Shown here: one piece after another, positions 1-64,000 of the stretch
Layout: each line of letters opens with the position of its first letter
Numbering within the stretch: position 1 is the stretch's first letter
Source of the DNA: Chryseobacterium gleum
GTDB taxonomy: Bacteria > Bacteroidota > Bacteroidia > Flavobacteriales > Weeksellaceae
Assembly (NCBI RefSeq): GCF_900636535.1
Contig: NZ_LR134289.1
Span: 3,296,001 to 3,360,000 of the forward strand
Length of the DNA stretch: 64,000 nucleotides
Reading direction: 5' to 3'
Notes under the pieces: model-generated
Database searches by the model: none
The model's input: only the letters and a program-made list of their open reading frames with translations
What the model was told of the DNA's origin: nothing
Position numbers and translations under genes: made by a program

Positions 1-6
1 ATTTTA

Positions 7-1659
7 TTATTGTCCGATAAGCTCTTTCGCCTGAGCTAAAGCAGCTTCCGTAATTTTACTTCCGGAAAGAAGCTGGGCAATCTCGTTCAGTTTTTCTTCG
101 CTGTTCAAAGGAATAATTGTAGACTGTGTTCTGCCGGAAATATCCTGCTTTATGACTTTATAGTTGTCGTTTCCTTTGGCGGCAACCTGTGCAAGGTGGG
201 AAATAACAATCAGCTGCATATCTTCAGACATTTCACGCATAAGATTTCCAATTTCTTCTGCTACTTTTCCTGACACTCCGGTGTCAATTTCGTCCAGAAT
301 CAAAGTTGGAAGTTCGTCGCTTTCTGCAATAATCTTCTTTACAGCAAGCATCACTCTTGATCTTTCTCCTCCTGAAATCGCTGTCTGGATTGGTTTTAAA
401 GGGAAACCGGAATTGGCCTGAAACAACAGCTGGATATTTTCCTTTCCAAACTGATTGAATTCATCAGCATCCTGCAGTACAATATCCACCTTCGCTTTTT
501 CAAGCCCTAATTTCTTAAGAAGATTTTCTGCTTTTTTGATGAAAACGGAAATGTTCTTATGCCTGTTCTTTGAAAGTTTTGAAGCAAGGCTCAGAAGTGT
601 TTTTTCTTTCTGAGAAATATTTTCTTCTGTTTCTTCAATTTGTAACTCCAGATCTGAAGCTCCTTTCTGATCTCCTGCCAGCTGGTTTCGGATTTCTATC
701 AGCTCATTCAGTTCTGAAACATTATGTTTAAGAAACAAAGCATTGATTTTATTGTTCAGATCGGTAAGGTATACGAGATTTTCGGGATTAATTTCTACTC
801 TTTCTGCTGCATGTTCCAATTCGGAAATGATGTCTTTAAGCTCAACAAATGAGGTTTCCAGCCTTTCATCCAATTCTGCGAAACTGGCAGAAATACCAGA
901 AATTTTTGAAAGCTTATTGGTAGCTTCATTAAAGAAAGACAGAATTCCTATTTCTTCCTGATGAAACCTGGACAGGATCTGCCCGAGATTTTCGGAGATC
1001 ATACCGGCATTTTCCTGAACAGAAAGTTGATTTTGGATATCTTCATAATCCACATCATCCAGCTTCAGCTCTTCCAATTCGTTTAGTAAAAACTCTTTGT
1101 AATCACTTTCTTTGTTGGTTTCTGCAAGTTGGGTTTTCAGCTTTTTCAGCTGCAGCTTAAGATTTTGAAAATCAGAAAATTCCTGCTGATATTCTTCAAT
1201 AAGCTTTTTATTTTCAGATAATCCGTCAATAATTTTAAACTGATATTCAGCGGTAAAAAGATTGGAAGTTTCAAACTGGGAATGGATATCGATCAGTTGA
1301 GAGGAAAGCTCTTTAAGGATATCCAATGTTACCGGAACATCATTAATGAATGCACGTGATTTCCCTGAAGGAAGAATCTCTCTTCGGATTATGGTCTGAA
1401 GCTCGTAGTCCAGATCGTTTTCTATAAAGAATTTTTTAAACTGATTGTTGAGTGAAAACTCAGTTTCCACCACGCTTTTTTCTTCAGTTTTAGCGATAGA
1501 TTTTACATCCGCCCTCTCTCCTAAAATAAGCCGGAGAGCACCTAAAATAATAGATTTTCCAGCTCCTGTTTCTCCGGTAATAACCTGTAAACCATTTTTC
1601 AATGATACTTCAAGGGTATCAATCAGGGCAAAGTTTTTAATGTAAATTCTCGAAAGCAT
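7..1659 (-). CDS. recN: DNA repair protein RecN
   Basis: SMC-like ATPase of recombinational double-strand-break repair, 550 aa, close to the usual family length. Visible motifs are Walker A GETGAGKS (residues 29-36), a central glutamate/lysine-rich coiled coil (about 150-370), the ABC signature SGGE (429-432) and Walker B LILDE (453-457) followed by the D-loop region. It is the last gene of the minus-strand series bamD, rpoZ, coaBC, DUF4835, recN, an order I recognise from other Flavobacteriia. The stop codon lies 6 nt from the window edge, so the gene is complete. Identity is firm from motif order and length. Confidence 0.97.
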   Translation of the reverse strand: MLSRIYIKNFALIDTLEVSLKNGLQVITGETGAGKSIILGALRLILGERADVKSIAKTEEKSVVETEFSLNNQFKKFFIENDLDYELQTIIRREILPSGKSRAFINDVPVTLDILKELSSQLIDIHSQFETSNLFTAEYQFKIIDGLSENKKLIEEYQQEFSDFQNLKLQLKKLKTQLAETNKESDYKEFLLNELEELKLDDVDYEDIQNQLSVQENAGMISENLGQILSRFHQEEIGILSFFNEATNKLSKISGISASFAELDERLETSFVELKDIISELEHAAERVEINPENLVYLTDLNNKINALFLKHNVSELNELIEIRNQLAGDQKGASDLELQIEETEENISQKEKTLLSLASKLSKNRHKNISVFIKKAENLLKKLGLEKAKVDIVLQDADEFNQFGKENIQLLFQANSGFPLKPIQTAISGGERSRVMLAVKKIIAESDELPTLILDEIDTGVSGKVAEEIGNLMREMSEDMQLIVISHLAQVAAKGNDNYKVIKQDISGRTQSTIIPLNSEEKLNEIAQLLSGSKITEAALAQAKELIGQ

Positions 1660-1786
1660 TGATAATCCGGGTTATAATCCAATTTCAGTTTGAAATGTAA
1701 AAATAAGTTTTTTTTTAATGAATTGAGAAAATGTTTTTTCACTACTCTCATTCATAATGCTGAGTATTTAACTTATCCGGAAACCT

Positions 1787-2692
1787 CTAGACTTTCCACT
1801 TATTCCATTTGTTATCTATATTCTTTGGAGAAAGGATGATCATTGTTTGTTTAAGATCATTGAGAATCAGACCTCCGTTATTTCCGGAATTGAAAATATT
1901 GAAGATTTCATCACTTTTGGTATCCATGAACAGGTTAAAGAAAAATGCCTGCTGAAAACTGTTCTCATACATTTTCAATTGCATCAGGGCATCAAAAATC
2001 ACTTTTTTTCCAGGCGTCTGGTCCTGATTGAAAAGGTTATCCAGTCCTGCTCTGTGATAGGTATAAATGGTAGAACGCAGCTGACTCCAGTTAGGGTTCA
2101 TGATTTCGTTAATCAAAATAGAACGGCTTCTGGGCTCGTTGATGGTATTCCAGCCCTCATAGTTTCTGTTTTGGGAATTCTGGGCAATCTGCTGTGCTTT
2201 TGCATACCATTGTGATCCTCCCATAGACTGGAAGCTGTCTGCATCCATCCCCAGAATCACATAAATATAGAAACTGATTACATCTGTAAGATTTTTTCCT
2301 GAAAATTGCCTTTCATTAAAAATAAGACTCTCATTTTCAATATATTCAAAAGCAAACCTCTGATCCTGAAGGTTCAGCAAAGGAGATTCATAGGTAGTAT
2401 TATAAACAGGTCTTACCGCCTGAATAACGATAGTTCCTTTGAATTTATTAACATCTCTTTCCGAAATAACAATGGAAAAAGCACATTTTATTTTTTCAAA
2501 ATTCTGAAGTTTTTTGCCTGTCCAGCTGGTATTATTGATAAAGTCCCTGAGACTCTTCTCCAATGCCTTATACGCCTGCTGATTACTTCCTCCCAACTGC
2601 TGGGAGTTTACCTGCACCGTTGCCAGCAACTCCTGGGAAAAACTTTGGGTGTATAGAAAAAACAGAAAAAATAAACTTATAATTTTTTTCAT
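1787..2692 (-). CDS. DUF4835 family secreted protein
   Basis: 301 aa protein with an N-terminal signal peptide (MKKIISLFFLFFLYTQSFSQ, cleavage after about residue 19). The sequence matches my knowledge of the Bacteroidota family DUF4835, which has no established function. It lies between coaBC and recN, its usual place, and starts 36 nt after the coaBC stop, suggesting cotranscription. Its conserved position beside bamD hints at an envelope role, but that is inference. Confidence 0.88.
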   Translation of the reverse strand: MKKIISLFFLFFLYTQSFSQELLATVQVNSQQLGGSNQQAYKALEKSLRDFINNTSWTGKKLQNFEKIKCAFSIVISERDVNKFKGTIVIQAVRPVYNTTYESPLLNLQDQRFAFEYIENESLIFNERQFSGKNLTDVISFYIYVILGMDADSFQSMGGSQWYAKAQQIAQNSQNRNYEGWNTINEPRSRSILINEIMNPNWSQLRSTIYTYHRAGLDNLFNQDQTPGKKVIFDALMQLKMYENSFQQAFFFNLFMDTKSDEIFNIFNSGNNGGLILNDLKQTMIILSPKNIDNKWNKWKV

Positions 2693-2728
2693 TGTCTATT
2701 AAAAATTGAGAACGGAAATTTATTAAAA

Positions 2729-3934
2729 TTATTTTAAAAGTTGAGACTCAACAAAATCGAGAATATCTTTTGCCACATCATCTTTGGATTTCAGGTTGAA
2801 CTCCTTCTTTTCTGTTTTGGTAAATATCTTGATTTTATTGGTATCATTTTTAAAACCGGCTCCTTCATCACGAAGAGAGTTCAGAACAATCATATCCAGA
2901 TTTTTCTTTTCGAGCTTTCCTTTTGCATTTTCCTCTTCATTTTGGGTTTCAAGCGCAAATCCTACCAGGAACTGATGGGTTTTCTTTTCTCCCATCGTTT
3001 TAAGGATATCCGGATTTTTAACCAGTTCTATTGTAAGGTTTTCATCATTCTTTTTGATTTTTTCCTTAGCCACCTCTTTGGGAGCATAGTCTGCTACGGC
3101 GGCACTTGCAATTCCAATGTCTATTCTGTCATAAAACTCAAAAACTTTTGCCAGCATTTCTTTTGCTGAAGTCACTTTATGAAGCTCAACATTTGGTTCG
3201 TTTATGGTTTGGGAACTTGGTCCGGAAATCAGAATCACTTTTGCTCCTCTTTTCGAAGCTTCCTCTGCAAGAGAAAACCCCATCTTTCCCGATGAATGGT
3301 TTCCGATGAATCTTACCGGATCAATAGCTTCATAGGTAGGTCCGGCCGTAATTAAAACAGTTTTCCCCTCAAGACTGCCGGAGTGGTTATGGGAAGTAAA
3401 ATAATGTTCAACAGTATTAAAGATCGTAACCGGTTCAGCCATTCTTCCTTGTCCGATTAATCCGCTCGCCAGCTCTCCGCTCTCTGCAGGTATAATCATA
3501 TGCCCGAAGCTTTCTGCCAGCTCCAGATTTTTTTTAGTGGAAGGATGCGCATACATATCAAGATCCATGGCAGGAGCAATGAACACCGGGCATTTTGCAG
3601 ACATATAAGTTGCAATAACCAGATTATCACACATTCCGTGGACCATTTTAGCTAAAGTATTGGCTGTACAGGGAGCAACAATCATGACATCTGCCCACAA
3701 AGCCATTTCCACATGGCTGTTCCATGTTCCGTTATCTCCATAAAAATCTGAATACACCGGTTTTCTGGATAATGTAGACAGGCTTAATTTTGTCACAAAG
3801 TTTTCTGCGTCAGGAGTCATAATAACCTGTACTTCTGCTCCTTTTTTCACAAAATCCCTGATCAGGAAATGAATTTTATAAGCCGCAATTCCTCCGGAGA
3901 CAGCGATAAGTATTTTTTTACCGGAAACACTCAT
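2729..3934 (-). CDS. coaBC: Bifunctional phosphopantothenoylcysteine decarboxylase / phosphopantothenate-cysteine ligase
   Basis: Two consecutive steps of coenzyme A synthesis in one 401 aa protein. The N-terminal CoaC flavoprotein half (about 1-185) has SGGIAAYK and the catalytic-type His74 in NSHVEM. The C-terminal CoaB half (about 190-400) has ITAGPTYEAIDPVRF and NHSSGKMG. At the positions corresponding to E. coli Dfp Asn125 and Cys158 this protein shows Asp124 (PAMDLDMY) and Ser157 (LASGLIGQGRM); I believe similar changes occur in other Flavobacteriia. A stem-loop at 4001-4035 separates it from rpoZ. Confidence 0.95.
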   Translation of the reverse strand: MSVSGKKILIAVSGGIAAYKIHFLIRDFVKKGAEVQVIMTPDAENFVTKLSLSTLSRKPVYSDFYGDNGTWNSHVEMALWADVMIVAPCTANTLAKMVHGMCDNLVIATYMSAKCPVFIAPAMDLDMYAHPSTKKNLELAESFGHMIIPAESGELASGLIGQGRMAEPVTIFNTVEHYFTSHNHSGSLEGKTVLITAGPTYEAIDPVRFIGNHSSGKMGFSLAEEASKRGAKVILISGPSSQTINEPNVELHKVTSAKEMLAKVFEFYDRIDIGIASAAVADYAPKEVAKEKIKKNDENLTIELVKNPDILKTMGEKKTHQFLVGFALETQNEEENAKGKLEKKNLDMIVLNSLRDEGAGFKNDTNKIKIFTKTEKKEFNLKSKDDVAKDILDFVESQLLK

Positions 3935-4000
3935 TTAGTTCTAATTTTTGAAATACTAAAGTACTTATTTTTTCCCACACAATGAGGCTTTAAAACAACA

Positions 4001-4035
4001 AAGGTCATAAAAGAAGTGAATTCCTTTATGACCTT
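4001..4035 (-). terminator. Stem-loop between rpoZ and coaBC
   Basis: Inverted repeat with arms AAGGTCATAAA and TTTATGACCTT, followed on the minus strand by a T-rich stretch. It probably terminates or attenuates transcription from bamD-rpoZ before coaBC. Confidence 0.6.
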
Positions 4036-4056
4036 GATTTATTAAAACACAGATGA

Positions 4057-4380
4057 TTATTTTCTCTCTTCTGTTTTTCTGAAATAGACATCATCGTTTA
4101 ACCATTCTTCAATAGCAATTGAAGTAGGCTTTGGAAGCTTTTCGTAATGTTTAGAGATCTCAATTTGTTCTCTGTTTTCGAAAACCTCTTCTAATGTAGA
4201 ATTGTGAACAGCAAATTCATCCAGTTTATTGTGAAGTTCCGTACGGATCTCCGCATTAATCTGCTCTGCTCTCTTTCCCATGATAACAATAGCTTCATAG
4301 ATTGAACCTACTTTATCTTCAATCTTATCTTTATCGTAAGTAATTGTATTTACTTCTGCTTTTGTATCTTTTACACTCAT
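4057..4380 (-). CDS. rpoZ: DNA-directed RNA polymerase subunit omega (Bacteroidota type)
   Basis: 107 aa protein of the RpoZ/RpoK family, with the core segment GSIYEAIVIMGKRAEQINAE (residues 26-45) that binds the beta-prime subunit. The C-terminal part (about 60-107) is the acidic tail typical of the Bacteroidota form. It lies directly after bamD (41 nt gap), the usual arrangement in Flavobacteriia. Identity rests on the central motif, size and gene order. Confidence 0.9.
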   Translation of the reverse strand: MSVKDTKAEVNTITYDKDKIEDKVGSIYEAIVIMGKRAEQINAEIRTELHNKLDEFAVHNSTLEEVFENREQIEISKHYEKLPKPTSIAIEEWLNDDVYFRKTEERK

Positions 4381-4421
4381 TTTGAGAAAATTATTTTATT
4401 TTAAGATGGCAAATTTACGAA

Positions 4422-5417
4422 TTATCTTTGAATTTTGAAAGTCGCTGCCGGAGGAGGGGTCTTAAGTGCCGCACTGTCCCTCTGTAACTGCATTGCTTTC
4501 TTTTCATTGCTGATCTGATCTTTAATCTGCTGCTCGGTTTTATCTTTATCTGCCAGTTTTTCAGCTTCTTTTTTCTGTCTTGCTGTTAGGGCAGCCATTC
4601 TCGCTTCAGTCTGTTTTTTAACAACGGCAAAATTCTGTTTTTCCTTTTCCAGTTTTCCTCTCAGATCTACAGCAGTTTTAGAATATTCCGTATCCGGAAG
4701 TTCTTTTTCTACCAGTTTTGTATAGGTTAAAGCACTCTCAATACGTTCTTCTTTAAGATTATACACGGATTTCATTGCCAGCTCGTAACGGGACTTCATG
4801 ATATAATCATAAATTTTTGAACGAAGTTTTGTACTTGGAAAATCTTCCAGAACATTATCAAATGCTACATTTGCGGCCTTATATTCGCCCATTTTGTAGT
4901 ATTGTCTTGCATTTTCATAAGCCTTAAATTCCAGCTTATAAGACAATTCATCAATTAACTGACTGATATTCTTAGATCTTTCAGAGTTAGGATAATTGTT
5001 CAGAAAGTCCTGAAGCTCATTAATCGCCAATTCGGTACTTGACTGATCCAGATTGTAATCCATAGATCCTTCATAATAGCACAACGCAGACATATATGCT
5101 GCCTCTTCTGCTCTAGGGTCCTTTGGAAAACTTACTGCGAAATTTTTAAACTGATGCCCTGCCAACTTATAACTTTTGTCATAATAGTTGGCGTACGCTG
5201 TATTGAAACCTACATTAGGGAAATCATCTGTTCCCGCCACAAGATTAGCAAGTCTGTCATAAAGAGCTAAAGCGTTTTTCCACTTTTTCTTGGCGAAGTT
5301 TTCATTAGCTGCTTTCAAGATAAAATCTTTATCAGCACTCCTCATTGCTCTTTCCTGCTGGCTTACACAAGAAGTAACCACCGCTACAGCAAAAAGACCT
5401 AAAATATATTTTTTCAT
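4422..5417 (-). CDS. bamD: Outer membrane protein assembly factor BamD (lipoprotein)
   Basis: 331 aa lipoprotein with a lipobox at VTSC (Cys17) and five or so TPR-like helical repeats across residues 35-240, the scaffold that binds the BAM complex in the periplasm. The C-terminus (about 245-331) is a charged Lys/Gln-rich helix longer than in E. coli BamD, as is common in Bacteroidota. A -7 box TATTTTTG lies on the minus strand at 5466-5473, so transcription probably starts here for bamD-rpoZ. Confidence 0.93.
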   Translation of the reverse strand: MKKYILGLFAVAVVTSCVSQQERAMRSADKDFILKAANENFAKKKWKNALALYDRLANLVAGTDDFPNVGFNTAYANYYDKSYKLAGHQFKNFAVSFPKDPRAEEAAYMSALCYYEGSMDYNLDQSSTELAINELQDFLNNYPNSERSKNISQLIDELSYKLEFKAYENARQYYKMGEYKAANVAFDNVLEDFPSTKLRSKIYDYIMKSRYELAMKSVYNLKEERIESALTYTKLVEKELPDTEYSKTAVDLRGKLEKEKQNFAVVKKQTEARMAALTARQKKEAEKLADKDKTEQQIKDQISNEKKAMQLQRDSAALKTPPPAATFKIQR

Positions 5418-5465
5418 ATAAAAAATTCAACAGTTTTCGGATTATACAGCCGATTTACTAATTTG

Positions 5466-5473
5466 CAAAAATA
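5466..5473 (-). promoter_or_regulatory. -7 promoter element upstream of bamD
   Basis: TATTTTTG on the minus strand fits the Bacteroidota -7 consensus TAnnTTTG and lies 49 nt before the bamD start. I see no well-spaced -33 TTG, so confidence is moderate. Confidence 0.45.
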
Positions 5474-5520
5474 TAACTTTTTTGTCAATAGATTTTTTTT
5501 TATGAATATTTAACGTAATT

Positions 5521-6150
5521 TTAGTCTGCAGCGTATCCCAAAATTGCAAAAACACTTAATAAAAGATTCATTCTCACCTTTTTCTCAGCTTCTTTTGCGT
5601 AAGTTTCTTCATTTTTACTGGGAACATACAGCTCATAAAAGTTTTTATTTCTGATCACAAATAAAGTAGACCCGATGATCATGGTAAGAATATCCTCAGG
5701 CTTGGGAGTAAATGTAAAAACACCTGACGCAACCCCTTTCTTAATGACATCATCCAGTTTTTTCACAAACAGCTGATAGAAATCAAGCAGCTCATCTTTC
5801 AGATTTTCTGTATGGCGGAGCTCCTGGGTCACAAACCCATGGAAATAATTATACTTGAAAAGCTGAGCAACGATATACTTAATCATCTCACGCAGCTGCA
5901 TTTCCGGTTTACCGTCTTTGATGGTATCTGCAAATTCTGAAAAATTCTCTCTGGTCTTCAATACCCTGTACTGATAGAGATAAGACATCATTTTCTCTTT
6001 AGAACCGAAGTAATAAGAGATCATGGCGACGTTGATATTTGCTTTAGAACAAATATCTCTTACAGAAGTTCCCTCGTATCCTTTTTTTGCAATCAGCTCT
6101 TCTGCAATATCCAGTATGTGAATCTGTTTTTCTGTAAATTTTTTTTTCAT
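5521..6150 (-). CDS. TetR/AcrR family transcriptional regulator
   Basis: 209 aa. The N-terminal domain (about 1-55) has the TetR helix-turn-helix pattern GTSVRDICSKANINVAMISY, with the rest a helical ligand-binding domain. It is divergent from the TatD-like gene. The 96-bp intergenic region holds a perfect 14-bp palindrome at 6194-6207 of the kind TetR dimers bind, suggesting autoregulation and possibly control of the tatD-tcdA-rnpA side. The ligand cannot be inferred, and no efflux pump is adjacent. Confidence 0.92.
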   Translation of the reverse strand: MKKKFTEKQIHILDIAEELIAKKGYEGTSVRDICSKANINVAMISYYFGSKEKMMSYLYQYRVLKTRENFSEFADTIKDGKPEMQLREMIKYIVAQLFKYNYFHGFVTQELRHTENLKDELLDFYQLFVKKLDDVIKKGVASGVFTFTPKPEDILTMIIGSTLFVIRNKNFYELYVPSKNEETYAKEAEKKVRMNLLLSVFAILGYAAD

Positions 6151-6193
6151 GAAGTGTACTTTGAGTAAAGTTAAGAAATTTTTAACACATTTA

Positions 6194-6207
6194 TAAACGA
6201 TCGTTTA
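6194..6207. promoter_or_regulatory. Palindromic operator candidate for the TetR regulator
   Basis: TAAACGATCGTTTA is a perfect 14-bp palindrome 43 bp upstream of the regulator's ATG and 39 bp upstream of the divergent TatD start. Its ACG..CGT core resembles known TetR-family operators. Confidence 0.6.
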
Positions 6208-6246
6208 ATAATTTTAGATTAAATCTGAAATTACTTACTTTTGAAT

Positions 6247-6873
6247 ATGGATTTTTTTGATTTTCACCATCATAAGAAATATATCAGAAACGGAATTTAT
6301 AACCTGGAGATCGGCCAGATGCCACCTGATTTTCCTTATTCTATAGGAATTCATCCCCAGGATATTGACATTAACAATATGGAAGAGCAATTTTCCCGGA
6401 TGAAAAGCATGATATTCCAAAACTGTTTTGCTATTGGAGAATGCGGTTTGGATTCTTTGGTTTCTCTTGATCAGAAAATTCAGGAGGAAGTTTTTTTAAG
6501 ACAGATAAAGATCGCCAACGAAGTAAAAAAACCTCTGATTATTCATTGTGTAAGAAAATTTTATGAGGTCATTTCATTTAAGAAGAGGGCCGAACAACCC
6601 ATGATTATCCATGGTTTTAATAAAAAGCACCAAATTGCGGAGGATCTTCTTGCCAATAATTTTTACCTGAGTTTTGGAAAAGCTGTTTTGTATAATTTAT
6701 CTTTGCAGGATATTTTGAAAAACACTCCATCAGACAAAATCTTTTTAGAAACTGACAATGAAGATTTTAACATCGAAGAATTGTATCATAAGGTTTCGGA
6801 AATAAAAGGAATTTCTTTGGAACAACTCAATGAACAAATTTTAGAAAATTTACACACGATAAAAAATGGATAA
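6247..6873 (+). CDS. TatD family metal-dependent hydrolase
   Basis: 208 aa from the ATG at 6247 (an in-frame TTG six bases earlier is less likely). Visible TatD features are the N-terminal metal ligand segment DFHHH, the central GECGLDS, the histidine strand PLIIHCV and the late ETDNED. It is shorter than canonical TatD (about 260 aa) but similar to short Bacteroidota homologues. Such proteins are metal-dependent nucleases or hydrolases; the substrate is uncertain. A -7-like TACTTTTG at 6236-6243 lies so close that the mRNA would be nearly leaderless. It overlaps tcdA by 8 nt. Confidence 0.85.
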   Translation: MDFFDFHHHKKYIRNGIYNLEIGQMPPDFPYSIGIHPQDIDINNMEEQFSRMKSMIFQNCFAIGECGLDSLVSLDQKIQEEVFLRQIKIANEVKKPLIIHCVRKFYEVISFKKRAEQPMIIHGFNKKHQIAEDLLANNFYLSFGKAVLYNLSLQDILKNTPSDKIFLETDNEDFNIEELYHKVSEIKGISLEQLNEQILENLHTIKNG

Positions 6874-7594
6874 ATACTGGCTGGAAAGAACTGAACTTTT
6901 GATAAAGGAAGATGGATTGGATAAACTTACCAAAGCCAATGTACTTGTTGTAGGCTTAGGGGGAGTAGGTTCTTTTGCCGCAGAATTTCTGGCAAGAGCC
7001 GGTGTAGGCAATATGACCATTGTAGATGGTGACACGGTAGATATTACCAATATCAACAGACAACTTCCTGCATTACACTCAACGGTTGGAAAGCATAAAG
7101 TAGAAGTGGTAGCTGAAAGACTGCTGGACATCAACCCACAGCTTCATTTAACCAAAATCAATGAGTTTCTGAATCCGGAAAGAATGGATGAAGTGCTTGA
7201 TTCCGGAAAGTTCGATTATGTTCTTGACTGTATCGACAGTGTAACTCCGAAAATCTGTTTAATAAAAGCTGCCAGAAGAAGAAAAATCAAGATTGTAAGC
7301 TCAATGGGTGCTGGTGGAAAAACTGACCCAAGCATGGTAATGGTAAGGGACATCAGCAAGACCCACAATTGCTTCCTTGCAAAACAGGTCAGAAAAAGGC
7401 TGAAAAAAGAAAAAATCAATAAAGGGATCAGATGTGTATTCTCCAATGAAATCCAGAAGGAGGAAAGTCTTAAAATGACTGATGGAAGTAACTTCAAAAA
7501 GTCATTCTATGGCACTATCAGTTTTATTCCTGCTATTTTTGGGTTGTATGCTGCAGCTGAAGTGATTAATCATTTAGTGAAGAAAAAAGATTAA
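6866..7594 (+). CDS. tcdA: tRNA threonylcarbamoyladenosine dehydratase TcdA
   Basis: 242 aa member of the E1-like/ThiF superfamily that converts t6A37 of ANN-decoding tRNAs to the cyclic ct6A form using ATP. It has the nucleotide-binding loop GLGGVGSFAAE, the acidic VDGDTVDITNINRQ segment and DCIDSVTPK. Length and motif order fit TcdA (YgdL) rather than ThiF or MoeB. It overlaps the TatD gene upstream and touches rnpA downstream (TAATG), indicating a tight operon. Confidence 0.9.
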   Translation: MDKYWLERTELLIKEDGLDKLTKANVLVVGLGGVGSFAAEFLARAGVGNMTIVDGDTVDITNINRQLPALHSTVGKHKVEVVAERLLDINPQLHLTKINEFLNPERMDEVLDSGKFDYVLDCIDSVTPKICLIKAARRRKIKIVSSMGAGGKTDPSMVMVRDISKTHNCFLAKQVRKRLKKEKINKGIRCVFSNEIQKEESLKMTDGSNFKKSFYGTISFIPAIFGLYAAAEVINHLVKKKD

Positions 7595-7965
7595 TGCAGA
7601 ATTCCAAATATCCCAGAGCGGAGAAGCTCAAAAAAAATACGGAGATCAGTTTGCTTTTTGAGAAAGGCAAATGGAGAACCAGCGGAAATCTGAGAATTAT
7701 CATTCTGAAAGACAAACCCAGTATTCCTATACCTACAGGAAAGTTTGGTGTTTCTGTGTCTAAAAGATATTTTAAGCGGGCTGTTCACAGGAACCGTATC
7801 AAGAGATTGCTGAGAGAATGCTACCGACTGAATAAGGAACTTTTTAAACAATCTTTCGGAGAGAAAACAATGGCTATGCTGTTTTGGGTTTCTTCTGAGA
7901 TGCCGGCAAAATTCCAGGATGTGGAGGCTCAGTTTATCAAACTTTGTGAAGCGCAGAAAAAGTGA
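7594..7965 (+). CDS. rnpA: Ribonuclease P protein component
   Basis: 123 aa basic protein that assists the RNase P RNA in 5' maturation of tRNA. The RNR signature is clear in KRAVHRNRIKRLLREC (about residues 60-75), with the FGVSVSKRYFKRA strand before it. The ATG overlaps the tcdA stop by one base. Unlike the classical arrangement, rpmH is not next to it. Confidence 0.94.
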   Translation: MQNSKYPRAEKLKKNTEISLLFEKGKWRTSGNLRIIILKDKPSIPIPTGKFGVSVSKRYFKRAVHRNRIKRLLRECYRLNKELFKQSFGEKTMAMLFWVSSEMPAKFQDVEAQFIKLCEAQKK

Positions 7966-8179
7966 TCTGCTTTCAATGATCTGATATTAATAAAGTTCCA
8001 CTGAAGTTTATTTTTCATGGAAGGCAAAGATAAACACAGATGGCGGCGTAGATGCTTTGCTTTTATTCAAGAGCAGTAAAGTTCAGATCAAGCATCACAG
8101 AACCTGCGCTTAAAATCTGCAACATTTAATATCATATAGTTTTTGTAATTTAGGGAAAACAATAAATCTGAAAATTAAT

Positions 8180-8785
8180 ATGTTAGACAATGTTCCCTAT
8201 TTTTCTTATATCATCAGTGCATTTATCGGCATTGGACTGGCTGCAGCTACGGGCTTCCGGGTCTTTCTCCCTATGTTTATTGTAAGTATTGCCTCTTACT
8301 TCCACTGGATCCCTATGAATGAGCACTTTGAATGGCTTGCGGGGCTGCCTACGCTTATTACAACCGGAATAGCCACCATTGTTGAGATTCTGGCCTACTA
8401 TATCCCTTTTATTGATCATTTGCTGGATACCGTATCTATTCCTATGGCAACGGTTGCCGGCTCTATATTATTTGCCAGCCAGTTTACTGAGCTTGGAACT
8501 TTTCCGCAATGGGCATTGGCTTTAATAGCCGGTGGAGGTACAGCAGCTACCATCAGTTCCGGGTTTGCGGGAATACGGGCCGCCTCCACAGCCACAACCG
8601 GAGGATTGGGGAATTCTGTGGTAGGAACAACAGAAACTGCAGGCGCAGGGCTTATGTCTGTTCTCGCAATGGCTGCTCCTGTTATTGCTGCAATCTTCGC
8701 CTTAGTTACATTAATTCTTGTTATTGTATTTGGACGGAAAGCCTGGAGAAAGTTGAGAGGAAGTAAAAACGATTCCCAGAGTTGA
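8180..8785 (+). CDS. DUF4126 family membrane protein
   Basis: 201 aa integral membrane protein with about four to five hydrophobic segments (10-40, 60-80, 90-110, 120-140, 155-185) rich in Gly/Ala, and a basic C-terminal tail. It matches my knowledge of family DUF4126, function unknown. It stands alone on the plus strand and ends in a bidirectional terminator shared with the convergent 687 aa gene. Confidence 0.8.
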   Translation: MLDNVPYFSYIISAFIGIGLAAATGFRVFLPMFIVSIASYFHWIPMNEHFEWLAGLPTLITTGIATIVEILAYYIPFIDHLLDTVSIPMATVAGSILFASQFTELGTFPQWALALIAGGGTAATISSGFAGIRAASTATTGGLGNSVVGTTETAGAGLMSVLAMAAPVIAAIFALVTLILVIVFGRKAWRKLRGSKNDSQS

Positions 8786-8792
8786 TAAAATA

Positions 8793-8827
8793 AAAAAAGT
8801 ACTGATTAGAACAGTACTTTTTTATTT
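8793..8827. terminator. Bidirectional terminator
   Basis: Arms AAAAAAGTACTG and CAGTACTTTTTT around a 7-nt loop, with T-runs on both strands, between convergent genes. Confidence 0.85.
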
Positions 8828-10891
8828 TTAATTCTTGCTTCTGAAATCCTTAATATCCTGAATTCTGGATTCAAAATATTCTTTTTTCTCAGGAGTCTTT
8901 TTGATTAGTATTTCAAACGCTTTTATTGCTTTTGTATATAGTTTCTGTTCAAAATAAAGATTAGCCAGGGTCTCCGTCATCAGATGCGAGATATCGTCGT
9001 TCTTTTCTTTTACAACATAAGTACTTTCTTCTTTTAACTGACTGATCCTAGGGTTGTTCTCAATAAAGGTTTCAATAGCCTTTTCTTTAATGACCGACTT
9101 TTCCTTTTCGATTTCCTGTTTTCTGTCTATCTTCAGCCAGCTTTGCCATGTATTGATAAAACCGGGAACATTGCTGTCTACTGGTGACTGAGTTGTATTC
9201 TTCATAGTTACCTCCTGTACTTTTTCTACAGGCTCTTCTTTCTTTTCTTCCTGCTTTTCTTCAACTTTAAGTGTAGAAATATCGGTTCCGAAGAACGAAA
9301 CATTCATTACAGGAACATCTTCTTTTAAAGTTTCTGTTTCAGCTTTTTCTTCTTCAATGACTTCAGTTGATACAGATTCTTCCAGAGTTTCTTCTGCCTG
9401 ATGACCTTCGTCCTGAGCATCTGTCTTAACATCTTCAACTGCCTCAGAATGCTGTACCTCTTCTATAACTGCTTCAGGTTTTACAACAGGAGTTACTTCT
9501 TCTGCCGGAGCTTTTATTTCAGGAGCTGATACTTTTTCAGATTTATTGATTAAGGAATCCGGTACATTAGATTCTACACTCATTGGTTTCCATGCTGAAT
9601 GAACTTCAGGCATTTTTTCTTCTTTTTCTTCTGCAGCTTTATCGTCAGTATTTTCTTCTACAGGTAATGGGTTTTCAATAATTTCTTCCTGCACCAGCTT
9701 TTCTTCAATTTGCGCTGGTTTCTCGTCACTTGTTGACCAAAAATGAAAACTCTGGGTCTCAGCAAAGCTAATCTCATGATCTTCAATGGATTCAGACTCT
9801 GTCTTTTCTTCCTGCGAAACAGACTTGGTCTCCTTCATCTTTTTCTCAACCTCTTCGATCAGACGTCTCATTTCCTCTTCATGTTTATTAACATTCGGCT
9901 GGGAAATTTCAACGGTCTCAATAGTTTCTTCATTGTTTGCCTGGATTTTAACGTCCGGCATAAATGAATCGGTACCATGGAAGCTTACTTCAGCATCAGA
10001 TACATCTGCGGAGTGCCTTTCTTCATTACTATTTACTTCTTTTTCATCAGAAATCTGATCTTCATCAATAATGATTTCCGGTGTAAAGTTTTCTCCTGCA
10101 TTTTCTGCTTTTTGCTGAGCAGGTTCTTCTGCTATTTCATCTTCAATATTTCCTTCAGGCAATAAAGATGCTACTTCATGGAAACTTGTATTTTCGCTTT
10201 CTTCAATTTTTTCTTCTTCTTTTTCTGAAGATATCTGATTTTCATGAATAATAGTTTCCGGCGTAAAGTTTTCTCCTGCTTTTTCCTCTGTTTCAGCCTG
10301 TGCTTCTTCTTTCGATTTCTGAACAGGTTGTTCTGATGCAGGCTCAGCCTTTTGCGTTACCAGGGTTCCTGATTCCAGAGTAGATTCAATATCTATTGTT
10401 TCAGAATTCTGTTCATTCAGGAAATTTTCTTCTCCTTCAAATAAGATCCTGTTTCGCTCACCATTTACATAAATAGCTTTAACCTCATGTGCAATTGGTA
10501 AAACACATGCTTTTTCCTTCTCCTCTGCCAATTTCTCCACCGCAGCTTCTTCTTCTCTTTTAATAGGGAAAGATTTAGTTTTCAGGGCTAATTGTGCAGG
10601 CTTTTCAACGGTTTTAGATGGCTTCTTTTCTTCAGCAATTTCAGCTTTTGGTTCTTGTCTGATCTTTCCATTGATCAGCTGATACAGAATTTTTTTATCT
10701 GTAGTATAGGCCGCTGTTGTAGAGAGTTCCTTCTGATAGTTCTCTTTTTCGTACAGGTGTACTCCATACAGATGGAGCGCCCTGATATTCTGGATATAAG
10801 GAAAAGTGTGAATCTCTTCTTTCAAAAGACCAAGGTCTTCCAACTGAATATTTTTCGGATTTTTTATTAATTCTAAAACTCTCGGATTCAT
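8828..10891 (-). CDS. Acidic repeat protein with C-terminal TPR, function unknown
   Basis: 687 aa, no signal peptide. An N-terminal globular part (1-75) is followed by a very long Glu/Lys/Val-rich low-complexity region (about 80-600). A C-terminal TPR-like segment (about 632-684) has LANLYFEQKLYTKAIKAFE. Two copies of AGENFTPE begin exactly 60 residues apart (205 and 265), each followed by a QIS.EKE motif, and a short SF..T.S motif recurs near 236, 303, 375 and 532. It begins just after lptE stops. Its place next to lptE suggests an envelope-related or scaffold role, but no function is known to me. Confidence 0.8.
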   Translation of the reverse strand: MNPRVLELIKNPKNIQLEDLGLLKEEIHTFPYIQNIRALHLYGVHLYEKENYQKELSTTAAYTTDKKILYQLINGKIRQEPKAEIAEEKKPSKTVEKPAQLALKTKSFPIKREEEAAVEKLAEEKEKACVLPIAHEVKAIYVNGERNRILFEGEENFLNEQNSETIDIESTLESGTLVTQKAEPASEQPVQKSKEEAQAETEEKAGENFTPETIIHENQISSEKEEEKIEESENTSFHEVASLLPEGNIEDEIAEEPAQQKAENAGENFTPEIIIDEDQISDEKEVNSNEERHSADVSDAEVSFHGTDSFMPDVKIQANNEETIETVEISQPNVNKHEEEMRRLIEEVEKKMKETKSVSQEEKTESESIEDHEISFAETQSFHFWSTSDEKPAQIEEKLVQEEIIENPLPVEENTDDKAAEEKEEKMPEVHSAWKPMSVESNVPDSLINKSEKVSAPEIKAPAEEVTPVVKPEAVIEEVQHSEAVEDVKTDAQDEGHQAEETLEESVSTEVIEEEKAETETLKEDVPVMNVSFFGTDISTLKVEEKQEEKKEEPVEKVQEVTMKNTTQSPVDSNVPGFINTWQSWLKIDRKQEIEKEKSVIKEKAIETFIENNPRISQLKEESTYVVKEKNDDISHLMTETLANLYFEQKLYTKAIKAFEILIKKTPEKKEYFESRIQDIKDFRSKN

Positions 10892-10892
10892 C

Positions 10893-11444
10893 TTACCAAT
10901 TCGCTACAATGTCGTTAAATATCTTATTAATAATTCTATCTGTCACCAGCTTTACCTGCTGGTCTTCGATCTGACTTAGAGATACATCACTGTTGAAAGC
11001 GGCTTCATCAGAATACGTTCTGTCAAAACTTGCATCCGGATGAATTTTATTTTCATAATGTACCTTTACTGTAATCGTAAGTTTATTCTGTGCCTGCTGA
11101 ACCACTCCACCCGAAGGGTTTGTCTGGGTATTGGAACTGATTGTGGTAGGGGTAATGGAATAGTCCGTAATTTCTCCTTCAATCAGGATATCAGGATTTT
11201 CTTTTGTTCCTTTTAAAGTGGTTCTCTGAAGGAATCTGTTTTGTATTGCCGTAGAAAACTGCTGTGATAATGCAGGGTTTACGAGAGGTGCATTATTGGG
11301 AAATTCATTGATCTGAACTGTTTTCTCGTCCGTAAGAGATGATCCCGTAAAACTGTAGCATGAATTTAAAACTCCCAGCAACGCAAAAAGCATTACTGTT
11401 AGCAGCGACTGTTTCAGGCTGATATTTTTAATCCTGATATTCAT
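10893..11444 (-). CDS. lptE: LPS assembly lipoprotein LptE
   Basis: 183 aa lipoprotein with a lipobox at LNSC (Cys29), beginning CYSFTGSSL. This resembles Bacteroidota LptE, which plugs the LptD barrel at the outer membrane during lipopolysaccharide export. It sits between the sigma-54-type activator gene upstream and the acidic repeat protein gene, an order I recognise as common downstream of miaB in Flavobacteriia. The start at 11444 gives a basic region before the hydrophobic segment; a later ATG (residue 18) would shorten it. Confidence 0.85.
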   Translation of the reverse strand: MNIRIKNISLKQSLLTVMLFALLGVLNSCYSFTGSSLTDEKTVQINEFPNNAPLVNPALSQQFSTAIQNRFLQRTTLKGTKENPDILIEGEITDYSITPTTISSNTQTNPSGGVVQQAQNKLTITVKVHYENKIHPDASFDRTYSDEAAFNSDVSLSQIEDQQVKLVTDRIINKIFNDIVANW

Positions 11445-11493
11445 TTTTGTGGTATTTTCTGTTATTTAAAATCTTAAATCTTTATTTTTGATT

Positions 11494-12783
11494 TTAATCT
11501 TCCAGATTATATTGTTTTATTTTTCTGTATAAAGTTCTTTGTGAGATTCCCAGCTCATCTGCCGCTCTGTTTCTACGTCCCTTATGCTTCTCCAAAGCCT
11601 TGATAATCAAATCTTTTTCATTATTCTGAAGCGAAAGAGATTCTGGTCTGTTTTCTTCAATTTCAATATCTTCAACATCTTCATAACTGTCTTCAGGATT
11701 TGAAATAATTGTAGGAGTCTGAACGGCCGGTGTATCATTATTATTTTCAAAATATAACATCGATCCGGAATTCACTTGTGGCTGACTATCAGAAGTATAA
11801 ATTCTGTTGATCAGGTTTTTCTCATGGTTACTCAGATCTGCAGTTCCTCTGTTCTTGATAAGTTCCGAAGTTAAGGATTTTAAATCATTAATATCATTCC
11901 TCATATCAAACAGAATTTTATACATGATTTCCCTTTCGCTTCCGAAATCATTCTGCTTTGGAGCACTCTGATTATTTACCACCATGGGAAGGTGGGTTTC
12001 CATTGGAATATATTCAGCAAGTTTTTCTGCAGTGATATTCCGGTTTCTTTCCACAACGGTCATCTGTTCCACTAAATTTCTTAGCTGGCGGACATTTCCG
12101 GGAAAAGAATAGCTTTCTATATAATGAATCGCACTTTGCTCCAACTCAAGCTCAGGCATCCTGTATTTTTCTGCAAAGTCTATTGCAAACTTTCTGAATA
12201 ACAAGTGAATGTCTCCTTTTCTTTCTCTTAAAGGCGGCATATCAATCTGAACAGTATTCAGACGGTAATACAAATCCTCACGGAATCTTCCGTCATGGAT
12301 GGCCTTCATCATATTAACGTTGGTAGCTGCCACAATTCTTACATTGGTTTTCTGAACCTGTGACGAACCCACCTTCATAAATTCACCGCTTTCCAGTACT
12401 CTTAAAAGACGAACCTGGGTCTGCAAAGGAAGCTCTCCCACCTCATCCAGAAAGATCGTTCCGCCATCTGCCACTTCAAAATATCCTTTTCTTGTAGCTG
12501 TAGCCCCTGTAAAGGCACCTTTTTCATGTCCGAAAAGCTCGGAATCTATGGTCCCTTCCGGAATTGCCCCACAGTTTACCACGATATAGGGCTGATGTTT
12601 TCTTCTGGATTCTGAATGAATGATTTTCGGAATAAACTCTTTTCCCACTCCACTTTCTCCAATCACCAGTACAGAAATGTCTGTAGGGGCAACCTGGATA
12701 GATTTTTCCAGGGCACGGTTGAGTGCAGGAAAGTTTCCGATAATTCCGAAACGGTTTTTTATGTTTTGTAGCTCGTTGCTCAT
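11494..12783 (-). CDS. Sigma-54 interacting transcriptional activator (Fis-type HTH)
   Basis: 429 aa. An AAA+ domain (about 10-245) has Walker A GESGVGKE, the sigma-54 contact loop GAFTGA, and Walker B with FLDEVGELPLQTQ. A linker of low complexity follows, and a C-terminal Fis-type helix-turn-helix (about 385-425) has RRNRAADELGISQRTLYRKI. No receiver or other sensory domain precedes the AAA+ module. This orphan activator is normally encoded between miaB and lptE in Flavobacteriia; here an extra block separates it from miaB. Confidence 0.92.
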   Translation of the reverse strand: MSNELQNIKNRFGIIGNFPALNRALEKSIQVAPTDISVLVIGESGVGKEFIPKIIHSESRRKHQPYIVVNCGAIPEGTIDSELFGHEKGAFTGATATRKGYFEVADGGTIFLDEVGELPLQTQVRLLRVLESGEFMKVGSSQVQKTNVRIVAATNVNMMKAIHDGRFREDLYYRLNTVQIDMPPLRERKGDIHLLFRKFAIDFAEKYRMPELELEQSAIHYIESYSFPGNVRQLRNLVEQMTVVERNRNITAEKLAEYIPMETHLPMVVNNQSAPKQNDFGSEREIMYKILFDMRNDINDLKSLTSELIKNRGTADLSNHEKNLINRIYTSDSQPQVNSGSMLYFENNNDTPAVQTPTIISNPEDSYEDVEDIEIEENRPESLSLQNNEKDLIIKALEKHKGRRNRAADELGISQRTLYRKIKQYNLED

Positions 12784-12819
12784 AAGTAAATTTTTGATTA
12801 TTGATTTAATGTTAATCTT

Positions 12820-13624
12820 CTACACCGCTTCAATCTGCTGTCTGTAGATTTTGTTAAAGTGATGAGTGTAGACCTCTTTCATGGTCTTTCCTTCATCATA
12901 CGTTCGTAAGGCTAACTTTTTTAAATCCAAATAATCTTTGTTTCTGATCTTAGAAACTTTACTCTTAAAGTATATATTCTCAGCAAAGTCGTACTCTTTG
13001 CTTTGTTTTTTCAAAATTTTCAAGGACTCTGTCATATCTTCCCAGCTCGAAACAGGTAACTCCCAGCTGATAATGATCAAACATTCCTTTCACATAACCT
13101 CTGGCAGCCAGAAGCCTTTCTATAATCCCTGCGGCTTTTTCTTTCTGTCCTAACGCACTGTAAGACATGGCTCTCACCACATCCAGATTATAATCTCCAT
13201 TCTGGGATCTTCCAAGGTCCCCCGGATAATATTTTTTTAATTGTTCTAAATCCTGAACAGCTTCTTTATAGCCTCTTAAAAACTGAAACTTTGTCCAGCC
13301 TCTGTAAACAAGGTACGTTTTGGGATCTGAGACAATGACTTCATCAATCAGAATCTTCCAGGTTACGAAATTCCCGTTTTTAAGATATGGAACTGCTTTT
13401 TCCATATAAGCATGGGAGAAATCGGGGCAAAGTTCAATAGCTTTATCAAAACCTTCCTGAGATTCCGCGAAACCTTGTAAATCTGAAGCCCAGTTGTATA
13501 ACCCGCACGCTTTTTTGCAGTTCTCACCCTCTACTGCATTACAGTTAACCTGTGCAATAGTATTGGTGTAAACTATAAGTAACAAAAAGCTAAGGTAATA
13601 CCTCTGAAACTTTTCCATTTTCAA
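12820..13624 (-). pseudogene. TPR-like secreted protein, disrupted by a +1 frameshift
   Basis: Two overlapping reading frames make one gene. The upstream frame (start 13624) encodes a signal peptide ending near AQVNC and TPR-like helices including KACGLYNWASD. At the T6 run 13006-13011 (A6 on the coding strand) the frame breaks and would stop after QRVRLC. Removing one A continues it into the second frame (KEYDFAENIYFKSK...) to the stop at 12820. The repaired product would be 267 aa. The gene lies in a block where neighbours are also frameshifted, so either decay or homopolymer sequence error is possible. Function unknown. Confidence 0.75.
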
Positions 13625-13897
13625 TTTTATAGGTTAAATACTGATCATAATCCTTTTTAAACCTCGTATCTCGTTTGACATCCAGCCGTCAAGTTATTTT
13701 GTAAACTGCTGCAATTTTTTCCAATTCTTCATCAGTACAGCATCATTCAGATCCGGTTTATATGCTGTAATCTCAACAGGACTGTCTTTCCTTCACAATT
13801 TACTAAAAATCTTACGGTAACACACCGTTGATCTTGTTTCTTTTTTAAGTTTCTCAGTGATCGGGATTCTTTCTAAAATAAACCGCTTGATCAAAAC
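13590..13897 (-). pseudogene. Decayed remnant of a small TonB-like/unknown gene
   Basis: No intact ORF, but translated pieces on the minus strand form one protein spread over several frames: an ERIPITEKLKKETRSTV piece, then CVTVRFLVNCEGKT, then SPVEITAYKPDLNDAVL, then KDYDQYLTYKIENGKVSEV ending at a TAG at 13590-13592. The ending resembles small Chryseobacterium proteins with an 'F.VNC.G.TG...YYQYL.FK...G...E..P' pattern. At least three frame breaks and one TAA are present and the 5' end is missing, so this one looks truly degraded. Its 3' end overlaps the start of the TPR gene. Confidence 0.65.
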
Positions 13898-13903
13898 TTA
13901 TAT

Positions 13904-15349
13904 TTATTCCGCTGTTCTCCCTAAAAGTGTGCCCTGCGTATTGTCATACACAAAAACGTTCACAATGTCACCTATTTTCTGTCCTTCAAGCTTATCAAAG
14001 ACACATACGGCATTCTGAGAGTTTCTTCCCTTCCATTGGTTTTTATTCTTCTTAGAAATTCCTTCGATCAGAATCTGGTGCTCTCTTCCTACATAAGATT
14101 TCATTCTCTTTTTGGAGAGCTCACCCTGAAGAGCAATTACCTCAGCAAGACGTCTCTGTTTTACATCAGCAGGAATATTGTCTTCCATTTTTTTATGGGC
14201 AGGCGTTCCCGGTCTTTCTGAATAAGCAAACATATATCCGTAGTCATATTCCACTTCTCTCATCAGGCTTAAGGTATCCTGGTGATCTTCTTCTGTTTCA
14301 TTACAGAATCCTACGATCATATCCTGTGAAAATGCTACTTCCGGAACAATTTCCTTTGCTTTTCTGATCAGATCAAGGTATTCTTCACGGGTATGTTGTC
14401 TGTTCATCGCTGCCAGCATATTATTGCTTCCGCTTTGTACAGGAAGGTGTACATATTTGCAGATGTTATCATGTTTTGCCATCATTCTGAAGACATCAAG
14501 ACTCATATCCTGAGGATTTGAAGTAGAGAATCTGATTCTTAGTTCGGGAACAGCTTTAGCTACTAAATCAAGAAGCTGAGCAAAATTAACGGCTGTTGCT
14601 TTCTGCATTTCAGATGCTTTGGCAAAATCTTTTTTAGGACCGCCACCATACCAAAGATAAGAGTCTACGTTTTGTCCTAAAAGGGTAATTTCTTTATAAC
14701 CGTTATTGGCTAGATCTTTACATTCTTCAATAATAGAGTGCGGATCACGGCTTCTTTCTCTTCCTCTGGTAAAAGGAACCACACAGAATGTACACATATT
14801 GTCACAACCTCTTGTAATAGTAACAAAAGCAGTCACTCCGTTTCCTCCTAAACGAACAGGATTGATGTCTGCATAGGTCTCTTCTTTGGAAAGAATTACA
14901 TTGATGGCATCTCTACCGTCATCCGTTTCTTTTAAAAGATTGGGTAGGTCTCTGTAAGCATCTGGCCCAACTACAAGGTCAACCAATTGTTCTTCTTCCA
15001 GGAATTTAGTTTTCAATCTTTCCGCCATACATCCCAAAACTCCTACCGTCATATTCGGTCTTTCTTTTTTGAGATTTTTGAACTGGGAGAGACGCATTCT
15101 TACCGTTTGTTCTGCTTTTTCACGGATAGAGCATGTGTTTAATAGAATCAGATCAGCTTCTTCCACTTTCATCGTTGTGTTGTATCCCTGTTCGTTAAGA
15201 ATGGATGCAACAATCTCAGAGTCAGAGAAGTTCATCTGACAACCATAGCTTTCCAAAAACAGCTTTTTAGAATTTTCCGGTCTTTCGGCAATAGCAAAAG
15301 CTTCGCCCTGCTTTGTTTCGTCTATATATTTTTCCTGCACGATAATCAA
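13904..15349 (-). CDS. miaB: tRNA-2-methylthio-N6-dimethylallyladenosine synthase MiaB
   Basis: 481 aa radical-SAM methylthiotransferase that converts i6A37 to ms2i6A in tRNA. The N-terminal UPF0004 domain has three cluster cysteines (YGCQMN, NTCSIREKA, LGCMAER). The radical SAM motif is C...C..C in GCDNMCTFCVVP, and a C-terminal TRAM domain (about 410-478) follows. It is intact although both flanks are damaged. A miaE gene at 43197 would hydroxylate its product. Confidence 0.96.
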   Translation of the reverse strand: MIIVQEKYIDETKQGEAFAIAERPENSKKLFLESYGCQMNFSDSEIVASILNEQGYNTTMKVEEADLILLNTCSIREKAEQTVRMRLSQFKNLKKERPNMTVGVLGCMAERLKTKFLEEEQLVDLVVGPDAYRDLPNLLKETDDGRDAINVILSKEETYADINPVRLGGNGVTAFVTITRGCDNMCTFCVVPFTRGRERSRDPHSIIEECKDLANNGYKEITLLGQNVDSYLWYGGGPKKDFAKASEMQKATAVNFAQLLDLVAKAVPELRIRFSTSNPQDMSLDVFRMMAKHDNICKYVHLPVQSGSNNMLAAMNRQHTREEYLDLIRKAKEIVPEVAFSQDMIVGFCNETEEDHQDTLSLMREVEYDYGYMFAYSERPGTPAHKKMEDNIPADVKQRRLAEVIALQGELSKKRMKSYVGREHQILIEGISKKNKNQWKGRNSQNAVCVFDKLEGQKIGDIVNVFVYDNTQGTLLGRTAE

Positions 15350-15440
15350 TTTAAGGCCCGTAATAGTAAATTACGAACAGATAAGTTTGCAAAGATACAA
15401 AATATTGTGACAGAATGTCAGCGGTATTATTTTAACAAAA

Positions 15441-16134
15441 TCATAAAGTTACACGCATCACGTAACTGGATGTTATCGGAACGCCGCGGAAAGATTCGGG
15501 TTGCCATTTTTCGGTAATCTGCCCTACAGCTTTCTTTACCTTGCTTTTAATATCATCCTGCAAAACATCAGGTTGTATTATAATATCTTGTAAAACACCT
15601 TCCTGATTAACTTTAAATCGTATTTCAGCTGTTACTCCTTCAGCATTTCTGATGTTCTGGTTTTTCAGATTAATGAGCAGACGGTTTCTGAATTCTCCCA
15701 TTCCTCCTGGAAATTCAGCAGATTTCTTTAGGCCCTGCGTGGTATAATTTTCTTTAAAATTGTCAAAATAATCGATCGGATAAAATATGATGGAAACATA
15801 TTTCTGTACATCCGCACCTTTTTTCCATTTTTTCAGTTTATTGATCTCGTCAAAAGCCTTCACAAAAATACGGGTAGGACAATCATCAGAAGATTCTTAT
15901 TTATAATTTTTGCCTGTCCTTTTTCGATTTCAATTTCAGCCAGAAACATTTCAGACATTCTGTTATTACAATGTTCAGAATTATTTTTGACCAGAATTGT
16001 ATTTAAATCTTTATAAAACTGTTCAGCCCCTCCTTTATAAGGATTCATATCCCCCTGCAGGAGATCAAATGTCTGGGCTTTTCCTACAGCAAAGAACAAA
16101 ATCAAACCCAATACCTGTAGGATTTTTTAATCAT
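15441..16134 (-). pseudogene. Secreted TonB C-terminal-like protein, two single-base frameshifts
   Basis: Three frames on the minus strand join into one protein. It starts at ATG 16134 (or 16140) with M-I-K-K. Adding one A in the A6 run (T6 at 16123-16128) leads into ILQVLGLILFFAVGKAQ, a signal peptide. Adding one A near 15897-15898 joins the QAKIINK frame to ESSDDCPTRIFVKAFDEI. The C-terminal part (from RFKVNQEGVLQDI to the end) resembles the TonB energy-transducer fold used by many small Bacteroidota proteins. Both lesions are missing A residues in short runs. Confidence 0.7.
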
Positions 16135-16141
16135 GATCATA

Positions 16142-16257
16142 TTAGTATTCTTTTCTGAAGTCTTCTCCCTGTTGAATCTGAATCTGAGCTTTGGCTTCTT
16201 GTGATAATCCTTTAACTCTTAAAAACATAAAGATAAAATAAAGAGATATTCTTTCAT
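16142..16257 (-). pseudogene. Very small secreted ORF, frameshifted
   Basis: ATG at 16257 opens MKEYLFILSL, a signal-peptide-like start, but meets a stop after 12 codons. Adding one T to the T5 run of the coding strand continues into FLRVKGLSQEAKAQIQIQ and ends GEDFRKEY at a TAA (16142-16144), giving 38 aa. It lies tightly between the TonB-like genes. It could also be a truncated remnant of a longer gene. Confidence 0.4.
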
Positions 16258-16266
16258 TTATTGGTA

Positions 16267-16749
16267 TTAGTCAATATCCGTTGAAATTGAAGAAAAATTC
16301 ATTTTAACTTTAATCTGTGAAGCCACAGGCTGTCCGTTACAGGAAGCCGGAGTCCAGTTTTTTTTGATCCTTCTTACAACATACTGCATGTCATCAAAGA
16401 AAACTTCGCTGTTGGCCACTTTAGGCATCCCCTTTACATCCACTACTTTTCCTTTATCATCAAGCACCAAGGTAAATGTAAAATCACCTGTAAGGGCATA
16501 GAAGTCAGAATTCAGATATGCGTACATATATTTGTTCAGGATATCTTTATAGGCCGCAACACCACCTTCGAAGGCTGCAGGTTTAAAATCATTACATTTC
16601 ACGGCAACCTGCATAAAAGGTTCCCGGATATCTATTTTTAAAAGATTTTTATTGCTTTCCCGGATAAAAGAGTCATCCCGTTCTTCCTGATCCTGTGCAA
16701 AAGAAAAATTCATCACGCATAAGGTCAAAAATAAAAGTATCGTTCTCAT
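16267..16749 (-). CDS. Secreted TonB C-terminal-like protein, unknown function
   Basis: 160 aa with signal peptide (cleavage near SFAQ). The C-terminal half (about 85-155) has the pattern FTLVLDDKGKVVDVKGM ... RRIKKNWTPASCNGQPVAS, typical of the TonB C-terminal-like fold in small Bacteroidota periplasmic proteins. It is the only intact member of the small block at 12.8-16.7 kb. No partner ExbB/ExbD is encoded here, so a true energy-transducer role is doubtful. Confidence 0.7.
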   Translation of the reverse strand: MRTILLFLTLCVMNFSFAQDQEERDDSFIRESNKNLLKIDIREPFMQVAVKCNDFKPAAFEGGVAAYKDILNKYMYAYLNSDFYALTGDFTFTLVLDDKGKVVDVKGMPKVANSEVFFDDMQYVVRRIKKNWTPASCNGQPVASQIKVKMNFSSISTDID

Positions 16750-16802
16750 AATTTAGTAATAATAAACAAAGGTAAATATTTAGCCCAGTTATAAAAAAGA
16801 AA

Positions 16803-16825
16803 AACTTCACACAATGCATGAAGTT
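16803..16825 (-). terminator. Terminator after poxB
   Basis: Arms AACTTCA and TGAAGTT; on the minus strand the hairpin is followed by TTTTTCTTTTTT, 24 nt after the poxB stop. Confidence 0.75.
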
Positions 16826-16848
16826 CTATACTATGAATATTCTTAACC

Positions 16849-18582
16849 TTACAGCAGACCTTTAATATGTTTATAATTCGTTTTTACCGTTTCAAAAACC
16901 TCATCCATTTTGCCTCCCAGCATCAGCTGTGCCATAGACTTGGTCATTCCCATGATCTGGTCAAATTCAATCTTCGGAGGAAGGGCCAGAGCATTAGGAT
17001 TTGTAAAAATATTCAGAAGATAAGGTCCGTTATAATCCAGACATTCCTTGATAGCACTTTCTACATCTTCCGGCAAATGAACGTTTTTACCCGGATAACC
17101 CATGGCATGTGCTACCATCGCAAAGTCAGGATTAATCATATCTGTTTCATTATCGGGCATTCCGCCAACTTCCATTTCCAGTTTTACCATTCCCAGGGTT
17201 CTGTTGTTAAAAACAATCAGTTTTACGGGTAATTTATATTGAAAAATTGTCGCCATATCTCCTAATAACATAGATAGTCCGCCATCACCACACATCGCGA
17301 TAACCTGTTTCTCAGGATGAGCCAAAGCCGCTCCGATAGCCATTGGCATTGCATTTGCCATTGAACCATGATTAAATGACCCCAGCATTTTCCTTTCACC
17401 GGTTCCTGTAATAAATCTTGCTCCCCAAACACAGCACATTCCTGTATCTACTGTAAAAATAGCATCATGCTTAGCCAGCTTATCTAAAGTATGGGCAACA
17501 TACTCCGGCTGGATTGCATTTTCTTTTCCTGAATCTTTTACATACTCCAGCTGGCTTTCTTTTACTTTATCATAAAATGCAAGCTGCTCATTCAGAAAAT
17601 GGTCATCTGTTTTTTCTTCAAGCAGAGGAAGTAATGCTTTAATGGTTTCTTTGACATCGCCGGTAAGTCCCAATTCCAGTTTTGCCCTTCTTCCTAATCT
17701 TTCAGGGCTTTCATCAATCTGTACTATTTTATTTTTTACAGGCATGAATTTCTGATACGGGAAATCTGTACCCAGAAGAATCACCAGGTCAGCCTCATGC
17801 ATGGCATGATAGGCAGAAGGAAATCCCAGTAATCCTGTAAGCCCCACTTCATTCGGATTATTCGGCTGAATAGCCATTTTCCCACGGAATGAATATCCTA
17901 CAGGTGCTTTTAAAAGCTTTGATAATGCAATAACTTCTTCACTTGCTTCAGCAGCACCAATTCCGCAATATAATGTTACTTTTTTACTGCTGTTGATAAG
18001 TGATGACAAGCTTTTTAATTCACCGTCCGAAGGTCTTATGATCGGATTGGTTTTAAAGATCTGCGCTGAAGTAGTGGCTTCTTCTGCTTCCAGTTCCGAC
18101 ACATCTCCCGGAAGACCTATCACAGCAACTCCCTTTTTGGAAACAGCATGCTGAATAGCTGTCTGAACGGTTCTCTGTACCTGTTCCGGCCTTGTAATCA
18201 TTTGATTATAATAACTGCAGTCATCAAACAATTTTATGGTATTGGTCTCCTGAAAATAATCCATTCCCATTTCATCGCTGGGAATTGTAGAAGCAATAAC
18301 CAGCATCGGAACATGAGAACGATGTGCCTCATAAACCCCATTGATCAGATGAACGTGTCCTGGTCCGCAGCTTCCTGCACATACAGCCAGACCATCCAGC
18401 TCAGCTTCTGCTGCTGCTGCATAAGCACCTACCTCTTCGTGACGCACATGAATCCATTGGATACTGCTTTTTTTAACGGCAATATTCAGATGGTTAAGAC
18501 TGTCGCCGGTTACTGCATAAATTCTTTTCACATTGGCATTTTCGAGCATTTCAACAATCTGCTCTGCTATGTTTTTGGCCAT
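16849..18582 (-). CDS. poxB: Thiamine-pyrophosphate-dependent pyruvate oxidase/dehydrogenase (PoxB type)
   Basis: 577 aa from the ATG at 18582 (MAKNIAEQ); the ORF is open for 25 more codons but family length (about 570) favours the internal start. The order is an N-terminal Pyr domain with the TPP-activating glutamate region HEEVGAYAAAAEAELDG, a central domain, and a C-terminal PP domain with GDGGLSMLLGDMAT. Family members oxidise pyruvate to acetate and CO2 at the membrane with quinone as acceptor. The distinction from other TPP enzymes rests on overall similarity, so the exact reaction is likely but not proven. Confidence 0.85.
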   Translation of the reverse strand: MAKNIAEQIVEMLENANVKRIYAVTGDSLNHLNIAVKKSSIQWIHVRHEEVGAYAAAAEAELDGLAVCAGSCGPGHVHLINGVYEAHRSHVPMLVIASTIPSDEMGMDYFQETNTIKLFDDCSYYNQMITRPEQVQRTVQTAIQHAVSKKGVAVIGLPGDVSELEAEEATTSAQIFKTNPIIRPSDGELKSLSSLINSSKKVTLYCGIGAAEASEEVIALSKLLKAPVGYSFRGKMAIQPNNPNEVGLTGLLGFPSAYHAMHEADLVILLGTDFPYQKFMPVKNKIVQIDESPERLGRRAKLELGLTGDVKETIKALLPLLEEKTDDHFLNEQLAFYDKVKESQLEYVKDSGKENAIQPEYVAHTLDKLAKHDAIFTVDTGMCCVWGARFITGTGERKMLGSFNHGSMANAMPMAIGAALAHPEKQVIAMCGDGGLSMLLGDMATIFQYKLPVKLIVFNNRTLGMVKLEMEVGGMPDNETDMINPDFAMVAHAMGYPGKNVHLPEDVESAIKECLDYNGPYLLNIFTNPNALALPPKIEFDQIMGMTKSMAQLMLGGKMDEVFETVKTNYKHIKGLL

Positions 18583-18737
18583 AATTAGTCTGTTTTGGTG
18601 GTTATTTTTTGGTGAAAATAGTATTTGAGAAGAAAAAAATCTTCCTATCTCTATCAAATTTAGCTAATAAAGTTGAGACTCTATCCCTAATTCGATGTTA
18701 AAAAATTGTAATTTAATTTTGAATTCTTTTTCTATTG

Positions 18738-18770
18738 AAACCTCACGGGTTTTGAAAACCCGTGAGGTTT
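18738..18770. repeat. 33-nt near-perfect palindrome
   Basis: Arms AAACCTCACGGGTTTT and AAAACCCGTGAGGTTT around a single G, in the gap between poxB and lysA. I recall similar CCTnACnGGTTTT palindromes scattered between genes in Flavobacteriia, so this is probably a dispersed intergenic repeat. Confidence 0.7.
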
Positions 18771-18789
18771 AATTCCCCTGTAAAACAAA

Positions 18790-18812
18790 ACAGCCACCCA
18801 AAAGGCGGCTGT
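18790..18812 (-). terminator. Terminator after lysA
   Basis: Arms ACAGCC.CC and GG.GGCTGT; followed on the minus strand by TTTTGTTTT, 20 nt after the lysA stop. Confidence 0.8.
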
Positions 18813-18832
18813 ATGTTTATTATATTTGAGAA

Positions 18833-20035
18833 TTACATCCCTATTTCGATCTGATTTCTCAGCAGGTCTTCAAACTCATCTCTTTTACGGATCAAATGAG
18901 CTTTTCCGTCTAAGAATAATACTTCAGCTGGTTTTAATCTCGAATTAAAGTTTGAACTCATTTCAAAACCGTAAGCCCCTGCATTATGGAAGGCAAGAAT
19001 ATCACCTTCTCTTACCTCATTGAGTTTTCTGTCCCACGCGAATGTATCTGTTTCGCAGATATTTCCTACTACCGTATAGATTCTTTCTGCTCCTTTTGGA
19101 TTGGACAGGTTTTCAATCATATGGTAAGAATCATAGAACATTGGGCGGATAAGATGATTAAATCCTGAATTTACACCTACAAATACTGTAGCAGTAGTCT
19201 GCTTGATTACATTAGCTTTCACTAATAAATAACCACTTTTTCCTACTAAAAATTTTCCAGGCTCAAACCATAATTCAAATTTTTTACCGGTAGATTTTGA
19301 AAACTCAGAAATTACTTTTTCTACTTTTTTACCTAATGTTTTCACATCCGTTTCTTCCTCACTGTCCTGGTAAGGAATTTTGAAACCACTTCCCATATCC
19401 AGGTATTTCAGGTTCGGGAAATGTTCAGAAAGTTCCAGCATAATATCAAGAGCCTGCAGGAATACATCCGGATCTTTAATTTCACTTCCTGTGTGCATAT
19501 GAAGTCCTTCCACATTCAGATTCGTACTTTTCATCACTCTTTCGATATGACGAACCTGGTGAATGGAAATACCGAATTTACTGTCGATATGTCCCGTTGA
19601 AATTTTGTAGTTACCTCCAGCAAAAATATGCGGGTTTATTCTGACCAGAATAGGATATGAATTTCCGTATTTATTCCCGAACTGCTCAAGAATAGAAATG
19701 TTATCAATGTTGATATGAACTCCAAAAGTCATTGCTTCTTCTATTTCAGCCAGGTCAACACAATTGGGAGTAAACAATATCTTTTCTTTCGGAAATCCTG
19801 CTTTTAACCCGAGTTTAACTTCGTTAATAGATACACAATCCAAAGAAGCTCCCAGGTTCTTGACGTACTTAAGGATATTGATATTTGTCAAAGCCTTCGC
19901 TGCGTAGAAGAACTTAGTATGTTTTAAAAATGAAGAGGTAAGTTTTTCGTATTGAATTTTGATGGACTCTGCATCGTAAACATACACCGGGGTGCCAAAC
20001 TCATTGGCAATCTTTAATAATTCTTTTGAATTCAT
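18833..20035 (-). CDS. lysA: Diaminopimelate decarboxylase
   Basis: 400 aa PLP enzyme of the alanine-racemase fold that makes L-lysine from meso-diaminopimelate, the last step of the pathway. The PLP lysine is Lys47 in FFYAAKALTN. Other visible parts are HMHTGSEI, DMGSGFKIPY (Gly-rich phosphate loop), EPGKFLV and GNICETDTFAWDR with the active-site Cys. The upstream region carries a 23-codon leader ORF and a terminator hairpin directly before the start, suggesting control by lysine supply. Confidence 0.95.
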   Translation of the reverse strand: MNSKELLKIANEFGTPVYVYDAESIKIQYEKLTSSFLKHTKFFYAAKALTNINILKYVKNLGASLDCVSINEVKLGLKAGFPKEKILFTPNCVDLAEIEEAMTFGVHINIDNISILEQFGNKYGNSYPILVRINPHIFAGGNYKISTGHIDSKFGISIHQVRHIERVMKSTNLNVEGLHMHTGSEIKDPDVFLQALDIMLELSEHFPNLKYLDMGSGFKIPYQDSEEETDVKTLGKKVEKVISEFSKSTGKKFELWFEPGKFLVGKSGYLLVKANVIKQTTATVFVGVNSGFNHLIRPMFYDSYHMIENLSNPKGAERIYTVVGNICETDTFAWDRKLNEVREGDILAFHNAGAYGFEMSSNFNSRLKPAEVLFLDGKAHLIRKRDEFEDLLRNQIEIGM

Positions 20036-20051
20036 AATTTCATTTTAACAT

Positions 20052-20085
20052 AAAAAAAGGCAGATTCTTCGTAAAAGAGCCTGCC
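20052..20085 (-). terminator. Attenuator-type terminator in the lysA leader
   Basis: On the minus strand GGCAG and CTGCC arms, with inner TCTT/AAGA pairing, are followed by seven T residues (20052-20058), ending 16 nt before the lysA ATG. The ascending arm contains CTCTTTTA (20072-20079). This pairs perfectly over 8 bp with TAAAAGAG at 20113-20120, which includes the leader ORF stop codon. Pairing with the upstream element would break the terminator. Confidence 0.75.
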
Positions 20086-20117
20086 ACATTAATTATTTTT
20101 TATGCAAGACAACTCTT

Positions 20118-20189
20118 TTAAATATTCCAAACCTTAGAGAACCTTACAGCTCCCTTTTTTCCAGTTTTATTTTGTTTAAGATTTTGCAT
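20118..20189 (-). CDS. Putative lysine-rich leader peptide of lysA
   Basis: A 23-codon ORF (starts MQNLKQNKTGKK, ends SKVWNI) with five lysines at positions 5, 8, 11, 12 and 20. It lies about 14 nt after a -7 box TATTTTTG (minus strand, 20210-20217) and is preceded by GAAGCA. Its stop codon is the first part of the antiterminator strand TAAAAGAG. This is the geometry of ribosome-mediated attenuation: a ribosome finishing the peptide would cover the antiterminator strand and let the terminator form. Inferred from layout only. Confidence 0.5.
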   Translation of the reverse strand: MQNLKQNKTGKKGAVRFSKVWNI

Positions 20190-20209
20190 TGCTTCTATTT
20201 ATTTTTTTG

Positions 20210-20217
20210 CAAAAATA
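20210..20217 (-). promoter_or_regulatory. -7 promoter element of the lysA leader transcript
   Basis: TATTTTTG on the minus strand fits TAnnTTTG and sits about 20 nt upstream of the leader ORF. No clear -33 TTG is visible. Confidence 0.5.
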
Positions 20218-20295
20218 CTATTTATTTTTTTATTCTAAGAAAATGATTTGAACAGCTCTTCTTCTGAATAAAACGGTAAAGTGCTAATTTCTATA

Positions 20296-21519
20296 TTATT
20301 TTGGCAGTGGTAAGGTTTCAAAATCACCACGAAGCAAAGCCAGCTGTAATTCATTATTCAGATCTGTGGAGGACAGCTGAAGATCAATTTTCAGCTTCGC
20401 CAGCTTACTCAAAGTCTGAATCTGCGTAAACAGCTCATAGAAACCAAAAGAAACTACTTTTCCGTTTTCTATGATTAAAAATAATTTTTCACCAAGCTTT
20501 CTTCCCGGCCCCAGCCAGAGCTCATTCCTTTTTCTGAATTCAATTTTCTGTTTCAATGCGGAGAAATCATTAAACTCTTCCTGAGAGCCAATAAACTGAA
20601 CCGCTTTTGTTCCCTGGGTAAACGATCTGAATTTTAATACCGGTTTTTCCGTTTTATTGAGCTTGTTTTTTTCAACAACATATTTATTGTTTCTGAAATA
20701 AAGTCCGAATGGTAAAATTTCTTTCTTTTTGATATTCTTTGAATTCAGAATCAGTTTTGCAATAATATCTGTTCTGGTAAGCTCAAAATTGATCTGCTCA
20801 ACATCTTTCTGAATCTGCTCCCATTTTTTTGATTTGGAATTGAAAACCTTTTTTGAAAATTTGTTGATATCCTGAACATAATCCGAGAACATGATACGTC
20901 CTGCCTCATCCTGAAAGTATACAAATCCTTTATCATTAGGAAGATCCTGAGTAAGTTCCTTAATTTTATTGATATAGGTCTTGGCATTGGATTCTTCATG
21001 CTGCTTCTGAATAATTTCATTTTCAGTATCCTTGGAAATCAGCAATTTAAAGAGTTCCAAGGTGGCTCTTGCATCACCTTCTGCCCTGTGATGATTGGTC
21101 AAAGGAATTCCCAGCGACTTCACCAGCTTTCCCAACGAATAGCTTACCTCATCAGGTATCAGTTTTTTTGCTAACGGAATGGTATCTAAAGTATTGATTT
21201 TAAAATCATAACCAAGCCTTTTGAATGATTGGCGAAGCATTCTGTAATCAAAATCAATATTATGCCCTACCAAGGTTGTATTTTGAGTTATTTCGATGAC
21301 TCTTTTGGCAATTTCATGAAATTTCGGAGCCGTTTTGACCATTTTCGGGGTAATGCTGGTCAGTTTCTGTACAAAAGGAGTAATATCGCCTTCAGGATTT
21401 ACCAGAGAGATGAACTGATCGGTAATTTTCTGACCGTCATATCTGTAAATGGCGATATCTATAATGCATTCATTTCTATAACCTGCACCATTACTTTCTA
21501 TATCTATAATTGAATACAT
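20296..21519 (-). CDS. DEDDh 3'-5' exonuclease with degenerate GIY-YIG-like C-terminal region
   Basis: 407 aa. The N-terminal DnaQ/PolC-type exonuclease (about 1-165) has IDIESNG, LVGHNIDFDYRML and HHRAEGDARATLEL, giving the D-E, D, H and D residues. The C-terminal part begins GFVYFQDEAGRIMFSDYVQDI (about residue 198) and has QKDVEQINFELTRTDIIAKL, which follows the pattern of the UvrC/Cho GIY-YIG nuclease. The YVGKS and arginine positions are lost, so that nuclease is probably inactive. Such exonuclease-UvrC-like fusions are known in bacteria; the role here is probably DNA repair or processing. Confidence 0.85.
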   Translation of the reverse strand: MYSIIDIESNGAGYRNECIIDIAIYRYDGQKITDQFISLVNPEGDITPFVQKLTSITPKMVKTAPKFHEIAKRVIEITQNTTLVGHNIDFDYRMLRQSFKRLGYDFKINTLDTIPLAKKLIPDEVSYSLGKLVKSLGIPLTNHHRAEGDARATLELFKLLISKDTENEIIQKQHEESNAKTYINKIKELTQDLPNDKGFVYFQDEAGRIMFSDYVQDINKFSKKVFNSKSKKWEQIQKDVEQINFELTRTDIIAKLILNSKNIKKKEILPFGLYFRNNKYVVEKNKLNKTEKPVLKFRSFTQGTKAVQFIGSQEEFNDFSALKQKIEFRKRNELWLGPGRKLGEKLFLIIENGKVVSFGFYELFTQIQTLSKLAKLKIDLQLSSTDLNNELQLALLRGDFETLPLPK

Positions 21520-21665
21520 TGAATGTGTGTTAACTGCTGTTTGTCGTTCGTATTTAAACCCGATGTATTATTCCCCAATAAACCCGGCTTTACTATTAAT
21601 ATTATAAAGATAACCTGCTAAAATAACAAAAAATATATCAAAACAGAGCAGGTTATCCTTCAAAA

Positions 21666-23192
21666 TTATCTTCTTCTGCCTCCCAGACCAAACATTCCGA
21701 GGATCGCTTTTGCTCCTTCTCGCATTAATGTATTGGTAAAGGTACGGCCCGCTTTACTCTGTAATACCTGTTCAAACATTCCAGGTTCTTCTTTTACCGG
21801 TCTCGTTTTTTGTGTTGGTGATGGGTTTTGTGCAGCCTGCTCCATTCTGTTCGTAAGCATTTCATAAGCAGATTCTCTGTCAATAGCCTGCTCGTATTTG
21901 GCAACAAGTGCTGACTGAGCTGTAAGTTCAGAGATTTCTGCCTCGCTCAAAATATCCATTCTTGACTCGGGAGAGATCAGATAGGTATGAACCAATGGTG
22001 TAGGTATTCCTTTTTCATCCAAAGCCGTTACAAATGCCTCTCCAATCCCTAAATTCTGAATAAGGCTGGAGGCATCATAATATTCTGTTGTAGGATAATT
22101 TTCAACAGCTTTGGTGATTTCTTTTTTATCTTTTGCCGTAAAGCCTCTCAGTGCATGCTGTATTTTCAGTCCTAACTGAGAAAGCACATTTTCAGGCACA
22201 TCTCCTGGAATCTGAGTAATGAAGTAGATCCCCACTCCTTTGGAACGGATCAGCTTTACCATCGTTTCAATTTGTGAAAGAAGGGCTTTTGAAGCTTCAT
22301 CAAAAATAAGGTGCGCTTCATCAATGAATAATACAAGTTTTGGTTTTCCACTGTCTCCTTCTTCCGGGAAAGTCATATAAATTTCGGCAAAAAGCGAAAG
22401 CATAAATGTTGAAAAAAGCTGAGGCTTATTCTGAATATCTGATACTCTTAAAATATTGACAACTCCTTTTCCGTCTCTTGTTTCCAGTAAATCCTGAACA
22501 TCAAAACTTAATTCGCCAAAGAATCCGGCTGCACCCTGTTGTTCCAGGGCTACAATTGACCTTAAGATCGCTCCGAGAGAAGCTGGTGCGATAGATCCAT
22601 AATTGGCTGCAAGCTCGGCTTTTCCCTGTGCATTATCTGTTACATACTGTAATACTTTCTTCAAATCATTAAGATCAATCAAAGGAAGACCTTTATCATC
22701 ACAGTATTTGAAGACAATAGACATAATGCTTTGCTGAGTATCATTAAGCTCAAGGATTTTGCTTAATAAAACAGGACCAAATTCTGTAACAGTAGCTCTT
22801 AATTTTACGCCTTTCCCTCCGGAAATACTCATCAGCTCTACCGGAAATCCCTGCGGATTGTATGGAAGCTGTGTTTTAGCGTATCTTTCTTCAATAACAG
22901 GATTCATTTGTCCTGCTTCTGCAATTCCGGAGAAGTCACCTTTGATATCAAGGACCAATGAAGGAATTCCTGCATGGGAAAGCTGTTCTGCAAATACCTG
23001 TAGTGTCTTTGTCTTACCAGTTCCTGTTGCTCCGGCAATAAGACCATGGCGGTTAATTGTTTTCAAAGGGATTGTTACATTCACCTCGGGAACCACTTGT
23101 CCGTCAAGCATTCCTTTTCCTAATATAATGTGTTCTCCTTTCGGAGTATATCTAGCATTTAACTCTTCAATAAATTTTGCTTTGTCTGCCAT
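21666..23192 (-). CDS. HerA-like ATPase (DUF853 family)
   Basis: 508 aa FtsK/HerA-superfamily ATPase. Walker A is GATGTGKT (residues 54-61), Walker B is LVLFIDEAHL, and a sensor segment GIYFITQIPGDVP follows. The whole protein matches the DUF853 type (E. coli YjgR relatives). It is not beside a NurA nuclease or a Sir2/HerA defence partner, so a housekeeping role is more likely than a known defence system. It ends with a basic GLGGRRR tail. Confidence 0.88.
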   Translation of the reverse strand: MADKAKFIEELNARYTPKGEHIILGKGMLDGQVVPEVNVTIPLKTINRHGLIAGATGTGKTKTLQVFAEQLSHAGIPSLVLDIKGDFSGIAEAGQMNPVIEERYAKTQLPYNPQGFPVELMSISGGKGVKLRATVTEFGPVLLSKILELNDTQQSIMSIVFKYCDDKGLPLIDLNDLKKVLQYVTDNAQGKAELAANYGSIAPASLGAILRSIVALEQQGAAGFFGELSFDVQDLLETRDGKGVVNILRVSDIQNKPQLFSTFMLSLFAEIYMTFPEEGDSGKPKLVLFIDEAHLIFDEASKALLSQIETMVKLIRSKGVGIYFITQIPGDVPENVLSQLGLKIQHALRGFTAKDKKEITKAVENYPTTEYYDASSLIQNLGIGEAFVTALDEKGIPTPLVHTYLISPESRMDILSEAEISELTAQSALVAKYEQAIDRESAYEMLTNRMEQAAQNPSPTQKTRPVKEEPGMFEQVLQSKAGRTFTNTLMREGAKAILGMFGLGGRRR

Positions 23193-23330
23193 CTGATTGT
23201 TTTTAACTTATAAATATAAAATTTTTTGGAAAATTTGAGTAAGTAAAATAATATTAATGATTAAATTATATTTCACGTTCACTAAATTTATTATTTTAAT
23301 TTAGCCTTGAGAACAACATATATACCACAC

Positions 23331-24392
23331 ATGATTTTAATTAAGAAAATTCTACTTATTATTTTCGCTTTTTGCCTCTCCTTGTCTTTTTCCCAGAAAA
23401 GAAATGGGCCTGTCAGTTTACAGATAAAAGGAGACTATACCCACCTTCCCACATCAGCAGTTTTCCCTCTCTTATGGGCTGGTTTTCAAAGAGAGGAAAT
23501 AGTATCTTATGATCAACAAAACAAACATATTGTGGTAAGCTATGTGCAACAAAAAAATAAAAAAAGTAAAACCGTACTCACATTATATGTTTATCCTAAA
23601 AAATCTGTAGACAATCAGCTTTTACGGGATGAATTTGCCGTATATGAAACAGTTCTGAATCAAAACTCTAATAAAAGTGTAAATTTAAAACCTATGTTTG
23701 GAAACATCTCCAATGATAAGGTAAAAGTAAATTATATCTATTCCTTATTTGATCATGCAATGGGCGAACGTGATTTTTTCAAAGGGGTAAAATATACGGA
23801 TAAGAAATCTCTTCTCGCAATTTATGAATGTGGAGGATGGGGTTTTAAGATCAGAGTATCAAGTGATGAAATGACCAATGATCAACTAACTGAGCTTAAA
23901 ACCAAAGCTGAGACTGTTTTTAGCGTATTGGATATAGCCGCTCGTAAACCTCTTCCCATCAGCCATACTCCGGATATCATCTTATCCCCCGTAATCAAAA
24001 GAGATTCTATGATGATTAATGCTGTGATTACAGCAGCTGAGTCAAAAATAAAATGGCTGGGAGAGCATGCAGACAAAAAAGAACTTCTAACAGGATTCAA
24101 TGATATGAATATCGAATCTGAAATATATTCCATAGAGAAAATGGTAGAGTTTTATAAAGTCCATGAAAAGGATTGGCCTATGCATGCAGACACTAAGAAA
24201 TATTTTGATGAAATAATCAGCATCAAAGATAATGGAAAGATCAAGGATTATCTTTATGATAAGTACAACAGGCTGATACAATATGATGAAGGAGAAGGTA
24301 AAAAGGATGAATATCTTCAGTTCAAAACTGATAAAAACATCACGGAAAACACTAACGAAATTTTTTATAAAATTTATTATATCACCGAGTAA
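23331..24392 (+). CDS. Secreted protein of unknown function
   Basis: 353 aa from the ATG at 23331 (MILIKKILL), chosen over an upstream TTG because it opens directly into a signal peptide ending near SLSFSQ. No domain is recognised. The mature part alternates beta-like and charged helical stretches, with a segment around residues 190-260 rich in Lys/Glu. It stands alone between a divergent HerA-like gene and the CstB-like gene. Confidence 0.7.
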   Translation: MILIKKILLIIFAFCLSLSFSQKRNGPVSLQIKGDYTHLPTSAVFPLLWAGFQREEIVSYDQQNKHIVVSYVQQKNKKSKTVLTLYVYPKKSVDNQLLRDEFAVYETVLNQNSNKSVNLKPMFGNISNDKVKVNYIYSLFDHAMGERDFFKGVKYTDKKSLLAIYECGGWGFKIRVSSDEMTNDQLTELKTKAETVFSVLDIAARKPLPISHTPDIILSPVIKRDSMMINAVITAAESKIKWLGEHADKKELLTGFNDMNIESEIYSIEKMVEFYKVHEKDWPMHADTKKYFDEIISIKDNGKIKDYLYDKYNRLIQYDEGEGKKDEYLQFKTDKNITENTNEIFYKIYYITE

Positions 24393-24584
24393 ATGAATTG
24401 CCTGCTTATGAGTTAAACATGATATAAAACAGCATTCGTAAATTCACTTTATATAAGGCATTCTTTTTGCTAAAAAAGTAATGTAAATTTTAACAAGTAT
24501 TGAAAGAAACTATCAATGGAATTTAACATTTCATTTAGAATTCATCTAATACTTCGTATCTTTAACTCATTAAAAAAAGACCCA

Positions 24585-25994
24585 ATGAAAATTGAACAAA
24601 TATATACGGGCTGTCTGGCTCAGGGTGCCTATTATATTGTATCAGAGAATGAAGCTGCCATTATTGATCCTTTAAGAGAGGTTAAACCTTACTTGGATCG
24701 TCTGGAAAAAGACAATGTCACTTTAAAATATATTTTTGAAACCCACTTCCATGCAGACTTTGTATCAGGACATTTGGATTTAAGCAAGAAAACTGGTGCT
24801 CCGATTGTTTATGGACCTACAGCGGCTCCTGAATTTGAAGCTATTATTGCAGATGATAATCAGATTTTTGAAATTGGGAAAGTAAAAATAAAGGTTTTGC
24901 ACACTCCTGGTCACACCATGGAAAGCAGCACTTACCTTTTAATAGATGAAAATGGTGTTGAAACAGCAATCTTTACAGGTGACACGTTGTTTTTAGGTGA
25001 TGTCGGAAGGCCTGATCTTGCACAGAAGGCAACCAACCTTACGCAGGAAGATCTTGCAGGTATTCTTTATGACAGTCTTCAGAGCAAAATCATGCCATTG
25101 GATGACAGCATCACGGTTTACCCGGCTCATGGAGCAGGTTCTGCCTGCGGAAAGAATATGCAGAAGGAAACGGTAGATATTTTAGGAAACCAAAAGAAAA
25201 CCAATTACGCCCTTAACCAACCGGATAAAGCATCTTTCATCAGAGAGGTTCTTGATGGTTTAACAGCACCACCGAAATATTTCGGAATGAATGTCGCATT
25301 AAACAAGGGAGGTTATGAAAGCCTTGATGTTGTAATGAACAAAGGACTGCATCCTGTTGAACCGGAAGATTTTGAAGCCGTAGCGGAAGAGACAGGAGCA
25401 TTAATTTTAGATACGAGAGGACCTGCAGACTTTCATAAAGGCTTTGTTCCCAATTCCATCAATATTGGGCTGAAAGGAGACTTCGCTCCATGGGTAGGAA
25501 CTCTTATTGTTGACGTGAAACACCCTCTGTTACTGGTAACCGATGAAGGAACTGAAGAAGAAGTTATTACCAGACTGAGCAGAGTAGGATTTGATAATGT
25601 AGTAGGCTACCTGAAAGGAGGATTTGAAAGCTGGAAAAATGCAGGGAAGGAAACTGATGAGATCAGAAGAATTTCCCCTGCTGAATTTGCAGAACAGTTT
25701 ACTGAAGATGCTACAGTAATTGATGTAAGAAAACTGACTGAATACTCGGCCGAACACATTGACAACGCATACAATAAGCCATTAGATGCCATCAGTGACT
25801 GGGCACGTACTATTGATGACTCTGAACATTTCTTCCTTCATTGTGCAGGCGGATACAGAAGCATGATTGCAGCAAGTATTCTTAACTCACACGGTATCAG
25901 GAATTTTACTGAAGTAGAAGGAGGTTTTAACGGGATAAAAAAAACGGAAAAATTCCCTACTTCGGATTTTGTATGCCAGTCCAAAACTTTTTAA
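24585..25994 (+). CDS. CstB-like persulfide dioxygenase with two rhodanese domains
   Basis: 470 aa from the ATG at 24585 (MKIEQIY). A metallo-beta-lactamase-fold dioxygenase (about 1-235) has THFHADFVSGH, HTPGHTMESS and GDTLFLGDVGRPDL. Rhodanese repeat 1 (about 260-350) lacks the catalytic Cys (VTDEGTEEE in its loop). Repeat 2 (about 365-465) keeps it in LHCAGGYRS. This MBL plus inactive plus active rhodanese order is that of CstB, which oxidises persulfides to thiosulfate. The thioredoxin gene 20 nt downstream fits handling of protein or low-molecular-weight persulfides. Confidence 0.87.
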   Translation: MKIEQIYTGCLAQGAYYIVSENEAAIIDPLREVKPYLDRLEKDNVTLKYIFETHFHADFVSGHLDLSKKTGAPIVYGPTAAPEFEAIIADDNQIFEIGKVKIKVLHTPGHTMESSTYLLIDENGVETAIFTGDTLFLGDVGRPDLAQKATNLTQEDLAGILYDSLQSKIMPLDDSITVYPAHGAGSACGKNMQKETVDILGNQKKTNYALNQPDKASFIREVLDGLTAPPKYFGMNVALNKGGYESLDVVMNKGLHPVEPEDFEAVAEETGALILDTRGPADFHKGFVPNSINIGLKGDFAPWVGTLIVDVKHPLLLVTDEGTEEEVITRLSRVGFDNVVGYLKGGFESWKNAGKETDEIRRISPAEFAEQFTEDATVIDVRKLTEYSAEHIDNAYNKPLDAISDWARTIDDSEHFFLHCAGGYRSMIAASILNSHGIRNFTEVEGGFNGIKKTEKFPTSDFVCQSKTF

Positions 25995-26014
25995 GATCAT
26001 AAAAAACTAAACCT

Positions 26015-26314
26015 ATGTCACAAAAATTTCAGGAAATCATTGATTCCGAAAGACCCGTACTTATCGATTTTTTCGCCACATGGTGCCAGCCTTGTAAAGT
26101 GCAGTCTTCGGTATTAAATACTGTAAAAGAAAATATCGGCGAAGGTGCCAGAATCATAAAAGTAGATGTAGATCAGTATCCTGCCTTAGCCGCTCAATAT
26201 GGAGTACGTGGAGTACCTACACTGGCAATTTTCAAAAAAGGAGAATTATTATGGAAGGAAAGTGGTGTACATGACGTAAATACACTCACCAAACTTTTAC
26301 AAGAATATGCTTAA
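26015..26314 (+). CDS. Thioredoxin
   Basis: 99 aa single-domain cytoplasmic thioredoxin. The active site is WCQPCK (instead of the common WCGPCK) and the cis-proline is in VRGVPTLAIFK. It directly follows the CstB-like gene (20 nt), so it probably serves as sulfur acceptor or reductant for that enzyme rather than being the main cellular thioredoxin. A strong terminator follows. Confidence 0.92.
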   Translation: MSQKFQEIIDSERPVLIDFFATWCQPCKVQSSVLNTVKENIGEGARIIKVDVDQYPALAAQYGVRGVPTLAIFKKGELLWKESGVHDVNTLTKLLQEYA

Positions 26315-26340
26315 AACTGTGATTTTTCACAGTTTTTTTG
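26313..26340 (+). terminator. Terminator after thioredoxin gene
   Basis: Arms AAAACTGTGA and TCACAGTTTT around a short T loop, followed by a T-run. Confidence 0.85.
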
Positions 26341-26419
26341 TTTTTATAATGCCCACAGATCACCCAAATTTCCATAGTTGAGCTTATGCTTTTAACATCT
26401 GGGAAATCTGTGGGAGAAC

Positions 26420-27172
26420 CTAAAATTTAATAGAAAAAGAATCCCGGTCATTCAGAAACTGGAAATGCGTTCTGAAATCTTTCAATTCATTCATATTTAA
26501 TTCTGCGGATACAAGATTGCCCTGCTTTCGGGAAATTTCTTTTCCATCAGCAAAGAAGCAGTGAGAGCTTTCCTGATAAAACAGATTATTTCCATCTGTT
26601 CCGATCCTGTTTAAGCCAAATACAAAAGACAAATTTTCAATTGCTCTTGCTTTCAACAGATGTTCCCATGCTCCTACTCTTTTCTCAGGCCAGTTGGCAA
26701 CATACAAAACAGCATCATAATCATCATTATTTCTTGCAAAAACAGGAAAGCGCAGATCATAGCAAACCTGAAGCAAAAACCGAATTCCATGATATTCAAC
26801 AATTACCCTTTCATTTCCCGGAGTATACACTTTATCTTCTCCCGAAAAGGAAAACAAATGTCTTTTGTCATAAAAAGAAATATCACCGTCAGGCTTTACA
26901 AAATACATCCTGTTATAAAAATTCCCGCCCTGCTCTACTGGAGCACTTCCACAGAATGCAGCATTTTTTTCTTTTGAGATCTTTTTCAGGAATTCCAGGG
27001 TTTCGTCATTTCTGTCTGACACTTCAGCAGCATCCATACAGAAACCTGTCGAAAACATTTCAGGCAGAAGAAACAGATCAGCTTCAACATGCTGAAGCTC
27101 GTTTTCTATGAGTTTAAAATTTTCAGTTTTATTTTTCCAGATGATATCTAAATTAAGCCCTGCAACTTTCAT
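26420..27172 (-). CDS. Nitrilase-family amidohydrolase (omega-amidase/YafV type)
   Basis: 250 aa carbon-nitrogen hydrolase with the Glu-Lys-Cys triad visible in PEMFSTGF (Glu), DKRHLFSF (Lys) and LQVCYDLRFP (Cys). Length and the sequence around the cysteine fit YafV-type omega-amidases, which hydrolyse alpha-ketoglutaramate and related amides. The physiological substrate is inferred from family only. Single-gene unit between convergent thioredoxin and divergent beta-barrel genes. Confidence 0.87.
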   Translation of the reverse strand: MKVAGLNLDIIWKNKTENFKLIENELQHVEADLFLLPEMFSTGFCMDAAEVSDRNDETLEFLKKISKEKNAAFCGSAPVEQGGNFYNRMYFVKPDGDISFYDKRHLFSFSGEDKVYTPGNERVIVEYHGIRFLLQVCYDLRFPVFARNNDDYDAVLYVANWPEKRVGAWEHLLKARAIENLSFVFGLNRIGTDGNNLFYQESSHCFFADGKEISRKQGNLVSAELNMNELKDFRTHFQFLNDRDSFSIKF

Positions 27173-27393
27173 CTTTTATTCTTTTTAAGTTATTCCGAAT
27201 CTGATGTATAAAAATACAGCTTTTATCATTACAAAAGAAGAATTAAACTGCTGAAAAAAGAGGTTCTCCCGTGAAAACAGAACTCTATTTCTTAATAATT
27301 TATTAAAGTCTGTCTTTTTTAGAATACTCATATTCTTTCGGTTTCATTTTTGATAGAGATATTTTTATTAAAATCCTTAAAAATTTAAAATTT

Positions 27394-27834
27394 ATGAAGA
27401 AATTGTTTTTTATGGTAATGATCTTCTTTTTTGGTGCAATGGCTAATGCCCAGGCATGGACAGGCAAAGGGGATCAGAAGATACAACTGGGGCTGAGCGC
27501 CTGGGGATATGGAACCGGAATAACGGGAACTTATGACTATGGACTCAATCAACTTATTTCAGTAGGAGCCGGGATCAATGGCTACTTTGACAATTATAAA
27601 AACAACGATAAGGATAACCGCGTTTTTGTTTTCGGAAGACTGAACTTTCATTTGCAGGAAGCATTGAATCTACCATCAAAATGGGATATTTACCCAGGAG
27701 TAGACCTTGGAGTTGTTGGAAAAGATTTCGGAGTAGGCGCTCACATCGGAGCCAGATACTTCTTCACGGATAAAATAGGAGTATTTGCCGAAGTAGGTAA
27801 TAACGGCAGCCTTGGGGTTTCTTTCAATTTATAA
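27394..27834 (+). CDS. Small outer membrane beta-barrel-like protein (DUF6646 type)
   Basis: 146 aa with signal peptide (cleavage near ANAQ). The mature protein alternates aromatic and glycine residues in short beta-strands (GLSAWGYGTG, GAGINGYFDNY, IGARYFFTDKIG) and ends in FNL, fitting a small outer membrane barrel. I associate it with the Flavobacteriia family DUF6646. Function unknown. A strong terminator follows at 27855-27884. Confidence 0.72.
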   Translation: MKKLFFMVMIFFFGAMANAQAWTGKGDQKIQLGLSAWGYGTGITGTYDYGLNQLISVGAGINGYFDNYKNNDKDNRVFVFGRLNFHLQEALNLPSKWDIYPGVDLGVVGKDFGVGAHIGARYFFTDKIGVFAEVGNNGSLGVSFNL

Positions 27835-27854
27835 CAAATCGTCTTTAAATATGA

Positions 27855-27884
27855 CAAAGCTTCTCGTTTCGGGGAGCTTTTTTA
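27855..27884 (+). terminator. Terminator after the beta-barrel gene
   Basis: Arms AAGCTTCTC and GGGGAGCTT with G-T pairing, followed by TTTTTTATTT. Confidence 0.8.
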
Positions 27885-27915
27885 TTTGGCATAGTTTTGA
27901 TAATTGTTACCTTTG
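27885..27915 (+). promoter_or_regulatory. Promoter of rseP
   Basis: TTTG (27885-27888), 19 nt, TACCTTTG (27908-27915): a close match to the Bacteroidota consensus, 25 nt before the rseP start. Confidence 0.75.
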
Positions 27916-27939
27916 CAAATTAAAATCTAAAATTTATTA

Positions 27940-29431
27940 ATGGAAATAGCAATCAAACTTTTTCAGTTCATTCTGAGCATCTCTATACTTGTGCTTCTTC
28001 ATGAGCTTGGGCATTTTTTACCGGCAATATGGTTCAAGACCAGAGCAGAGAAATTTTTCCTGTTTTTTGATCCTTATTTCTCCATATTCTCCATGAAGAA
28101 AATCAACGGAAAATGGCAGTATAAATTCTTATCAAAGAATCTGCCGGATTCTGAAGTAATAGAGGTTAACGGAAAGAAGGAAGAAGTTCCTGTCGATATA
28201 TCTAAACTTCCGGACAATGACTGGAGAAAACACCCTGAGCAAACCAAATATGGAATCGGATGGCTTCCTTTCGGAGGATACGTAAAAATTGCGGGAATGG
28301 TGGATGAAAGTATGAATACTGCCCAAATGAAAAAACCGGCAGAACCATGGGAATTCAGATCAAAACCGGCATGGCAGAGGCTTATTATTATGCTAGGTGG
28401 GGTTACTGTTAACTTTTTCCTTGCATGGTTAATCTACAGCTGTCTTTCATTCTTCAACGGTGAAACGTACACAGATATTACAAAATTCAGCAACGGTATT
28501 GAGGCTACTGCCGCAGGAAAGAAAATGGGCTTCCAGAATGGTGACAAAATCATCAGTGTAGATGGAAAACCGGCAGAAAGGCTTGAAAACACATCAATCA
28601 ATATTCTTTTGGGAGATCATGTTACTGTACTGAGAAACGGCCAGGAAGTTACATTCCCGGTAAATGCTGATGGTGTGGCTGATGTTCTTAAACAAAGAGA
28701 GGCAAAACTATACATCACTCCAAGAGTCTCTATGGTAGTTGATTCATTGGCAACTCCTTCTTCTCAAGCTTCAGGATTGACAAAAGGAGATAAAATTGTA
28801 GGAATCAACGGTAAAAAAGCCGTATTTTTTGATGAAGTAAGCACTCTTCTGAGTGAAAATAAAGGAAAAACAGTTTCTGTTGATGTTGAAAGAAACGGAG
28901 CTTTACAGACATTACCGGCAGTTTCTGTTGACAAAAACGGAAAACTTGGTATTGCCATTGATACAAAAAGTATTGCAAAATCTATCGTAACCAATAAAAA
29001 ATATTCTTTCGGAGAAGCTATTCCAAGAGGATTCACGAGAACTATTGAGGCTTTAACAACTCAGGTTAAGCAGTTCAAAATCATGTTCAACTCTAAAGTT
29101 CAGGGGTATAAAAATGTAGGAGGTCCTATTGCGATTGTAAAGAATATGCCTGTAGATAAAGATGCTGACGGAAGCTTTAAAATCAACTGGGTAGCTTTCT
29201 GGAGCTTTACTGCCATGTTCTCCGTATGGTTGGCATTCCTAAACCTGATTCCTATCCCGGGGCTTGATGGCGGACACGTTTTATTTACATTATATGAAAT
29301 TATTGTAGGCAAACCGGTTCCTCAGAAAGTTTTGGGAAAACGCACAGATGATCGGGGTTATCTTCCTGTTAGGATTGATGTTACTGATCTTTGGAAGCGA
29401 CATCTTCAAGGTATTTACAGGGAAATTATAA
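27940..29431 (+). CDS. rseP: RIP metalloprotease RseP, frameshifted near the 3' end
   Basis: Site-2 intramembrane protease. Zinc motif HELGH (residues 21-25) is in the first membrane helix, a PDZ region lies about 190-320, and NLIPIPGLDGGH marks the C-terminal active-site helix. The open frame runs to 29472 (510 aa) with a charged, atypical tail after QKVLG. If the GGG at 29334-29336 is read as GG, the frame becomes ENAQMIGVIFLLGLMLLIFG and ends TGKL at a TAA (29429-29431). That restores the normal last membrane helix and 496 aa. So a single G insertion, real or a sequence error, disrupts the end. Confidence 0.93.
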
Positions 29432-29459
29432 TTTTTTTAAAAATTTTTCTGAAAAATAT

Positions 29460-29490
29460 TTGTAGGGTATAAATATTCGTCCTATATTTG
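29460..29490 (+). promoter_or_regulatory. Promoter of first tRNA-Asn
   Basis: TTG (29460-29462), 20 nt, TATATTTG (29483-29490); the second tRNA-Asn has the same spacing although its -33 flank differs. Confidence 0.75.
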
Positions 29491-29618
29491 CACCACTTAA
29501 AACAAAGGACATTCCTCCTTAGCTCAGTTGGTTAGAGCATCTGACTGTTAATCAGAGGGTCGCTGGTTCGAGCCCAGCAGGAGGAGCAAAAAGACTTACA
29601 GAAATGTAGGTCTTTTTT
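29483..29618 (+). repeat. 136-bp perfect direct repeat, copy 1 (contains tRNA-Asn)
   Basis: Identical by eye to 35760-35895. It spans the -7 box, 22 nt of leader, the whole tRNA-Asn gene and its terminator region up to six T residues. Sequence outside both ends diverges at once. Confidence 0.9.
29513..29586 (+). tRNA. tRNA-Asn (anticodon GTT)
   Basis: 74 nt cloverleaf: acceptor TCCTCCT/AGGAGGA, D arm GCTC...GAGC, anticodon stem TCTGA/TCAGA with loop CTGTTAA (anticodon GTT), T arm GCTGG TTCGAGC CCAGC, discriminator G. CCA is not encoded. A hairpin of the flank (AGACTTACA...TGTAGGTCT then T-run) follows as terminator. Confidence 0.97.
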
Positions 29619-29840
29619 TATTTTTTATCCGGTAAAATTTAATTTTCATGTAATCGAGTCCGGATTGCTTTATAGTTCAATATTCATTATTCTGCAACAG
29701 AAAAAATCAGAAGAAAATTTTAAAGAAACCGTACTATTTCAGGCTTTAACATACTGCATATATATTTTTTTTTGAAATTTATTACTACAATTACAAAAAA
29801 AACATATATTTACAACGTAAAACTAAAAAACTAATAACTT

Positions 29841-31508
29841 ATGAAAAGGAAACTGCTGTTACTACTAGCCGTAGCAACAATTCTTGCATCTTGTAATGAT
29901 GAGATATTACCAGAATCTCAGACCGCACAAGAAAAAATAACAAAATCAAACTTAATGGGAAAGCTGGAGGACGCGAAAGTTCTCAATGGCAGAACCTATT
30001 TCCCAACTAAAGAAGCCTTACAGGAAGCTTATGATGATTTAAAAGATGCGGATGATGAAACAATCGCTGCTTTTGTTGATAACCTGGGCATTACTTCTTT
30101 GAGACCAGTTGTTACTGAAACGAATGAAGAAACGGTTTACAATAAAACGAAAGAACGTTTAGAAGCATTAAAGAACAATGCCAGATTCATGGAATCTCCT
30201 AATGCTACCTCAAGGATTGAGAACATTGATTTAATGATCAGTGACATTGATGATCTGGAAGAAATCATAGGAGATGACGCTTTTTCGGCGATACTTAATA
30301 GCGATGGAGAAATCCAGGTTGGTACGGATATTTATAAATATACTGATGCCGGCATATTTATAGTTAATGAAGAGAAATATGAAGTATTAACTAATTATTT
30401 AGCGGAACAAAAAATAGCGGATAATTTATTATATACTACTGATGATGAAGTAAGAAGCAATTTCGTAGCCCAACGCGCTGCACTTATGGTTTATACCCTT
30501 GACGATGGCGTGGGGTACTATCCGGTTACAATGCCCACTATAGGTGGCGGTGGCGGCGGAGGAGGAACTTCAACAAATTCTCCACCGGTAACAGACCCTA
30601 ATGTTCAAATGGCAAACTTTATCAACTCTCTTCCAAATTGCAGCACTTATACAACGTTTCTTCAAAGTTTATTTGGAGATTCTGATATGTGTGTAGATAA
30701 ATATGAAAGCAAAAGAAGAGTAAAATCCAAAGCTTATAATTATAATTATTACCTTGTTTACAATTTAGGTGTTAAAGTAAAACACCAATACAGAGGCTGG
30801 ACTGGATTTTGGAGAAAAGAAAATGTTGATGAAATCAGATTAGGTGTTATTGCCGGTACATTCTATTATGATTACTCATCCTATTTCAATCCTGCGCCTT
30901 CTCAAAATAGAATTACCTCTATTTACAACAACAACAATAGAACAATTTTTGATGCAAATACGTTCTGGACACCAACCTATTATCCAAATGTTTATACAAT
31001 ATCCGGATACAGTACTCAGGGGTATCCCACAATCTTCAAAGATGACTTCTATATTGAAGATATTTTACCTTTTAATTACACTTCCAGCAATCCATTATTA
31101 GACCAAGGACTATACGCGGCATTACAAGCAGGAAACAAACAGCTGTCACATGAAAATTTAAATAAATTGTTCTGGAATGAAGCAGTAAAAAGATTAGGTA
31201 ATTTCTGGCAATCCTTAGGAAAGCCCAGACCTGAAAATAATATTACCTTTTCCTACAATGCTGCACCTTTAGGTAAGTTAATGGTAGCTAAAACTTTTTA
31301 TGACCATAAATACGGTACAGATGATGTTCACAAAACTTTTGACTGGGGATTCCAAATAGGATTCACTATGGATTCTAATGGGCATGTAAGCCCAAGTGCA
31401 GCGCCAAGTGCACTGAAAAAACCTCAGGAATTTAAAACACTCATGTATGGTATCGTTAAGAGAAACGGACAATGGCATGGAAGTAAAATTTCTACTGCAA
31501 ATTATTAA
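29841..31508 (+). CDS. Large lipoprotein of unknown function
   Basis: 555 aa lipoprotein with lipobox LASC (Cys18). The N-terminal third (about 20-200) is acidic and helical. A pure glycine run of eight near residues 235-242 followed by a Thr/Ser/Pro linker separates it from a C-terminal part rich in Tyr/Asn/Phe (about 260-555), which starts with a Cys pair (NC... and DMC). I recognise no family. The flexible linker suggests a surface-exposed or secreted two-domain architecture. It is followed two bases later by a second lipoprotein gene, and both lie between the tRNA-Asn repeats. Confidence 0.75.
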   Translation: MKRKLLLLLAVATILASCNDEILPESQTAQEKITKSNLMGKLEDAKVLNGRTYFPTKEALQEAYDDLKDADDETIAAFVDNLGITSLRPVVTETNEETVYNKTKERLEALKNNARFMESPNATSRIENIDLMISDIDDLEEIIGDDAFSAILNSDGEIQVGTDIYKYTDAGIFIVNEEKYEVLTNYLAEQKIADNLLYTTDDEVRSNFVAQRAALMVYTLDDGVGYYPVTMPTIGGGGGGGGTSTNSPPVTDPNVQMANFINSLPNCSTYTTFLQSLFGDSDMCVDKYESKRRVKSKAYNYNYYLVYNLGVKVKHQYRGWTGFWRKENVDEIRLGVIAGTFYYDYSSYFNPAPSQNRITSIYNNNNRTIFDANTFWTPTYYPNVYTISGYSTQGYPTIFKDDFYIEDILPFNYTSSNPLLDQGLYAALQAGNKQLSHENLNKLFWNEAVKRLGNFWQSLGKPRPENNITFSYNAAPLGKLMVAKTFYDHKYGTDDVHKTFDWGFQIGFTMDSNGHVSPSAAPSALKKPQEFKTLMYGIVKRNGQWHGSKISTANY

Positions 31509-31510
31509 TT

Positions 31511-31888
31511 ATGAAAAATATTAGATTGTTTCTGTTGCTGCTTCTGATTTCAGGTGTACTATTTTCATGTGAAGATATATTAGAAAATAAACGATTGAAA
31601 GAAGAACAAGACAATCAAACTTCACCATATATGGGGAGGTGGGTAGGAACGTATACAGGAAGTGAAAATGGAAATCTTGTTTTAGATATTAAAAAAAGTG
31701 GGTCAGTTGAAGTCATCAGAACCATAAATAATACACAGGATGTATATTATACCAATTTATACGGAGGAGCTATTTACAATACCGCTTCACCTAACTCCGG
31801 ATTTGTCTTATATGGAAATATGGAAAATCACTCAGGCACCTGGAAAATGGGTGACGGCAGTGGAAATTGGAGCGTAACAAAACAATAA
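31511..31888 (+). CDS. Small lipoprotein of unknown function
   Basis: 125 aa lipoprotein with lipobox LFSC (Cys20). The mature part has short beta-like strands (GRWVGTYTGSENGNLVLDI, SGTWKMGDGSGNWSV), resembling small lipocalin-like or secreted beta-sandwich domains, but I cannot name a family. It starts 2 nt after the 555 aa lipoprotein gene, so the two are probably cotranscribed partners. Confidence 0.7.
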   Translation: MKNIRLFLLLLLISGVLFSCEDILENKRLKEEQDNQTSPYMGRWVGTYTGSENGNLVLDIKKSGSVEVIRTINNTQDVYYTNLYGGAIYNTASPNSGFVLYGNMENHSGTWKMGDGSGNWSVTKQ

Positions 31889-32340
31889 TAATATAAAACG
31901 AATTGAAAGTTATTCTACTATTCCAAAATGGGGAATAAGGAGAAGTTTTGCAAAAAATTTCAATTCTGAAGCAGGAATAGATTTATCTTATACCTGAGAA
32001 CAGGATATAGCTTTTAATAATTTCTAACTCATATTAATATTATAAACCTTCACCAAAGTGGTGAAGGTTTTTTACTAAGCAAACATACAGTACAGTTTTT
32101 ATTTAAGCCATACTTAATTTAAAAGACAGATATTTGTAACTTATGTTAAGTTTTACGAAGTATTTATCTGTTTTATTGAATATTATTCTCCTTCTGAGAC
32201 ATTTTGTATGTAACGATTCCTTTAATAATCCGACTATTCTTTTAAGAAGTAGACGGATCTGAGAGACTTATATCCAATAATACTTTAAAACTAAAAACAT
32301 AAAATCAATATTATAATACTGCATCATATTTAGTTATACC
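31889..32340 (+). other. 452-bp gap: possible gene remnant and terminator
   Basis: No intact gene. At about 31898-31999 one frame reads KWGIRRSFAKNFNSEAGIDL before a TGA, which looks like the end of an outer-membrane-protein repeat without a start. A terminator follows at 32045-32070. The remaining 270 bp is A+T-rich with nothing I can name; it presumably carries the promoter of the S41 protease gene. Confidence 0.4.
32045..32070 (+). terminator. Terminator downstream of the lipoprotein pair
   Basis: Arms AACCTTCACC and GGTGAAGGTT, followed by six T residues. Confidence 0.8.
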
Positions 32341-35300
32341 ATGAAGAAAACTATTATTTCGTTATTCACAGCATTTTCTATGATCGGGATTTCAGCACAG
32401 GAAAAATCTTATTTCTTATCGAGTCCTTCGTTGAGCCCTGATGGCAAGACTGCTTATTTTTCTTATGACGGCGACATCTGGAGGGTAGATTCCAACGGAG
32501 GAAACGCCTCAAGGATTACCGCTCTGGACGGCGAGGAAATCAATCCCCGCGTTTCTCCGGATGGAAAATGGCTCGCATTCAGTTCCAACCAATACGGAAA
32601 TTATGATCTTTATGTAATGCCTTCAGAAGGCGGAACAATCAAACAGCTGACGTTTCATACCGGAAAAGATGAAATAGAAAACTGGTCCTGGGACAGCAAA
32701 ACAATTTACTTTACTTCCAACAGAAATAATAATTTCGGAAGTTTTAAAACCACGATTGAAGGGAAAACCCCACAGAAGCTTTTCAACAATTATTTTAACA
32801 ATACGAATGGTCTCGCAGAAACTCCTGCGGGTGAATATCTTTTCACAAGTTCATCTGAAAGCGCCCATCAGGTACAGCGTAAGCGTTATAAAGGAGAAAA
32901 CAATCCCGACATCTTAGGATACAACCCAAAAAATAATACGTTTAAGCAGTACACCAACTATGAAGGAAAGGATTTTAATCCAAGTGTAGATAAAAACGGT
33001 ATTATTTATTTTATTTCGGATGAGAATAACGGAGAATACAATCTTTATAAAATTGAAGGTGGTAAAAAAACAGCTTTAACCCAATTTGATACTTCTATTA
33101 AAAAACCTTTTGTATCAGCAGACGGCACTAAAATTATTTTTGAAAAAGATTATCAACTTTACACTTACGATGTAGCCTCAAAAAAAACGAGACTTCTTAA
33201 CGTTAATCTGAATACCAATAAAACACTGGAGAAAGAACAGAACTTCAATGTGGAAAATAATATTTCTTATTATGATGTATCCCCGGATGGTAAGAAAATG
33301 GCTTTTATAAGCCGCGGTATCTTATTTGTTTCTGATGTCGAGGGAAAATTCGCACAACAGGTTACTGATGGGAAAGAACGTGCTATGGAAGTAAAATGGC
33401 TGAAAGACAACCGTACTTTGCTTTATAATCAGACCTATAACGGATATCAGAACTGGTTTACTGTTTCTGCAGATGGGAAAGGTCAGCCTAAGCAACTCAC
33501 TCAGGATTTACGAAATAATCGCAGCATAACGCTAAACAATGATCTTTCAAAAGCGGTTTACTTAAGCGGTCGTGATGAAGTAAGATTGCTGGATTTGAAA
33601 GATTTTAACTCAACGACTATTGTAAAAGACGAAATCTGGGCATTCCAAAACTCAAGACCCTCTTTTTCGCCCAATAATGAATATGTTTTGTTTTCAGCGA
33701 AACGAAATTTTGAGCTTGATATCTTCATCTATAACATCAAAAAAGGACAGACTCTCAACCTTACCAATACCGGTGTCTCAGAAGAAGATCCTGTGTGGTC
33801 GCCTAATGGCAAATACATTTATTTCGCCAGTGACAGAACCAATCCGTCCTACCCTTTAGGAATGCAGAAGTCTAATATTTACAGAATGGCTTTGGATTGG
33901 TTTGACGAGCCTTTTAAGTCAGAAAAATTCGACAACCTTTTCATTGAAGAAAAAAAGGAAGCAAAACCTTCCGACACAGCCAAAGACACCAAAGACAAAA
34001 AAAATAAAAAAGAGGAAGACAAGGACAAAGAAAAGAAGGAAGAGAAAGAAAAAGAGCCGGTAATAAAAGAATTGAAAGTTAATCCTGAAGATACACTGGA
34101 CAGAATTGAACTGGTTACCGACCGTTATGGATATCAGGACGACCCTGCTGTTTTTGCAGATGACAAAAAAGAGATTCTGCTATTTAACTCCAACCAGGAT
34201 AACGGAAAAAGGCAGCTTTTCAAAAAGGTGTTTACTGATTTTGAACCTGCCAAATCTGAAAAAGTCTTTGATAAAGCAGCTTACTACCTGACCAAAAATG
34301 ATAAAAATCTATTTGCCCTGATTGAAGGAAATATTTATAAAACAACTGTATCAGCCTTAAAACCTGAAAAAATAAACATCCAATATAGTTTTGATAAAGA
34401 TTTAGCTTCCGAATTTACCCAGATGTATGCTGAAGCATGGACAGGTGTTGAGGAAAACTTCTACGATGAAAAATTTCATGGAATTGACTGGAAAGCAAAA
34501 AAAGAACAGTACGCGAAATATCTTCCGTATGTACACAACAGAAATGATCTGCGAATTTTACTCAATGATCTTTTAGGCGAGCTTAATTCTTCGCATACAG
34601 GATTTTCTTCATCCGGAAAAGAAGAGGCAATGTTCCTGAACTATTTTACCAACGAAACGGGGATTATCTTCAAAAAAGACCAGCCTTATATGGTAGAAAG
34701 TATCCTAAGAAAATCTCCTGCCTTCCGCACCGGTGTTGATATTAAACCAGGAGACCAGCTGATTGCAGTCAACGGAAAAAAGGTTGATCCTGATGAAAAC
34801 CGGGAAACTTATTTTACCACCCCTAAAAAGCAGGAGGAACTCGTTCTTACATTCAGCCGCGGTGGTAAAAATATAACATCCAAAGTACATCCTATTTCAA
34901 ATGGGGAATTAAAATCATTGCTTTACGACGATTGGATCTACAATAACCATCAGCGTGTAGACAAGCTCAGCAATAACCGTATTGCTTATTCATGCATGAA
35001 AAATATGTCTACTGATGAGCTGGACCGCTTCCTTCTGGATATGGTAGAGCAGGAAAACAGGAAAGACGCCGTTATTCTCGATTTACGGTATAATACGGGC
35101 GGAAATGTTCATGATAAAGTATTGAATTTCCTTTCTCAAAGACCTTATCTTCAATGGAAATACCGCGAAGGGAAAATAACAACTCAGCCTAATTTTGCAC
35201 CTTCAGGAAAACCGATTGTTCTTTTGATCAATGAAGCTTCCTTAAGCGATGCTGAAATGACAGCAGCCGGATTCAAAGCGCTTAAACTGGGTAAAATTAT

Positions 35301-35532
35301 CGGTCAGGATACTTATCGCTGGATTATTTTTACTTCAGCAAAAGGCTTGGTTGATGGCTCTTCTTACAGGCTGCCGGCGTGGGGAACTTATACTCTGGAC
35401 GGACAAAACCTTGAAAAAACCGGTGTGAAACCTGATATTTACGTAAAAAATACCTTCATGGACCGTCTTCAGAACAATGACCCTCAATTGGAAAGAGCTG
35501 TTCAGGAAATTCTTAAAGATTTAAAGAAATAA
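32341..35532 (+). CDS. Tricorn-like S41 family peptidase with WD40/PD40 propeller and PDZ
   Basis: 1063 aa secreted protease with signal peptide (cleavage near GISAQ). PD40-type propeller repeats (about 20-320 and 330-530) show motifs such as SPDGKWLAFSSN and SPNGKYIYFASDR. A very Lys/Glu-rich linker is at about 545-575. A C1-type helical domain, a PDZ domain (about 765-850) and a C-terminal S41 core follow, with the nucleophile serine in LINEASLSDAEM. The order is that of tricorn protease homologues, which degrade peptides. It lies between the two tRNA-Asn copies. Confidence 0.92.
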   Translation: MKKTIISLFTAFSMIGISAQEKSYFLSSPSLSPDGKTAYFSYDGDIWRVDSNGGNASRITALDGEEINPRVSPDGKWLAFSSNQYGNYDLYVMPSEGGTIKQLTFHTGKDEIENWSWDSKTIYFTSNRNNNFGSFKTTIEGKTPQKLFNNYFNNTNGLAETPAGEYLFTSSSESAHQVQRKRYKGENNPDILGYNPKNNTFKQYTNYEGKDFNPSVDKNGIIYFISDENNGEYNLYKIEGGKKTALTQFDTSIKKPFVSADGTKIIFEKDYQLYTYDVASKKTRLLNVNLNTNKTLEKEQNFNVENNISYYDVSPDGKKMAFISRGILFVSDVEGKFAQQVTDGKERAMEVKWLKDNRTLLYNQTYNGYQNWFTVSADGKGQPKQLTQDLRNNRSITLNNDLSKAVYLSGRDEVRLLDLKDFNSTTIVKDEIWAFQNSRPSFSPNNEYVLFSAKRNFELDIFIYNIKKGQTLNLTNTGVSEEDPVWSPNGKYIYFASDRTNPSYPLGMQKSNIYRMALDWFDEPFKSEKFDNLFIEEKKEAKPSDTAKDTKDKKNKKEEDKDKEKKEEKEKEPVIKELKVNPEDTLDRIELVTDRYGYQDDPAVFADDKKEILLFNSNQDNGKRQLFKKVFTDFEPAKSEKVFDKAAYYLTKNDKNLFALIEGNIYKTTVSALKPEKINIQYSFDKDLASEFTQMYAEAWTGVEENFYDEKFHGIDWKAKKEQYAKYLPYVHNRNDLRILLNDLLGELNSSHTGFSSSGKEEAMFLNYFTNETGIIFKKDQPYMVESILRKSPAFRTGVDIKPGDQLIAVNGKKVDPDENRETYFTTPKKQEELVLTFSRGGKNITSKVHPISNGELKSLLYDDWIYNNHQRVDKLSNNRIAYSCMKNMSTDELDRFLLDMVEQENRKDAVILDLRYNTGGNVHDKVLNFLSQRPYLQWKYREGKITTQPNFAPSGKPIVLLINEASLSDAEMTAAGFKALKLGKIIGQDTYRWIIFTSAKGLVDGSSYRLPAWGTYTLDGQNLEKTGVKPDIYVKNTFMDRLQNNDPQLERAVQEILKDLKK

Positions 35533-35551
35533 ATGTAGTCTTTTTAATTAT

Positions 35552-35587
35552 ATCCGGTCCTGAAATAACGGTTTTTCAGGACCGGAT
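35552..35587. terminator. Stem-loop after the S41 protease gene
   Basis: Arms ATCCGGTCCTGAAA and TTTCAGGACCGGAT. No strong T-run follows, so termination is likely but not certain. Confidence 0.6.
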
Positions 35588-35736
35588 TAAATTAGCAATA
35601 TCATAAACATCCCAAATGACATAGTTAATTCCTTTATTAGACAGAATATTTCCGGGATTGACTGAAAAAAGATAAAATATTTCTTATTGAAATTCAATAC
35701 ATTTAGTTAAAAATCTTCAAGAATAAGGGATAAAAC

Positions 35737-35767
35737 TTGCTTGGTACCAATATTCATATTATATTTG
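35737..35767 (+). promoter_or_regulatory. Promoter of second tRNA-Asn
   Basis: TTG (35737-35739), 20 nt, TATATTTG (35760-35767). The -7 box is inside the direct repeat and the -33 outside it, yet spacing is the same as for copy 1. Confidence 0.7.
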
Positions 35768-35895
35768 CACCACTTAAAACAAAGGACATTCCTCCTTAGC
35801 TCAGTTGGTTAGAGCATCTGACTGTTAATCAGAGGGTCGCTGGTTCGAGCCCAGCAGGAGGAGCAAAAAGACTTACAGAAATGTAGGTCTTTTTT
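35760..35895 (+). repeat. 136-bp perfect direct repeat, copy 2 (contains tRNA-Asn)
   Basis: Identical by eye to 29483-29618, 6277 bp downstream in the same orientation. The two copies bracket two unknown lipoproteins and the S41 protease. Confidence 0.9.
35790..35863 (+). tRNA. tRNA-Asn (anticodon GTT), second copy
   Basis: Identical to the 29513-29586 gene across all 74 nt, with the same loop CTGTTAA and discriminator G, no encoded CCA. Confidence 0.97.
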
Positions 35896-36133
35896 ATTTT
35901 ATATTCTTAAAAGTATCAGAGTCAACTTATAAAGGCGACCACTTTATCCATTCCATTAATCCTCTGATTATTATCTCTTAAGCGTTAAAATTTTCAATTA
36001 TTTTTTCAACAACACTTATATTATTTTCGTTACTTTTGTCGTTTTATAAGGTAGAATAAAAATATTTTATTTTTTTACCTTTTTTTAAATAAACTGCATG
36101 CTTTTTGTTTATGCTAATTGCCTGAAGAAACGA

Positions 36134-38665
36134 ATGATGTTAAACAATAACTCCCAAAAACACTATCTTTTATTTTTTTTCCTGATTCTCTCCGGTTCCG
36201 TATGCGCTCAAAACAAGGCCAGCGGTAAGGTGGTTGACGAAAAGAACAATAAAGAACTGAATAAAGTTGATATTTTCATCAACAATAATGCGACCCCTTC
36301 CCTGACGACAACTTCAGGTAGTTTCACCGTTCAGTCAGACAGCATTATCCATCAGTTAAGATTTTCCAGAAAAAACTATGTAACGGAAACCCTTGACATT
36401 ACTCCAGAAAATGCAGAAAATATTTTCGTACAGCTTTCGCAAGCTAAAGTAAGTGACATCCAGGAGATTGTTCTTCAAAGCGGTAAGACTAAATACAAAA
36501 ATAAAAAAGAAAACCCCGCTTATGCTATTATGCAGAAGGTCTGGGCACAAAAAAGAAATAACGGATTAGAAAAGTTCGATACGTATTCCTACAAAGAATA
36601 TGAAAAAACGCAGTTTGACCTGAACAATCTGGACAGTGCGTTTATGAAGAAAAAGATCTTCAATAAACTTGATTTCATTTTCAGTTATGCAGATTCCACA
36701 GCAAGCGGAAGACTTGGACTTCCCATCTTCCTGAATGAAGCGGTTTATGAAAATTATGGTAAAAACAAACCGGATAAAGACAGTAAAAGAACTTTGGTTG
36801 CTCAGAAAACTTCAGGTTTCCAGGACAATCAGGTGATTACCGTTTCAGCTAAAAACCTCTATCGTGATATTAATATTTACGATAATACCCTGAATTACTT
36901 CGACATTGGTTTCCAGAGTCCGGTAGGAACGGATGGTTTCAGCACCTACGATTACAGCCTTATGGACACCATTACGATCCGTGGGGAAAAAGCATTCCAG
37001 ATAAGATACCAGCCAAAAAGAAAAGATATCCTTGCATTCCAAGGAAATCTTTATATTGATACAGATACTTATGCTGTATTAGGAGCAACATTGAAGTCAA
37101 CCCAGAAAATCAATGTCAACTTTGTCAACAGTGTCTATACTCAGGTAGAATACGACAATCCTGATGATGCCACGTTTCTTCCTAAAAAACTGATTACCGA
37201 ATTTGAAATGAGTCCTTTTTCAAAAAAGAAAGGAGCCAAAAGCATCATCGCCAAAAGATCTGTAGATTATTCCGATTATCAGTTTAATAAGCCTCTAGAC
37301 CCAAAGGTTTTCAAGCGTACTGAAGAAGAATACGAAGACCAGTTTACCAATAAAGATGAAGCTTACTGGACAAAGGTCAGACCCGACACTTTATCCAAAG
37401 CAGAGCAGGGCGTTTACAACATGCTTGACCAGCTTCAGCAGACCCCGAAATTCAACAGGATGGTGAAGCTGTTTGAAACCCTTGGTTCACGTTATTATAA
37501 TGCCTTCAAAGGAATAGATATTGGTCCCATATTTTCAATTTATGGAAGAAATGAAGTAGAAGGAGACAGAATACGATTGGGAGCAAGAACCTATTTCGGA
37601 TTGAATGATACCTGGAGAGCCCAGTTTTATACAGCCTACGGGTTCAAAGACCAGCAGATCAAATATGGAGTTGAGGCAAGGTATATGTTCAATAAGCTGA
37701 ACCGTTTTATGATTGGAGCAGGAACCAGCAGAGATATTGTTCAGCTTGGAGGACAGCTTACATCCGGTGATGGCGTTACACCTCAATCCTCATCTACCAG
37801 CACTTTTTTTGCAAGAGGGGAAAACATTTCTTTAAGTTCTGTCAATAAAACAAGTGTTTTTGCAGCTATTGAACCGTGGAAAAACTTTCAGATAAGAATA
37901 GATGGAGTGATGCAGAGCATTAAATCTGCAATTCCTGAGAAATTCAATCTGATGTATTATAAAGACGGACAGCTGAGAAAGACCGTTAATGACTCACATG
38001 TTACCATCAGCTTAATCGCAAAGCCCGGCGCTAAATTTTCCCAAACCGGAATTGACCGTTATCAGGCCAGAAACCTGGCTCCAACGATTGTTTTAAGATA
38101 TACCAGAGGTATTGAAGGTTTATTCAATGCTGACTTTAATTATGACAAGCTGCAGTTTATGCTCTATAAGCCGTTTTTGATTGGAAGCATGGGAAAACTG
38201 GTTGTTAATTTCGAAGCAGGAAAGAATTTCAGCACTGTTCCTTTGGCATTACAGAATATAATCCCTGCCAACCTTTCATATGGTTTGGTACCCAATACAT
38301 TCTCACAGCTTAATTATTATGAATTTGTAACTGATGCTTATACTACCCTTCAATTAGAACACCATTTTAACGGTAAGATCCTTTCTTATATTCCTTTGAT
38401 TAAAAAACTGAAGCTTAGAGAGGTTGCATTTATCAGAGGTGCATACGGAACATTAAGTGATGCATCCAAAGCCATCAATGTGGAAGGATTTAAATACTCT
38501 GCACCCAGCGAACATATTTATTATGAATACGGCTTCGGGATTGAAAATATAGGAATCGGAAATCTCAGAATTTTCAGAGTGGATTTCAACTGGAGAGGAA
38601 ATTATCTTGACAAACCGGATATCTCAAAATTCGGTGTTAAGGCAGGGTTCCAGGTAGGATTCTAG
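36134..38665 (+). CDS. DUF5686 / carboxypeptidase-regulatory-like outer membrane protein
   Basis: 843 aa from the ATG at 36134 (MMLNNN), chosen over an upstream ATG because a signal peptide ending at VCAQ follows. An N-terminal CarboxypepD_reg-like beta-sandwich (about 25-105) precedes a large DUF5686 region that ends in strands like an outer membrane barrel, with the last residues VGF. Such proteins are widespread in Bacteroidota, with no proven function. It is a single-gene unit. Confidence 0.88.
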   Translation: MMLNNNSQKHYLLFFFLILSGSVCAQNKASGKVVDEKNNKELNKVDIFINNNATPSLTTTSGSFTVQSDSIIHQLRFSRKNYVTETLDITPENAENIFVQLSQAKVSDIQEIVLQSGKTKYKNKKENPAYAIMQKVWAQKRNNGLEKFDTYSYKEYEKTQFDLNNLDSAFMKKKIFNKLDFIFSYADSTASGRLGLPIFLNEAVYENYGKNKPDKDSKRTLVAQKTSGFQDNQVITVSAKNLYRDINIYDNTLNYFDIGFQSPVGTDGFSTYDYSLMDTITIRGEKAFQIRYQPKRKDILAFQGNLYIDTDTYAVLGATLKSTQKINVNFVNSVYTQVEYDNPDDATFLPKKLITEFEMSPFSKKKGAKSIIAKRSVDYSDYQFNKPLDPKVFKRTEEEYEDQFTNKDEAYWTKVRPDTLSKAEQGVYNMLDQLQQTPKFNRMVKLFETLGSRYYNAFKGIDIGPIFSIYGRNEVEGDRIRLGARTYFGLNDTWRAQFYTAYGFKDQQIKYGVEARYMFNKLNRFMIGAGTSRDIVQLGGQLTSGDGVTPQSSSTSTFFARGENISLSSVNKTSVFAAIEPWKNFQIRIDGVMQSIKSAIPEKFNLMYYKDGQLRKTVNDSHVTISLIAKPGAKFSQTGIDRYQARNLAPTIVLRYTRGIEGLFNADFNYDKLQFMLYKPFLIGSMGKLVVNFEAGKNFSTVPLALQNIIPANLSYGLVPNTFSQLNYYEFVTDAYTTLQLEHHFNGKILSYIPLIKKLKLREVAFIRGAYGTLSDASKAINVEGFKYSAPSEHIYYEYGFGIENIGIGNLRIFRVDFNWRGNYLDKPDISKFGVKAGFQVGF

Positions 38666-38677
38666 ACAATAAAATAG

Positions 38678-38706
38678 TTTCGGCGGCTTCTTTGAAGCCG
38701 CCGAAA
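38678..38706. terminator. Bidirectional GC-rich stem-loop after DUF5686 gene
   Basis: Arms TTTCGGCGGCTTC and GAAGCCGCCGAAA around TTT. Shares the TTTCGG.GGC / GCCGCCGAAA core with the uvrB terminator at 56324-56364. It serves the DUF5686 gene and the convergent peptide gene. Confidence 0.75.
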
Positions 38707-38741
38707 ATTTATTTACCTTTATTCTATATAATGAGAGGTTA

Positions 38742-38906
38742 TTAAAAGCACTCACAACCTTCTACATCAAGCAGACATCGCATTTTCTGTTCATTCGTAA
38801 GTCCGCACCATACGCTACATGATGTAATAGGCTTTGCCGGACACCATACTTCACCTCCGTTAATACTTCTCAGACTTTTCTTCGTTAATTTTCTTAAATT
38901 TTTCAT
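38742..38906 (-). CDS. Cys-rich double-glycine leader peptide 1 (bacteriocin-like)
   Basis: 54 aa, too short for usual ORF lists. The leader MKNLRKLTKKSLRSINGG ends in a double-glycine, the processing signal for C39-type peptidase/ABC exporters. The core begins EVWCPAKP and has six cysteines, ending EGCECF. It matches the Chryseobacterium type annotated as 'bacteriocin-like protein'. Its own promoter (38982-38989) and 28-nt UTR element (38929-38956) precede it. No exporter or modification enzyme is nearby. Function unknown. Confidence 0.85.
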   Translation of the reverse strand: MKNLRKLTKKSLRSINGGEVWCPAKPITSCSVWCGLTNEQKMRCLLDVEGCECF

Positions 38907-38928
38907 GATTGTTTAGTTTTATTTATCA

Positions 38929-38956
38929 CCTACTCTTTTTGCTTTTCGGCTTCCGC
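38929..38956 (-). promoter_or_regulatory. Conserved 28-nt 5'-UTR element, copy 1
   Basis: On the minus strand GCGnnAnCCGAAAAGC followed by a variable stretch and GAGTAGG, ending 22 nt before the peptide 1 ATG. Shared with peptides 2 and 3 at the same length. Confidence 0.75.
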
Positions 38957-38981
38957 ATAATTCTTTTGTTTTAAAGTCGGC

Positions 38982-38989
38982 TAAATATA
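38982..38989 (-). promoter_or_regulatory. -7 element of peptide 1 gene
   Basis: TATATTTA on the minus strand, preceded four bases upstream by TGAAATA (38994-39000), an arrangement also found at peptide 2. Confidence 0.45.
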
Positions 38990-39041
38990 TTAATATTTCA
39001 CTTATTGAAGATATTATTTAAATATTTTTAACTAAATAAAA

Positions 39042-39064
39042 AGCTGAACCTTCACGATTCAGCT
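39042..39064 (-). terminator. Terminator after peptide 2 gene
   Basis: Arms AGCTGAA and TTCAGCT, followed on the minus strand by TTTTTATTT. It separates the peptide 2 and peptide 1 transcripts. Confidence 0.75.
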
Positions 39065-39098
39065 CTATACAATCTCAAAGGGCATTTTTCTTCTATCA

Positions 39099-39263
39099 TT
39101 AAAAGCATTCCGTACATGGTTCAGACAAAATACAGTGTGATTTCTGCCATGGAGTCCAGCTGCACCATTCTTCGCAGGACTGAAACATAGAAGGACAATT
39201 GGCAGCTATCCCACCGGCAATTCCTTTTAAATTTTTTCTGGTTAATTTCTTTACATTTTTCAT
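39099..39263 (-). CDS. Cys-rich double-glycine leader peptide 2 (bacteriocin-like)
   Basis: 54 aa, the same length as peptide 1. The leader MKNVKKLTRKNLKGIAGG ends in a double-glycine. The core IAANCPSMFQSCEEWC... has six cysteines and ends CTECF. Related to peptide 1 in leader and C-terminal Cys-Phe but with a different core. It has its own terminator and its own 28-nt UTR element (39284-39311). Function unknown; a secreted or modified peptide is the natural inference. Confidence 0.85.
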   Translation of the reverse strand: MKNVKKLTRKNLKGIAGGIAANCPSMFQSCEEWCSWTPWQKSHCILSEPCTECF

Positions 39264-39283
39264 AGATATTTGTTTTAATGCTG

Positions 39284-39311
39284 CCTACTCTTGATGCTTT
39301 TCGGCTATCGC
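39284..39311 (-). promoter_or_regulatory. Conserved 28-nt 5'-UTR element, copy 2
   Basis: Minus strand: GCG..AGCCGAAAAGC then GAGTAGG at its end, 20 nt before the peptide 2 ATG. Confidence 0.75.
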
Positions 39312-39337
39312 AACTGTACCACAAATGTGGCAGTGAA

Positions 39338-39345
39338 CAAATATA
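39338..39345 (-). promoter_or_regulatory. -7 element of peptide 2 gene
   Basis: TATATTTG on the minus strand, a perfect TAnnTTTG match, with TGAAATA three bases upstream (39349-39355). The leader also holds a CCACAAATGTGG palindrome at 39319-39330. Confidence 0.6.
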
Positions 39346-39389
39346 AAATATTTCACGAATAAATGAATACTAAGCAATCCGTAAATAAA

Positions 39390-39415
39390 AAAACCTCAGT
39401 AAAAACTGAGGTTTT
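39390..39415 (-). terminator. Terminator after rpmA
   Basis: Arms AAAACCTCAGT and ACTGAGGTTTT around AAAA, ahead of the peptide 2 promoter. Confidence 0.8.
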
Positions 39416-39439
39416 AATTTTTATAAAACGCTTACAAAA

Positions 39440-39697
39440 TTATGCGTTTGGCTCTACAGATACGAAAGATCTGTTGTTTGCTTTCTTTCTGAAAACTACT
39501 TTACCATCTACTAATGCAAACAAAGTGTGATCTTTACCGATTCCCACGTTATCACCTGGGTGGTGCTGAGTACCTCTTTGTCTAACAATAATATTTCCGG
39601 CAATAGCTTCTTGTCCTCCGAAAATCTTCACACCTAATCTTTTAGAGTGAGACTCTCTACCGTTCTTGGAACTACCGACTCCTTTCTTGTGTGCCAT
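39440..39697 (-). CDS. rpmA: 50S ribosomal protein L27
   Basis: 85 aa, standard length. The N-terminus [16 protein letters not shown] and the [23 protein letters not shown] segment are diagnostic. L27 reaches the peptidyl-transferase centre. No N-terminal cleavage extension, unlike Firmicutes. It follows rplU after 12 nt, the universal rplU-rpmA pair. Confidence 0.98.
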
Positions 39698-39709
39698 TTT
39701 ATTACTGGA

Positions 39710-40288
39710 TTATTTATTAAGTGCTTTAAATTGATCAATGTTCTTAATGATAGCAGCATCTACTTCTTCATGAGTAAGAACATTCTTTTCTAATTCAACT
39801 TTAACTGCTTTACCTAAAGTAATTAAAGTTTCTCTGTTCTCTTTAGACTGAGACAAGTTGTTTTTCTTTAAGTGATAGTTCAGCTCGTGATCTTCACCAA
39901 AGTTAACAGTTGCGTTGTCAGAAAGAACTTCACCTTTCACAGTTTCTTTTTTAGCAGCAGCTTTTTTAGCTCCACCTTCAAATCCTGTAATACCAGTGAT
40001 TACGATTTGAGTTAAAGATTGTCTGTGACCGTTTTTCACTTTGTAACCTTTTCTTCTTTTCTTTTTGAAAACGATTACTTTATCAGCTTTTACGTGGTCA
40101 AGGATCTCTGCTTCAACAGTGATTCCGTTTACAGCTGGGGCGCCTACAGTGATTGCACCGTTTACAGTAAGAAGAACTTTATCGAAAGAAATTTTTCCTC
40201 CTTTATCTCCTTTTAAACGGTTTACAAACAACTTCTGGTCTTGCTCAACTTTGTATTGAAGCCCTGCTATTTCTACAATTGCAAACAT
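39710..40288 (-). CDS. rplU: 50S ribosomal protein L21 with C-terminal extension
   Basis: 192 aa against about 103 for E. coli L21. Residues 1-103 carry the normal L21 fold (MFAIVEIAGLQYKVEQ start, FKKKRRKGYKVKNGHRQ near the end). Residues about 108-192 are an additional Ala/Lys segment and a helical domain (FGEDHELNYHLKKN, HEEVDAAIIKNIDQF). This extension is, to my knowledge, usual in Flavobacteriia. The -7 box TATATTTG lies on the minus strand at 40319-40326. Confidence 0.96.
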   Translation of the reverse strand: MFAIVEIAGLQYKVEQDQKLFVNRLKGDKGGKISFDKVLLTVNGAITVGAPAVNGITVEAEILDHVKADKVIVFKKKRRKGYKVKNGHRQSLTQIVITGITGFEGGAKKAAAKKETVKGEVLSDNATVNFGEDHELNYHLKKNNLSQSKENRETLITLGKAVKVELEKNVLTHEEVDAAIIKNIDQFKALNK

Positions 40289-40318
40289 TGTTTATAAATT
40301 TTTAGTTATTTCGAGGTG

Positions 40319-40326
40319 CAAATATA
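40319..40326 (-). promoter_or_regulatory. -7 element of the rplU-rpmA operon
   Basis: TATATTTG on the minus strand, 30 nt upstream of the rplU start; a possible -33 TTG lies 23 nt further upstream. Confidence 0.6.
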
Positions 40327-40473
40327 CATATAAATTTCTAAATAGCTTACAATCAAAGCAATGTTTTTTTAAATAAAATCCTATTCACTATGTTTTGAAT
40401 AATTTTTTGAAATAAAGTACTCACAATTAAGAGATAATTTATTACCTTCGTTTTACCAAATTGAAATTTATAT

Positions 40474-41361
40474 ATGAAAAGAAACTTTAATCTCTGCTTA
40501 TTAGCAGGCGCCATTGCTGTCACTTCATTGACGGCATGTAGTGATGACCAGATGGACAGCAATGTTCAACCTCAGCAAGAAGCACTTAGTGCAAAAATTG
40601 ATCAGCCGGGAAATACTGAAAAAGGATGCTCTTACGTAGACAACAACTGGAGCTCAAGTTCTGTTTTGCTGACAGGCCTTCAAAACTCCACAGACACCAA
40701 TTTCATGAACGGTCAGATGACTAAAATTGCAGGCATGTGGGGAAGAACCGCTCCTACACTGCGATTTGTAAATGACCCTTCCAATTTCAACTCTACGTAC
40801 AACGCTATTTCTTATTCTACAGGAAAGATCTATTACGGATATGCTATCTATTATGATGCAAAATCAAAAGGTGGCGATATTGTAAACGCAATGATCCTTG
40901 CCCACGAATACGGACATCAGCTTCAGTACATCTTCAATCTTCCTTCTGTATCAGAATCAACATACAGACCGAACGAGCTTGAAGCAGATGGTTTCGCAGG
41001 ATATTATCTGAGAAGACCTAATGGTTACAATAAAACCAGCTTCCCTGAAATTGCAGCAGCTTATGAGTTTGCTCAGAGCATCGGAGACTATCAGACGACC
41101 AATGTCAACCATCACGGAACACCGGCGCAAAGAAGATCAGCAGTTCGTTTAGGATTCCTTCTAGGCCAATACGATCTTAACGCTTCCAATTTCGATTACA
41201 ACTTCTTCTATTACTATCAGGGAGTTTTGAACGGTACGTATAAGATGGCTAAAAACACAGTAAATCCTGAAATTGACGCTTATATGAGCCAATATATAGA
41301 TGAGCTGAGAAAAATTCAGTCAGGAGAAATTTCTGCAGAAGAATTTAAACATCTTCAATAA
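40474..41361 (+). CDS. Lipoprotein zinc metalloprotease, HEYGH type
   Basis: 295 aa lipoprotein, lipobox LTAC (Cys22). The zinc-binding HEYGH is at residues 144-148 with NELEADGFAGYYL about 20 residues later, providing the third ligand (Glu/Asp). This resembles neutral zinc metallopeptidases of the YpfJ type. The segment after it (NHHGTPAQRRSAVRLGFLLG) fits the same family. It probably acts at the outer membrane or periplasm. Substrate unknown; single-gene unit with terminator at 41392-41426. Confidence 0.8.
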   Translation: MKRNFNLCLLAGAIAVTSLTACSDDQMDSNVQPQQEALSAKIDQPGNTEKGCSYVDNNWSSSSVLLTGLQNSTDTNFMNGQMTKIAGMWGRTAPTLRFVNDPSNFNSTYNAISYSTGKIYYGYAIYYDAKSKGGDIVNAMILAHEYGHQLQYIFNLPSVSESTYRPNELEADGFAGYYLRRPNGYNKTSFPEIAAAYEFAQSIGDYQTTNVNHHGTPAQRRSAVRLGFLLGQYDLNASNFDYNFFYYYQGVLNGTYKMAKNTVNPEIDAYMSQYIDELRKIQSGEISAEEFKHLQ

Positions 41362-41391
41362 ACGAGAACATTCATTTTTAGCATATTTAAG

Positions 41392-41426
41392 AAAGGAGGC
41401 GGGCAGTATGTTCCGCCCCTTTTTTG
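41392..41426 (+). terminator. Terminator after metalloprotease gene
   Basis: Arms AAGG.GGCGG and CCGCCCCTT with one bulged base, followed by TTTTTTG. Confidence 0.7.
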
Positions 41427-41485
41427 TTTTAAAAGCTTTTATACCCAACCCAATCAATTTGTTTGTATTTTTGAAAAAAAAATTC

Positions 41486-42037
41486 ATGAAGTATTTGTTG
41501 TTCATCATTTCTTTTTTCACTCTAAGCTCATGTACAATTGCCGGAATAACGAGTGATTATGGCAAACTCTCTCCCTCCGAACAACAGAGCATTATTCCTG
41601 TAGAGGACTTTTCAAGAACAGATACCCGGCATATTTATAAGATCAATGGTCTTCAGCTAAAGAAAGAATTGGCAAATCACCCAAAATCATTAGTATATAT
41701 ATTTACCAATGGCTGTTCATCAAAATTGTGCCTTCCAATGTCTTCATACGAAACATATGCTAAAGAGAAAGGATATAAATTATTCCTGATTATGAGTGGC
41801 TATCATAATATCAGCGAGACAACCAATCAACGCTCAGCTGTCTTCACAGAACCTCTATTTGCGATTGACAATGATTTTTACAACTCGAATATGAGAATGA
41901 CATACACCAGATATTTCGAAAACGATCTTCGTGGGCTGGACCATACTCAAAAACCAGAATGGGAAGGCAATTTATATTTTTTCGAACGCGGACAGCTAAA
42001 ACAAATTACAAAAGAACTTCCAACCCATCTAAAATGA
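41486..42037 (+). CDS. Lipoprotein with thioredoxin-like pattern, unknown function
   Basis: 183 aa from the ATG at 41486 (MKYLLFIIS), which opens into a signal peptide with lipobox LSSC (Cys13); the longer ORF start lacks this. A strand-like YIFTNGCSSKLCLPM resembles the active-site strand of a thioredoxin fold with a C-x4-C spacing, but the rest is not recognisable. Its TGA overlaps the next gene's ATG (ATGA), so it is coupled to the acyltransferase. Confidence 0.65.
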   Translation: MKYLLFIISFFTLSSCTIAGITSDYGKLSPSEQQSIIPVEDFSRTDTRHIYKINGLQLKKELANHPKSLVYIFTNGCSSKLCLPMSSYETYAKEKGYKLFLIMSGYHNISETTNQRSAVFTEPLFAIDNDFYNSNMRMTYTRYFENDLRGLDHTQKPEWEGNLYFFERGQLKQITKELPTHLK

Positions 42038-43122
42038 ACAGAGATCTTTATATTGATTTCGCCAAAGGACTGGCAACACTTTCCATCATATTTATCCATA
42101 CTGCTTTCTGGTCCGGACAGTTTTATATTCCTGCAGAAGTAAGAGTATTCTCCCTTGTTTTTGACGTCGCTCTTTTTTATGCACTGAGTGGCATTACTTC
42201 CGGAGCTAATATTGAAAAAACACTATACCGGTTGTTGAAACTGCAGATCACGTATATGATATTTGTGACTTTCCTCTTCTTTTTAGATTACTTTTTTAAA
42301 GTTTTCGGACTAAGTTTCTTTTCTATGGAATGGCTCCAGAGTTTTTATTCAACATTTGGCTCCAAATATTCCACTACCAGCATTTCAGCAGTTCCTCAAT
42401 GGGAAAATCTCGGAAACTGGTATCTTCATCAATACACCAATGCCGATACCTTTCCGGTTGTCATGGGAAGTTTCTGGTACCTTAAGGTGTATTTTATTTT
42501 AACCGTTTTCGGAGTTCTCATCTTGAGATTTTTCCCGAAACATATCAACTGGTTTATCGGACTTTGCATTGCTTTAACTTTATTATTTAATATTTTCCCG
42601 GAATATTATCCAACCGGACAGGTGGGATATGTCGCTTTTTATCTTGCTGTATTTTTAATCGGGAACAAAATGCGTGGAAAAAAAATTCCTGTTAAAGCAA
42701 TTCCTCTATTATATGCGCTCGTAGGAGCTGCTCTCGTGTGGATGTTCTGGTATTATGGAGGAGATATTTTCTATAAAATCAATAAAAACAAATTCCCGCC
42801 GAAAATCCCGTATATCATCTGGGCATTATTCTCTCTGGTGACATTATTTGTTCTCTATAACAGGCTAAAGATCACAAAAGAAAATTTCATCACTTATATC
42901 GGCAGGAATGCTATATTCTTCTATTTTGCACAGGGAATCAGCTCTTCGCTGGTCTATTTCCTGGTGGTTCCATTAAAAGAAAATATGTCCTGGTGGATTT
43001 TGATGATCATTATTTATATCATTAATATCATTTTAGCTTTTGTAATTTCTGCAGGGCTGAAAAAGGTTGATACCTTAGGCTGGAATATTTTGGAATTCCT
43101 AAGAAGGAAGACAGCCTCTTAA
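42034..43122 (+). CDS. Acyltransferase 3 family membrane protein
   Basis: 362 aa from the ATG at 42034 (MNRDLYIDFAKG), which overlaps the upstream stop by four bases. About ten hydrophobic helices and the N-terminal DFAKGLATLSIIFIHTAFW segment with a conserved histidine mark the OafA/YrhL-like acyltransferase family, which moves acyl groups to surface sugars or lipids. Substrate unknown. The overlap suggests it works with the preceding lipoprotein. Confidence 0.82.
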   Translation: MNRDLYIDFAKGLATLSIIFIHTAFWSGQFYIPAEVRVFSLVFDVALFYALSGITSGANIEKTLYRLLKLQITYMIFVTFLFFLDYFFKVFGLSFFSMEWLQSFYSTFGSKYSTTSISAVPQWENLGNWYLHQYTNADTFPVVMGSFWYLKVYFILTVFGVLILRFFPKHINWFIGLCIALTLLFNIFPEYYPTGQVGYVAFYLAVFLIGNKMRGKKIPVKAIPLLYALVGAALVWMFWYYGGDIFYKINKNKFPPKIPYIIWALFSLVTLFVLYNRLKITKENFITYIGRNAIFFYFAQGISSSLVYFLVVPLKENMSWWILMIIIYIINIILAFVISAGLKKVDTLGWNILEFLRRKTAS

Positions 43123-43196
43123 GACTTTAATGATCAAATTGAAATAAAGTCACATTTCTTACCTCAATTTGTTTAAATTTACAAAAAATTTACAAC

Positions 43197-43775
43197 ATGT
43201 TTAAGTTGAAACTACCTACCGACCCAAGGTGGGCAAATATTGCAGAAGGAAACATTGGAGAAATTTTAACAGATCATGCCTGGTGTGAGCAAAAAGCAGC
43301 CACCAATGCTATTGGACTGATCACGATGCTTCCTGAATATCCTGACATTGTAACAGAACTTCTTGCCATTGCACAGGAAGAGCTGGATCATTTCAATCAG
43401 GTACACGAGATCATCAAAAAGAGAGGCTATACTTTTGGAAGAGCCAGAAAAGATGATTATGTGAATGAACTGGCGAAATTTATCGTTCAGGGAAGCAGAG
43501 AAGACCTCATCGTAGATAAAATGCTGTTTGCCGCTATGATTGAAGCCAGAAGCTGTGAAAGATTCAAAGTTCTTACAGAAAATATCAAAGACGAAGAGCT
43601 TAAAGTTTTCTACAGAGAACTGATGATTTCCGAGGCTAATCATTACACTACTTTTATAGGATTTGCAAGGCAGCTTGGTAATCCTGAAAAAGTAAACCAT
43701 CGCTGGGAAGAATGGCTGGAGTATGAAGCCAGCATTATTAAATCCTACGGAAACAAAGAAACCATTCACGGTTAA
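43197..43775 (+). CDS. miaE: tRNA-(ms2io6A)-hydroxylase MiaE
   Basis: 192 aa diiron protein that hydroxylates ms2i6A37 to ms2io6A37 in tRNA. The iron-ligand motifs are EELDHFNQVH (61-70), EARSCERFK and SEANHYT, with the repeated E..H arrangement of the ferritin-like fold. Its substrate is made by MiaB, encoded at 13904-15349. The next gene starts 24 nt later, so the two may be cotranscribed. Confidence 0.93.
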   Translation: MFKLKLPTDPRWANIAEGNIGEILTDHAWCEQKAATNAIGLITMLPEYPDIVTELLAIAQEELDHFNQVHEIIKKRGYTFGRARKDDYVNELAKFIVQGSREDLIVDKMLFAAMIEARSCERFKVLTENIKDEELKVFYRELMISEANHYTTFIGFARQLGNPEKVNHRWEEWLEYEASIIKSYGNKETIHG

Positions 43776-43799
43776 AATACAAACAGTAAAGAGTATCCA

Positions 43800-44417
43800 T
43801 TGAAGAAGCCAAGCTTTGAAAATATTGCCAATCTTTTCCTGAAGAATTTTTTTCAGGGATTAGTAATTATTGGTCCTATCGGGCTTACCATTTTTGTCAT
43901 CTGGTATATTGTAAGTGCCATTGACAATCTTATTCCTTCACTTGCCAAGCAGGTGCCGGGGCTTGTTTTCGTATCTATTATACTGTTTACTGCTATTCTG
44001 GGATATTTAGGAAATAAATTTGTGGTCGGGAGATTCTTTTTCGACACAATGGACAGCCTGCTTGAGAAAACTCCCGGAGTAAAACACATTTATACTCCTA
44101 CAAAAGACGTCATGTCTTCATTTGTAGGGGACAAGAAAAAATTCAACGATCCTGTATGGGTAAAAACCAATGAAAATCCCGAAATCTGGAGAATCGGTTT
44201 CTTGACCCAAAAAGAAATGTCGGACGTTGACAAGCATAATTACGTTGCGGTATATCTTCCCCACTCGTACGCCATCTCGGGCTGGGTAATTGTTACTGAA
44301 GAAAAAAACATCAAACCTGTAGTGGGAATGACAGCAGCTTCTGCCATGAAGTTTGCAGTAAGCGGCGGTGTAGCCGGATTCCATTCTGATGAAAATATAT
44401 TTAAGGCTCCGGAATAG
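43800..44417 (+). CDS. DUF502 family membrane protein (TTG start)
   Basis: 205 aa. No ATG fits the conserved N-terminus, so the TTG at 43800 (L/M-K-K-P-S-F-E) is taken as start. Two membrane helices (about 20-45 and 55-75) are followed by a soluble domain with MTAASAMKFAVSGG near the end. It matches DUF502, a widespread family of unknown function. Confidence 0.85.
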   Translation: MKKPSFENIANLFLKNFFQGLVIIGPIGLTIFVIWYIVSAIDNLIPSLAKQVPGLVFVSIILFTAILGYLGNKFVVGRFFFDTMDSLLEKTPGVKHIYTPTKDVMSSFVGDKKKFNDPVWVKTNENPEIWRIGFLTQKEMSDVDKHNYVAVYLPHSYAISGWVIVTEEKNIKPVVGMTAASAMKFAVSGGVAGFHSDENIFKAPE

Positions 44418-44507
44418 TCACTTTCCCGCCTTATATATACTTTGATGAAATTTGAAAATTATTTTCAAGCACATTTTCTTTACAAACAATTTAAAACATA
44501 TTAACTC

Positions 44508-45884
44508 ATGAATTTACCGTACGCGGAACCTTTCCGCATCAAAATGGTGGAAGAAATCTACCAGTCTACCAGAGAAGAAAGAGAGCAGTGGCTTAAAGAA
44601 GCTAATTATAACCTTTTCAATTTAAGATCTTCTCAGGTTTATATTGACCTGCTTACTGATTCCGGAACCGGAGCAATGTCCGATAAACAATGGGCTGCTT
44701 TAATGACAGGAGATGAAAGCTACGCAGGCTCACGTTCATTCGAACAATTACAGAAAACCGTTGAAAGAATTACAGGATTCAAATATTTATTACCAACCCA
44801 CCAGGGAAGAGCCGCTGAAAACGTGCTTTTTTCCGTATTGGTAAAAGAAGGTGATGTAGTTCCGGGAAACTCACACTTTGACACTACAAAAGGTCATATC
44901 GAGTTCAGAAAGGCACATGCAATAGATTGTACGATTGATGAAGCTTTTGACATCAATGACCTTCATCCTTTCAAAGGGAATATCAACCTTGAAAAACTGG
45001 AAGAAGTTTATAAAAGTCATCCTAAAGAAAGTATTCCTTTCTGTCTGATTACCATTACCTGTAACTCATCAGGAGGACAGCCTGTTTCTCTGGAAAATAT
45101 GAAAGCTGTGAAAGCCCTTTCTGATCAATATGGAATTCCTGTATTCTTTGATTCAGCGAGATTTGCAGAGAACGCCTATTTCATCAAAAAAAGAGAGGCA
45201 GGACAGGAAAACAGAAGCATTAAAGACATCTGTAAGGAAATTTTCTCTTACGGAGACGGAATGACAATGAGTTCCAAAAAAGACGGGCTGGTAAACATTG
45301 GTGGATTCATCGCTTTGAATAATGAAGAAGTGTTCAGAAAGGCATCCAACTTTACCATTATCTACGAAGGCTTTATTACTTATGGTGGAATGGCCGGAAG
45401 AGATATGGCAGCACTGGCTGTAGGTCTGGACGAAGCGACTGAGTTTGCTTATCTTGAAAGCAGAATCTCCCAGGTTGAATATCTTGGGAATAAACTGATC
45501 GAATATGGAATTCCTGTTCAGAAACCAATCGGGGGACACGCCGTATTTATTGATTCTTTAAATTTCCTTCCGAATGTTTCCCGTGAAGAATATCCAGCGC
45601 AGACACTTGGTCTTGAAATTTATAAAGAAGCAGGAATCAGAACTGTAGAAATCGGGACTTTATTAGCAGACAGAGATCCTGCAACAAGGGAAAACCGTTA
45701 CCCGAAATTAGAACTGGTACGTCTCGCAATTCCAAGAAGAACTTACACCAATAATCATATGGATTATATTGCTGCTGCTATAAAGAACGTTTATGAAAGA
45801 CGTGAAGAGATTGCAAAAGGGTATAAGATCACCTGGGAACCCGAAATCTTAAGACATTTTACTGTTCAGCTTGAAAAAGCCTAA
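44508..45884 (+). CDS. tnaA: Tryptophanase (tryptophan indole-lyase)
   Basis: 458 aa PLP enzyme that splits L-tryptophan to indole, pyruvate and ammonia. PTHQGRAAEN, FDTTKGH and DSARFAENAYF are visible, with the PLP lysine in SSKKDG (257/258). The segment RTVEIGTLLADRDP matches tryptophanase (AVEIGS in E. coli) rather than tyrosine phenol-lyase (SMERG). I see no tnaC-like leader or Trp permease gene. A strong terminator follows. Confidence 0.93.
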   Translation: MNLPYAEPFRIKMVEEIYQSTREEREQWLKEANYNLFNLRSSQVYIDLLTDSGTGAMSDKQWAALMTGDESYAGSRSFEQLQKTVERITGFKYLLPTHQGRAAENVLFSVLVKEGDVVPGNSHFDTTKGHIEFRKAHAIDCTIDEAFDINDLHPFKGNINLEKLEEVYKSHPKESIPFCLITITCNSSGGQPVSLENMKAVKALSDQYGIPVFFDSARFAENAYFIKKREAGQENRSIKDICKEIFSYGDGMTMSSKKDGLVNIGGFIALNNEEVFRKASNFTIIYEGFITYGGMAGRDMAALAVGLDEATEFAYLESRISQVEYLGNKLIEYGIPVQKPIGGHAVFIDSLNFLPNVSREEYPAQTLGLEIYKEAGIRTVEIGTLLADRDPATRENRYPKLELVRLAIPRRTYTNNHMDYIAAAIKNVYERREEIAKGYKITWEPEILRHFTVQLEKA

Positions 45885-45889
45885 TCATA

Positions 45890-45915
45890 AAACCGGAATT
45901 TTTCCGGTTTTTTGT
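45890..45915 (+). terminator. Terminator after tnaA
   Basis: Arms AAAACCGGA and TCCGGTTTT, then TTGTTTTT. Confidence 0.85.
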
Positions 45916-46080
45916 TTTTATGGAAATAATTCACCTTTTAACAGCCTCATAACCATTCAAATATCGGAAATAAATACAGTTAAAAAATAGATATAAATCA
46001 ATCATATGTTTTTATAACTCATCATCATAACCTCTTTTTCAATTTATTTTTAAAGAAAACGAAAGCGAATTGATTCATTT

Positions 46081-46113
46081 TTTGAAATAGTGACTGTTTT
46101 TAAGTTAATTTTG
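46081..46113 (+). promoter_or_regulatory. Promoter of the monooxygenase-aminotransferase operon
   Basis: TTTG (46081-46084), 21 nt, TAATTTTG (46106-46113), 64 nt before the first gene. Confidence 0.6.
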
Positions 46114-46177
46114 TATTGTCTAATAACACAGATTAACAATACTTAAAAAACAAACCTGAAAAAATCCGTTATTCCGA

Positions 46178-47254
46178 ATGAAGAAAATTGCTGTCGTGGG
46201 CGCTGGCATCTCTGGCCTAACCATGGCAAATTACTTAGAAAAACACAAGATTGACTATCATATTTATGAAAGAAGAGAAAAGGAAGATCTGTCAGGCCAT
46301 GGCTTTCTCATTCCCAAGGAAGGGATGGACTATCTTTATGAGATAATTGATCCTGAAACCCTCCTCAAACACGGAAATTTTCTGAAAAAATACATCCAGT
46401 ATTCTCATACAGGAAAGATTCTGACAGAAAAGAAACTGGACCATGTTTTTGCCATTTCAAGACACTCTTTAATAAATCTCCTGGCACAAAGCATTTCTCC
46501 CGAAAAGATTACCTATGAAGAGACTGTAATCCCTGATAATCAACAGACCGGAAGACTAAAGCTTTCTGACGGAACCGATATTGATGCTGATATTACGGTC
46601 ATTTCTGATGGTTCTAAAAGCCGTATCAGAAGGGATCTTTTTAAAGATGAAAAAATGAGCGTGGTAAGAGAAAGTGAAGTGGTCAATATCATACAAGACA
46701 AAGAAATCGCAGATTCCATTGAGAATGACTTCATAAAATTTCATCACGAGGAAGGCGGACTGACTTTTGGAATCCTCAGGCTTTCGGAAGACACTATTCT
46801 GTGGTATTCACAGTTTGATAACAAAAAATACATGATCAACGAATGTTCGCCAGAGAACCTGAAGAAATATATGCTTGAAGTATTTGAAGACTGGCACCCT
46901 TTGATTCCTTCCATTATACAGAAATCAGACTATAAAAACGTGCATTTATGGTGTGTTTATGAATTGGAAAAATTACATCCGTTTTATAAAGACAATATTG
47001 TATTCATCGGGGATGCAGCACATCCCTTAATTCCTTTTACCAGTCAGGGGGTTACTTCCGCATTAAAAGACTCTTTCACTCTCACTAAATATTTAGTCGA
47101 AGAAAAAAACACCGAAGAAGCTTTTAAAAAGTATGAAGCAGAAAGAAAACCCGAAATTGAAACTCACATCAGTAACGGAAGAACCTTGTTAGAACAGTTC
47201 CTGCTTCCTCTTCACCAACAATCAAAAAATATTTTACCCATATCTTATAAATAA
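46178..47254 (+). CDS. FAD-dependent monooxygenase (group A flavoprotein)
   Basis: 358 aa. The N-terminal FAD motif is GAGISGLTMANYL (8-20) and the second is GDAAHPLIPFTSQG (about 276-289), the pattern of p-hydroxybenzoate-hydroxylase-type enzymes that hydroxylate aromatic or polyketide substrates with NAD(P)H and O2. The substrate cannot be read from sequence; TetX and kynurenine monooxygenase share the fold. It precedes an aminotransferase gene by 2 nt, suggesting joint action on one amino-acid-derived molecule. Confidence 0.88.
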   Translation: MKKIAVVGAGISGLTMANYLEKHKIDYHIYERREKEDLSGHGFLIPKEGMDYLYEIIDPETLLKHGNFLKKYIQYSHTGKILTEKKLDHVFAISRHSLINLLAQSISPEKITYEETVIPDNQQTGRLKLSDGTDIDADITVISDGSKSRIRRDLFKDEKMSVVRESEVVNIIQDKEIADSIENDFIKFHHEEGGLTFGILRLSEDTILWYSQFDNKKYMINECSPENLKKYMLEVFEDWHPLIPSIIQKSDYKNVHLWCVYELEKLHPFYKDNIVFIGDAAHPLIPFTSQGVTSALKDSFTLTKYLVEEKNTEEAFKKYEAERKPEIETHISNGRTLLEQFLLPLHQQSKNILPISYK

Positions 47255-47256
47255 AT

Positions 47257-48414
47257 ATGTTTACCAATAACGATATCAATTTTGAAGCCCTGAAAAGAAA
47301 AGCCTACAACGGAAGATGGGCTACCGTGGAAGATGGTATTATTCCTCTTACAGCTGCTGATCCGGACTTCAGAACAGCGCCTGAAATAGAACAGGGAATT
47401 ATTGAATATCTTAAAGATGGCTATTTAAGCTACGGACCATTTTCCGGACTGCCGGAATTCAGAAAAAGCGTAGCCGATCATTTCAATCAGGAAAAACACG
47501 GAAGTTTTACTCCTGAAAATATTCTGGCAGTTAACAGTGCTGCTCAGGGAATGTTTCTTATTGCATCTTATGTTCTTAAACCCGGCGATGAAGCCATTAT
47601 TCTAGATCCGGTAGATTTTCTTTTCAAAAAATCAGTGGAAACTGCTGGCGGAAAGATCACGCTTTGCCCTGTGGATACAACATCCGGTGAAATTGATTTT
47701 GAAAAACTGGTTTCTCTAATCAGCCCTAAAACCAGGCTGATCAGTATATGCAATCCTCACAATCCACTCGGAAAGGTTTATTCTAAAGAAATCCTGATAA
47801 AAATAGCTGAGGTTGCTTCCGCTCATGATCTTTGGGTGATGAGTGATGAAATCTGGAGTGATATCATTTATGACAATAAAGATTTTTATACATACTCTTC
47901 CGTTTCAGAAAAAGCGAAGAAAAAAAGTTTTACGGTATATGGATTTTCAAAATCGTTTGGAATTGCCGGCTTGAGAATTGGAGCTATATTATGTAATGAC
48001 CAGGACGTTCTTGAAGATTTTACCGAAAAATCAAATTTCAATTCGACAATAGAAGGAGTTTCTACCTTATCACAAATTGCAGCAAGTGTAGCCCTTGAGA
48101 AAGCAAAACCCTGGTACAGAGAATTTTTAGCACATTTACAAAGCAACAGAGATCTTGCATTTAGCTTATTAAGCCAATCCGAAATTGTAACGCCTAATTT
48201 GCCTGAAGCTACCTTTGTCCTGTTTCCAAAGATCAAAAACGGAATGACCAGCGATGCTTTTGCACAGCATGTTCTGCAGCAGGGAAAAGTTGCAATAGTA
48301 CCCGGTTCGGAAAGATGGTTTGGAAAAGGAGCGGAAGGACATGTCAGGATTTGCTTCTCCACTTCAAGAGAAATTTTAGAAGAAGGAATTAACAGAATGA
48401 TTACAAGCTTTTAA
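47257..48414 (+). CDS. PLP-dependent aminotransferase, class I/II
   Basis: 385 aa fold-type I enzyme. CNPHNPLGKVYSKE, MSDEIWSDII and the PLP-lysine segment YGFSKSFGIAGLRIG are visible, plus an HVRICFS arginine near the end for carboxylate binding. It resembles aspartate/aromatic aminotransferases and the MalY/PatB type; the substrate is not certain. The 2-nt gap to the monooxygenase makes a two-gene operon, with a TonB receptor gene 160 nt downstream. Confidence 0.88.
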   Translation: MFTNNDINFEALKRKAYNGRWATVEDGIIPLTAADPDFRTAPEIEQGIIEYLKDGYLSYGPFSGLPEFRKSVADHFNQEKHGSFTPENILAVNSAAQGMFLIASYVLKPGDEAIILDPVDFLFKKSVETAGGKITLCPVDTTSGEIDFEKLVSLISPKTRLISICNPHNPLGKVYSKEILIKIAEVASAHDLWVMSDEIWSDIIYDNKDFYTYSSVSEKAKKKSFTVYGFSKSFGIAGLRIGAILCNDQDVLEDFTEKSNFNSTIEGVSTLSQIAASVALEKAKPWYREFLAHLQSNRDLAFSLLSQSEIVTPNLPEATFVLFPKIKNGMTSDAFAQHVLQQGKVAIVPGSERWFGKGAEGHVRICFSTSREILEEGINRMITSF

Positions 48415-48576
48415 TGTTAAAATTTTTCATTAAAATCGAATATTAAGTTATTATTTTACCGAAATTAACACAAATCAATATTAAATTAAGACTTTCATAC
48501 TAAATATTAAATTTCGATATTGATTTAAAAATAAATATTGATAATTTTGATTGAATCATCACTCAAAATTATCAAT

Positions 48577-51021
48577 ATGAAAATAAAATACATCAGCATT
48601 ATTTTCCTTGGAGCTTCTACCCTTTCCTATGCCCAGCAAATAAAGGATACTTTAAAAGAATCAAAGATAGACGAAGTAGCCATTACCGGAAGCCGGAATA
48701 AAAAAAGAACCGTTGTTAATACTCCTGTCCCTATTGATATCATCGATATTAAACAGGTAAGCCAGTCAACCGGCCAGGTGGAAGTCAACCAGCTCTTACA
48801 GTTTTCTGCTCCCTCTTTCAATTCCAACAAACAATCAGGATCCGACGGTGCTGATGCAGTAGATCCCGCCACTTTAAGAGGTCTTGGCCCTGATCAGACG
48901 TTGCTTCTTTTGAATGGGAAAAGATACCATCAATCTTCACTGATCAATCTTTTCGGAACCAAAGGAAGAGGAAATACCGGATATGACATGAATACCATTC
49001 CTATTGGCGCCATCAAAAGAGTGGAAGTTCTTCGTGACGGAGCCTCTGCCCAATACGGATCGGATGCTATTGCAGGGGTAATTAACGTGATCCTTAATGA
49101 TCGTGACAAAGGTTTTGAAGGCAATGCATTCTATGGAATGAATCTTTTCAAAAGCCCCGGAAATAATGATGTTGTTTCCGATCACAAAGTGGATGGGACT
49201 ACTTTTGATTTCAGCGGGAATTTCGGAACTAAAATAGGATCAAAAGGCGGCTTTGGAAATTTTACAGCAGAATTTATCAACAAAGATTATGCGATACGTA
49301 ATGCCAATCCCGATATCTACAATAAACCATCTCTGGCACCAAGACAGCGCTTCGGAGATGCCAAGGCTCAAAATATTTATTTTTTCGGCAATGTTGAACT
49401 TCCTCTATCAGATGGATTAAAATTTTATTCCCGTCAGGGTTTTTCACACAGAAACACCAAAGCCTATGCGTGGACCAGGACAGCGGATGCAGATGGAAAT
49501 ATCCCTGAAATATATCCTTCAGGCTTTAATCCGATTGAAAATACCAGCATTTCAGATTTTACTTTTGACAATGGTTTAAAATTTAAGGTCTTAGACTGGG
49601 ATGTGGATTTTTACAATGCTTTTGGCAATAACAGGTTTACCTATCAGATTGACAATACCATCAATGCTACTTTGGGAGTGAAATCACCGACAAGCTTTAA
49701 TGCCGGAGGGCATTCATTGCTGCAGAATACGACTGGCTTTAATGCTGTGAAACAATTTAAAGTACTGGAAGGACTGAATATTGCTTTCGGATCAGAATTC
49801 AGGTATGAAAAATTTAATATTATCAAAGGTGAAGAAGCCTCCTATGCAATGTATGATATCAATGGAAATGTGGTTACAAAAGATACTCCACAAAATTTAT
49901 GGGTATCAGTACCTGGTTCTGATCCTACACGTTACCGTCCTGGGGGATCACAAGGGTTTCCCGGCTATTCTATTGATTTAGGCAAAAGCAGAAATAATTT
50001 TGCAGCATATATAGATACGGAATTAGATGTTACAAAAAACTGGATGATAAGTGTTGCAGGAAGATTTGAAAATTATAATGATTTTGGAAGTACTTTGAAT
50101 GGAAAATTTGCGACAAGATACGCGATCACTCCGCAGTTTGCTTTCCGTGGTTCCGTTTCTACCGGATTCAGAGCGCCTTCTCTGGCGCAGAAGTATTACA
50201 GCCAGCAGTTCACCAACTTCCAGGGCGGTAAACTGGTCACTATTCAGCTCGCTTCTAATGACAGCAAGCTGGCAAGCAGCCTTGGAATTCCCCAATTGAA
50301 ACAGGAAACTTCTGTAAATGGAAGTGCCGGATTTACTTTCAATACAGGAAAATTTACAGCAACAATAGATGGTTATTATATTCAAGTGAAAGACAGAATC
50401 GTCCTTACCGGATATTTTGCACAAGAAGACTTACCGGCAGAAGTTCAGGCGGAGAATCCATTTATTGACCAGGTGCAGTTCTTTTCCAATGCAATTGATA
50501 CCCGTACGAAAGGGGTTGACCTTATTTTAAGCTATAGCGAAAATATAGGTTCCGGAAAACTCACTGCCACTTTAGCCGGAAACTATAACGACATGGAAAT
50601 TACCAAGGTAAATACATCCGAACAGCTGGCAGGGAAAGAAGATATTTATCTGAGCGAAAGAGAAAAGGCATTTATTCTGGCTTCAGCGCCAAAAACCAAA
50701 GTTAATTTAAATCTTAACTATAAAATCAACAAATTCAATGTAAATCTGCAGATGGTAAGGTTTGATAAAGTAACCTTAATTGGGTATGACGGCGCAAAGC
50801 AGGTATATAATCCAAAGGTAACAACGGATCTGTCTTTTGGCTGTGAATTTTCTAAAAATCTGAATCTGACGTTGGGAAGTAAAAACCTATTCAACCGTTA
50901 CCCTACTTTACAGACAACCCAAGTAACTAGCGGAAATACAGAATCCGGAGGTATTTTTGATCCTGTACAGATGGGATTTGCAGGAAGGCAGGTTTTTGCC
51001 AGACTTAACTTTAAGTTCTAA
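48577..51021 (+). CDS. TonB-dependent outer membrane receptor
   Basis: 814 aa from the ATG at 48577 (MKIKYISIIFLG), which begins the signal peptide ending SYAQ; an upstream ATT-phase extension is not supported. The plug domain (about 30-165) has ITGSR and RGLGPDQTLLLLNGKRY and VEVLRDGASAQYGSDAIAGVIN. A 22-strand-like barrel ends in F-K-F. No SusD partner follows, so import of a siderophore, vitamin or small product is more likely than glycans. It may take up a product related to the upstream operon. Confidence 0.92.
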   Translation: MKIKYISIIFLGASTLSYAQQIKDTLKESKIDEVAITGSRNKKRTVVNTPVPIDIIDIKQVSQSTGQVEVNQLLQFSAPSFNSNKQSGSDGADAVDPATLRGLGPDQTLLLLNGKRYHQSSLINLFGTKGRGNTGYDMNTIPIGAIKRVEVLRDGASAQYGSDAIAGVINVILNDRDKGFEGNAFYGMNLFKSPGNNDVVSDHKVDGTTFDFSGNFGTKIGSKGGFGNFTAEFINKDYAIRNANPDIYNKPSLAPRQRFGDAKAQNIYFFGNVELPLSDGLKFYSRQGFSHRNTKAYAWTRTADADGNIPEIYPSGFNPIENTSISDFTFDNGLKFKVLDWDVDFYNAFGNNRFTYQIDNTINATLGVKSPTSFNAGGHSLLQNTTGFNAVKQFKVLEGLNIAFGSEFRYEKFNIIKGEEASYAMYDINGNVVTKDTPQNLWVSVPGSDPTRYRPGGSQGFPGYSIDLGKSRNNFAAYIDTELDVTKNWMISVAGRFENYNDFGSTLNGKFATRYAITPQFAFRGSVSTGFRAPSLAQKYYSQQFTNFQGGKLVTIQLASNDSKLASSLGIPQLKQETSVNGSAGFTFNTGKFTATIDGYYIQVKDRIVLTGYFAQEDLPAEVQAENPFIDQVQFFSNAIDTRTKGVDLILSYSENIGSGKLTATLAGNYNDMEITKVNTSEQLAGKEDIYLSEREKAFILASAPKTKVNLNLNYKINKFNVNLQMVRFDKVTLIGYDGAKQVYNPKVTTDLSFGCEFSKNLNLTLGSKNLFNRYPTLQTTQVTSGNTESGGIFDPVQMGFAGRQVFARLNFKF

Positions 51022-51030
51022 CAGAAAATA

Positions 51031-51058
51031 AAAACTCCTGAGAATCTTCAGGAGTTTT
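51031..51058. terminator. Bidirectional terminator
   Basis: Arms AAAACTCCTGA and TCAGGAGTTTT between convergent receptor and sugar dehydrogenase genes. Confidence 0.85.
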
Positions 51059-51062
51059 ATTT

Positions 51063-52280
51063 TTATTTTTTTGAAATTTTATAGAGCTTACCACTGTCTG
51101 TTACGGCATACAGGTTTCCGTCCAATCCATTCAATACATCCCGGAAACGCTCTTTCTGATCTGCCAGAAGACGTTCTTCTCCTACTACTTTATTATCTTT
51201 CATGACAATTCTGTCGATATGTTCTCCACTTAAACATCCGATGAAGAGGTTTCCTTTCCATTCATCAATATTTCCGGTGTAAAAAGTAACCCCACTTGGA
51301 GAGATCACCGGATCCCAATAATAAACCGGCTGTTCAGTTCCTTCTTTCTGTGTAATGCCCTGGCCTACCTTATCACCGGAATATTCAATTCCATACGTCA
51401 CATCTCCCCAACCGTAGTTTTTGCCCGGCTTAATGAGATTGATTTCATCTCCTCCTCTTGGTCCCATTTCGACATCCCATAAATTTCCAGCAGGATCAAT
51501 TGCCAACCCTTGCGGATTACGGACGCCATAAGCATAGATCTCTGGCTTATAGCCTTGTTTTCCGATAAAAGGATTTCCGGGAGCAGGCTTACCATCTTTT
51601 GTAATCTTCAAAATTTTTCCAAGATAATTATCGGTTTTCTGAGCATATGCCCTGGTTACTTTATCCGATCTTTCTCCTGTACTGACAAATAAATATCCGT
51701 CTTTATCAAAAGCCAGACGGCTTCCATAATGTTTATCTCCATCGTAGGAAGGTTCTGCACGGAAAATAACTTTTACTTCTGAAATATTTTTAAGATCTGC
51801 AGACAGCTTTCCTTTGGCTACAGAAGTTAAGTTTCCTTTTCCGAACGGTTCAGAAAAGCTGAAGTAAATTATATTATTGGTTTTAAAATCGGGATCAAGA
51901 GCCACATCCAGCATTCCTCCCTGTCCTTTAGAATCTACTTTTGGAAAGCCTTCTATTTTTGAAATTTGTTTTCCGTCTGTTGAAACAACATTCATATGTC
52001 CGTTCTTGTCAGTAATAAGAAACCTTCCGTCAGGCAAATTGATAATTCCCCAGGGTCTTCCCAAATCTTTATTCAATACCTCTACAATATATGCTGTTGT
52101 TGTCTTCACAGCCTTAATTCTTGTCTGTCCTTGAAATGCCGGCCTGTAGTCAGAATTAGGATTTTCCGTTTCTACACTGCCATCATTTCCGGTTTTCTGG
52201 GCATTTGCATGATTTTCCTTACATGAAGATAAAATAAGAAAAAGGCTTATTGCCGGGACATAAAATTGATTGATTTTCAT
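51063..52280 (-). CDS. PQQ-dependent sugar dehydrogenase-like lipoprotein
   Basis: 405 aa lipoprotein, lipobox LSSC (Cys20). The six-bladed propeller of the soluble glucose/sorbosone dehydrogenase family is shown by GRPWGIINLPDGRFLITDKNG, HYGSRLAFDKDGYLFVSTGE, YGVRNPQGLAIDPAGNLWDVEMGPRGGDEIN and NYGWGDV. Family members oxidise aldoses in the periplasm with PQQ. No PQQ synthesis genes are in the window, so the cofactor source is unknown. Confidence 0.9.
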   Translation of the reverse strand: MKINQFYVPAISLFLILSSCKENHANAQKTGNDGSVETENPNSDYRPAFQGQTRIKAVKTTTAYIVEVLNKDLGRPWGIINLPDGRFLITDKNGHMNVVSTDGKQISKIEGFPKVDSKGQGGMLDVALDPDFKTNNIIYFSFSEPFGKGNLTSVAKGKLSADLKNISEVKVIFRAEPSYDGDKHYGSRLAFDKDGYLFVSTGERSDKVTRAYAQKTDNYLGKILKITKDGKPAPGNPFIGKQGYKPEIYAYGVRNPQGLAIDPAGNLWDVEMGPRGGDEINLIKPGKNYGWGDVTYGIEYSGDKVGQGITQKEGTEQPVYYWDPVISPSGVTFYTGNIDEWKGNLFIGCLSGEHIDRIVMKDNKVVGEERLLADQKERFRDVLNGLDGNLYAVTDSGKLYKISKK

Positions 52281-52330
52281 AGCATTATGATTAGATGTAA
52301 AAAAATGAATGGAAAAATAATGCCATAAAG

Positions 52331-52366
52331 TTTGTAAATATTAATTTTTATTCTACATTTGTAGAA
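52331..52366 (+). promoter_or_regulatory. BlaI-type operator overlapping the promoter
   Basis: TTTG (52331-52334), 19 nt, TACATTTG (52354-52361) is a near-perfect promoter. The -7 box lies inside the palindrome TTCTACATTTGTAGAA (52351-52366), matching the TACAnnTGTA core of BlaI/MecI operators. A half site TTGTAGAA recurs at the gene's start (52379-52386). Confidence 0.8.
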
Positions 52367-52385
52367 CAAATTATAAAATTGTAGA

Positions 52386-52757
52386 ATGAAAGAGATTAAA
52401 CTGACAGATTCTGAAAAAATCCTTATGGAAATTCTTTGGGAAAAGAAAACCGTTTTCATGAAGGATATTCTGGAAGCCTCACCAGAACCCAAACCTGCAC
52501 CATCAACTATTGCTACATTACTTAAAAGAATGCAGAATAAAGAACTGGTTGGCTATAAACTGTATGGAAATTCCCGCGAATATTATCCAAAAGTAGAGAA
52601 AGGGGAATATTTCAAGGAAGAAATGACTTCCATGATTGACCGTTTTTTCAACAGCTCTGTAACACAGTTTGCCTCCTTTTTTACTTCCAATTCAAAACTT
52701 AGCCAGAAGGAACTGAAAGAGCTTCGTGATATTATTGACAAACAGATAAAAGAATAA
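52386..52757 (+). CDS. BlaI/MecI/CopY family transcriptional repressor
   Basis: 123 aa winged-helix repressor. ILMEILWEKK near the N-terminus and PSTIATLLKRMQNKELVGYK as recognition and wing region fit the BlaI family; the C-terminal helices (about 80-123) dimerise. It is encoded 2 nt before an M56 peptidase gene, as in blaI-blaR1 systems, where signal-driven proteolysis releases the repressor. An operator of the right type covers its own promoter. Confidence 0.93.
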   Translation: MKEIKLTDSEKILMEILWEKKTVFMKDILEASPEPKPAPSTIATLLKRMQNKELVGYKLYGNSREYYPKVEKGEYFKEEMTSMIDRFFNSSVTQFASFFTSNSKLSQKELKELRDIIDKQIKE

Positions 52758-52759
52758 AG

Positions 52760-54160
52760 ATGATTGCTATTGTTTTAAAAATAATCCTCTGCTCTTCTAT
52801 TTTCATTACTGTCTATTTTCTGTTTTTGGAAAAAGAAAGAATCCTTAGATTTAACCGTGTGTATTTGCTAAGCTCATTATTGCTTTCATATGCAATTCCG
52901 TTTATTACCATTACTTTGCCAACTCATAACAGCGCAAAAACACCTCAATTAGTTATTGAAGAAACGGCACAACAACTCGTTGTCATTCCGCAGGAGCAGG
53001 GAAGTTTTAACTTGACGAATATGATGTGGGGAATTTACATATTGATCACTTCATTTCTGTTGTTGAGAAACCTTATTTCCTTACTTAAAATCGCAAGAAT
53101 ATCCGGAAGGAAACACTTTTACCACAAACATACTATATTATTGACAAAAGAAAATCTTTCTCCCTTCAGTTTTTGGAAAACAATTTATATGGGGGAAAGC
53201 TATATGAATAATAACGTGATAGATCCAAGAATTTTCATTCACGAAAAGACCCATATTGAACAAAAGCACAGTATAGACATATTGATTTTGAATGTTTTAA
53301 GGATTTTTAGTTGGTTCAACCCCATTCTTTTACTCTATAACAAAGCTATTATCACCAATCATGAATTCCTGGCGGATGAAGCTGTTATGAAAAACAATTG
53401 CGACATCAAAGAATATCAGAATCTTATTCTTGAAGAAATTCTAAATCATCAAAACCCACCTTTGACTCATTCATTTAATTTTAATAACACCAAAAAAAGA
53501 TTTATTATGATGAAAACAAAAAAAACAAAATTTAGTCTGTTAAAAAAAACAGTCGGCATCACTGTTTTAATTTCTGCAGTAGTCTTATTTTCCGAAAGAA
53601 CATATGCTGAGAATCCCAATCATTTTCTTTTTTCTGAAAAAATAACAGAAATGCCAACCCAAATTGGAGATCAAAGACCTTATCAAACCAATTTAGTTAC
53701 TCCTTCATACCATGAAAAAACAAAAGAAGCGCAGACATCCGCTATAACAGGTTTCAAAAAAGAGGAATTAAAAAAAGTTTCGGATACAATAGTTCCAAGA
53801 ATAGATGAAGGTAAAAAAACAAATACAGTTATCAATACTCAACAGAGTTCTAATGAAATTCCGGCGCAATATCCTGGTGGGGATAAAGACTTAAAAATCA
53901 AAATAAGCAGAAATGTGGATGTAAGTAATTTGGGAGGCTATAGCGGAACTATAACATCTACCGCTTATATTCATATTAATGAGATGGGAAAAACGACAGA
54001 GGTAACGACTTCTGGGGAAAACGAAATCCTAAACAGGGAGCTTCTAAAAACGGTCACTGAAATAAGTAATGAAACCAACTGGAAGCCTGCAATGAAGGAT
54101 GGAAAAGCCATTGCTTCAGTATTAAAGATCCCCGCAACAATGACCTTTACACGTCCATAA
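52760..54160 (+). CDS. M56 (BlaR1-like) metallopeptidase with TonB C-terminal-like domain
   Basis: 466 aa. Membrane helices are in residues 1-50 and 88-110. The zinc motif is HEKTH (HExxH), followed by NHEFLADEAVM with the third ligand (E..D). A further membrane segment (about 255-280) precedes a periplasmic tail, where residues about 370-466 (QYPGGDKDLK ... INEMGKTTEVTT ... WKPAMKDGKAIAS) resemble a TonB C-terminal domain. There is no penicillin-binding sensor domain, so the stimulus is probably not a beta-lactam. Confidence 0.87.
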   Translation: MIAIVLKIILCSSIFITVYFLFLEKERILRFNRVYLLSSLLLSYAIPFITITLPTHNSAKTPQLVIEETAQQLVVIPQEQGSFNLTNMMWGIYILITSFLLLRNLISLLKIARISGRKHFYHKHTILLTKENLSPFSFWKTIYMGESYMNNNVIDPRIFIHEKTHIEQKHSIDILILNVLRIFSWFNPILLLYNKAIITNHEFLADEAVMKNNCDIKEYQNLILEEILNHQNPPLTHSFNFNNTKKRFIMMKTKKTKFSLLKKTVGITVLISAVVLFSERTYAENPNHFLFSEKITEMPTQIGDQRPYQTNLVTPSYHEKTKEAQTSAITGFKKEELKKVSDTIVPRIDEGKKTNTVINTQQSSNEIPAQYPGGDKDLKIKISRNVDVSNLGGYSGTITSTAYIHINEMGKTTEVTTSGENEILNRELLKTVTEISNETNWKPAMKDGKAIASVLKIPATMTFTRP

Positions 54161-54164
54161 CAAC

Positions 54165-54188
54165 AAAGTGCTAATAATTAGCACTTTT
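54165..54188 (+). terminator. Terminator after M56 peptidase gene
   Basis: Arms AAAGTGCTAA and TTAGCACTTT, followed by TT. Confidence 0.75.
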
Positions 54189-54318
54189 TATTTTTTCAAT
54201 TGTTTTGTTTAGCTTCAAAAAATCAAAACTACAAGGATAATCTGTTAAAATTTTATAATCAAAATATTCACCTTCAAAACATTATACAGTCTTATCATTT
54301 CTTTTGTATTTTTGTTAT

Positions 54319-56310
54319 ATGGATTTTAAACTTCAATCAGAATATAAACCTACCGGAGACCAGCCCCAAGCTATTGAAAAGCTTACCGAAGGAATAGAGA
54401 TCGGTGAGAAATATCAGACGCTACTGGGAGTAACTGGTTCCGGAAAAACCTTTACTGTTGCGAATGTTATACAAAACGTTCAGCGTCCTACACTAGTTCT
54501 GGCACACAATAAAACACTGGCAGCACAGCTCTTCATGGAGTTTAAAGAATTCTTTCCGGAAAATGCGGTGGAATACTTTGTGAGCTACTATGATTATTAC
54601 CAGCCTGAAGCATATATTGCCACTACCGGAACGTATATTGAAAAAGACCTGAGCATCAATGAAGAGGTTGAGAAATTACGTCTTTCCGCTACGGCCAGCC
54701 TTCTTTCAGGAAGGAGGGATGTTTTGATTGTTGCTTCAGTTTCATGTATATATGGTATCGGAAATCCAACAGAGTTTCACAAATCCCTGATTTCTATTGC
54801 CATCGGCGAGAAAGTAACAAGAACCGCTCTGCTTCATTCACTCGTTAATGCTTTATATGCCAGAACATTAAATGAATTCCAAAGAGGTACATTCCGTGTA
54901 AAAGGGGATGTCATTGATGTTTTTCCGGCGTATGCAGACAATGCGATCAGAATCCAGTTTTTTGGAGATGAAATTGAAAAGATTCAAAGTTTTGATCCTT
55001 TAACGGGAAATGTGGAGTCTAATTTTGACCAGATTCAGATTTATCCAGCCAATCTTTTTGTCACTTCAAAAGAAACCTTAAACGGCGCTATCAGAGAGAT
55101 TCAGGATGATATGGTGAAGCAGGTTGATTTCTTTAACTCTATCGAAAAACCTTTGGAAGCCAAAAGACTTCAGGAAAGAACCGAACTGGATCTTGAGATG
55201 ATTAAAGAGCTTGGCTACTGTTCCGGAATTGAAAACTATTCCAGGTATCTGGATGGGCGTCTTCCGGGAAGCAGACCTTTCTGTCTGATTGATTATTTCC
55301 CTAAAGATTTTCTGATGGTGATTGATGAAAGCCACGTAACGGTTCCACAGGTTCATGCCATGTACGGTGGTGACCGTAGTCGTAAGGAAGCATTGGTAGA
55401 ATACGGATTCAGACTTCCTGCTGCGATGGACAACAGGCCTTTAAAGTTTGAGGAATTCGAAGCCATGCAGAACCAGGTAATTTATGTTTCTGCAACACCT
55501 GCCGATTACGAACTGGAGAAAACCGGAGGAGCTTATATAGAACAAATTATCCGTCCTACAGGACTTCTTGATCCTATCATTGAGGTAAGACCTACTTTAA
55601 ATCAGATTGATGATCTGATGGAAGAAATCCAGAAGAGAGCTGATGCCGATGAAAGGGTCCTGGTGACTACCTTAACGAAGAAAATGGCAGAGGAGCTTAC
55701 CAAATACTTCACCAAGTTCGGAATCAGAACAAGATATATCCACTCGGATGTTGAGACCCTGGAACGTATTCAGATCATGCAGGACCTTCGTTTGGGACTT
55801 TTCGACGTACTTATAGGAGTAAACCTCTTAAGAGAAGGTTTAGACTTACCTGAAGTTTCTTTAGTGGCTATTTTAGATGCAGATAAAGAAGGAATGCTGA
55901 GAAGCAGAAGATCTATGATCCAGACGGTAGGCCGTGCTGCAAGGAATGTGAACGGAAAAGCGATCATGTATGCCGATAAAATCACCAAATCTATGCAGGC
56001 AACTCTGGATGAAACAGAATACCGCCGTGCCAAGCAAATGAAGTATAATGAAGAACATGGACTTCAACCAAAAGCTTTGAATAAAAAGATTTCTGAAAAT
56101 CTTGTCGGAAGAAGCAAAGACTTCCCGGATGAAAAATATACTCAGAAAGAAATTCTTCAGAAGGTGGCGGAAACAAAAGCCAGCTATGCAAGCGAAGATA
56201 TTGATAAAATGATTGCCCAGAAGCAGAAAGAAATGGAAGCTGCAGCAAAAAACCTTGACTTTATTAAGGCAGCGAAGCTGAGAGATGAAATTGAAGCTTT
56301 GAAGGCTTAA
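54319..56310 (+). CDS. uvrB: UvrABC system protein B
   Basis: 663 aa from the ATG at 54319 ([10 protein letters not shown]); a start 15 nt upstream is less likely. Walker A is GVTGSGKT (37-44), the beta-hairpin segment [10 protein letters not shown] follows, and helicase motifs include [18 protein letters not shown] and QTVGRAARN. The C-terminal UVR motif (about 625-663) binds UvrC. Nucleotide excision repair damage-loading helicase. Identity is certain. Confidence 0.98.
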
Positions 56311-56323
56311 ATAATTGATTATA

Positions 56324-56364
56324 AAAAAGTTTCGGAGGCATCTTCGATGCCGCCGAAACTTTTT
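56324..56364. terminator. Bidirectional terminator after uvrB
   Basis: Arms AAAAAGTTTCGG.GGCAT and ATGCC.CCGAAACTTTTT around CTTCG, with T-runs on both strands. Shares its GC-rich core with 38678-38706. Confidence 0.85.
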
Positions 56365-56387
56365 AACCGGTTGTTATATTTTAATTT

Positions 56388-56624
56388 TTACAATCCATTT
56401 CTTACTGCTGCCCTAATAGGAATTAAAAGGTCCATCAGCCCATTCAGCTTGATTTCATAGACGGTTGCAAGCTGCATCCCCAGTTTTCCTTTGGGCATTC
56501 CGCTTCTGTTGAACCATTCCAGATAGCTGATCGGAAGATCTGCAAGGATTGTTCCTTCGTACTTACCAAAAGGCATTTTGATAACGCAGATTTCTTTTAA
56601 TATTTCAGAATTTATACCTTCCAC
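56388..56624 (-). CDS. DUF3820 family small protein
   Basis: 78 aa. The motif MPFGKYEGTILADLPISYLEWF (about residues 19-40) is that of the DUF3820 family (related to a quinone-free 'PF12843' group), function unknown. It lies at the end of a minus-strand series with the AI-2E transporter gene (9 nt gap). Confidence 0.85.
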   Translation of the reverse strand: MEGINSEILKEICVIKMPFGKYEGTILADLPISYLEWFNRSGMPKGKLGMQLATVYEIKLNGLMDLLIPIRAAVRNGL

Positions 56625-56633
56625 TTTTTATAC

Positions 56634-57713
56634 TTAAATTAATTTTTCCTGAAGATCATTCTGATTTGGTAATTCGAGATCCGGAGGCGTTTCTTCATCC
56701 GAAAATTCATTTCTGTACACCTGAATCAGCAAAAGGGTCAGAGAGATCAGAATAGGCCCGAAAATAAGCCCCATAAAGCCAAACAGATTCATTCCCATGA
56801 TAATTCCGAATACGGTATTTAAAGGGTGAATATTTTCCAGCTTCTTTAAAAGGGTAAAACGGAGAAGGTTGTCCGTAAGACCTACCACCACTACACAGTA
56901 TGCGGCCAATCCTAATCCCGGCCCCGTATTTCCTTCAGCAATCATAAAGATACATACCGGAACATAAACAATAGCAGTTCCTACTACAGGAATTACCGAA
57001 GAAGCAGCTGTAAGGGCAAATAATAATACAGGTCCCGGAGCACCAAAGATTATATATCCTATCAGAGAAACTATTCCCTGTCCTACTGCTACAACAGGAA
57101 TCCCGATAGCATTGGCCATAATCAGTTTCCTCATTTTATCGCCAATCAGGGAAATGTTGGCCCTCTTAAGAGGTGCAGCATTACTTAAAATCCTTTCAAA
57201 TAACCTGGGTTTTTCCAGCATAAAATAAAGAATAAAATACATGGACATAACCACCGTAAGGGTATTGAATGTCCCACTTAGCGCAGAAGTAGAAATCTTT
57301 CCTACAGAATCCTTCAGCTTTGTCATATTTTCCTTGCTGAGAATATCAAATCCTACTTTATCAAAAATATAAGTATGTATCTTGTCCAGAAAAATATTGA
57401 ATTTGGCCATATATGCCTGTGCATTTCCCAGTTTATCAATAATCAGATCAGCAATAAAATAGATGGGAAGAATAAGAACAATAAGGCTTGCAAACATTAA
57501 TGCAAAGGCGGCCAGGGAAGGTTTCCATTTTTTTTCTTCCTGCAGATAAAAATTGTATTTTCTGCAGACTACATATATGGTAATTGCTCCCAGAACCGAG
57601 GGAATAAACAATGCCAGATTAAAACAGATCAATCCCGTCAATACAAGAATGATTGCCAGCAATGACACCTGCTTTATTGCAACACTGCTTATTTGCTTGT
57701 CCTTATTCATCAT
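56634..57713 (-). CDS. AI-2E family transporter
   Basis: 359 aa membrane protein of the AI-2E/PerM family with about eight helices: two near the N-terminus (15-50), the long amphipathic region (about 95-140), and a C-terminal bundle (about 205-330) with GPVLLFALTAASSVIPVVGTA and NTVFGIIMGMNLFGFMGLIFGP. Members export small molecules or exchange ions. AI-2 export is proved for a few only, so the substrate is unknown. Confidence 0.9.
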   Translation of the reverse strand: MMNKDKQISSVAIKQVSLLAIILVLTGLICFNLALFIPSVLGAITIYVVCRKYNFYLQEEKKWKPSLAAFALMFASLIVLILPIYFIADLIIDKLGNAQAYMAKFNIFLDKIHTYIFDKVGFDILSKENMTKLKDSVGKISTSALSGTFNTLTVVMSMYFILYFMLEKPRLFERILSNAAPLKRANISLIGDKMRKLIMANAIGIPVVAVGQGIVSLIGYIIFGAPGPVLLFALTAASSVIPVVGTAIVYVPVCIFMIAEGNTGPGLGLAAYCVVVVGLTDNLLRFTLLKKLENIHPLNTVFGIIMGMNLFGFMGLIFGPILISLTLLLIQVYRNEFSDEETPPDLELPNQNDLQEKLI

Positions 57714-57724
57714 GCTTTTCTATT

Positions 57725-58450
57725 TTACTTGCTGTACATAATTTGTCTTGGTTTTCCTAAGAAAGCGCAATAAGTAGAGTACATGACAATCATAATAAAT
57801 GGTGCCGTCAAAATAACTCCTATTCCGCAAAGAACAACGCCTGCAATAGAAATCAGGAAACCGAGGAAACCCGTTAACAAAAATGTTCCATAATTTTCTT
57901 TAGCAATATTGAACGATTTCCCCAAAGCCTCTGTTGCTGAAGCATTTTCAAATAAAAGAATAGGATACCCAATTAAAAGGAAAGGATATACAAAAATGAT
58001 CGGCAGCACACACAATGCCAGTGCCACAGACGAAATGATTCCGGAAAGAAGACTGTAGATCAGGATATTAACAAAATTCTGACGGTATCCAATGAAAAGA
58101 TCAGAAAATTCAATCGGATTTTTGGTGTTGTATTTATTCACCATATAGATCAATCCTACATACAGAGGGGATAATAAAAGACCGAAAAGACTGGAAACTC
58201 CCATATATAAAGGAAGTCCCGGAGCACTCCAGTAATTAAATTCTCCTCCTGATTTCATTTCTTCAACCATGGAAGCAGAGTCAAACCCAGTAAGCATTTG
58301 AATAACAGATCCTCCGATCAGGTAAACAACCATCGCTACGATTCCATAACCGAAGACTCCTTTATACATTTCAAAAGCATGAGAAATAATAGACCCCGTA
58401 TCTCTGTTAGGCACAGAGCCTTGTTGGTCAAATTCGTTAAATTCAGACAT
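57725..58450 (-). CDS. Membrane protein of unknown function (paralogue of next gene)
   Basis: 241 aa with about five to six helices and a Ser/Gly-poor loop (NKYNTKNPIEFSDLFIGYRQNF) typical of DUF975-like proteins. Homologues are sometimes mislabelled 'beta-carotene 15,15'-monooxygenase'; I see no support for that. It begins 73 nt after the next membrane protein gene and shares the 'FSDLF.GY..N' type loop with it, so the two look like distant paralogues. Confidence 0.7.
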   Translation of the reverse strand: MSEFNEFDQQGSVPNRDTGSIISHAFEMYKGVFGYGIVAMVVYLIGGSVIQMLTGFDSASMVEEMKSGGEFNYWSAPGLPLYMGVSSLFGLLLSPLYVGLIYMVNKYNTKNPIEFSDLFIGYRQNFVNILIYSLLSGIISSVALALCVLPIIFVYPFLLIGYPILLFENASATEALGKSFNIAKENYGTFLLTGFLGFLISIAGVVLCGIGVILTAPFIMIVMYSTYCAFLGKPRQIMYSK

Positions 58451-58523
58451 AGTTTAAATATTTAATGATTTTGACCAAATTTAGTTTTTTTTAGTAAAAA
58501 ATCATATTAAACAGGGACGAAAT

Positions 58524-59264
58524 TTAAATTTTCTCTGAAAAAATGGTTTTATAAAGTGAGTAAATCATGGCATTCCAAAAGGGGAAAGTGAAAAGTCCAC
58601 CTATCAGAAATAAGGCGAATCCTAAATATTTAAACAGAAAAGCCACAATCACACAAACCATTATTTCAACAAAATACATTTTAAACGCTTTAAAATTCAG
58701 AGAGATAGCTTCGAAAATCCTTTTATTGGTAAAAAACATCAGCGGAGCGACAAATAGAGTCACCGCAACCCAAAGTACTGCCAGTATTATTGTAGGAATA
58801 GTAAATTTGTAAATGAAGAACCAGAAAAGGAAATATCCTACATATTTAAAAAAGTTAAGTCCGTTATATCCTACAAACAAATCACCTATTACAATATTTT
58901 CCCTGAGATCAAGCTTACGGAAGATCTGAAACATCCCAAGATTCAATGGATATAAAAATGCTGTGGTTCCCCAGATTGCCAGTGTGAACATCTGATAATT
59001 TTCAGTAGCCGTTATTTCTTCCATTTTTTTCAGATAAGCCTGGGTTCCTTCCATAAAGGCTTCCTGTAATTCTTTATTATATGAAAAAACGTCATACTTC
59101 TGTCCGAAAAGCATAATTGCGGTAAGAAATATTCCAAAAAAGATGATTGAAAACATCAACTGAAAAACGAGTGTTTTATTCCAGTAGAAAAATGCCTGCT
59201 TCAATATAAAATCTATTCCCGGTTTCTGAGGATATTTGTTCTGCATCATAAAAAATTTATGCAA
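58524..59264 (-). CDS. Membrane protein of unknown function
   Basis: 246 aa, about six hydrophobic segments (30-55, 85-105, 125-165, 200-240). The loop VIGDLFVGYNGLNFFKY parallels DLFIGYRQNF of the neighbour gene. No motif gives a function. The start at 59264 is the first ATG after the divergent pabB start. Confidence 0.7.
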   Translation of the reverse strand: MHKFFMMQNKYPQKPGIDFILKQAFFYWNKTLVFQLMFSIIFFGIFLTAIMLFGQKYDVFSYNKELQEAFMEGTQAYLKKMEEITATENYQMFTLAIWGTTAFLYPLNLGMFQIFRKLDLRENIVIGDLFVGYNGLNFFKYVGYFLFWFFIYKFTIPTIILAVLWVAVTLFVAPLMFFTNKRIFEAISLNFKAFKMYFVEIMVCVIVAFLFKYLGFALFLIGGLFTFPFWNAMIYSLYKTIFSEKI

Positions 59265-59293
59265 AAGTAAACATCAATAATTATTTTTGCGGA

Positions 59294-60271
59294 ATGTTTT
59301 CAGTGAATCATCAAAAATTTATGGAAATGGACGAACTTTCTCTTCAGAAGGTTCCCTATTTTTTCGTGATCGACTTTCTTTCGGAGAATGTTGAAATATA
59401 CCAGGAGAAAGAGATTGAAAAATCAGGATTAATAATTGATTTTCAAGATTTTAACAACATTAAAACAGTACACGATCTTAACAAAAAAGTGGTATGGAAA
59501 TCATTTCCGGAAACACAGGAAAGCTTTAAAATCGGATTTGATAAAGTTCAGAAAAATATTCGTCTGGGAAACTCTTATCTAGTAAATTATACCAGAAAAA
59601 CGAAGATAGAGACCAATTTAACCTTAGAAGAAATTTTTTATCACTCAAATGCTAAGTATAAGGTATTTTATAAAGATTTTTTTGTATTTTTTTCTCCTGA
59701 AACTTTTGTAAAGATCATTGATGGCAAAATTTTGACGTATCCGATGAAAGGAACAATTGATGCTTCCATTGAAAATGCAGCAGAAATCCTGAAGAATGAT
59801 AAAAAGGAAAAAGCAGAACATTACACTGTTGTAGACCTGCTTAGGAATGATCTGAGCATGGTGGCCGATGATGTAAAGGTAGATCAGTTTCAGCATATTG
59901 ACTTTATCAAAACACAGCAGAAAGATCTGTACGCAATGAGTTCCGAAATTTCAGGCACAGTAAAATCTGAATTTATCGGCAGGATAGGAAGCATTATGAA
60001 AAAACTGCTTCCTGCGGGCTCTATTTTAGGAGCTCCGAAACCTAAAACACTGGAAATTATTCTGAATGCAGAAGGATATGACAGAGGATATTATACAGGA
60101 GTCTGCGGATGGTTTGACGGTCAGAATGTTGACAGCTGTGTCATGATACGCTTTATTGAAAAAGAAGGAGATCAACTTTATTTCAAAAGCGGAGGCGGTA
60201 TAACGCATATGAGTAAATTAGAAGACGAGTATCAGGAAATGAAAAATAAAATCTATGTCCCAATTCATTGA
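59294..60271 (+). CDS. pabB: Aminodeoxychorismate synthase component I
   Basis: 325 aa chorismate-binding enzyme that makes 4-amino-4-deoxychorismate for folate. PMKGTIDA, VVDLLRNDLSMVA and GYDRGYYTGVCGWFDG are visible. It is shorter than E. coli PabB (453 aa) but of usual size for Bacteroidota stand-alone versions. The gene overlaps the next (pabC-type) by 17 nt, which favours PabB over anthranilate synthase or MenF. Confidence 0.88.
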   Translation: MFSVNHQKFMEMDELSLQKVPYFFVIDFLSENVEIYQEKEIEKSGLIIDFQDFNNIKTVHDLNKKVVWKSFPETQESFKIGFDKVQKNIRLGNSYLVNYTRKTKIETNLTLEEIFYHSNAKYKVFYKDFFVFFSPETFVKIIDGKILTYPMKGTIDASIENAAEILKNDKKEKAEHYTVVDLLRNDLSMVADDVKVDQFQHIDFIKTQQKDLYAMSSEISGTVKSEFIGRIGSIMKKLLPAGSILGAPKPKTLEIILNAEGYDRGYYTGVCGWFDGQNVDSCVMIRFIEKEGDQLYFKSGGGITHMSKLEDEYQEMKNKIYVPIH

Positions 60272-60881
60272 AAGTATTAAGGTAGAAGATCAGGAGGTTT
60301 TTTTATTGGATCTGCATCAGAAGCGTGTCAATCAAACGTTTTCCCATTTCGGAAAGGAAGACTCTATCGATCTGGCCAAAATCTATAAAAGTCTGCAGCA
60401 CGATGAAGATGGTCTTTTTAAACTAAGAATTGCCTATGACCTTGATAAAAAGATCAGGACACAGATGATTCCCTATGCCATTCCTGAAATTCAGGATTTT
60501 CAGCTGGTAGAAAACAACAGTTTCGATTATTCTTTCAAGTTTGAAGATCGTAAGGAGCTGGATAAAATGAAGATGAAAGCCAAGACAGAAGAAATTATCA
60601 TCGTCAAAAATAATCATATCACGGATACTTCTTTTTCCAACCTTTTATTTTTAAAGGGAAAAGACTGGTTTACCCCTTCTACCTATCTGCTGAACGGAGT
60701 ACAGAGACAGCATCTTTTAAAGCATAAAAAGATCAAAGAAACGGAAATCACTTTACAGAATATAAAGCAATTCTCCCATTTCCAGATCATTAATGCGTTG
60801 AATGATTTTGATGACATGTTCATCTACTCCATCGACAGAATTATCAATCTGCCGGGCAATGAAGAATATCTTGATCTTTAA
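60255..60881 (+). CDS. pabC: Aminotransferase class IV, probable 4-amino-4-deoxychorismate lyase
   Basis: 208 aa, shorter than the usual 270. The family's end is visible in the segment IKETEITLQNIKQFSHFQIINAL and TDTSFSNLLFLKG, but the overall similarity is weak. The 17-nt overlap with pabB makes the lyase role (release of pyruvate to give PABA) the best inference. Convergent with menD, 2 nt apart, with no terminator between. Confidence 0.8.
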   Translation: MSQFIESIKVEDQEVFLLDLHQKRVNQTFSHFGKEDSIDLAKIYKSLQHDEDGLFKLRIAYDLDKKIRTQMIPYAIPEIQDFQLVENNSFDYSFKFEDRKELDKMKMKAKTEEIIIVKNNHITDTSFSNLLFLKGKDWFTPSTYLLNGVQRQHLLKHKKIKETEITLQNIKQFSHFQIINALNDFDDMFIYSIDRIINLPGNEEYLDL

Positions 60882-60883
60882 AT

Positions 60884-62554
60884 CTATTTCATAAATTCAA
60901 AATACGACTTCAGAACGTCTGCACTGTTCTTCCCGTGAGTGTTCACTTCAAGGATTTTCGGCTGTGCATCTGGCTTGAAGAAGTTTTCCAGAACTCTGTC
61001 CAAAGTAAGTTCATCTTCCACTCTGATGTAGGAAAAACCGAAATGCTTGGCCAAAGATTCTGCATTTTTACGGTGTTTTGTAGCAATAAACTCATCCAGC
61101 GTATTTGGATTGGCGTTTCCTGGTCCCGGAATGATTTTAAAGATATTTCCTTCACCATTATTGAAGATCATAATTCTTACAAATGGTGGAATATACTGAT
61201 TCCAAAGCCCGTTGATATCATAAAAGAAACTCAGATCTCCAGTGATCAGCAAGGTTGGATTTTCATTTTTGATGGCAAATCCCATTGCTGTTGAAGTAGA
61301 TCCATCAATACCGCTCGTTCCCCTGTTGCAGTATATCTTTCTCTTCCCGAAATCAAACAGCTGGGCATATCTGATCCCTGATGAGTTACTAAAATGAATA
61401 TTATAATTTTCAGGAACCGTTTGGGAAGCCTTATTGAAAAAATAGAAATCAGAGAATTCAATTGTATTTAAGAACTGCTCATGCTTAGCATCTTTTTTGT
61501 CCCTTAAAACATCCCAGAGATTAAAGTAAGGTCTTGGCTCCAGATTGATAAATTTCAGCAGTTTTGAGAAGAAAACTTCAGGCTTTACTTCTATTTTTTC
61601 AGTCAGTGAAAAATAAGTATCCGGCTGCCATACTTCATCCAGGTGCCAGTGCTGTTTCGGACGGGCACTTCTCAGGAATTGCTTTACTTTTTTGGAAACT
61701 ACATTCTGTCCTACTGTAATCAACAGATCAGGAGCATATGTTTTATAATCTTCTTCCGTAAAATTAAAAATATAACGGTCTATATGTCTGAAAAACTTTT
61801 CATGATATAAGTTGGAGTTCGCTTCACTCAATACCACAACAGAATGGTTTTTTACCAGCTGCGTCAATTGATTTTCAAGTTCCGGACTGTAATCTCTTGT
61901 TCCCACCAACAGCATAATTCTCTGTGAAGTATGCCATTCTGCAATCAGATTGGATGGGATTTCATAATCTCTATGCTTGATTGTTTTTTCAACTGTCGGG
62001 AAAGTCGGAAGTTCAGAAACCAATTCGTACAATGGTTCTTCCAAAGGAATATTAATATGTACAGGCCCTTGTTTTTCAAAACAAAGCTCGATCGCCTTTT
62101 TTATCGTGTCGAAATTAATATCTTCCGCATTCTCCTTACTGTCTTCCAGCAATTGAAAATCACCGTAAGAGTGCTGATGAAAAACATCTTTCTGTCTGAT
62201 CGTCTGCCCATCAAAAATATCAACAAAATCCGTCGGCCTGTCAGCTGTTAACACCAAAAGAGGAACATTCTGATAAAATGCTTCTGTAATGGCTGGATAA
62301 TAATTGACTACTGCTGATCCGCTGGTACACGTAATTGCTACCGGCTTTTTCTCACTTTTCGCCATTCCCATTGCCACGAAAGCAGCACTTCTTTCGTCTA
62401 CAATGCTGTAGCAGTTAAAACTATCTACCTCTGAAAAATGAATGGCCAAAGGAGCATTTCTTGACCCCGGAGAGATGACGATATCTGCAATTCCGTACTG
62501 CTGAAGAAGATGTGCAAGTATTTGGATACTTCTCTTAGAAGAATATTTTTTCAT
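60884..62554 (-). CDS. menD: 2-succinyl-5-enolpyruvyl-6-hydroxy-3-cyclohexene-1-carboxylate synthase
   Basis: 556 aa TPP enzyme of menaquinone synthesis. SPGSRNAPLAIHF and VDERSAAFVAMGMAKS (with the TPP glutamate) lie near the N-terminus, and NRGTSGIDGSTSTAMGFA with TGDLSFFYDINGLWN gives the TPP-Mg site. Length is normal. No other men genes are in the window except, possibly, a link with chorismate use by the adjacent pabB. Confidence 0.95.
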   Translation of the reverse strand: MKKYSSKRSIQILAHLLQQYGIADIVISPGSRNAPLAIHFSEVDSFNCYSIVDERSAAFVAMGMAKSEKKPVAITCTSGSAVVNYYPAITEAFYQNVPLLVLTADRPTDFVDIFDGQTIRQKDVFHQHSYGDFQLLEDSKENAEDINFDTIKKAIELCFEKQGPVHINIPLEEPLYELVSELPTFPTVEKTIKHRDYEIPSNLIAEWHTSQRIMLLVGTRDYSPELENQLTQLVKNHSVVVLSEANSNLYHEKFFRHIDRYIFNFTEEDYKTYAPDLLITVGQNVVSKKVKQFLRSARPKQHWHLDEVWQPDTYFSLTEKIEVKPEVFFSKLLKFINLEPRPYFNLWDVLRDKKDAKHEQFLNTIEFSDFYFFNKASQTVPENYNIHFSNSSGIRYAQLFDFGKRKIYCNRGTSGIDGSTSTAMGFAIKNENPTLLITGDLSFFYDINGLWNQYIPPFVRIMIFNNGEGNIFKIIPGPGNANPNTLDEFIATKHRKNAESLAKHFGFSYIRVEDELTLDRVLENFFKPDAQPKILEVNTHGKNSADVLKSYFEFMK

Positions 62555-62610
62555 ACAGCAAATTTAACTTATAAATAATGATTTTAAAATCATTTAAATT
62601 AAAAAAAATG

Positions 62611-62618
62611 TAATTTTG
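62611..62618 (+). promoter_or_regulatory. -7 element upstream of the oxygenase gene
   Basis: TAATTTTG fits TAnnTTTG and lies 20 nt before the start at 62639. Confidence 0.5.
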
Positions 62619-62638
62619 CTGTTCGTAAATTTCTAAAA

Positions 62639-63589
62639 ATGGATAAAATACCTAGTGTAGACCTGCGTGATTTCCTTTCGGACAACCCGGAACGCAAACA
62701 GAAATTTGTAAATGAAATCGGAAAAGCTTATGAAGAAATTGGTTTTGTAGCCCTAAAAGGCCACTTTCTTGATGACAACCTGGTAGATGATTTGTATGGA
62801 GAGGTAAAAAACTTTTTTGACCTGCCTGTGGAAACGAAACAAAAGTACGAGATTCCCGGAATTGGAGGCCAGAGAGGTTATGTAGGATTCGGTAAAGAAA
62901 CTGCAAAAGGTTTCAAAAAAGGAGACTTAAAAGAATTCTGGCACTTTGGACAGTACCTGTCTCATGATTCCAAGTACAGAACTGAGTATCCTGACAATGT
63001 AATCGTTGATGAACTTCCAAAATTCAATGAAGTAGGTAAAGAGGCATTCCAAATGCTTGAGAAAACAGGACAGTACGTGCTGAGAGCTTTAGCATTACAT
63101 CTTGGTTTAGATGAATTTTATTTTGATGACAAAATCGCAGAAGGAAATTCTATTTTAAGACCCATTCACTATCCGCCAATCACTGAAGAACCGGATGATG
63201 CAGTAAGAGCAGCTGCACATGGTGATATTAACCTTATTACCCTTCTAATGGGAGCACAAGGTAAAGGTCTTCAGGTTCAGAACCATAATGGAGAATGGAT
63301 CGATGCTATTGCAGAGCCTGACGAACTGATGATCAATGTCGGAGATATGCTGTCAAGACATACCAACAACAAATTGAAATCTACCATCCACAGAGTGGTA
63401 AATCCGCCAAGAGAATTGTGGAGTACTTCAAGATATTCAATTCCCTTCTTTATGCATCCTATCAGTGCAATGTCTTTAAATGCACTTGAGAACTGTGTAG
63501 ATGAAAACAATCCAAAATTATACGAAGATACTACTGCCGGAGAATTCCTGCATGAAAGATTGATTGAGTTAGGATTGATTAAAAAATAA
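62639..63589 (+). CDS. 2-oxoglutarate/Fe(II)-type oxygenase (isopenicillin N synthase-like family)
   Basis: 316 aa. The double-stranded beta-helix iron ligands are His194 and Asp196 (HGDINL) and His251 (HRVVNPP), and the co-substrate carboxylate pair is Arg265-x-Ser267 (RYS). The N-terminal DIOX_N-like part (1-110) is typical of the plant and bacterial IPNS-like group. The substrate is unknown; many bacterial members are of undefined role. It is a single-gene unit next to a Cys-rich peptide gene. Confidence 0.9.
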   Translation: MDKIPSVDLRDFLSDNPERKQKFVNEIGKAYEEIGFVALKGHFLDDNLVDDLYGEVKNFFDLPVETKQKYEIPGIGGQRGYVGFGKETAKGFKKGDLKEFWHFGQYLSHDSKYRTEYPDNVIVDELPKFNEVGKEAFQMLEKTGQYVLRALALHLGLDEFYFDDKIAEGNSILRPIHYPPITEEPDDAVRAAAHGDINLITLLMGAQGKGLQVQNHNGEWIDAIAEPDELMINVGDMLSRHTNNKLKSTIHRVVNPPRELWSTSRYSIPFFMHPISAMSLNALENCVDENNPKLYEDTTAGEFLHERLIELGLIKK

Positions 63590-63594
63590 AAAAT

Positions 63595-63619
63595 AATGGC
63601 TGCCCTATAGGCAGCCATT
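63595..63619. terminator. Bidirectional terminator between oxygenase and peptide 3 genes
   Basis: Arms AATGGCTGCC and GGCAGCCATT, with T-runs on both strands. Confidence 0.85.
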
Positions 63620-63636
63620 TTACTATAATAATTCCG

Positions 63637-63816
63637 TTAGAAACATGGAACAAGCGTACATAACATTGTACAACTATTCATTCTATAACAACCATTATTT
63701 TGATTATTAAGTTCCTGACAAGGATCATCTGGAGATTCTCTGAGATCATAGCATTTATCAATTCCTCCTGAAATAGTTTTCAATTCTTTTCTTTCAATTT
63801 TCTTTAAATTTTTCAT
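63637..63816 (-). CDS. Cys-rich double-glycine leader peptide 3 (bacteriocin-like)
   Basis: 59 aa. The leader MKNLKKIERKELKTISGG ends in a double-glycine; the core starts IDKCYD and contains six cysteines, ending LVPCF. The leader and the C-terminal Cys-Phe match peptides 1 and 2, 24 kb away, while the core is different. The 28-nt UTR element (63836-63863) lies upstream. No exporter is visible near it. Confidence 0.85.
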   Translation of the reverse strand: MKNLKKIERKELKTISGGIDKCYDLRESPDDPCQELNNQNNGCYRMNSCTMLCTLVPCF

Positions 63817-63835
63817 AGTTATCGTTTAATTATCT

Positions 63836-63863
63836 CCTAATCTGTAAGCTTTTCGGATTACGC
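63836..63863 (-). promoter_or_regulatory. Conserved 28-nt 5'-UTR element, copy 3
   Basis: Minus strand: GCGTAATCCGAAAAGC then GATTAGG at its end, 19 nt before the peptide 3 ATG. In this copy TAATC and GATTA could pair around the CGAAAAGC segment. Confidence 0.72.
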
Positions 63864-64000
63864 AAGCTTAAAATTAGTATTTATTTCATAATAATTGAAT
63901 AAAGATTTATAAATGTTTGAATCATTTTACTATTAAATTTTTATTTTTACACAACAAGCCTTGTTTAGTTAAAAATATTTTGCTTATTTTTACTTTAACT

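Follow-up and report, generated by a model that had tools for sequence, protein, structure and literature searches.

Three genes for short bacteriocin-like peptides lie on the minus strand of the Chryseobacterium gleum DNA analysed here (64,000 nt in full, called the window below), and each is preceded by a 28-nt element of shared sequence. What is this element, and how might it act on the genes that it precedes? The three elements that a sequence-only reading of the window had described are real. They occupy 38929-38956, 39284-39311 and 63836-63863, all on the minus strand, and 22, 20 and 19 nt separate their last G from the ATG in copies 1, 2 and 3, respectively. The consensus printed in that reading, GCGnnAnnCCGAAAAGC, contained one n too many, and none of the three elements matched it even with 2 mismatches. 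The corrected 28-nt pattern, GCGnnAnCCGAAAAGC-N4-AGAnTAGG, matched exactly the three elements with 0 mismatches. With 3 mismatches allowed, its chance expectation was 0.01, and three matches were reached in none of 100 shuffles.

No named motif had been recognized in the elements. However, the Rfam search that had been proposed, run with cmscan, identified them as RF02914, the DUF805b RNA (type Cis-reg, clan CL00115). Copies 1, 2 and 3 scored 41.3, 31.1 and 23.3 bits against a gathering score of 35.6, so that copies 2 and 3 differ from the family in falling under the cut-off and only copy 1 passes it. The window elements resemble RF02914 in sequence, stem, size and place before genes. The stem closing the 12-nt loop (P1) has 3 bp in copies 1 and 2 and 2 bp in copy 3, the CCGAAAA loop and the AGAGUAGG tail are exact in copies 1 and 2, and copy 3 has the CCGAAAA loop with AGAUUAGG as its tail. 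All three copies stand before a coding gene, 19-22 nt from the ATG. The structure line of RF02914 in cmscan holds the stem only; the loop-tail helix described below was read from our own comparison. RF02913, considered as a clan-mate called DUF805, was ruled out, as this accession is pemK.

The DUF805b motif was reportedly first described in a 2017 paper. The literature searched, which did not include that source, yielded no paper on the motif and no reported function, and among its text matches for AGAGTAGG those listed look like noise. The three window copies belong to a catalogued RNA family for which the literature searched gave no function. What may be new here are its occurrence in phages, its placement inside operons and the quantification of the loop-tail helix. 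The features of the window are the following.

38742..38906, minus strand: peptide gene 1, 54-aa bacteriocin-like (open reading frame; NF047798 leader_Chryseo, 26.8 bits)
38927..38959, minus strand: DUF805b RNA copy 1 (cmscan RF02914, over the gathering score)
38928..38930, minus strand: predicted pseudoknot tail strand of copy 1, GGU (loop-tail covariation)
38940..38942, minus strand: predicted P1 3' strand of copy 1, GCA (P1 columns covarying in 78 aligned elements)
38948..38950, minus strand: predicted pseudoknot loop strand of copy 1, GCC, pairing with 38928-38930 with one G-U (loop-tail covariation)
38955..38957, minus strand: predicted P1 5' strand of copy 1, UGC, pairing with 38940-38942 (same 78-element P1 columns)
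38982..38989, minus strand: putative -7 box of peptide gene 1, TATATTTA (one mismatch to TAnnTTTG)
39099..39263, minus strand: peptide gene 2, 54-aa bacteriocin-like (open reading frame; NF047798, 26.7 bits)
39282..39314, minus strand: DUF805b RNA copy 2 (cmscan RF02914, under the gathering score; E 7.5e-5 in the window)
39340..39347, minus strand: putative -7 box of peptide gene 2, TATATTTG (fits the Bacteroidetes consensus)
63637..63816, minus strand: peptide gene 3, 59-aa bacteriocin-like (open reading frame; NF047798, 33.0 bits)
63834..63866, minus strand: DUF805b RNA copy 3 (cmscan, under the gathering score; E 0.033 in the window, 7.0e-4 genome-wide)

All three peptides pass the curated cut-off of NF047798 leader_Chryseo (NCBIfam, 'bacteriocin-like protein'), which is 23.5 bits. 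The Bacteroidetes -7 promoter consensus is TAnnTTTG. A terminator-like hairpin with a T run lies at 39385-39416 on the minus strand, between an L27-like ribosomal protein gene and peptide gene 2, and is covered by a sub-threshold MicX match; peptide gene 2 therefore probably has its own promoter. Elsewhere in the window, two tRNA-Asn(gtt) genes (29513-29587 and 35790-35864) lie about 6 kb apart and are identical over their aligned part.

The fold was studied on 125 loci, 17 from the host genome and 108 from samples of the genus, family, class and phylum, giving 124 distinct elements. High-scoring copies are favoured in this set, because the loci were taken as best matches. Comparison of these sequences shows DUF805b as an RNA of 32-40 nt in which the P1 stem and a loop-tail helix are predicted to form an H-type pseudoknot. 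The loop, mostly of 12 nt, ends in NCCGAAAA, the 3' tail is AGAGUAGGNA, and the NCC of the loop pairs with the GGN' of the tail. The variable pair, between the first base of NCC and the last base of GGN', is Watson-Crick in 107 of 124 elements (GC 58, TA 33, CG 9, AT 7), G-U in 9 and unpaired in 8; in 10,000 shuffles, the Watson-Crick count averaged 45.1 and never exceeded 62. The middle pair is C-G in 121 of 124, and the third pair displayed five double changes (T-A), six T-G and one mismatch. P1, when the best loop length between 2 and 6 is used, comprises 3-6 bp in 120 of 124 elements, and it varies freely. It is shorter than 3 bp in the other four, which include copy 3 of the window, with 2 bp only and an intact TCC/GGA loop-tail helix.

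For the covariation score, 78 of the 124 elements, hand-picked to thin near-duplicates, were aligned with MAFFT; six of the eight elements unpaired at the variable position are in this pick (L053 and L085 are not). Paired cells in the stem and the loop-tail helix amounted to 91.7%, versus 66.8% after shuffling. The covariation score was 0.626, a value reached in none of 500 shuffles (shuffled alignments gave 0.159), and it fell to 0.125 at most when the partners were shifted by 1 to 3 columns. Two of the five covariation measures did not stand clearly above the shuffles: for both-side changes 33 of 500 shuffles were as high, and for additional pair types 244 were. Across these 78 copies, drawn from many families, ten columns never vary. 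The search for covarying pairs proposed in the sequence-only reading has thus been made on aligned elements, and both helices covary.

The same pairing is found in two pattern-selected sets in which both variable bases were left free: the variable pair is Watson-Crick in 57 of 63 viral and 103 of 116 genome cores. Among the 57 viral cores with a P1 of at least 3 bp, 55 have a Watson-Crick and two a G-U pair. Four of the six viral cores without a 3-bp stem (L142, L158, L169 and L213) also lack the loop-tail pair; these are chance matches of the pattern scan. The 107 genome cores with a stem comprise 95 Watson-Crick cases and 8 unpaired at the variable pair. When four elements were folded alone by a nearest-neighbour method without pseudoknots, minimum energies ranged from -1.6 to -5.3 kcal/mol and P1 was absent from all four predicted structures. 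The knot would thus depend on tertiary contacts or on a partner.

The position of the element is nearly fixed relative to the start codon. With a search to 300 nt, the distance from GG to ATG was 16-32 nt in 114 of 124 cell elements and 19-25 nt in 91; eight others lay at other distances and two had no open reading frame. When only leaders followed within 40 nt by an open reading frame of 30 codons or more were counted, the spacing was again 19-25 nt in 53 of 65 viral leaders and in 82 of 110 from named genomes. The commonest spacings were 22, 23 and 21 nt. The possibility that the element stands at random positions, unrelated to genes, does not agree with the host genome, where 16 of the 17 copies at E <= 0.001 end 17-24 nt before an ATG and the last one 49 nt before it.

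An A-rich patch at about -10 to -14 accompanies the element. It tracks the ATG and not the element, drifting by 2-3 nt as the spacing goes from 20 to 30. Compared with a rough baseline of 44 window open reading frames, the A fraction was 0.79 versus 0.34 at -13, 0.78 versus 0.50 at -12 and 0.71 versus 0.50 at -3, with little difference at -11 (0.73 versus 0.68). This patch agrees with the pattern given for Flavobacterium johnsoniae in an excerpt of PMC6847099, according to which A-3 is a positive determinant and positions -6, -12 and -13 are also named, messages are less paired from -20 to +20, and domain 4 of bS1 is placed to meet -12 to -15. From its spacing and this less paired region, the element would stand just outside the -20 to +20 stretch.

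Some copies lie inside operons. An open reading frame follows closely in 66 of the 80 viral matches listed (relatives not thinned), and the nearest upstream open reading frame is co-directional in 54 of these leaders. In 32 of the 66, the start of the element falls between -8 and +9 nt from the co-directional upstream stop codon. In cells, 25 of 119 elements start within -9 to +24 nt of such a stop, five of the 124 being excluded as too near a contig end. The gap between element and ATG, mostly 15-25 nt, leaves no room for a terminator, so the level of action would be translation initiation or message stability. When 123 leaders were scanned for a -7 box, no distance from the element stood out sharply. 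In three host leaders (L001, L005 and L009), AATAACC occurs within a few nt before the element and is possibly an alternative promoter box. Altogether, the covarying stem and pseudoknot, the near-fixed distance to the start codon and the operon-internal copies support well the common post-transcriptional control that had been proposed for the three elements. The riboswitch-like action suggested with it is possible.

The element is not tied to the peptide family. The host genome (5.6 Mb, one contig) contains 14 RF02914 matches over the gathering score and 17 at E <= 0.001, and 10 of these 17 copies stand before genes other than leader_Chryseo peptides. Conversely, the element precedes 6 of the 24 leader_Chryseo genes that score over the cut-off and is missing from the other 18; it also precedes one leader_Chryseo gene under the cut-off. 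The claim that the element precedes all the peptide genes thus holds for the three in the window and fails genome-wide. DUF805b is therefore a modular control that can be added to individual genes, and not a feature of the peptide family. Weaker host matches (L018 onwards, E 0.02 or more) have no such ATG context and look like chance; L018-L030 were excluded from the element counts. At E <= 10, matches also appeared in all 14 control genomes, none over the cut-off. At about 3621306-3622252 of the host genome, a caspase-like (Peptidase_C14) gene and the trypsin-like gene next downstream are each preceded by an element of their own (L001 and L008); the second element lies about 13 nt past the stop of the first gene. 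The two proteins might be a two-protease effector pair. Elsewhere in the genus, too, trypsin homologues carry the element (L043, L052 and L059).

The genes served are diverse. When 116 cell downstream proteins were scanned, the families found were DUF6520 (13), Trypsin_2 (4) and phage tail collar (3), and 18 of the best 25 of 52 matched families occurred once. A second family set (best 25 of 156) contained leader_Chryseo (20), class I lanthipeptide leader (2) and rSAM-modified RiPP (2). A crude hydrophobicity test predicted export or a membrane location for 62 of 122 element genes, compared with 19 of 49 window genes, which is only a mild excess. The listed downstream families share no common pathway and no theme of biosynthesis or transport.

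The element is widespread in Bacteroidota. Matches at E <= 0.001 occur in all 25 genomes sampled from the genus, among them the host (284 in total, 2 to 17 each), and in 34 of 60 genomes of the family sample. At E <= 1e-4, the element was found in 103 of 198 genomes of the class sample and 42 of 148 of the phylum sample. These samples overlap, all include the host genome, and the three larger ones were searched with stricter filters. The 14 control genomes gave zero matches at E <= 0.001 or E <= 1e-4. A pattern scan of the genomes of 84,980 species returned at least 115 stretches; among the 80 matches listed, 77 come from Bacteroidota and one each from a Chlorobiota MAG, an Erysipelotrichaceae MAG and an uncultured bacterium. 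On the 4.5-kb Erysipelotrichaceae MAG contig (L306, 496-662), the element precedes a 38-aa peptide by 22 nt and an asparagine-synthase-like gene lies beyond it, an arrangement that we take to resemble a lasso-peptide cluster. This contig may be misbinned Bacteroidota. One 2.4-Mb genome has three elements of identical score, 48.8 bits (G073:C1, at 718851, 846552 and 1163987), perhaps a repeated cassette.

Phages carry the element as well. The pattern scan of IMG/VR returned at least 120 stretches, of which the 80 listed were examined. Out of 68 viral downstream proteins found, 65 were scanned (L142, L144 and L213 were dropped as chance matches or cut off). A ParB-like PHROG family was matched by 24 of the 65, many of them close relatives. 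The best 25 of 52 PHROG families also include a nuclease, a methyltransferase, an endonuclease and several without assigned function, and no structural family (head, tail or capsid) is among them. Twenty longer virus records contained 27 matches, with a single one in 15 of them; these are lower bounds, because none of the 20 records is rated 90% complete and they may be fragments. BLAST of the 32-nt element in a phage collection returned nothing useful. Relatives of one downstream protein (L156) occur in 28 records, and no element was seen in the three inspected (cmscan, E <= 0.1); for another (L139), no phage record was found.

How could such an element act? The explanation that we consider probable is that the DUF805b knot before the start codon, set by a factor found Bacteroidota-wide, tunes translation initiation of the gene served. 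Standing about 22 nt before the start codon of that gene, sometimes inside operons, the element would act on initiation at this single downstream gene. The folded knot would sit just upstream of the unpaired -20 to +20 region, beside the A-rich patch at -10 to -14. Its folded or unfolded state would be set by a small molecule, an RNA-binding protein or bS1 itself, and would raise or lower initiation. Message stability is another possible level of action. Several observations weigh against this explanation: the variable pair is unpaired in 8 and G-U in 9 of 124 elements, P1 is under 3 bp in 4 of 124, and the downstream families listed have no common pathway.

A special case of this explanation, in which the factor is a small signal molecule bound by a compact aptamer like that of preQ1-I, with control at the level of translation, is a tentative possibility. 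The preQ1-I riboswitch has about 34 nt, forms an H-type pseudoknot from its hairpin loop to its 3' tail, and acts on translation in some species. DUF805b is alike in size and in its loop-to-tail topology, and the invariant loop bases, the conserved structure with covariation and the weak intrinsic stability of the element would all fit an aptamer. The wide gene set would also fit, since similarly wide sets are known for second-messenger riboswitches. However, no separate expression platform is visible, and the absence of a biosynthesis or transport theme in the listed families argues against a metabolite. In addition, DUF805b differs from preQ1-I in that the downstream families shown include no queuosine genes and its tail helix displays no Shine-Dalgarno role. 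At the gathering threshold, preQ1-I has no match in the window, and around copies 1 and 2 the 12 Rfam matches at E <= 10 do not include it.

The element could instead be a constant booster, a knot that docks the 30S subunit or bS1 on messages lacking a Shine-Dalgarno sequence and raises output. The near-fixed spacing to the ATG, the A-rich start context and the use of the element by phages would suit this reading. Pseudoknots are high-affinity targets of bS1, as stated in an excerpt of the review PMC10931766, and DUF805b, as a predicted pseudoknot, may resemble these ligands; the work cited there concerns E. coli. The same excerpt describes bS1 as having no strict sequence preference, which contrasts with ten invariant columns. 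The phage and virus records also speak against a booster. Virus records mostly hold a single match (although they may be fragments), the best 25 of 52 PHROG families include no head, tail or capsid, and one match was found in 31.6 kb of an isolated phage, major capsid gene included. The booster therefore appears rather doubtful. A regulated switch is somewhat more likely, as judged from the mostly single-copy phage records, the lack of a structural family among the best 25 of 52 and the ten columns invariant across many families. Pseudoknots of rpsO (uS15) leaders offer a partial parallel. They too are leader pseudoknots, they control initiation, and in mycobacteria the knot lies upstream of the start site (excerpt of PMC10931766). 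However, rpsO control is autogenous and concerns one ribosomal gene, whereas DUF805b precedes many unrelated genes.

Three further readings fare worse. Coupled re-initiation by the ribosome finishing the upstream gene would account for the 32 of 66 listed viral leaders with an element at or next to the upstream stop, and is made improbable by the cells, where just 25 of 119 elements have such a stop within 24 nt. A promoter or repressor site acting as DNA would suit the many cell copies without a close upstream co-directional gene; covariation of two helices, copies starting at the stop codon of a co-directional upstream gene and a spacing tied to the ATG make it very improbable. Finally, a functionless leader copied along with duplicated peptide genes, as the adjacent copies 1 and 2 before genes of one family might suggest, is hardly credible for an element that many families and also phages have, with compensatory changes, ahead of unrelated genes, and that 18 of 24 leader_Chryseo genes lack.

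The preferred explanation, tuning of initiation by the DUF805b knot, can be extended to a phylum-wide translational switch of Bacteroidota, in which the pseudoknot at the edge of the 30S subunit would answer an undescribed signal and would have been adopted by phages for single genes. We put this forward as a speculative proposal. If true, such a switch would govern secreted peptides, RiPP precursors and proteases in the cell, and single genes such as ParB-like ones in phages. Ribosomes of Bacteroidia fail to recognize Shine-Dalgarno sequences (excerpt of PMC9976891), and single-gene tuning at initiation in these bacteria is poorly understood. DUF805b now has a testable fold, with a loop-tail helix supported by compensatory changes. 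It also has a likely site of action, about 22 nt before the ATG and also in operons, and a list of genes.

An isolated phage-host pair carrying DUF805b is available for tests. The phage vB_FspS_lillamy9-1 (NC_048835.1, L431) infects Flavobacterium LMO9 (excerpt of PMC7077304). Its element scores 52.1 bits at 12781-12815, the only match at E <= 0.1 in 31.6 of 38.3 kb. It lies 4 nt past the gp40 stop codon and 22 nt before the ParB-like gp41, whose product is 39% identical to the viral-contig ParB-like protein used as query.
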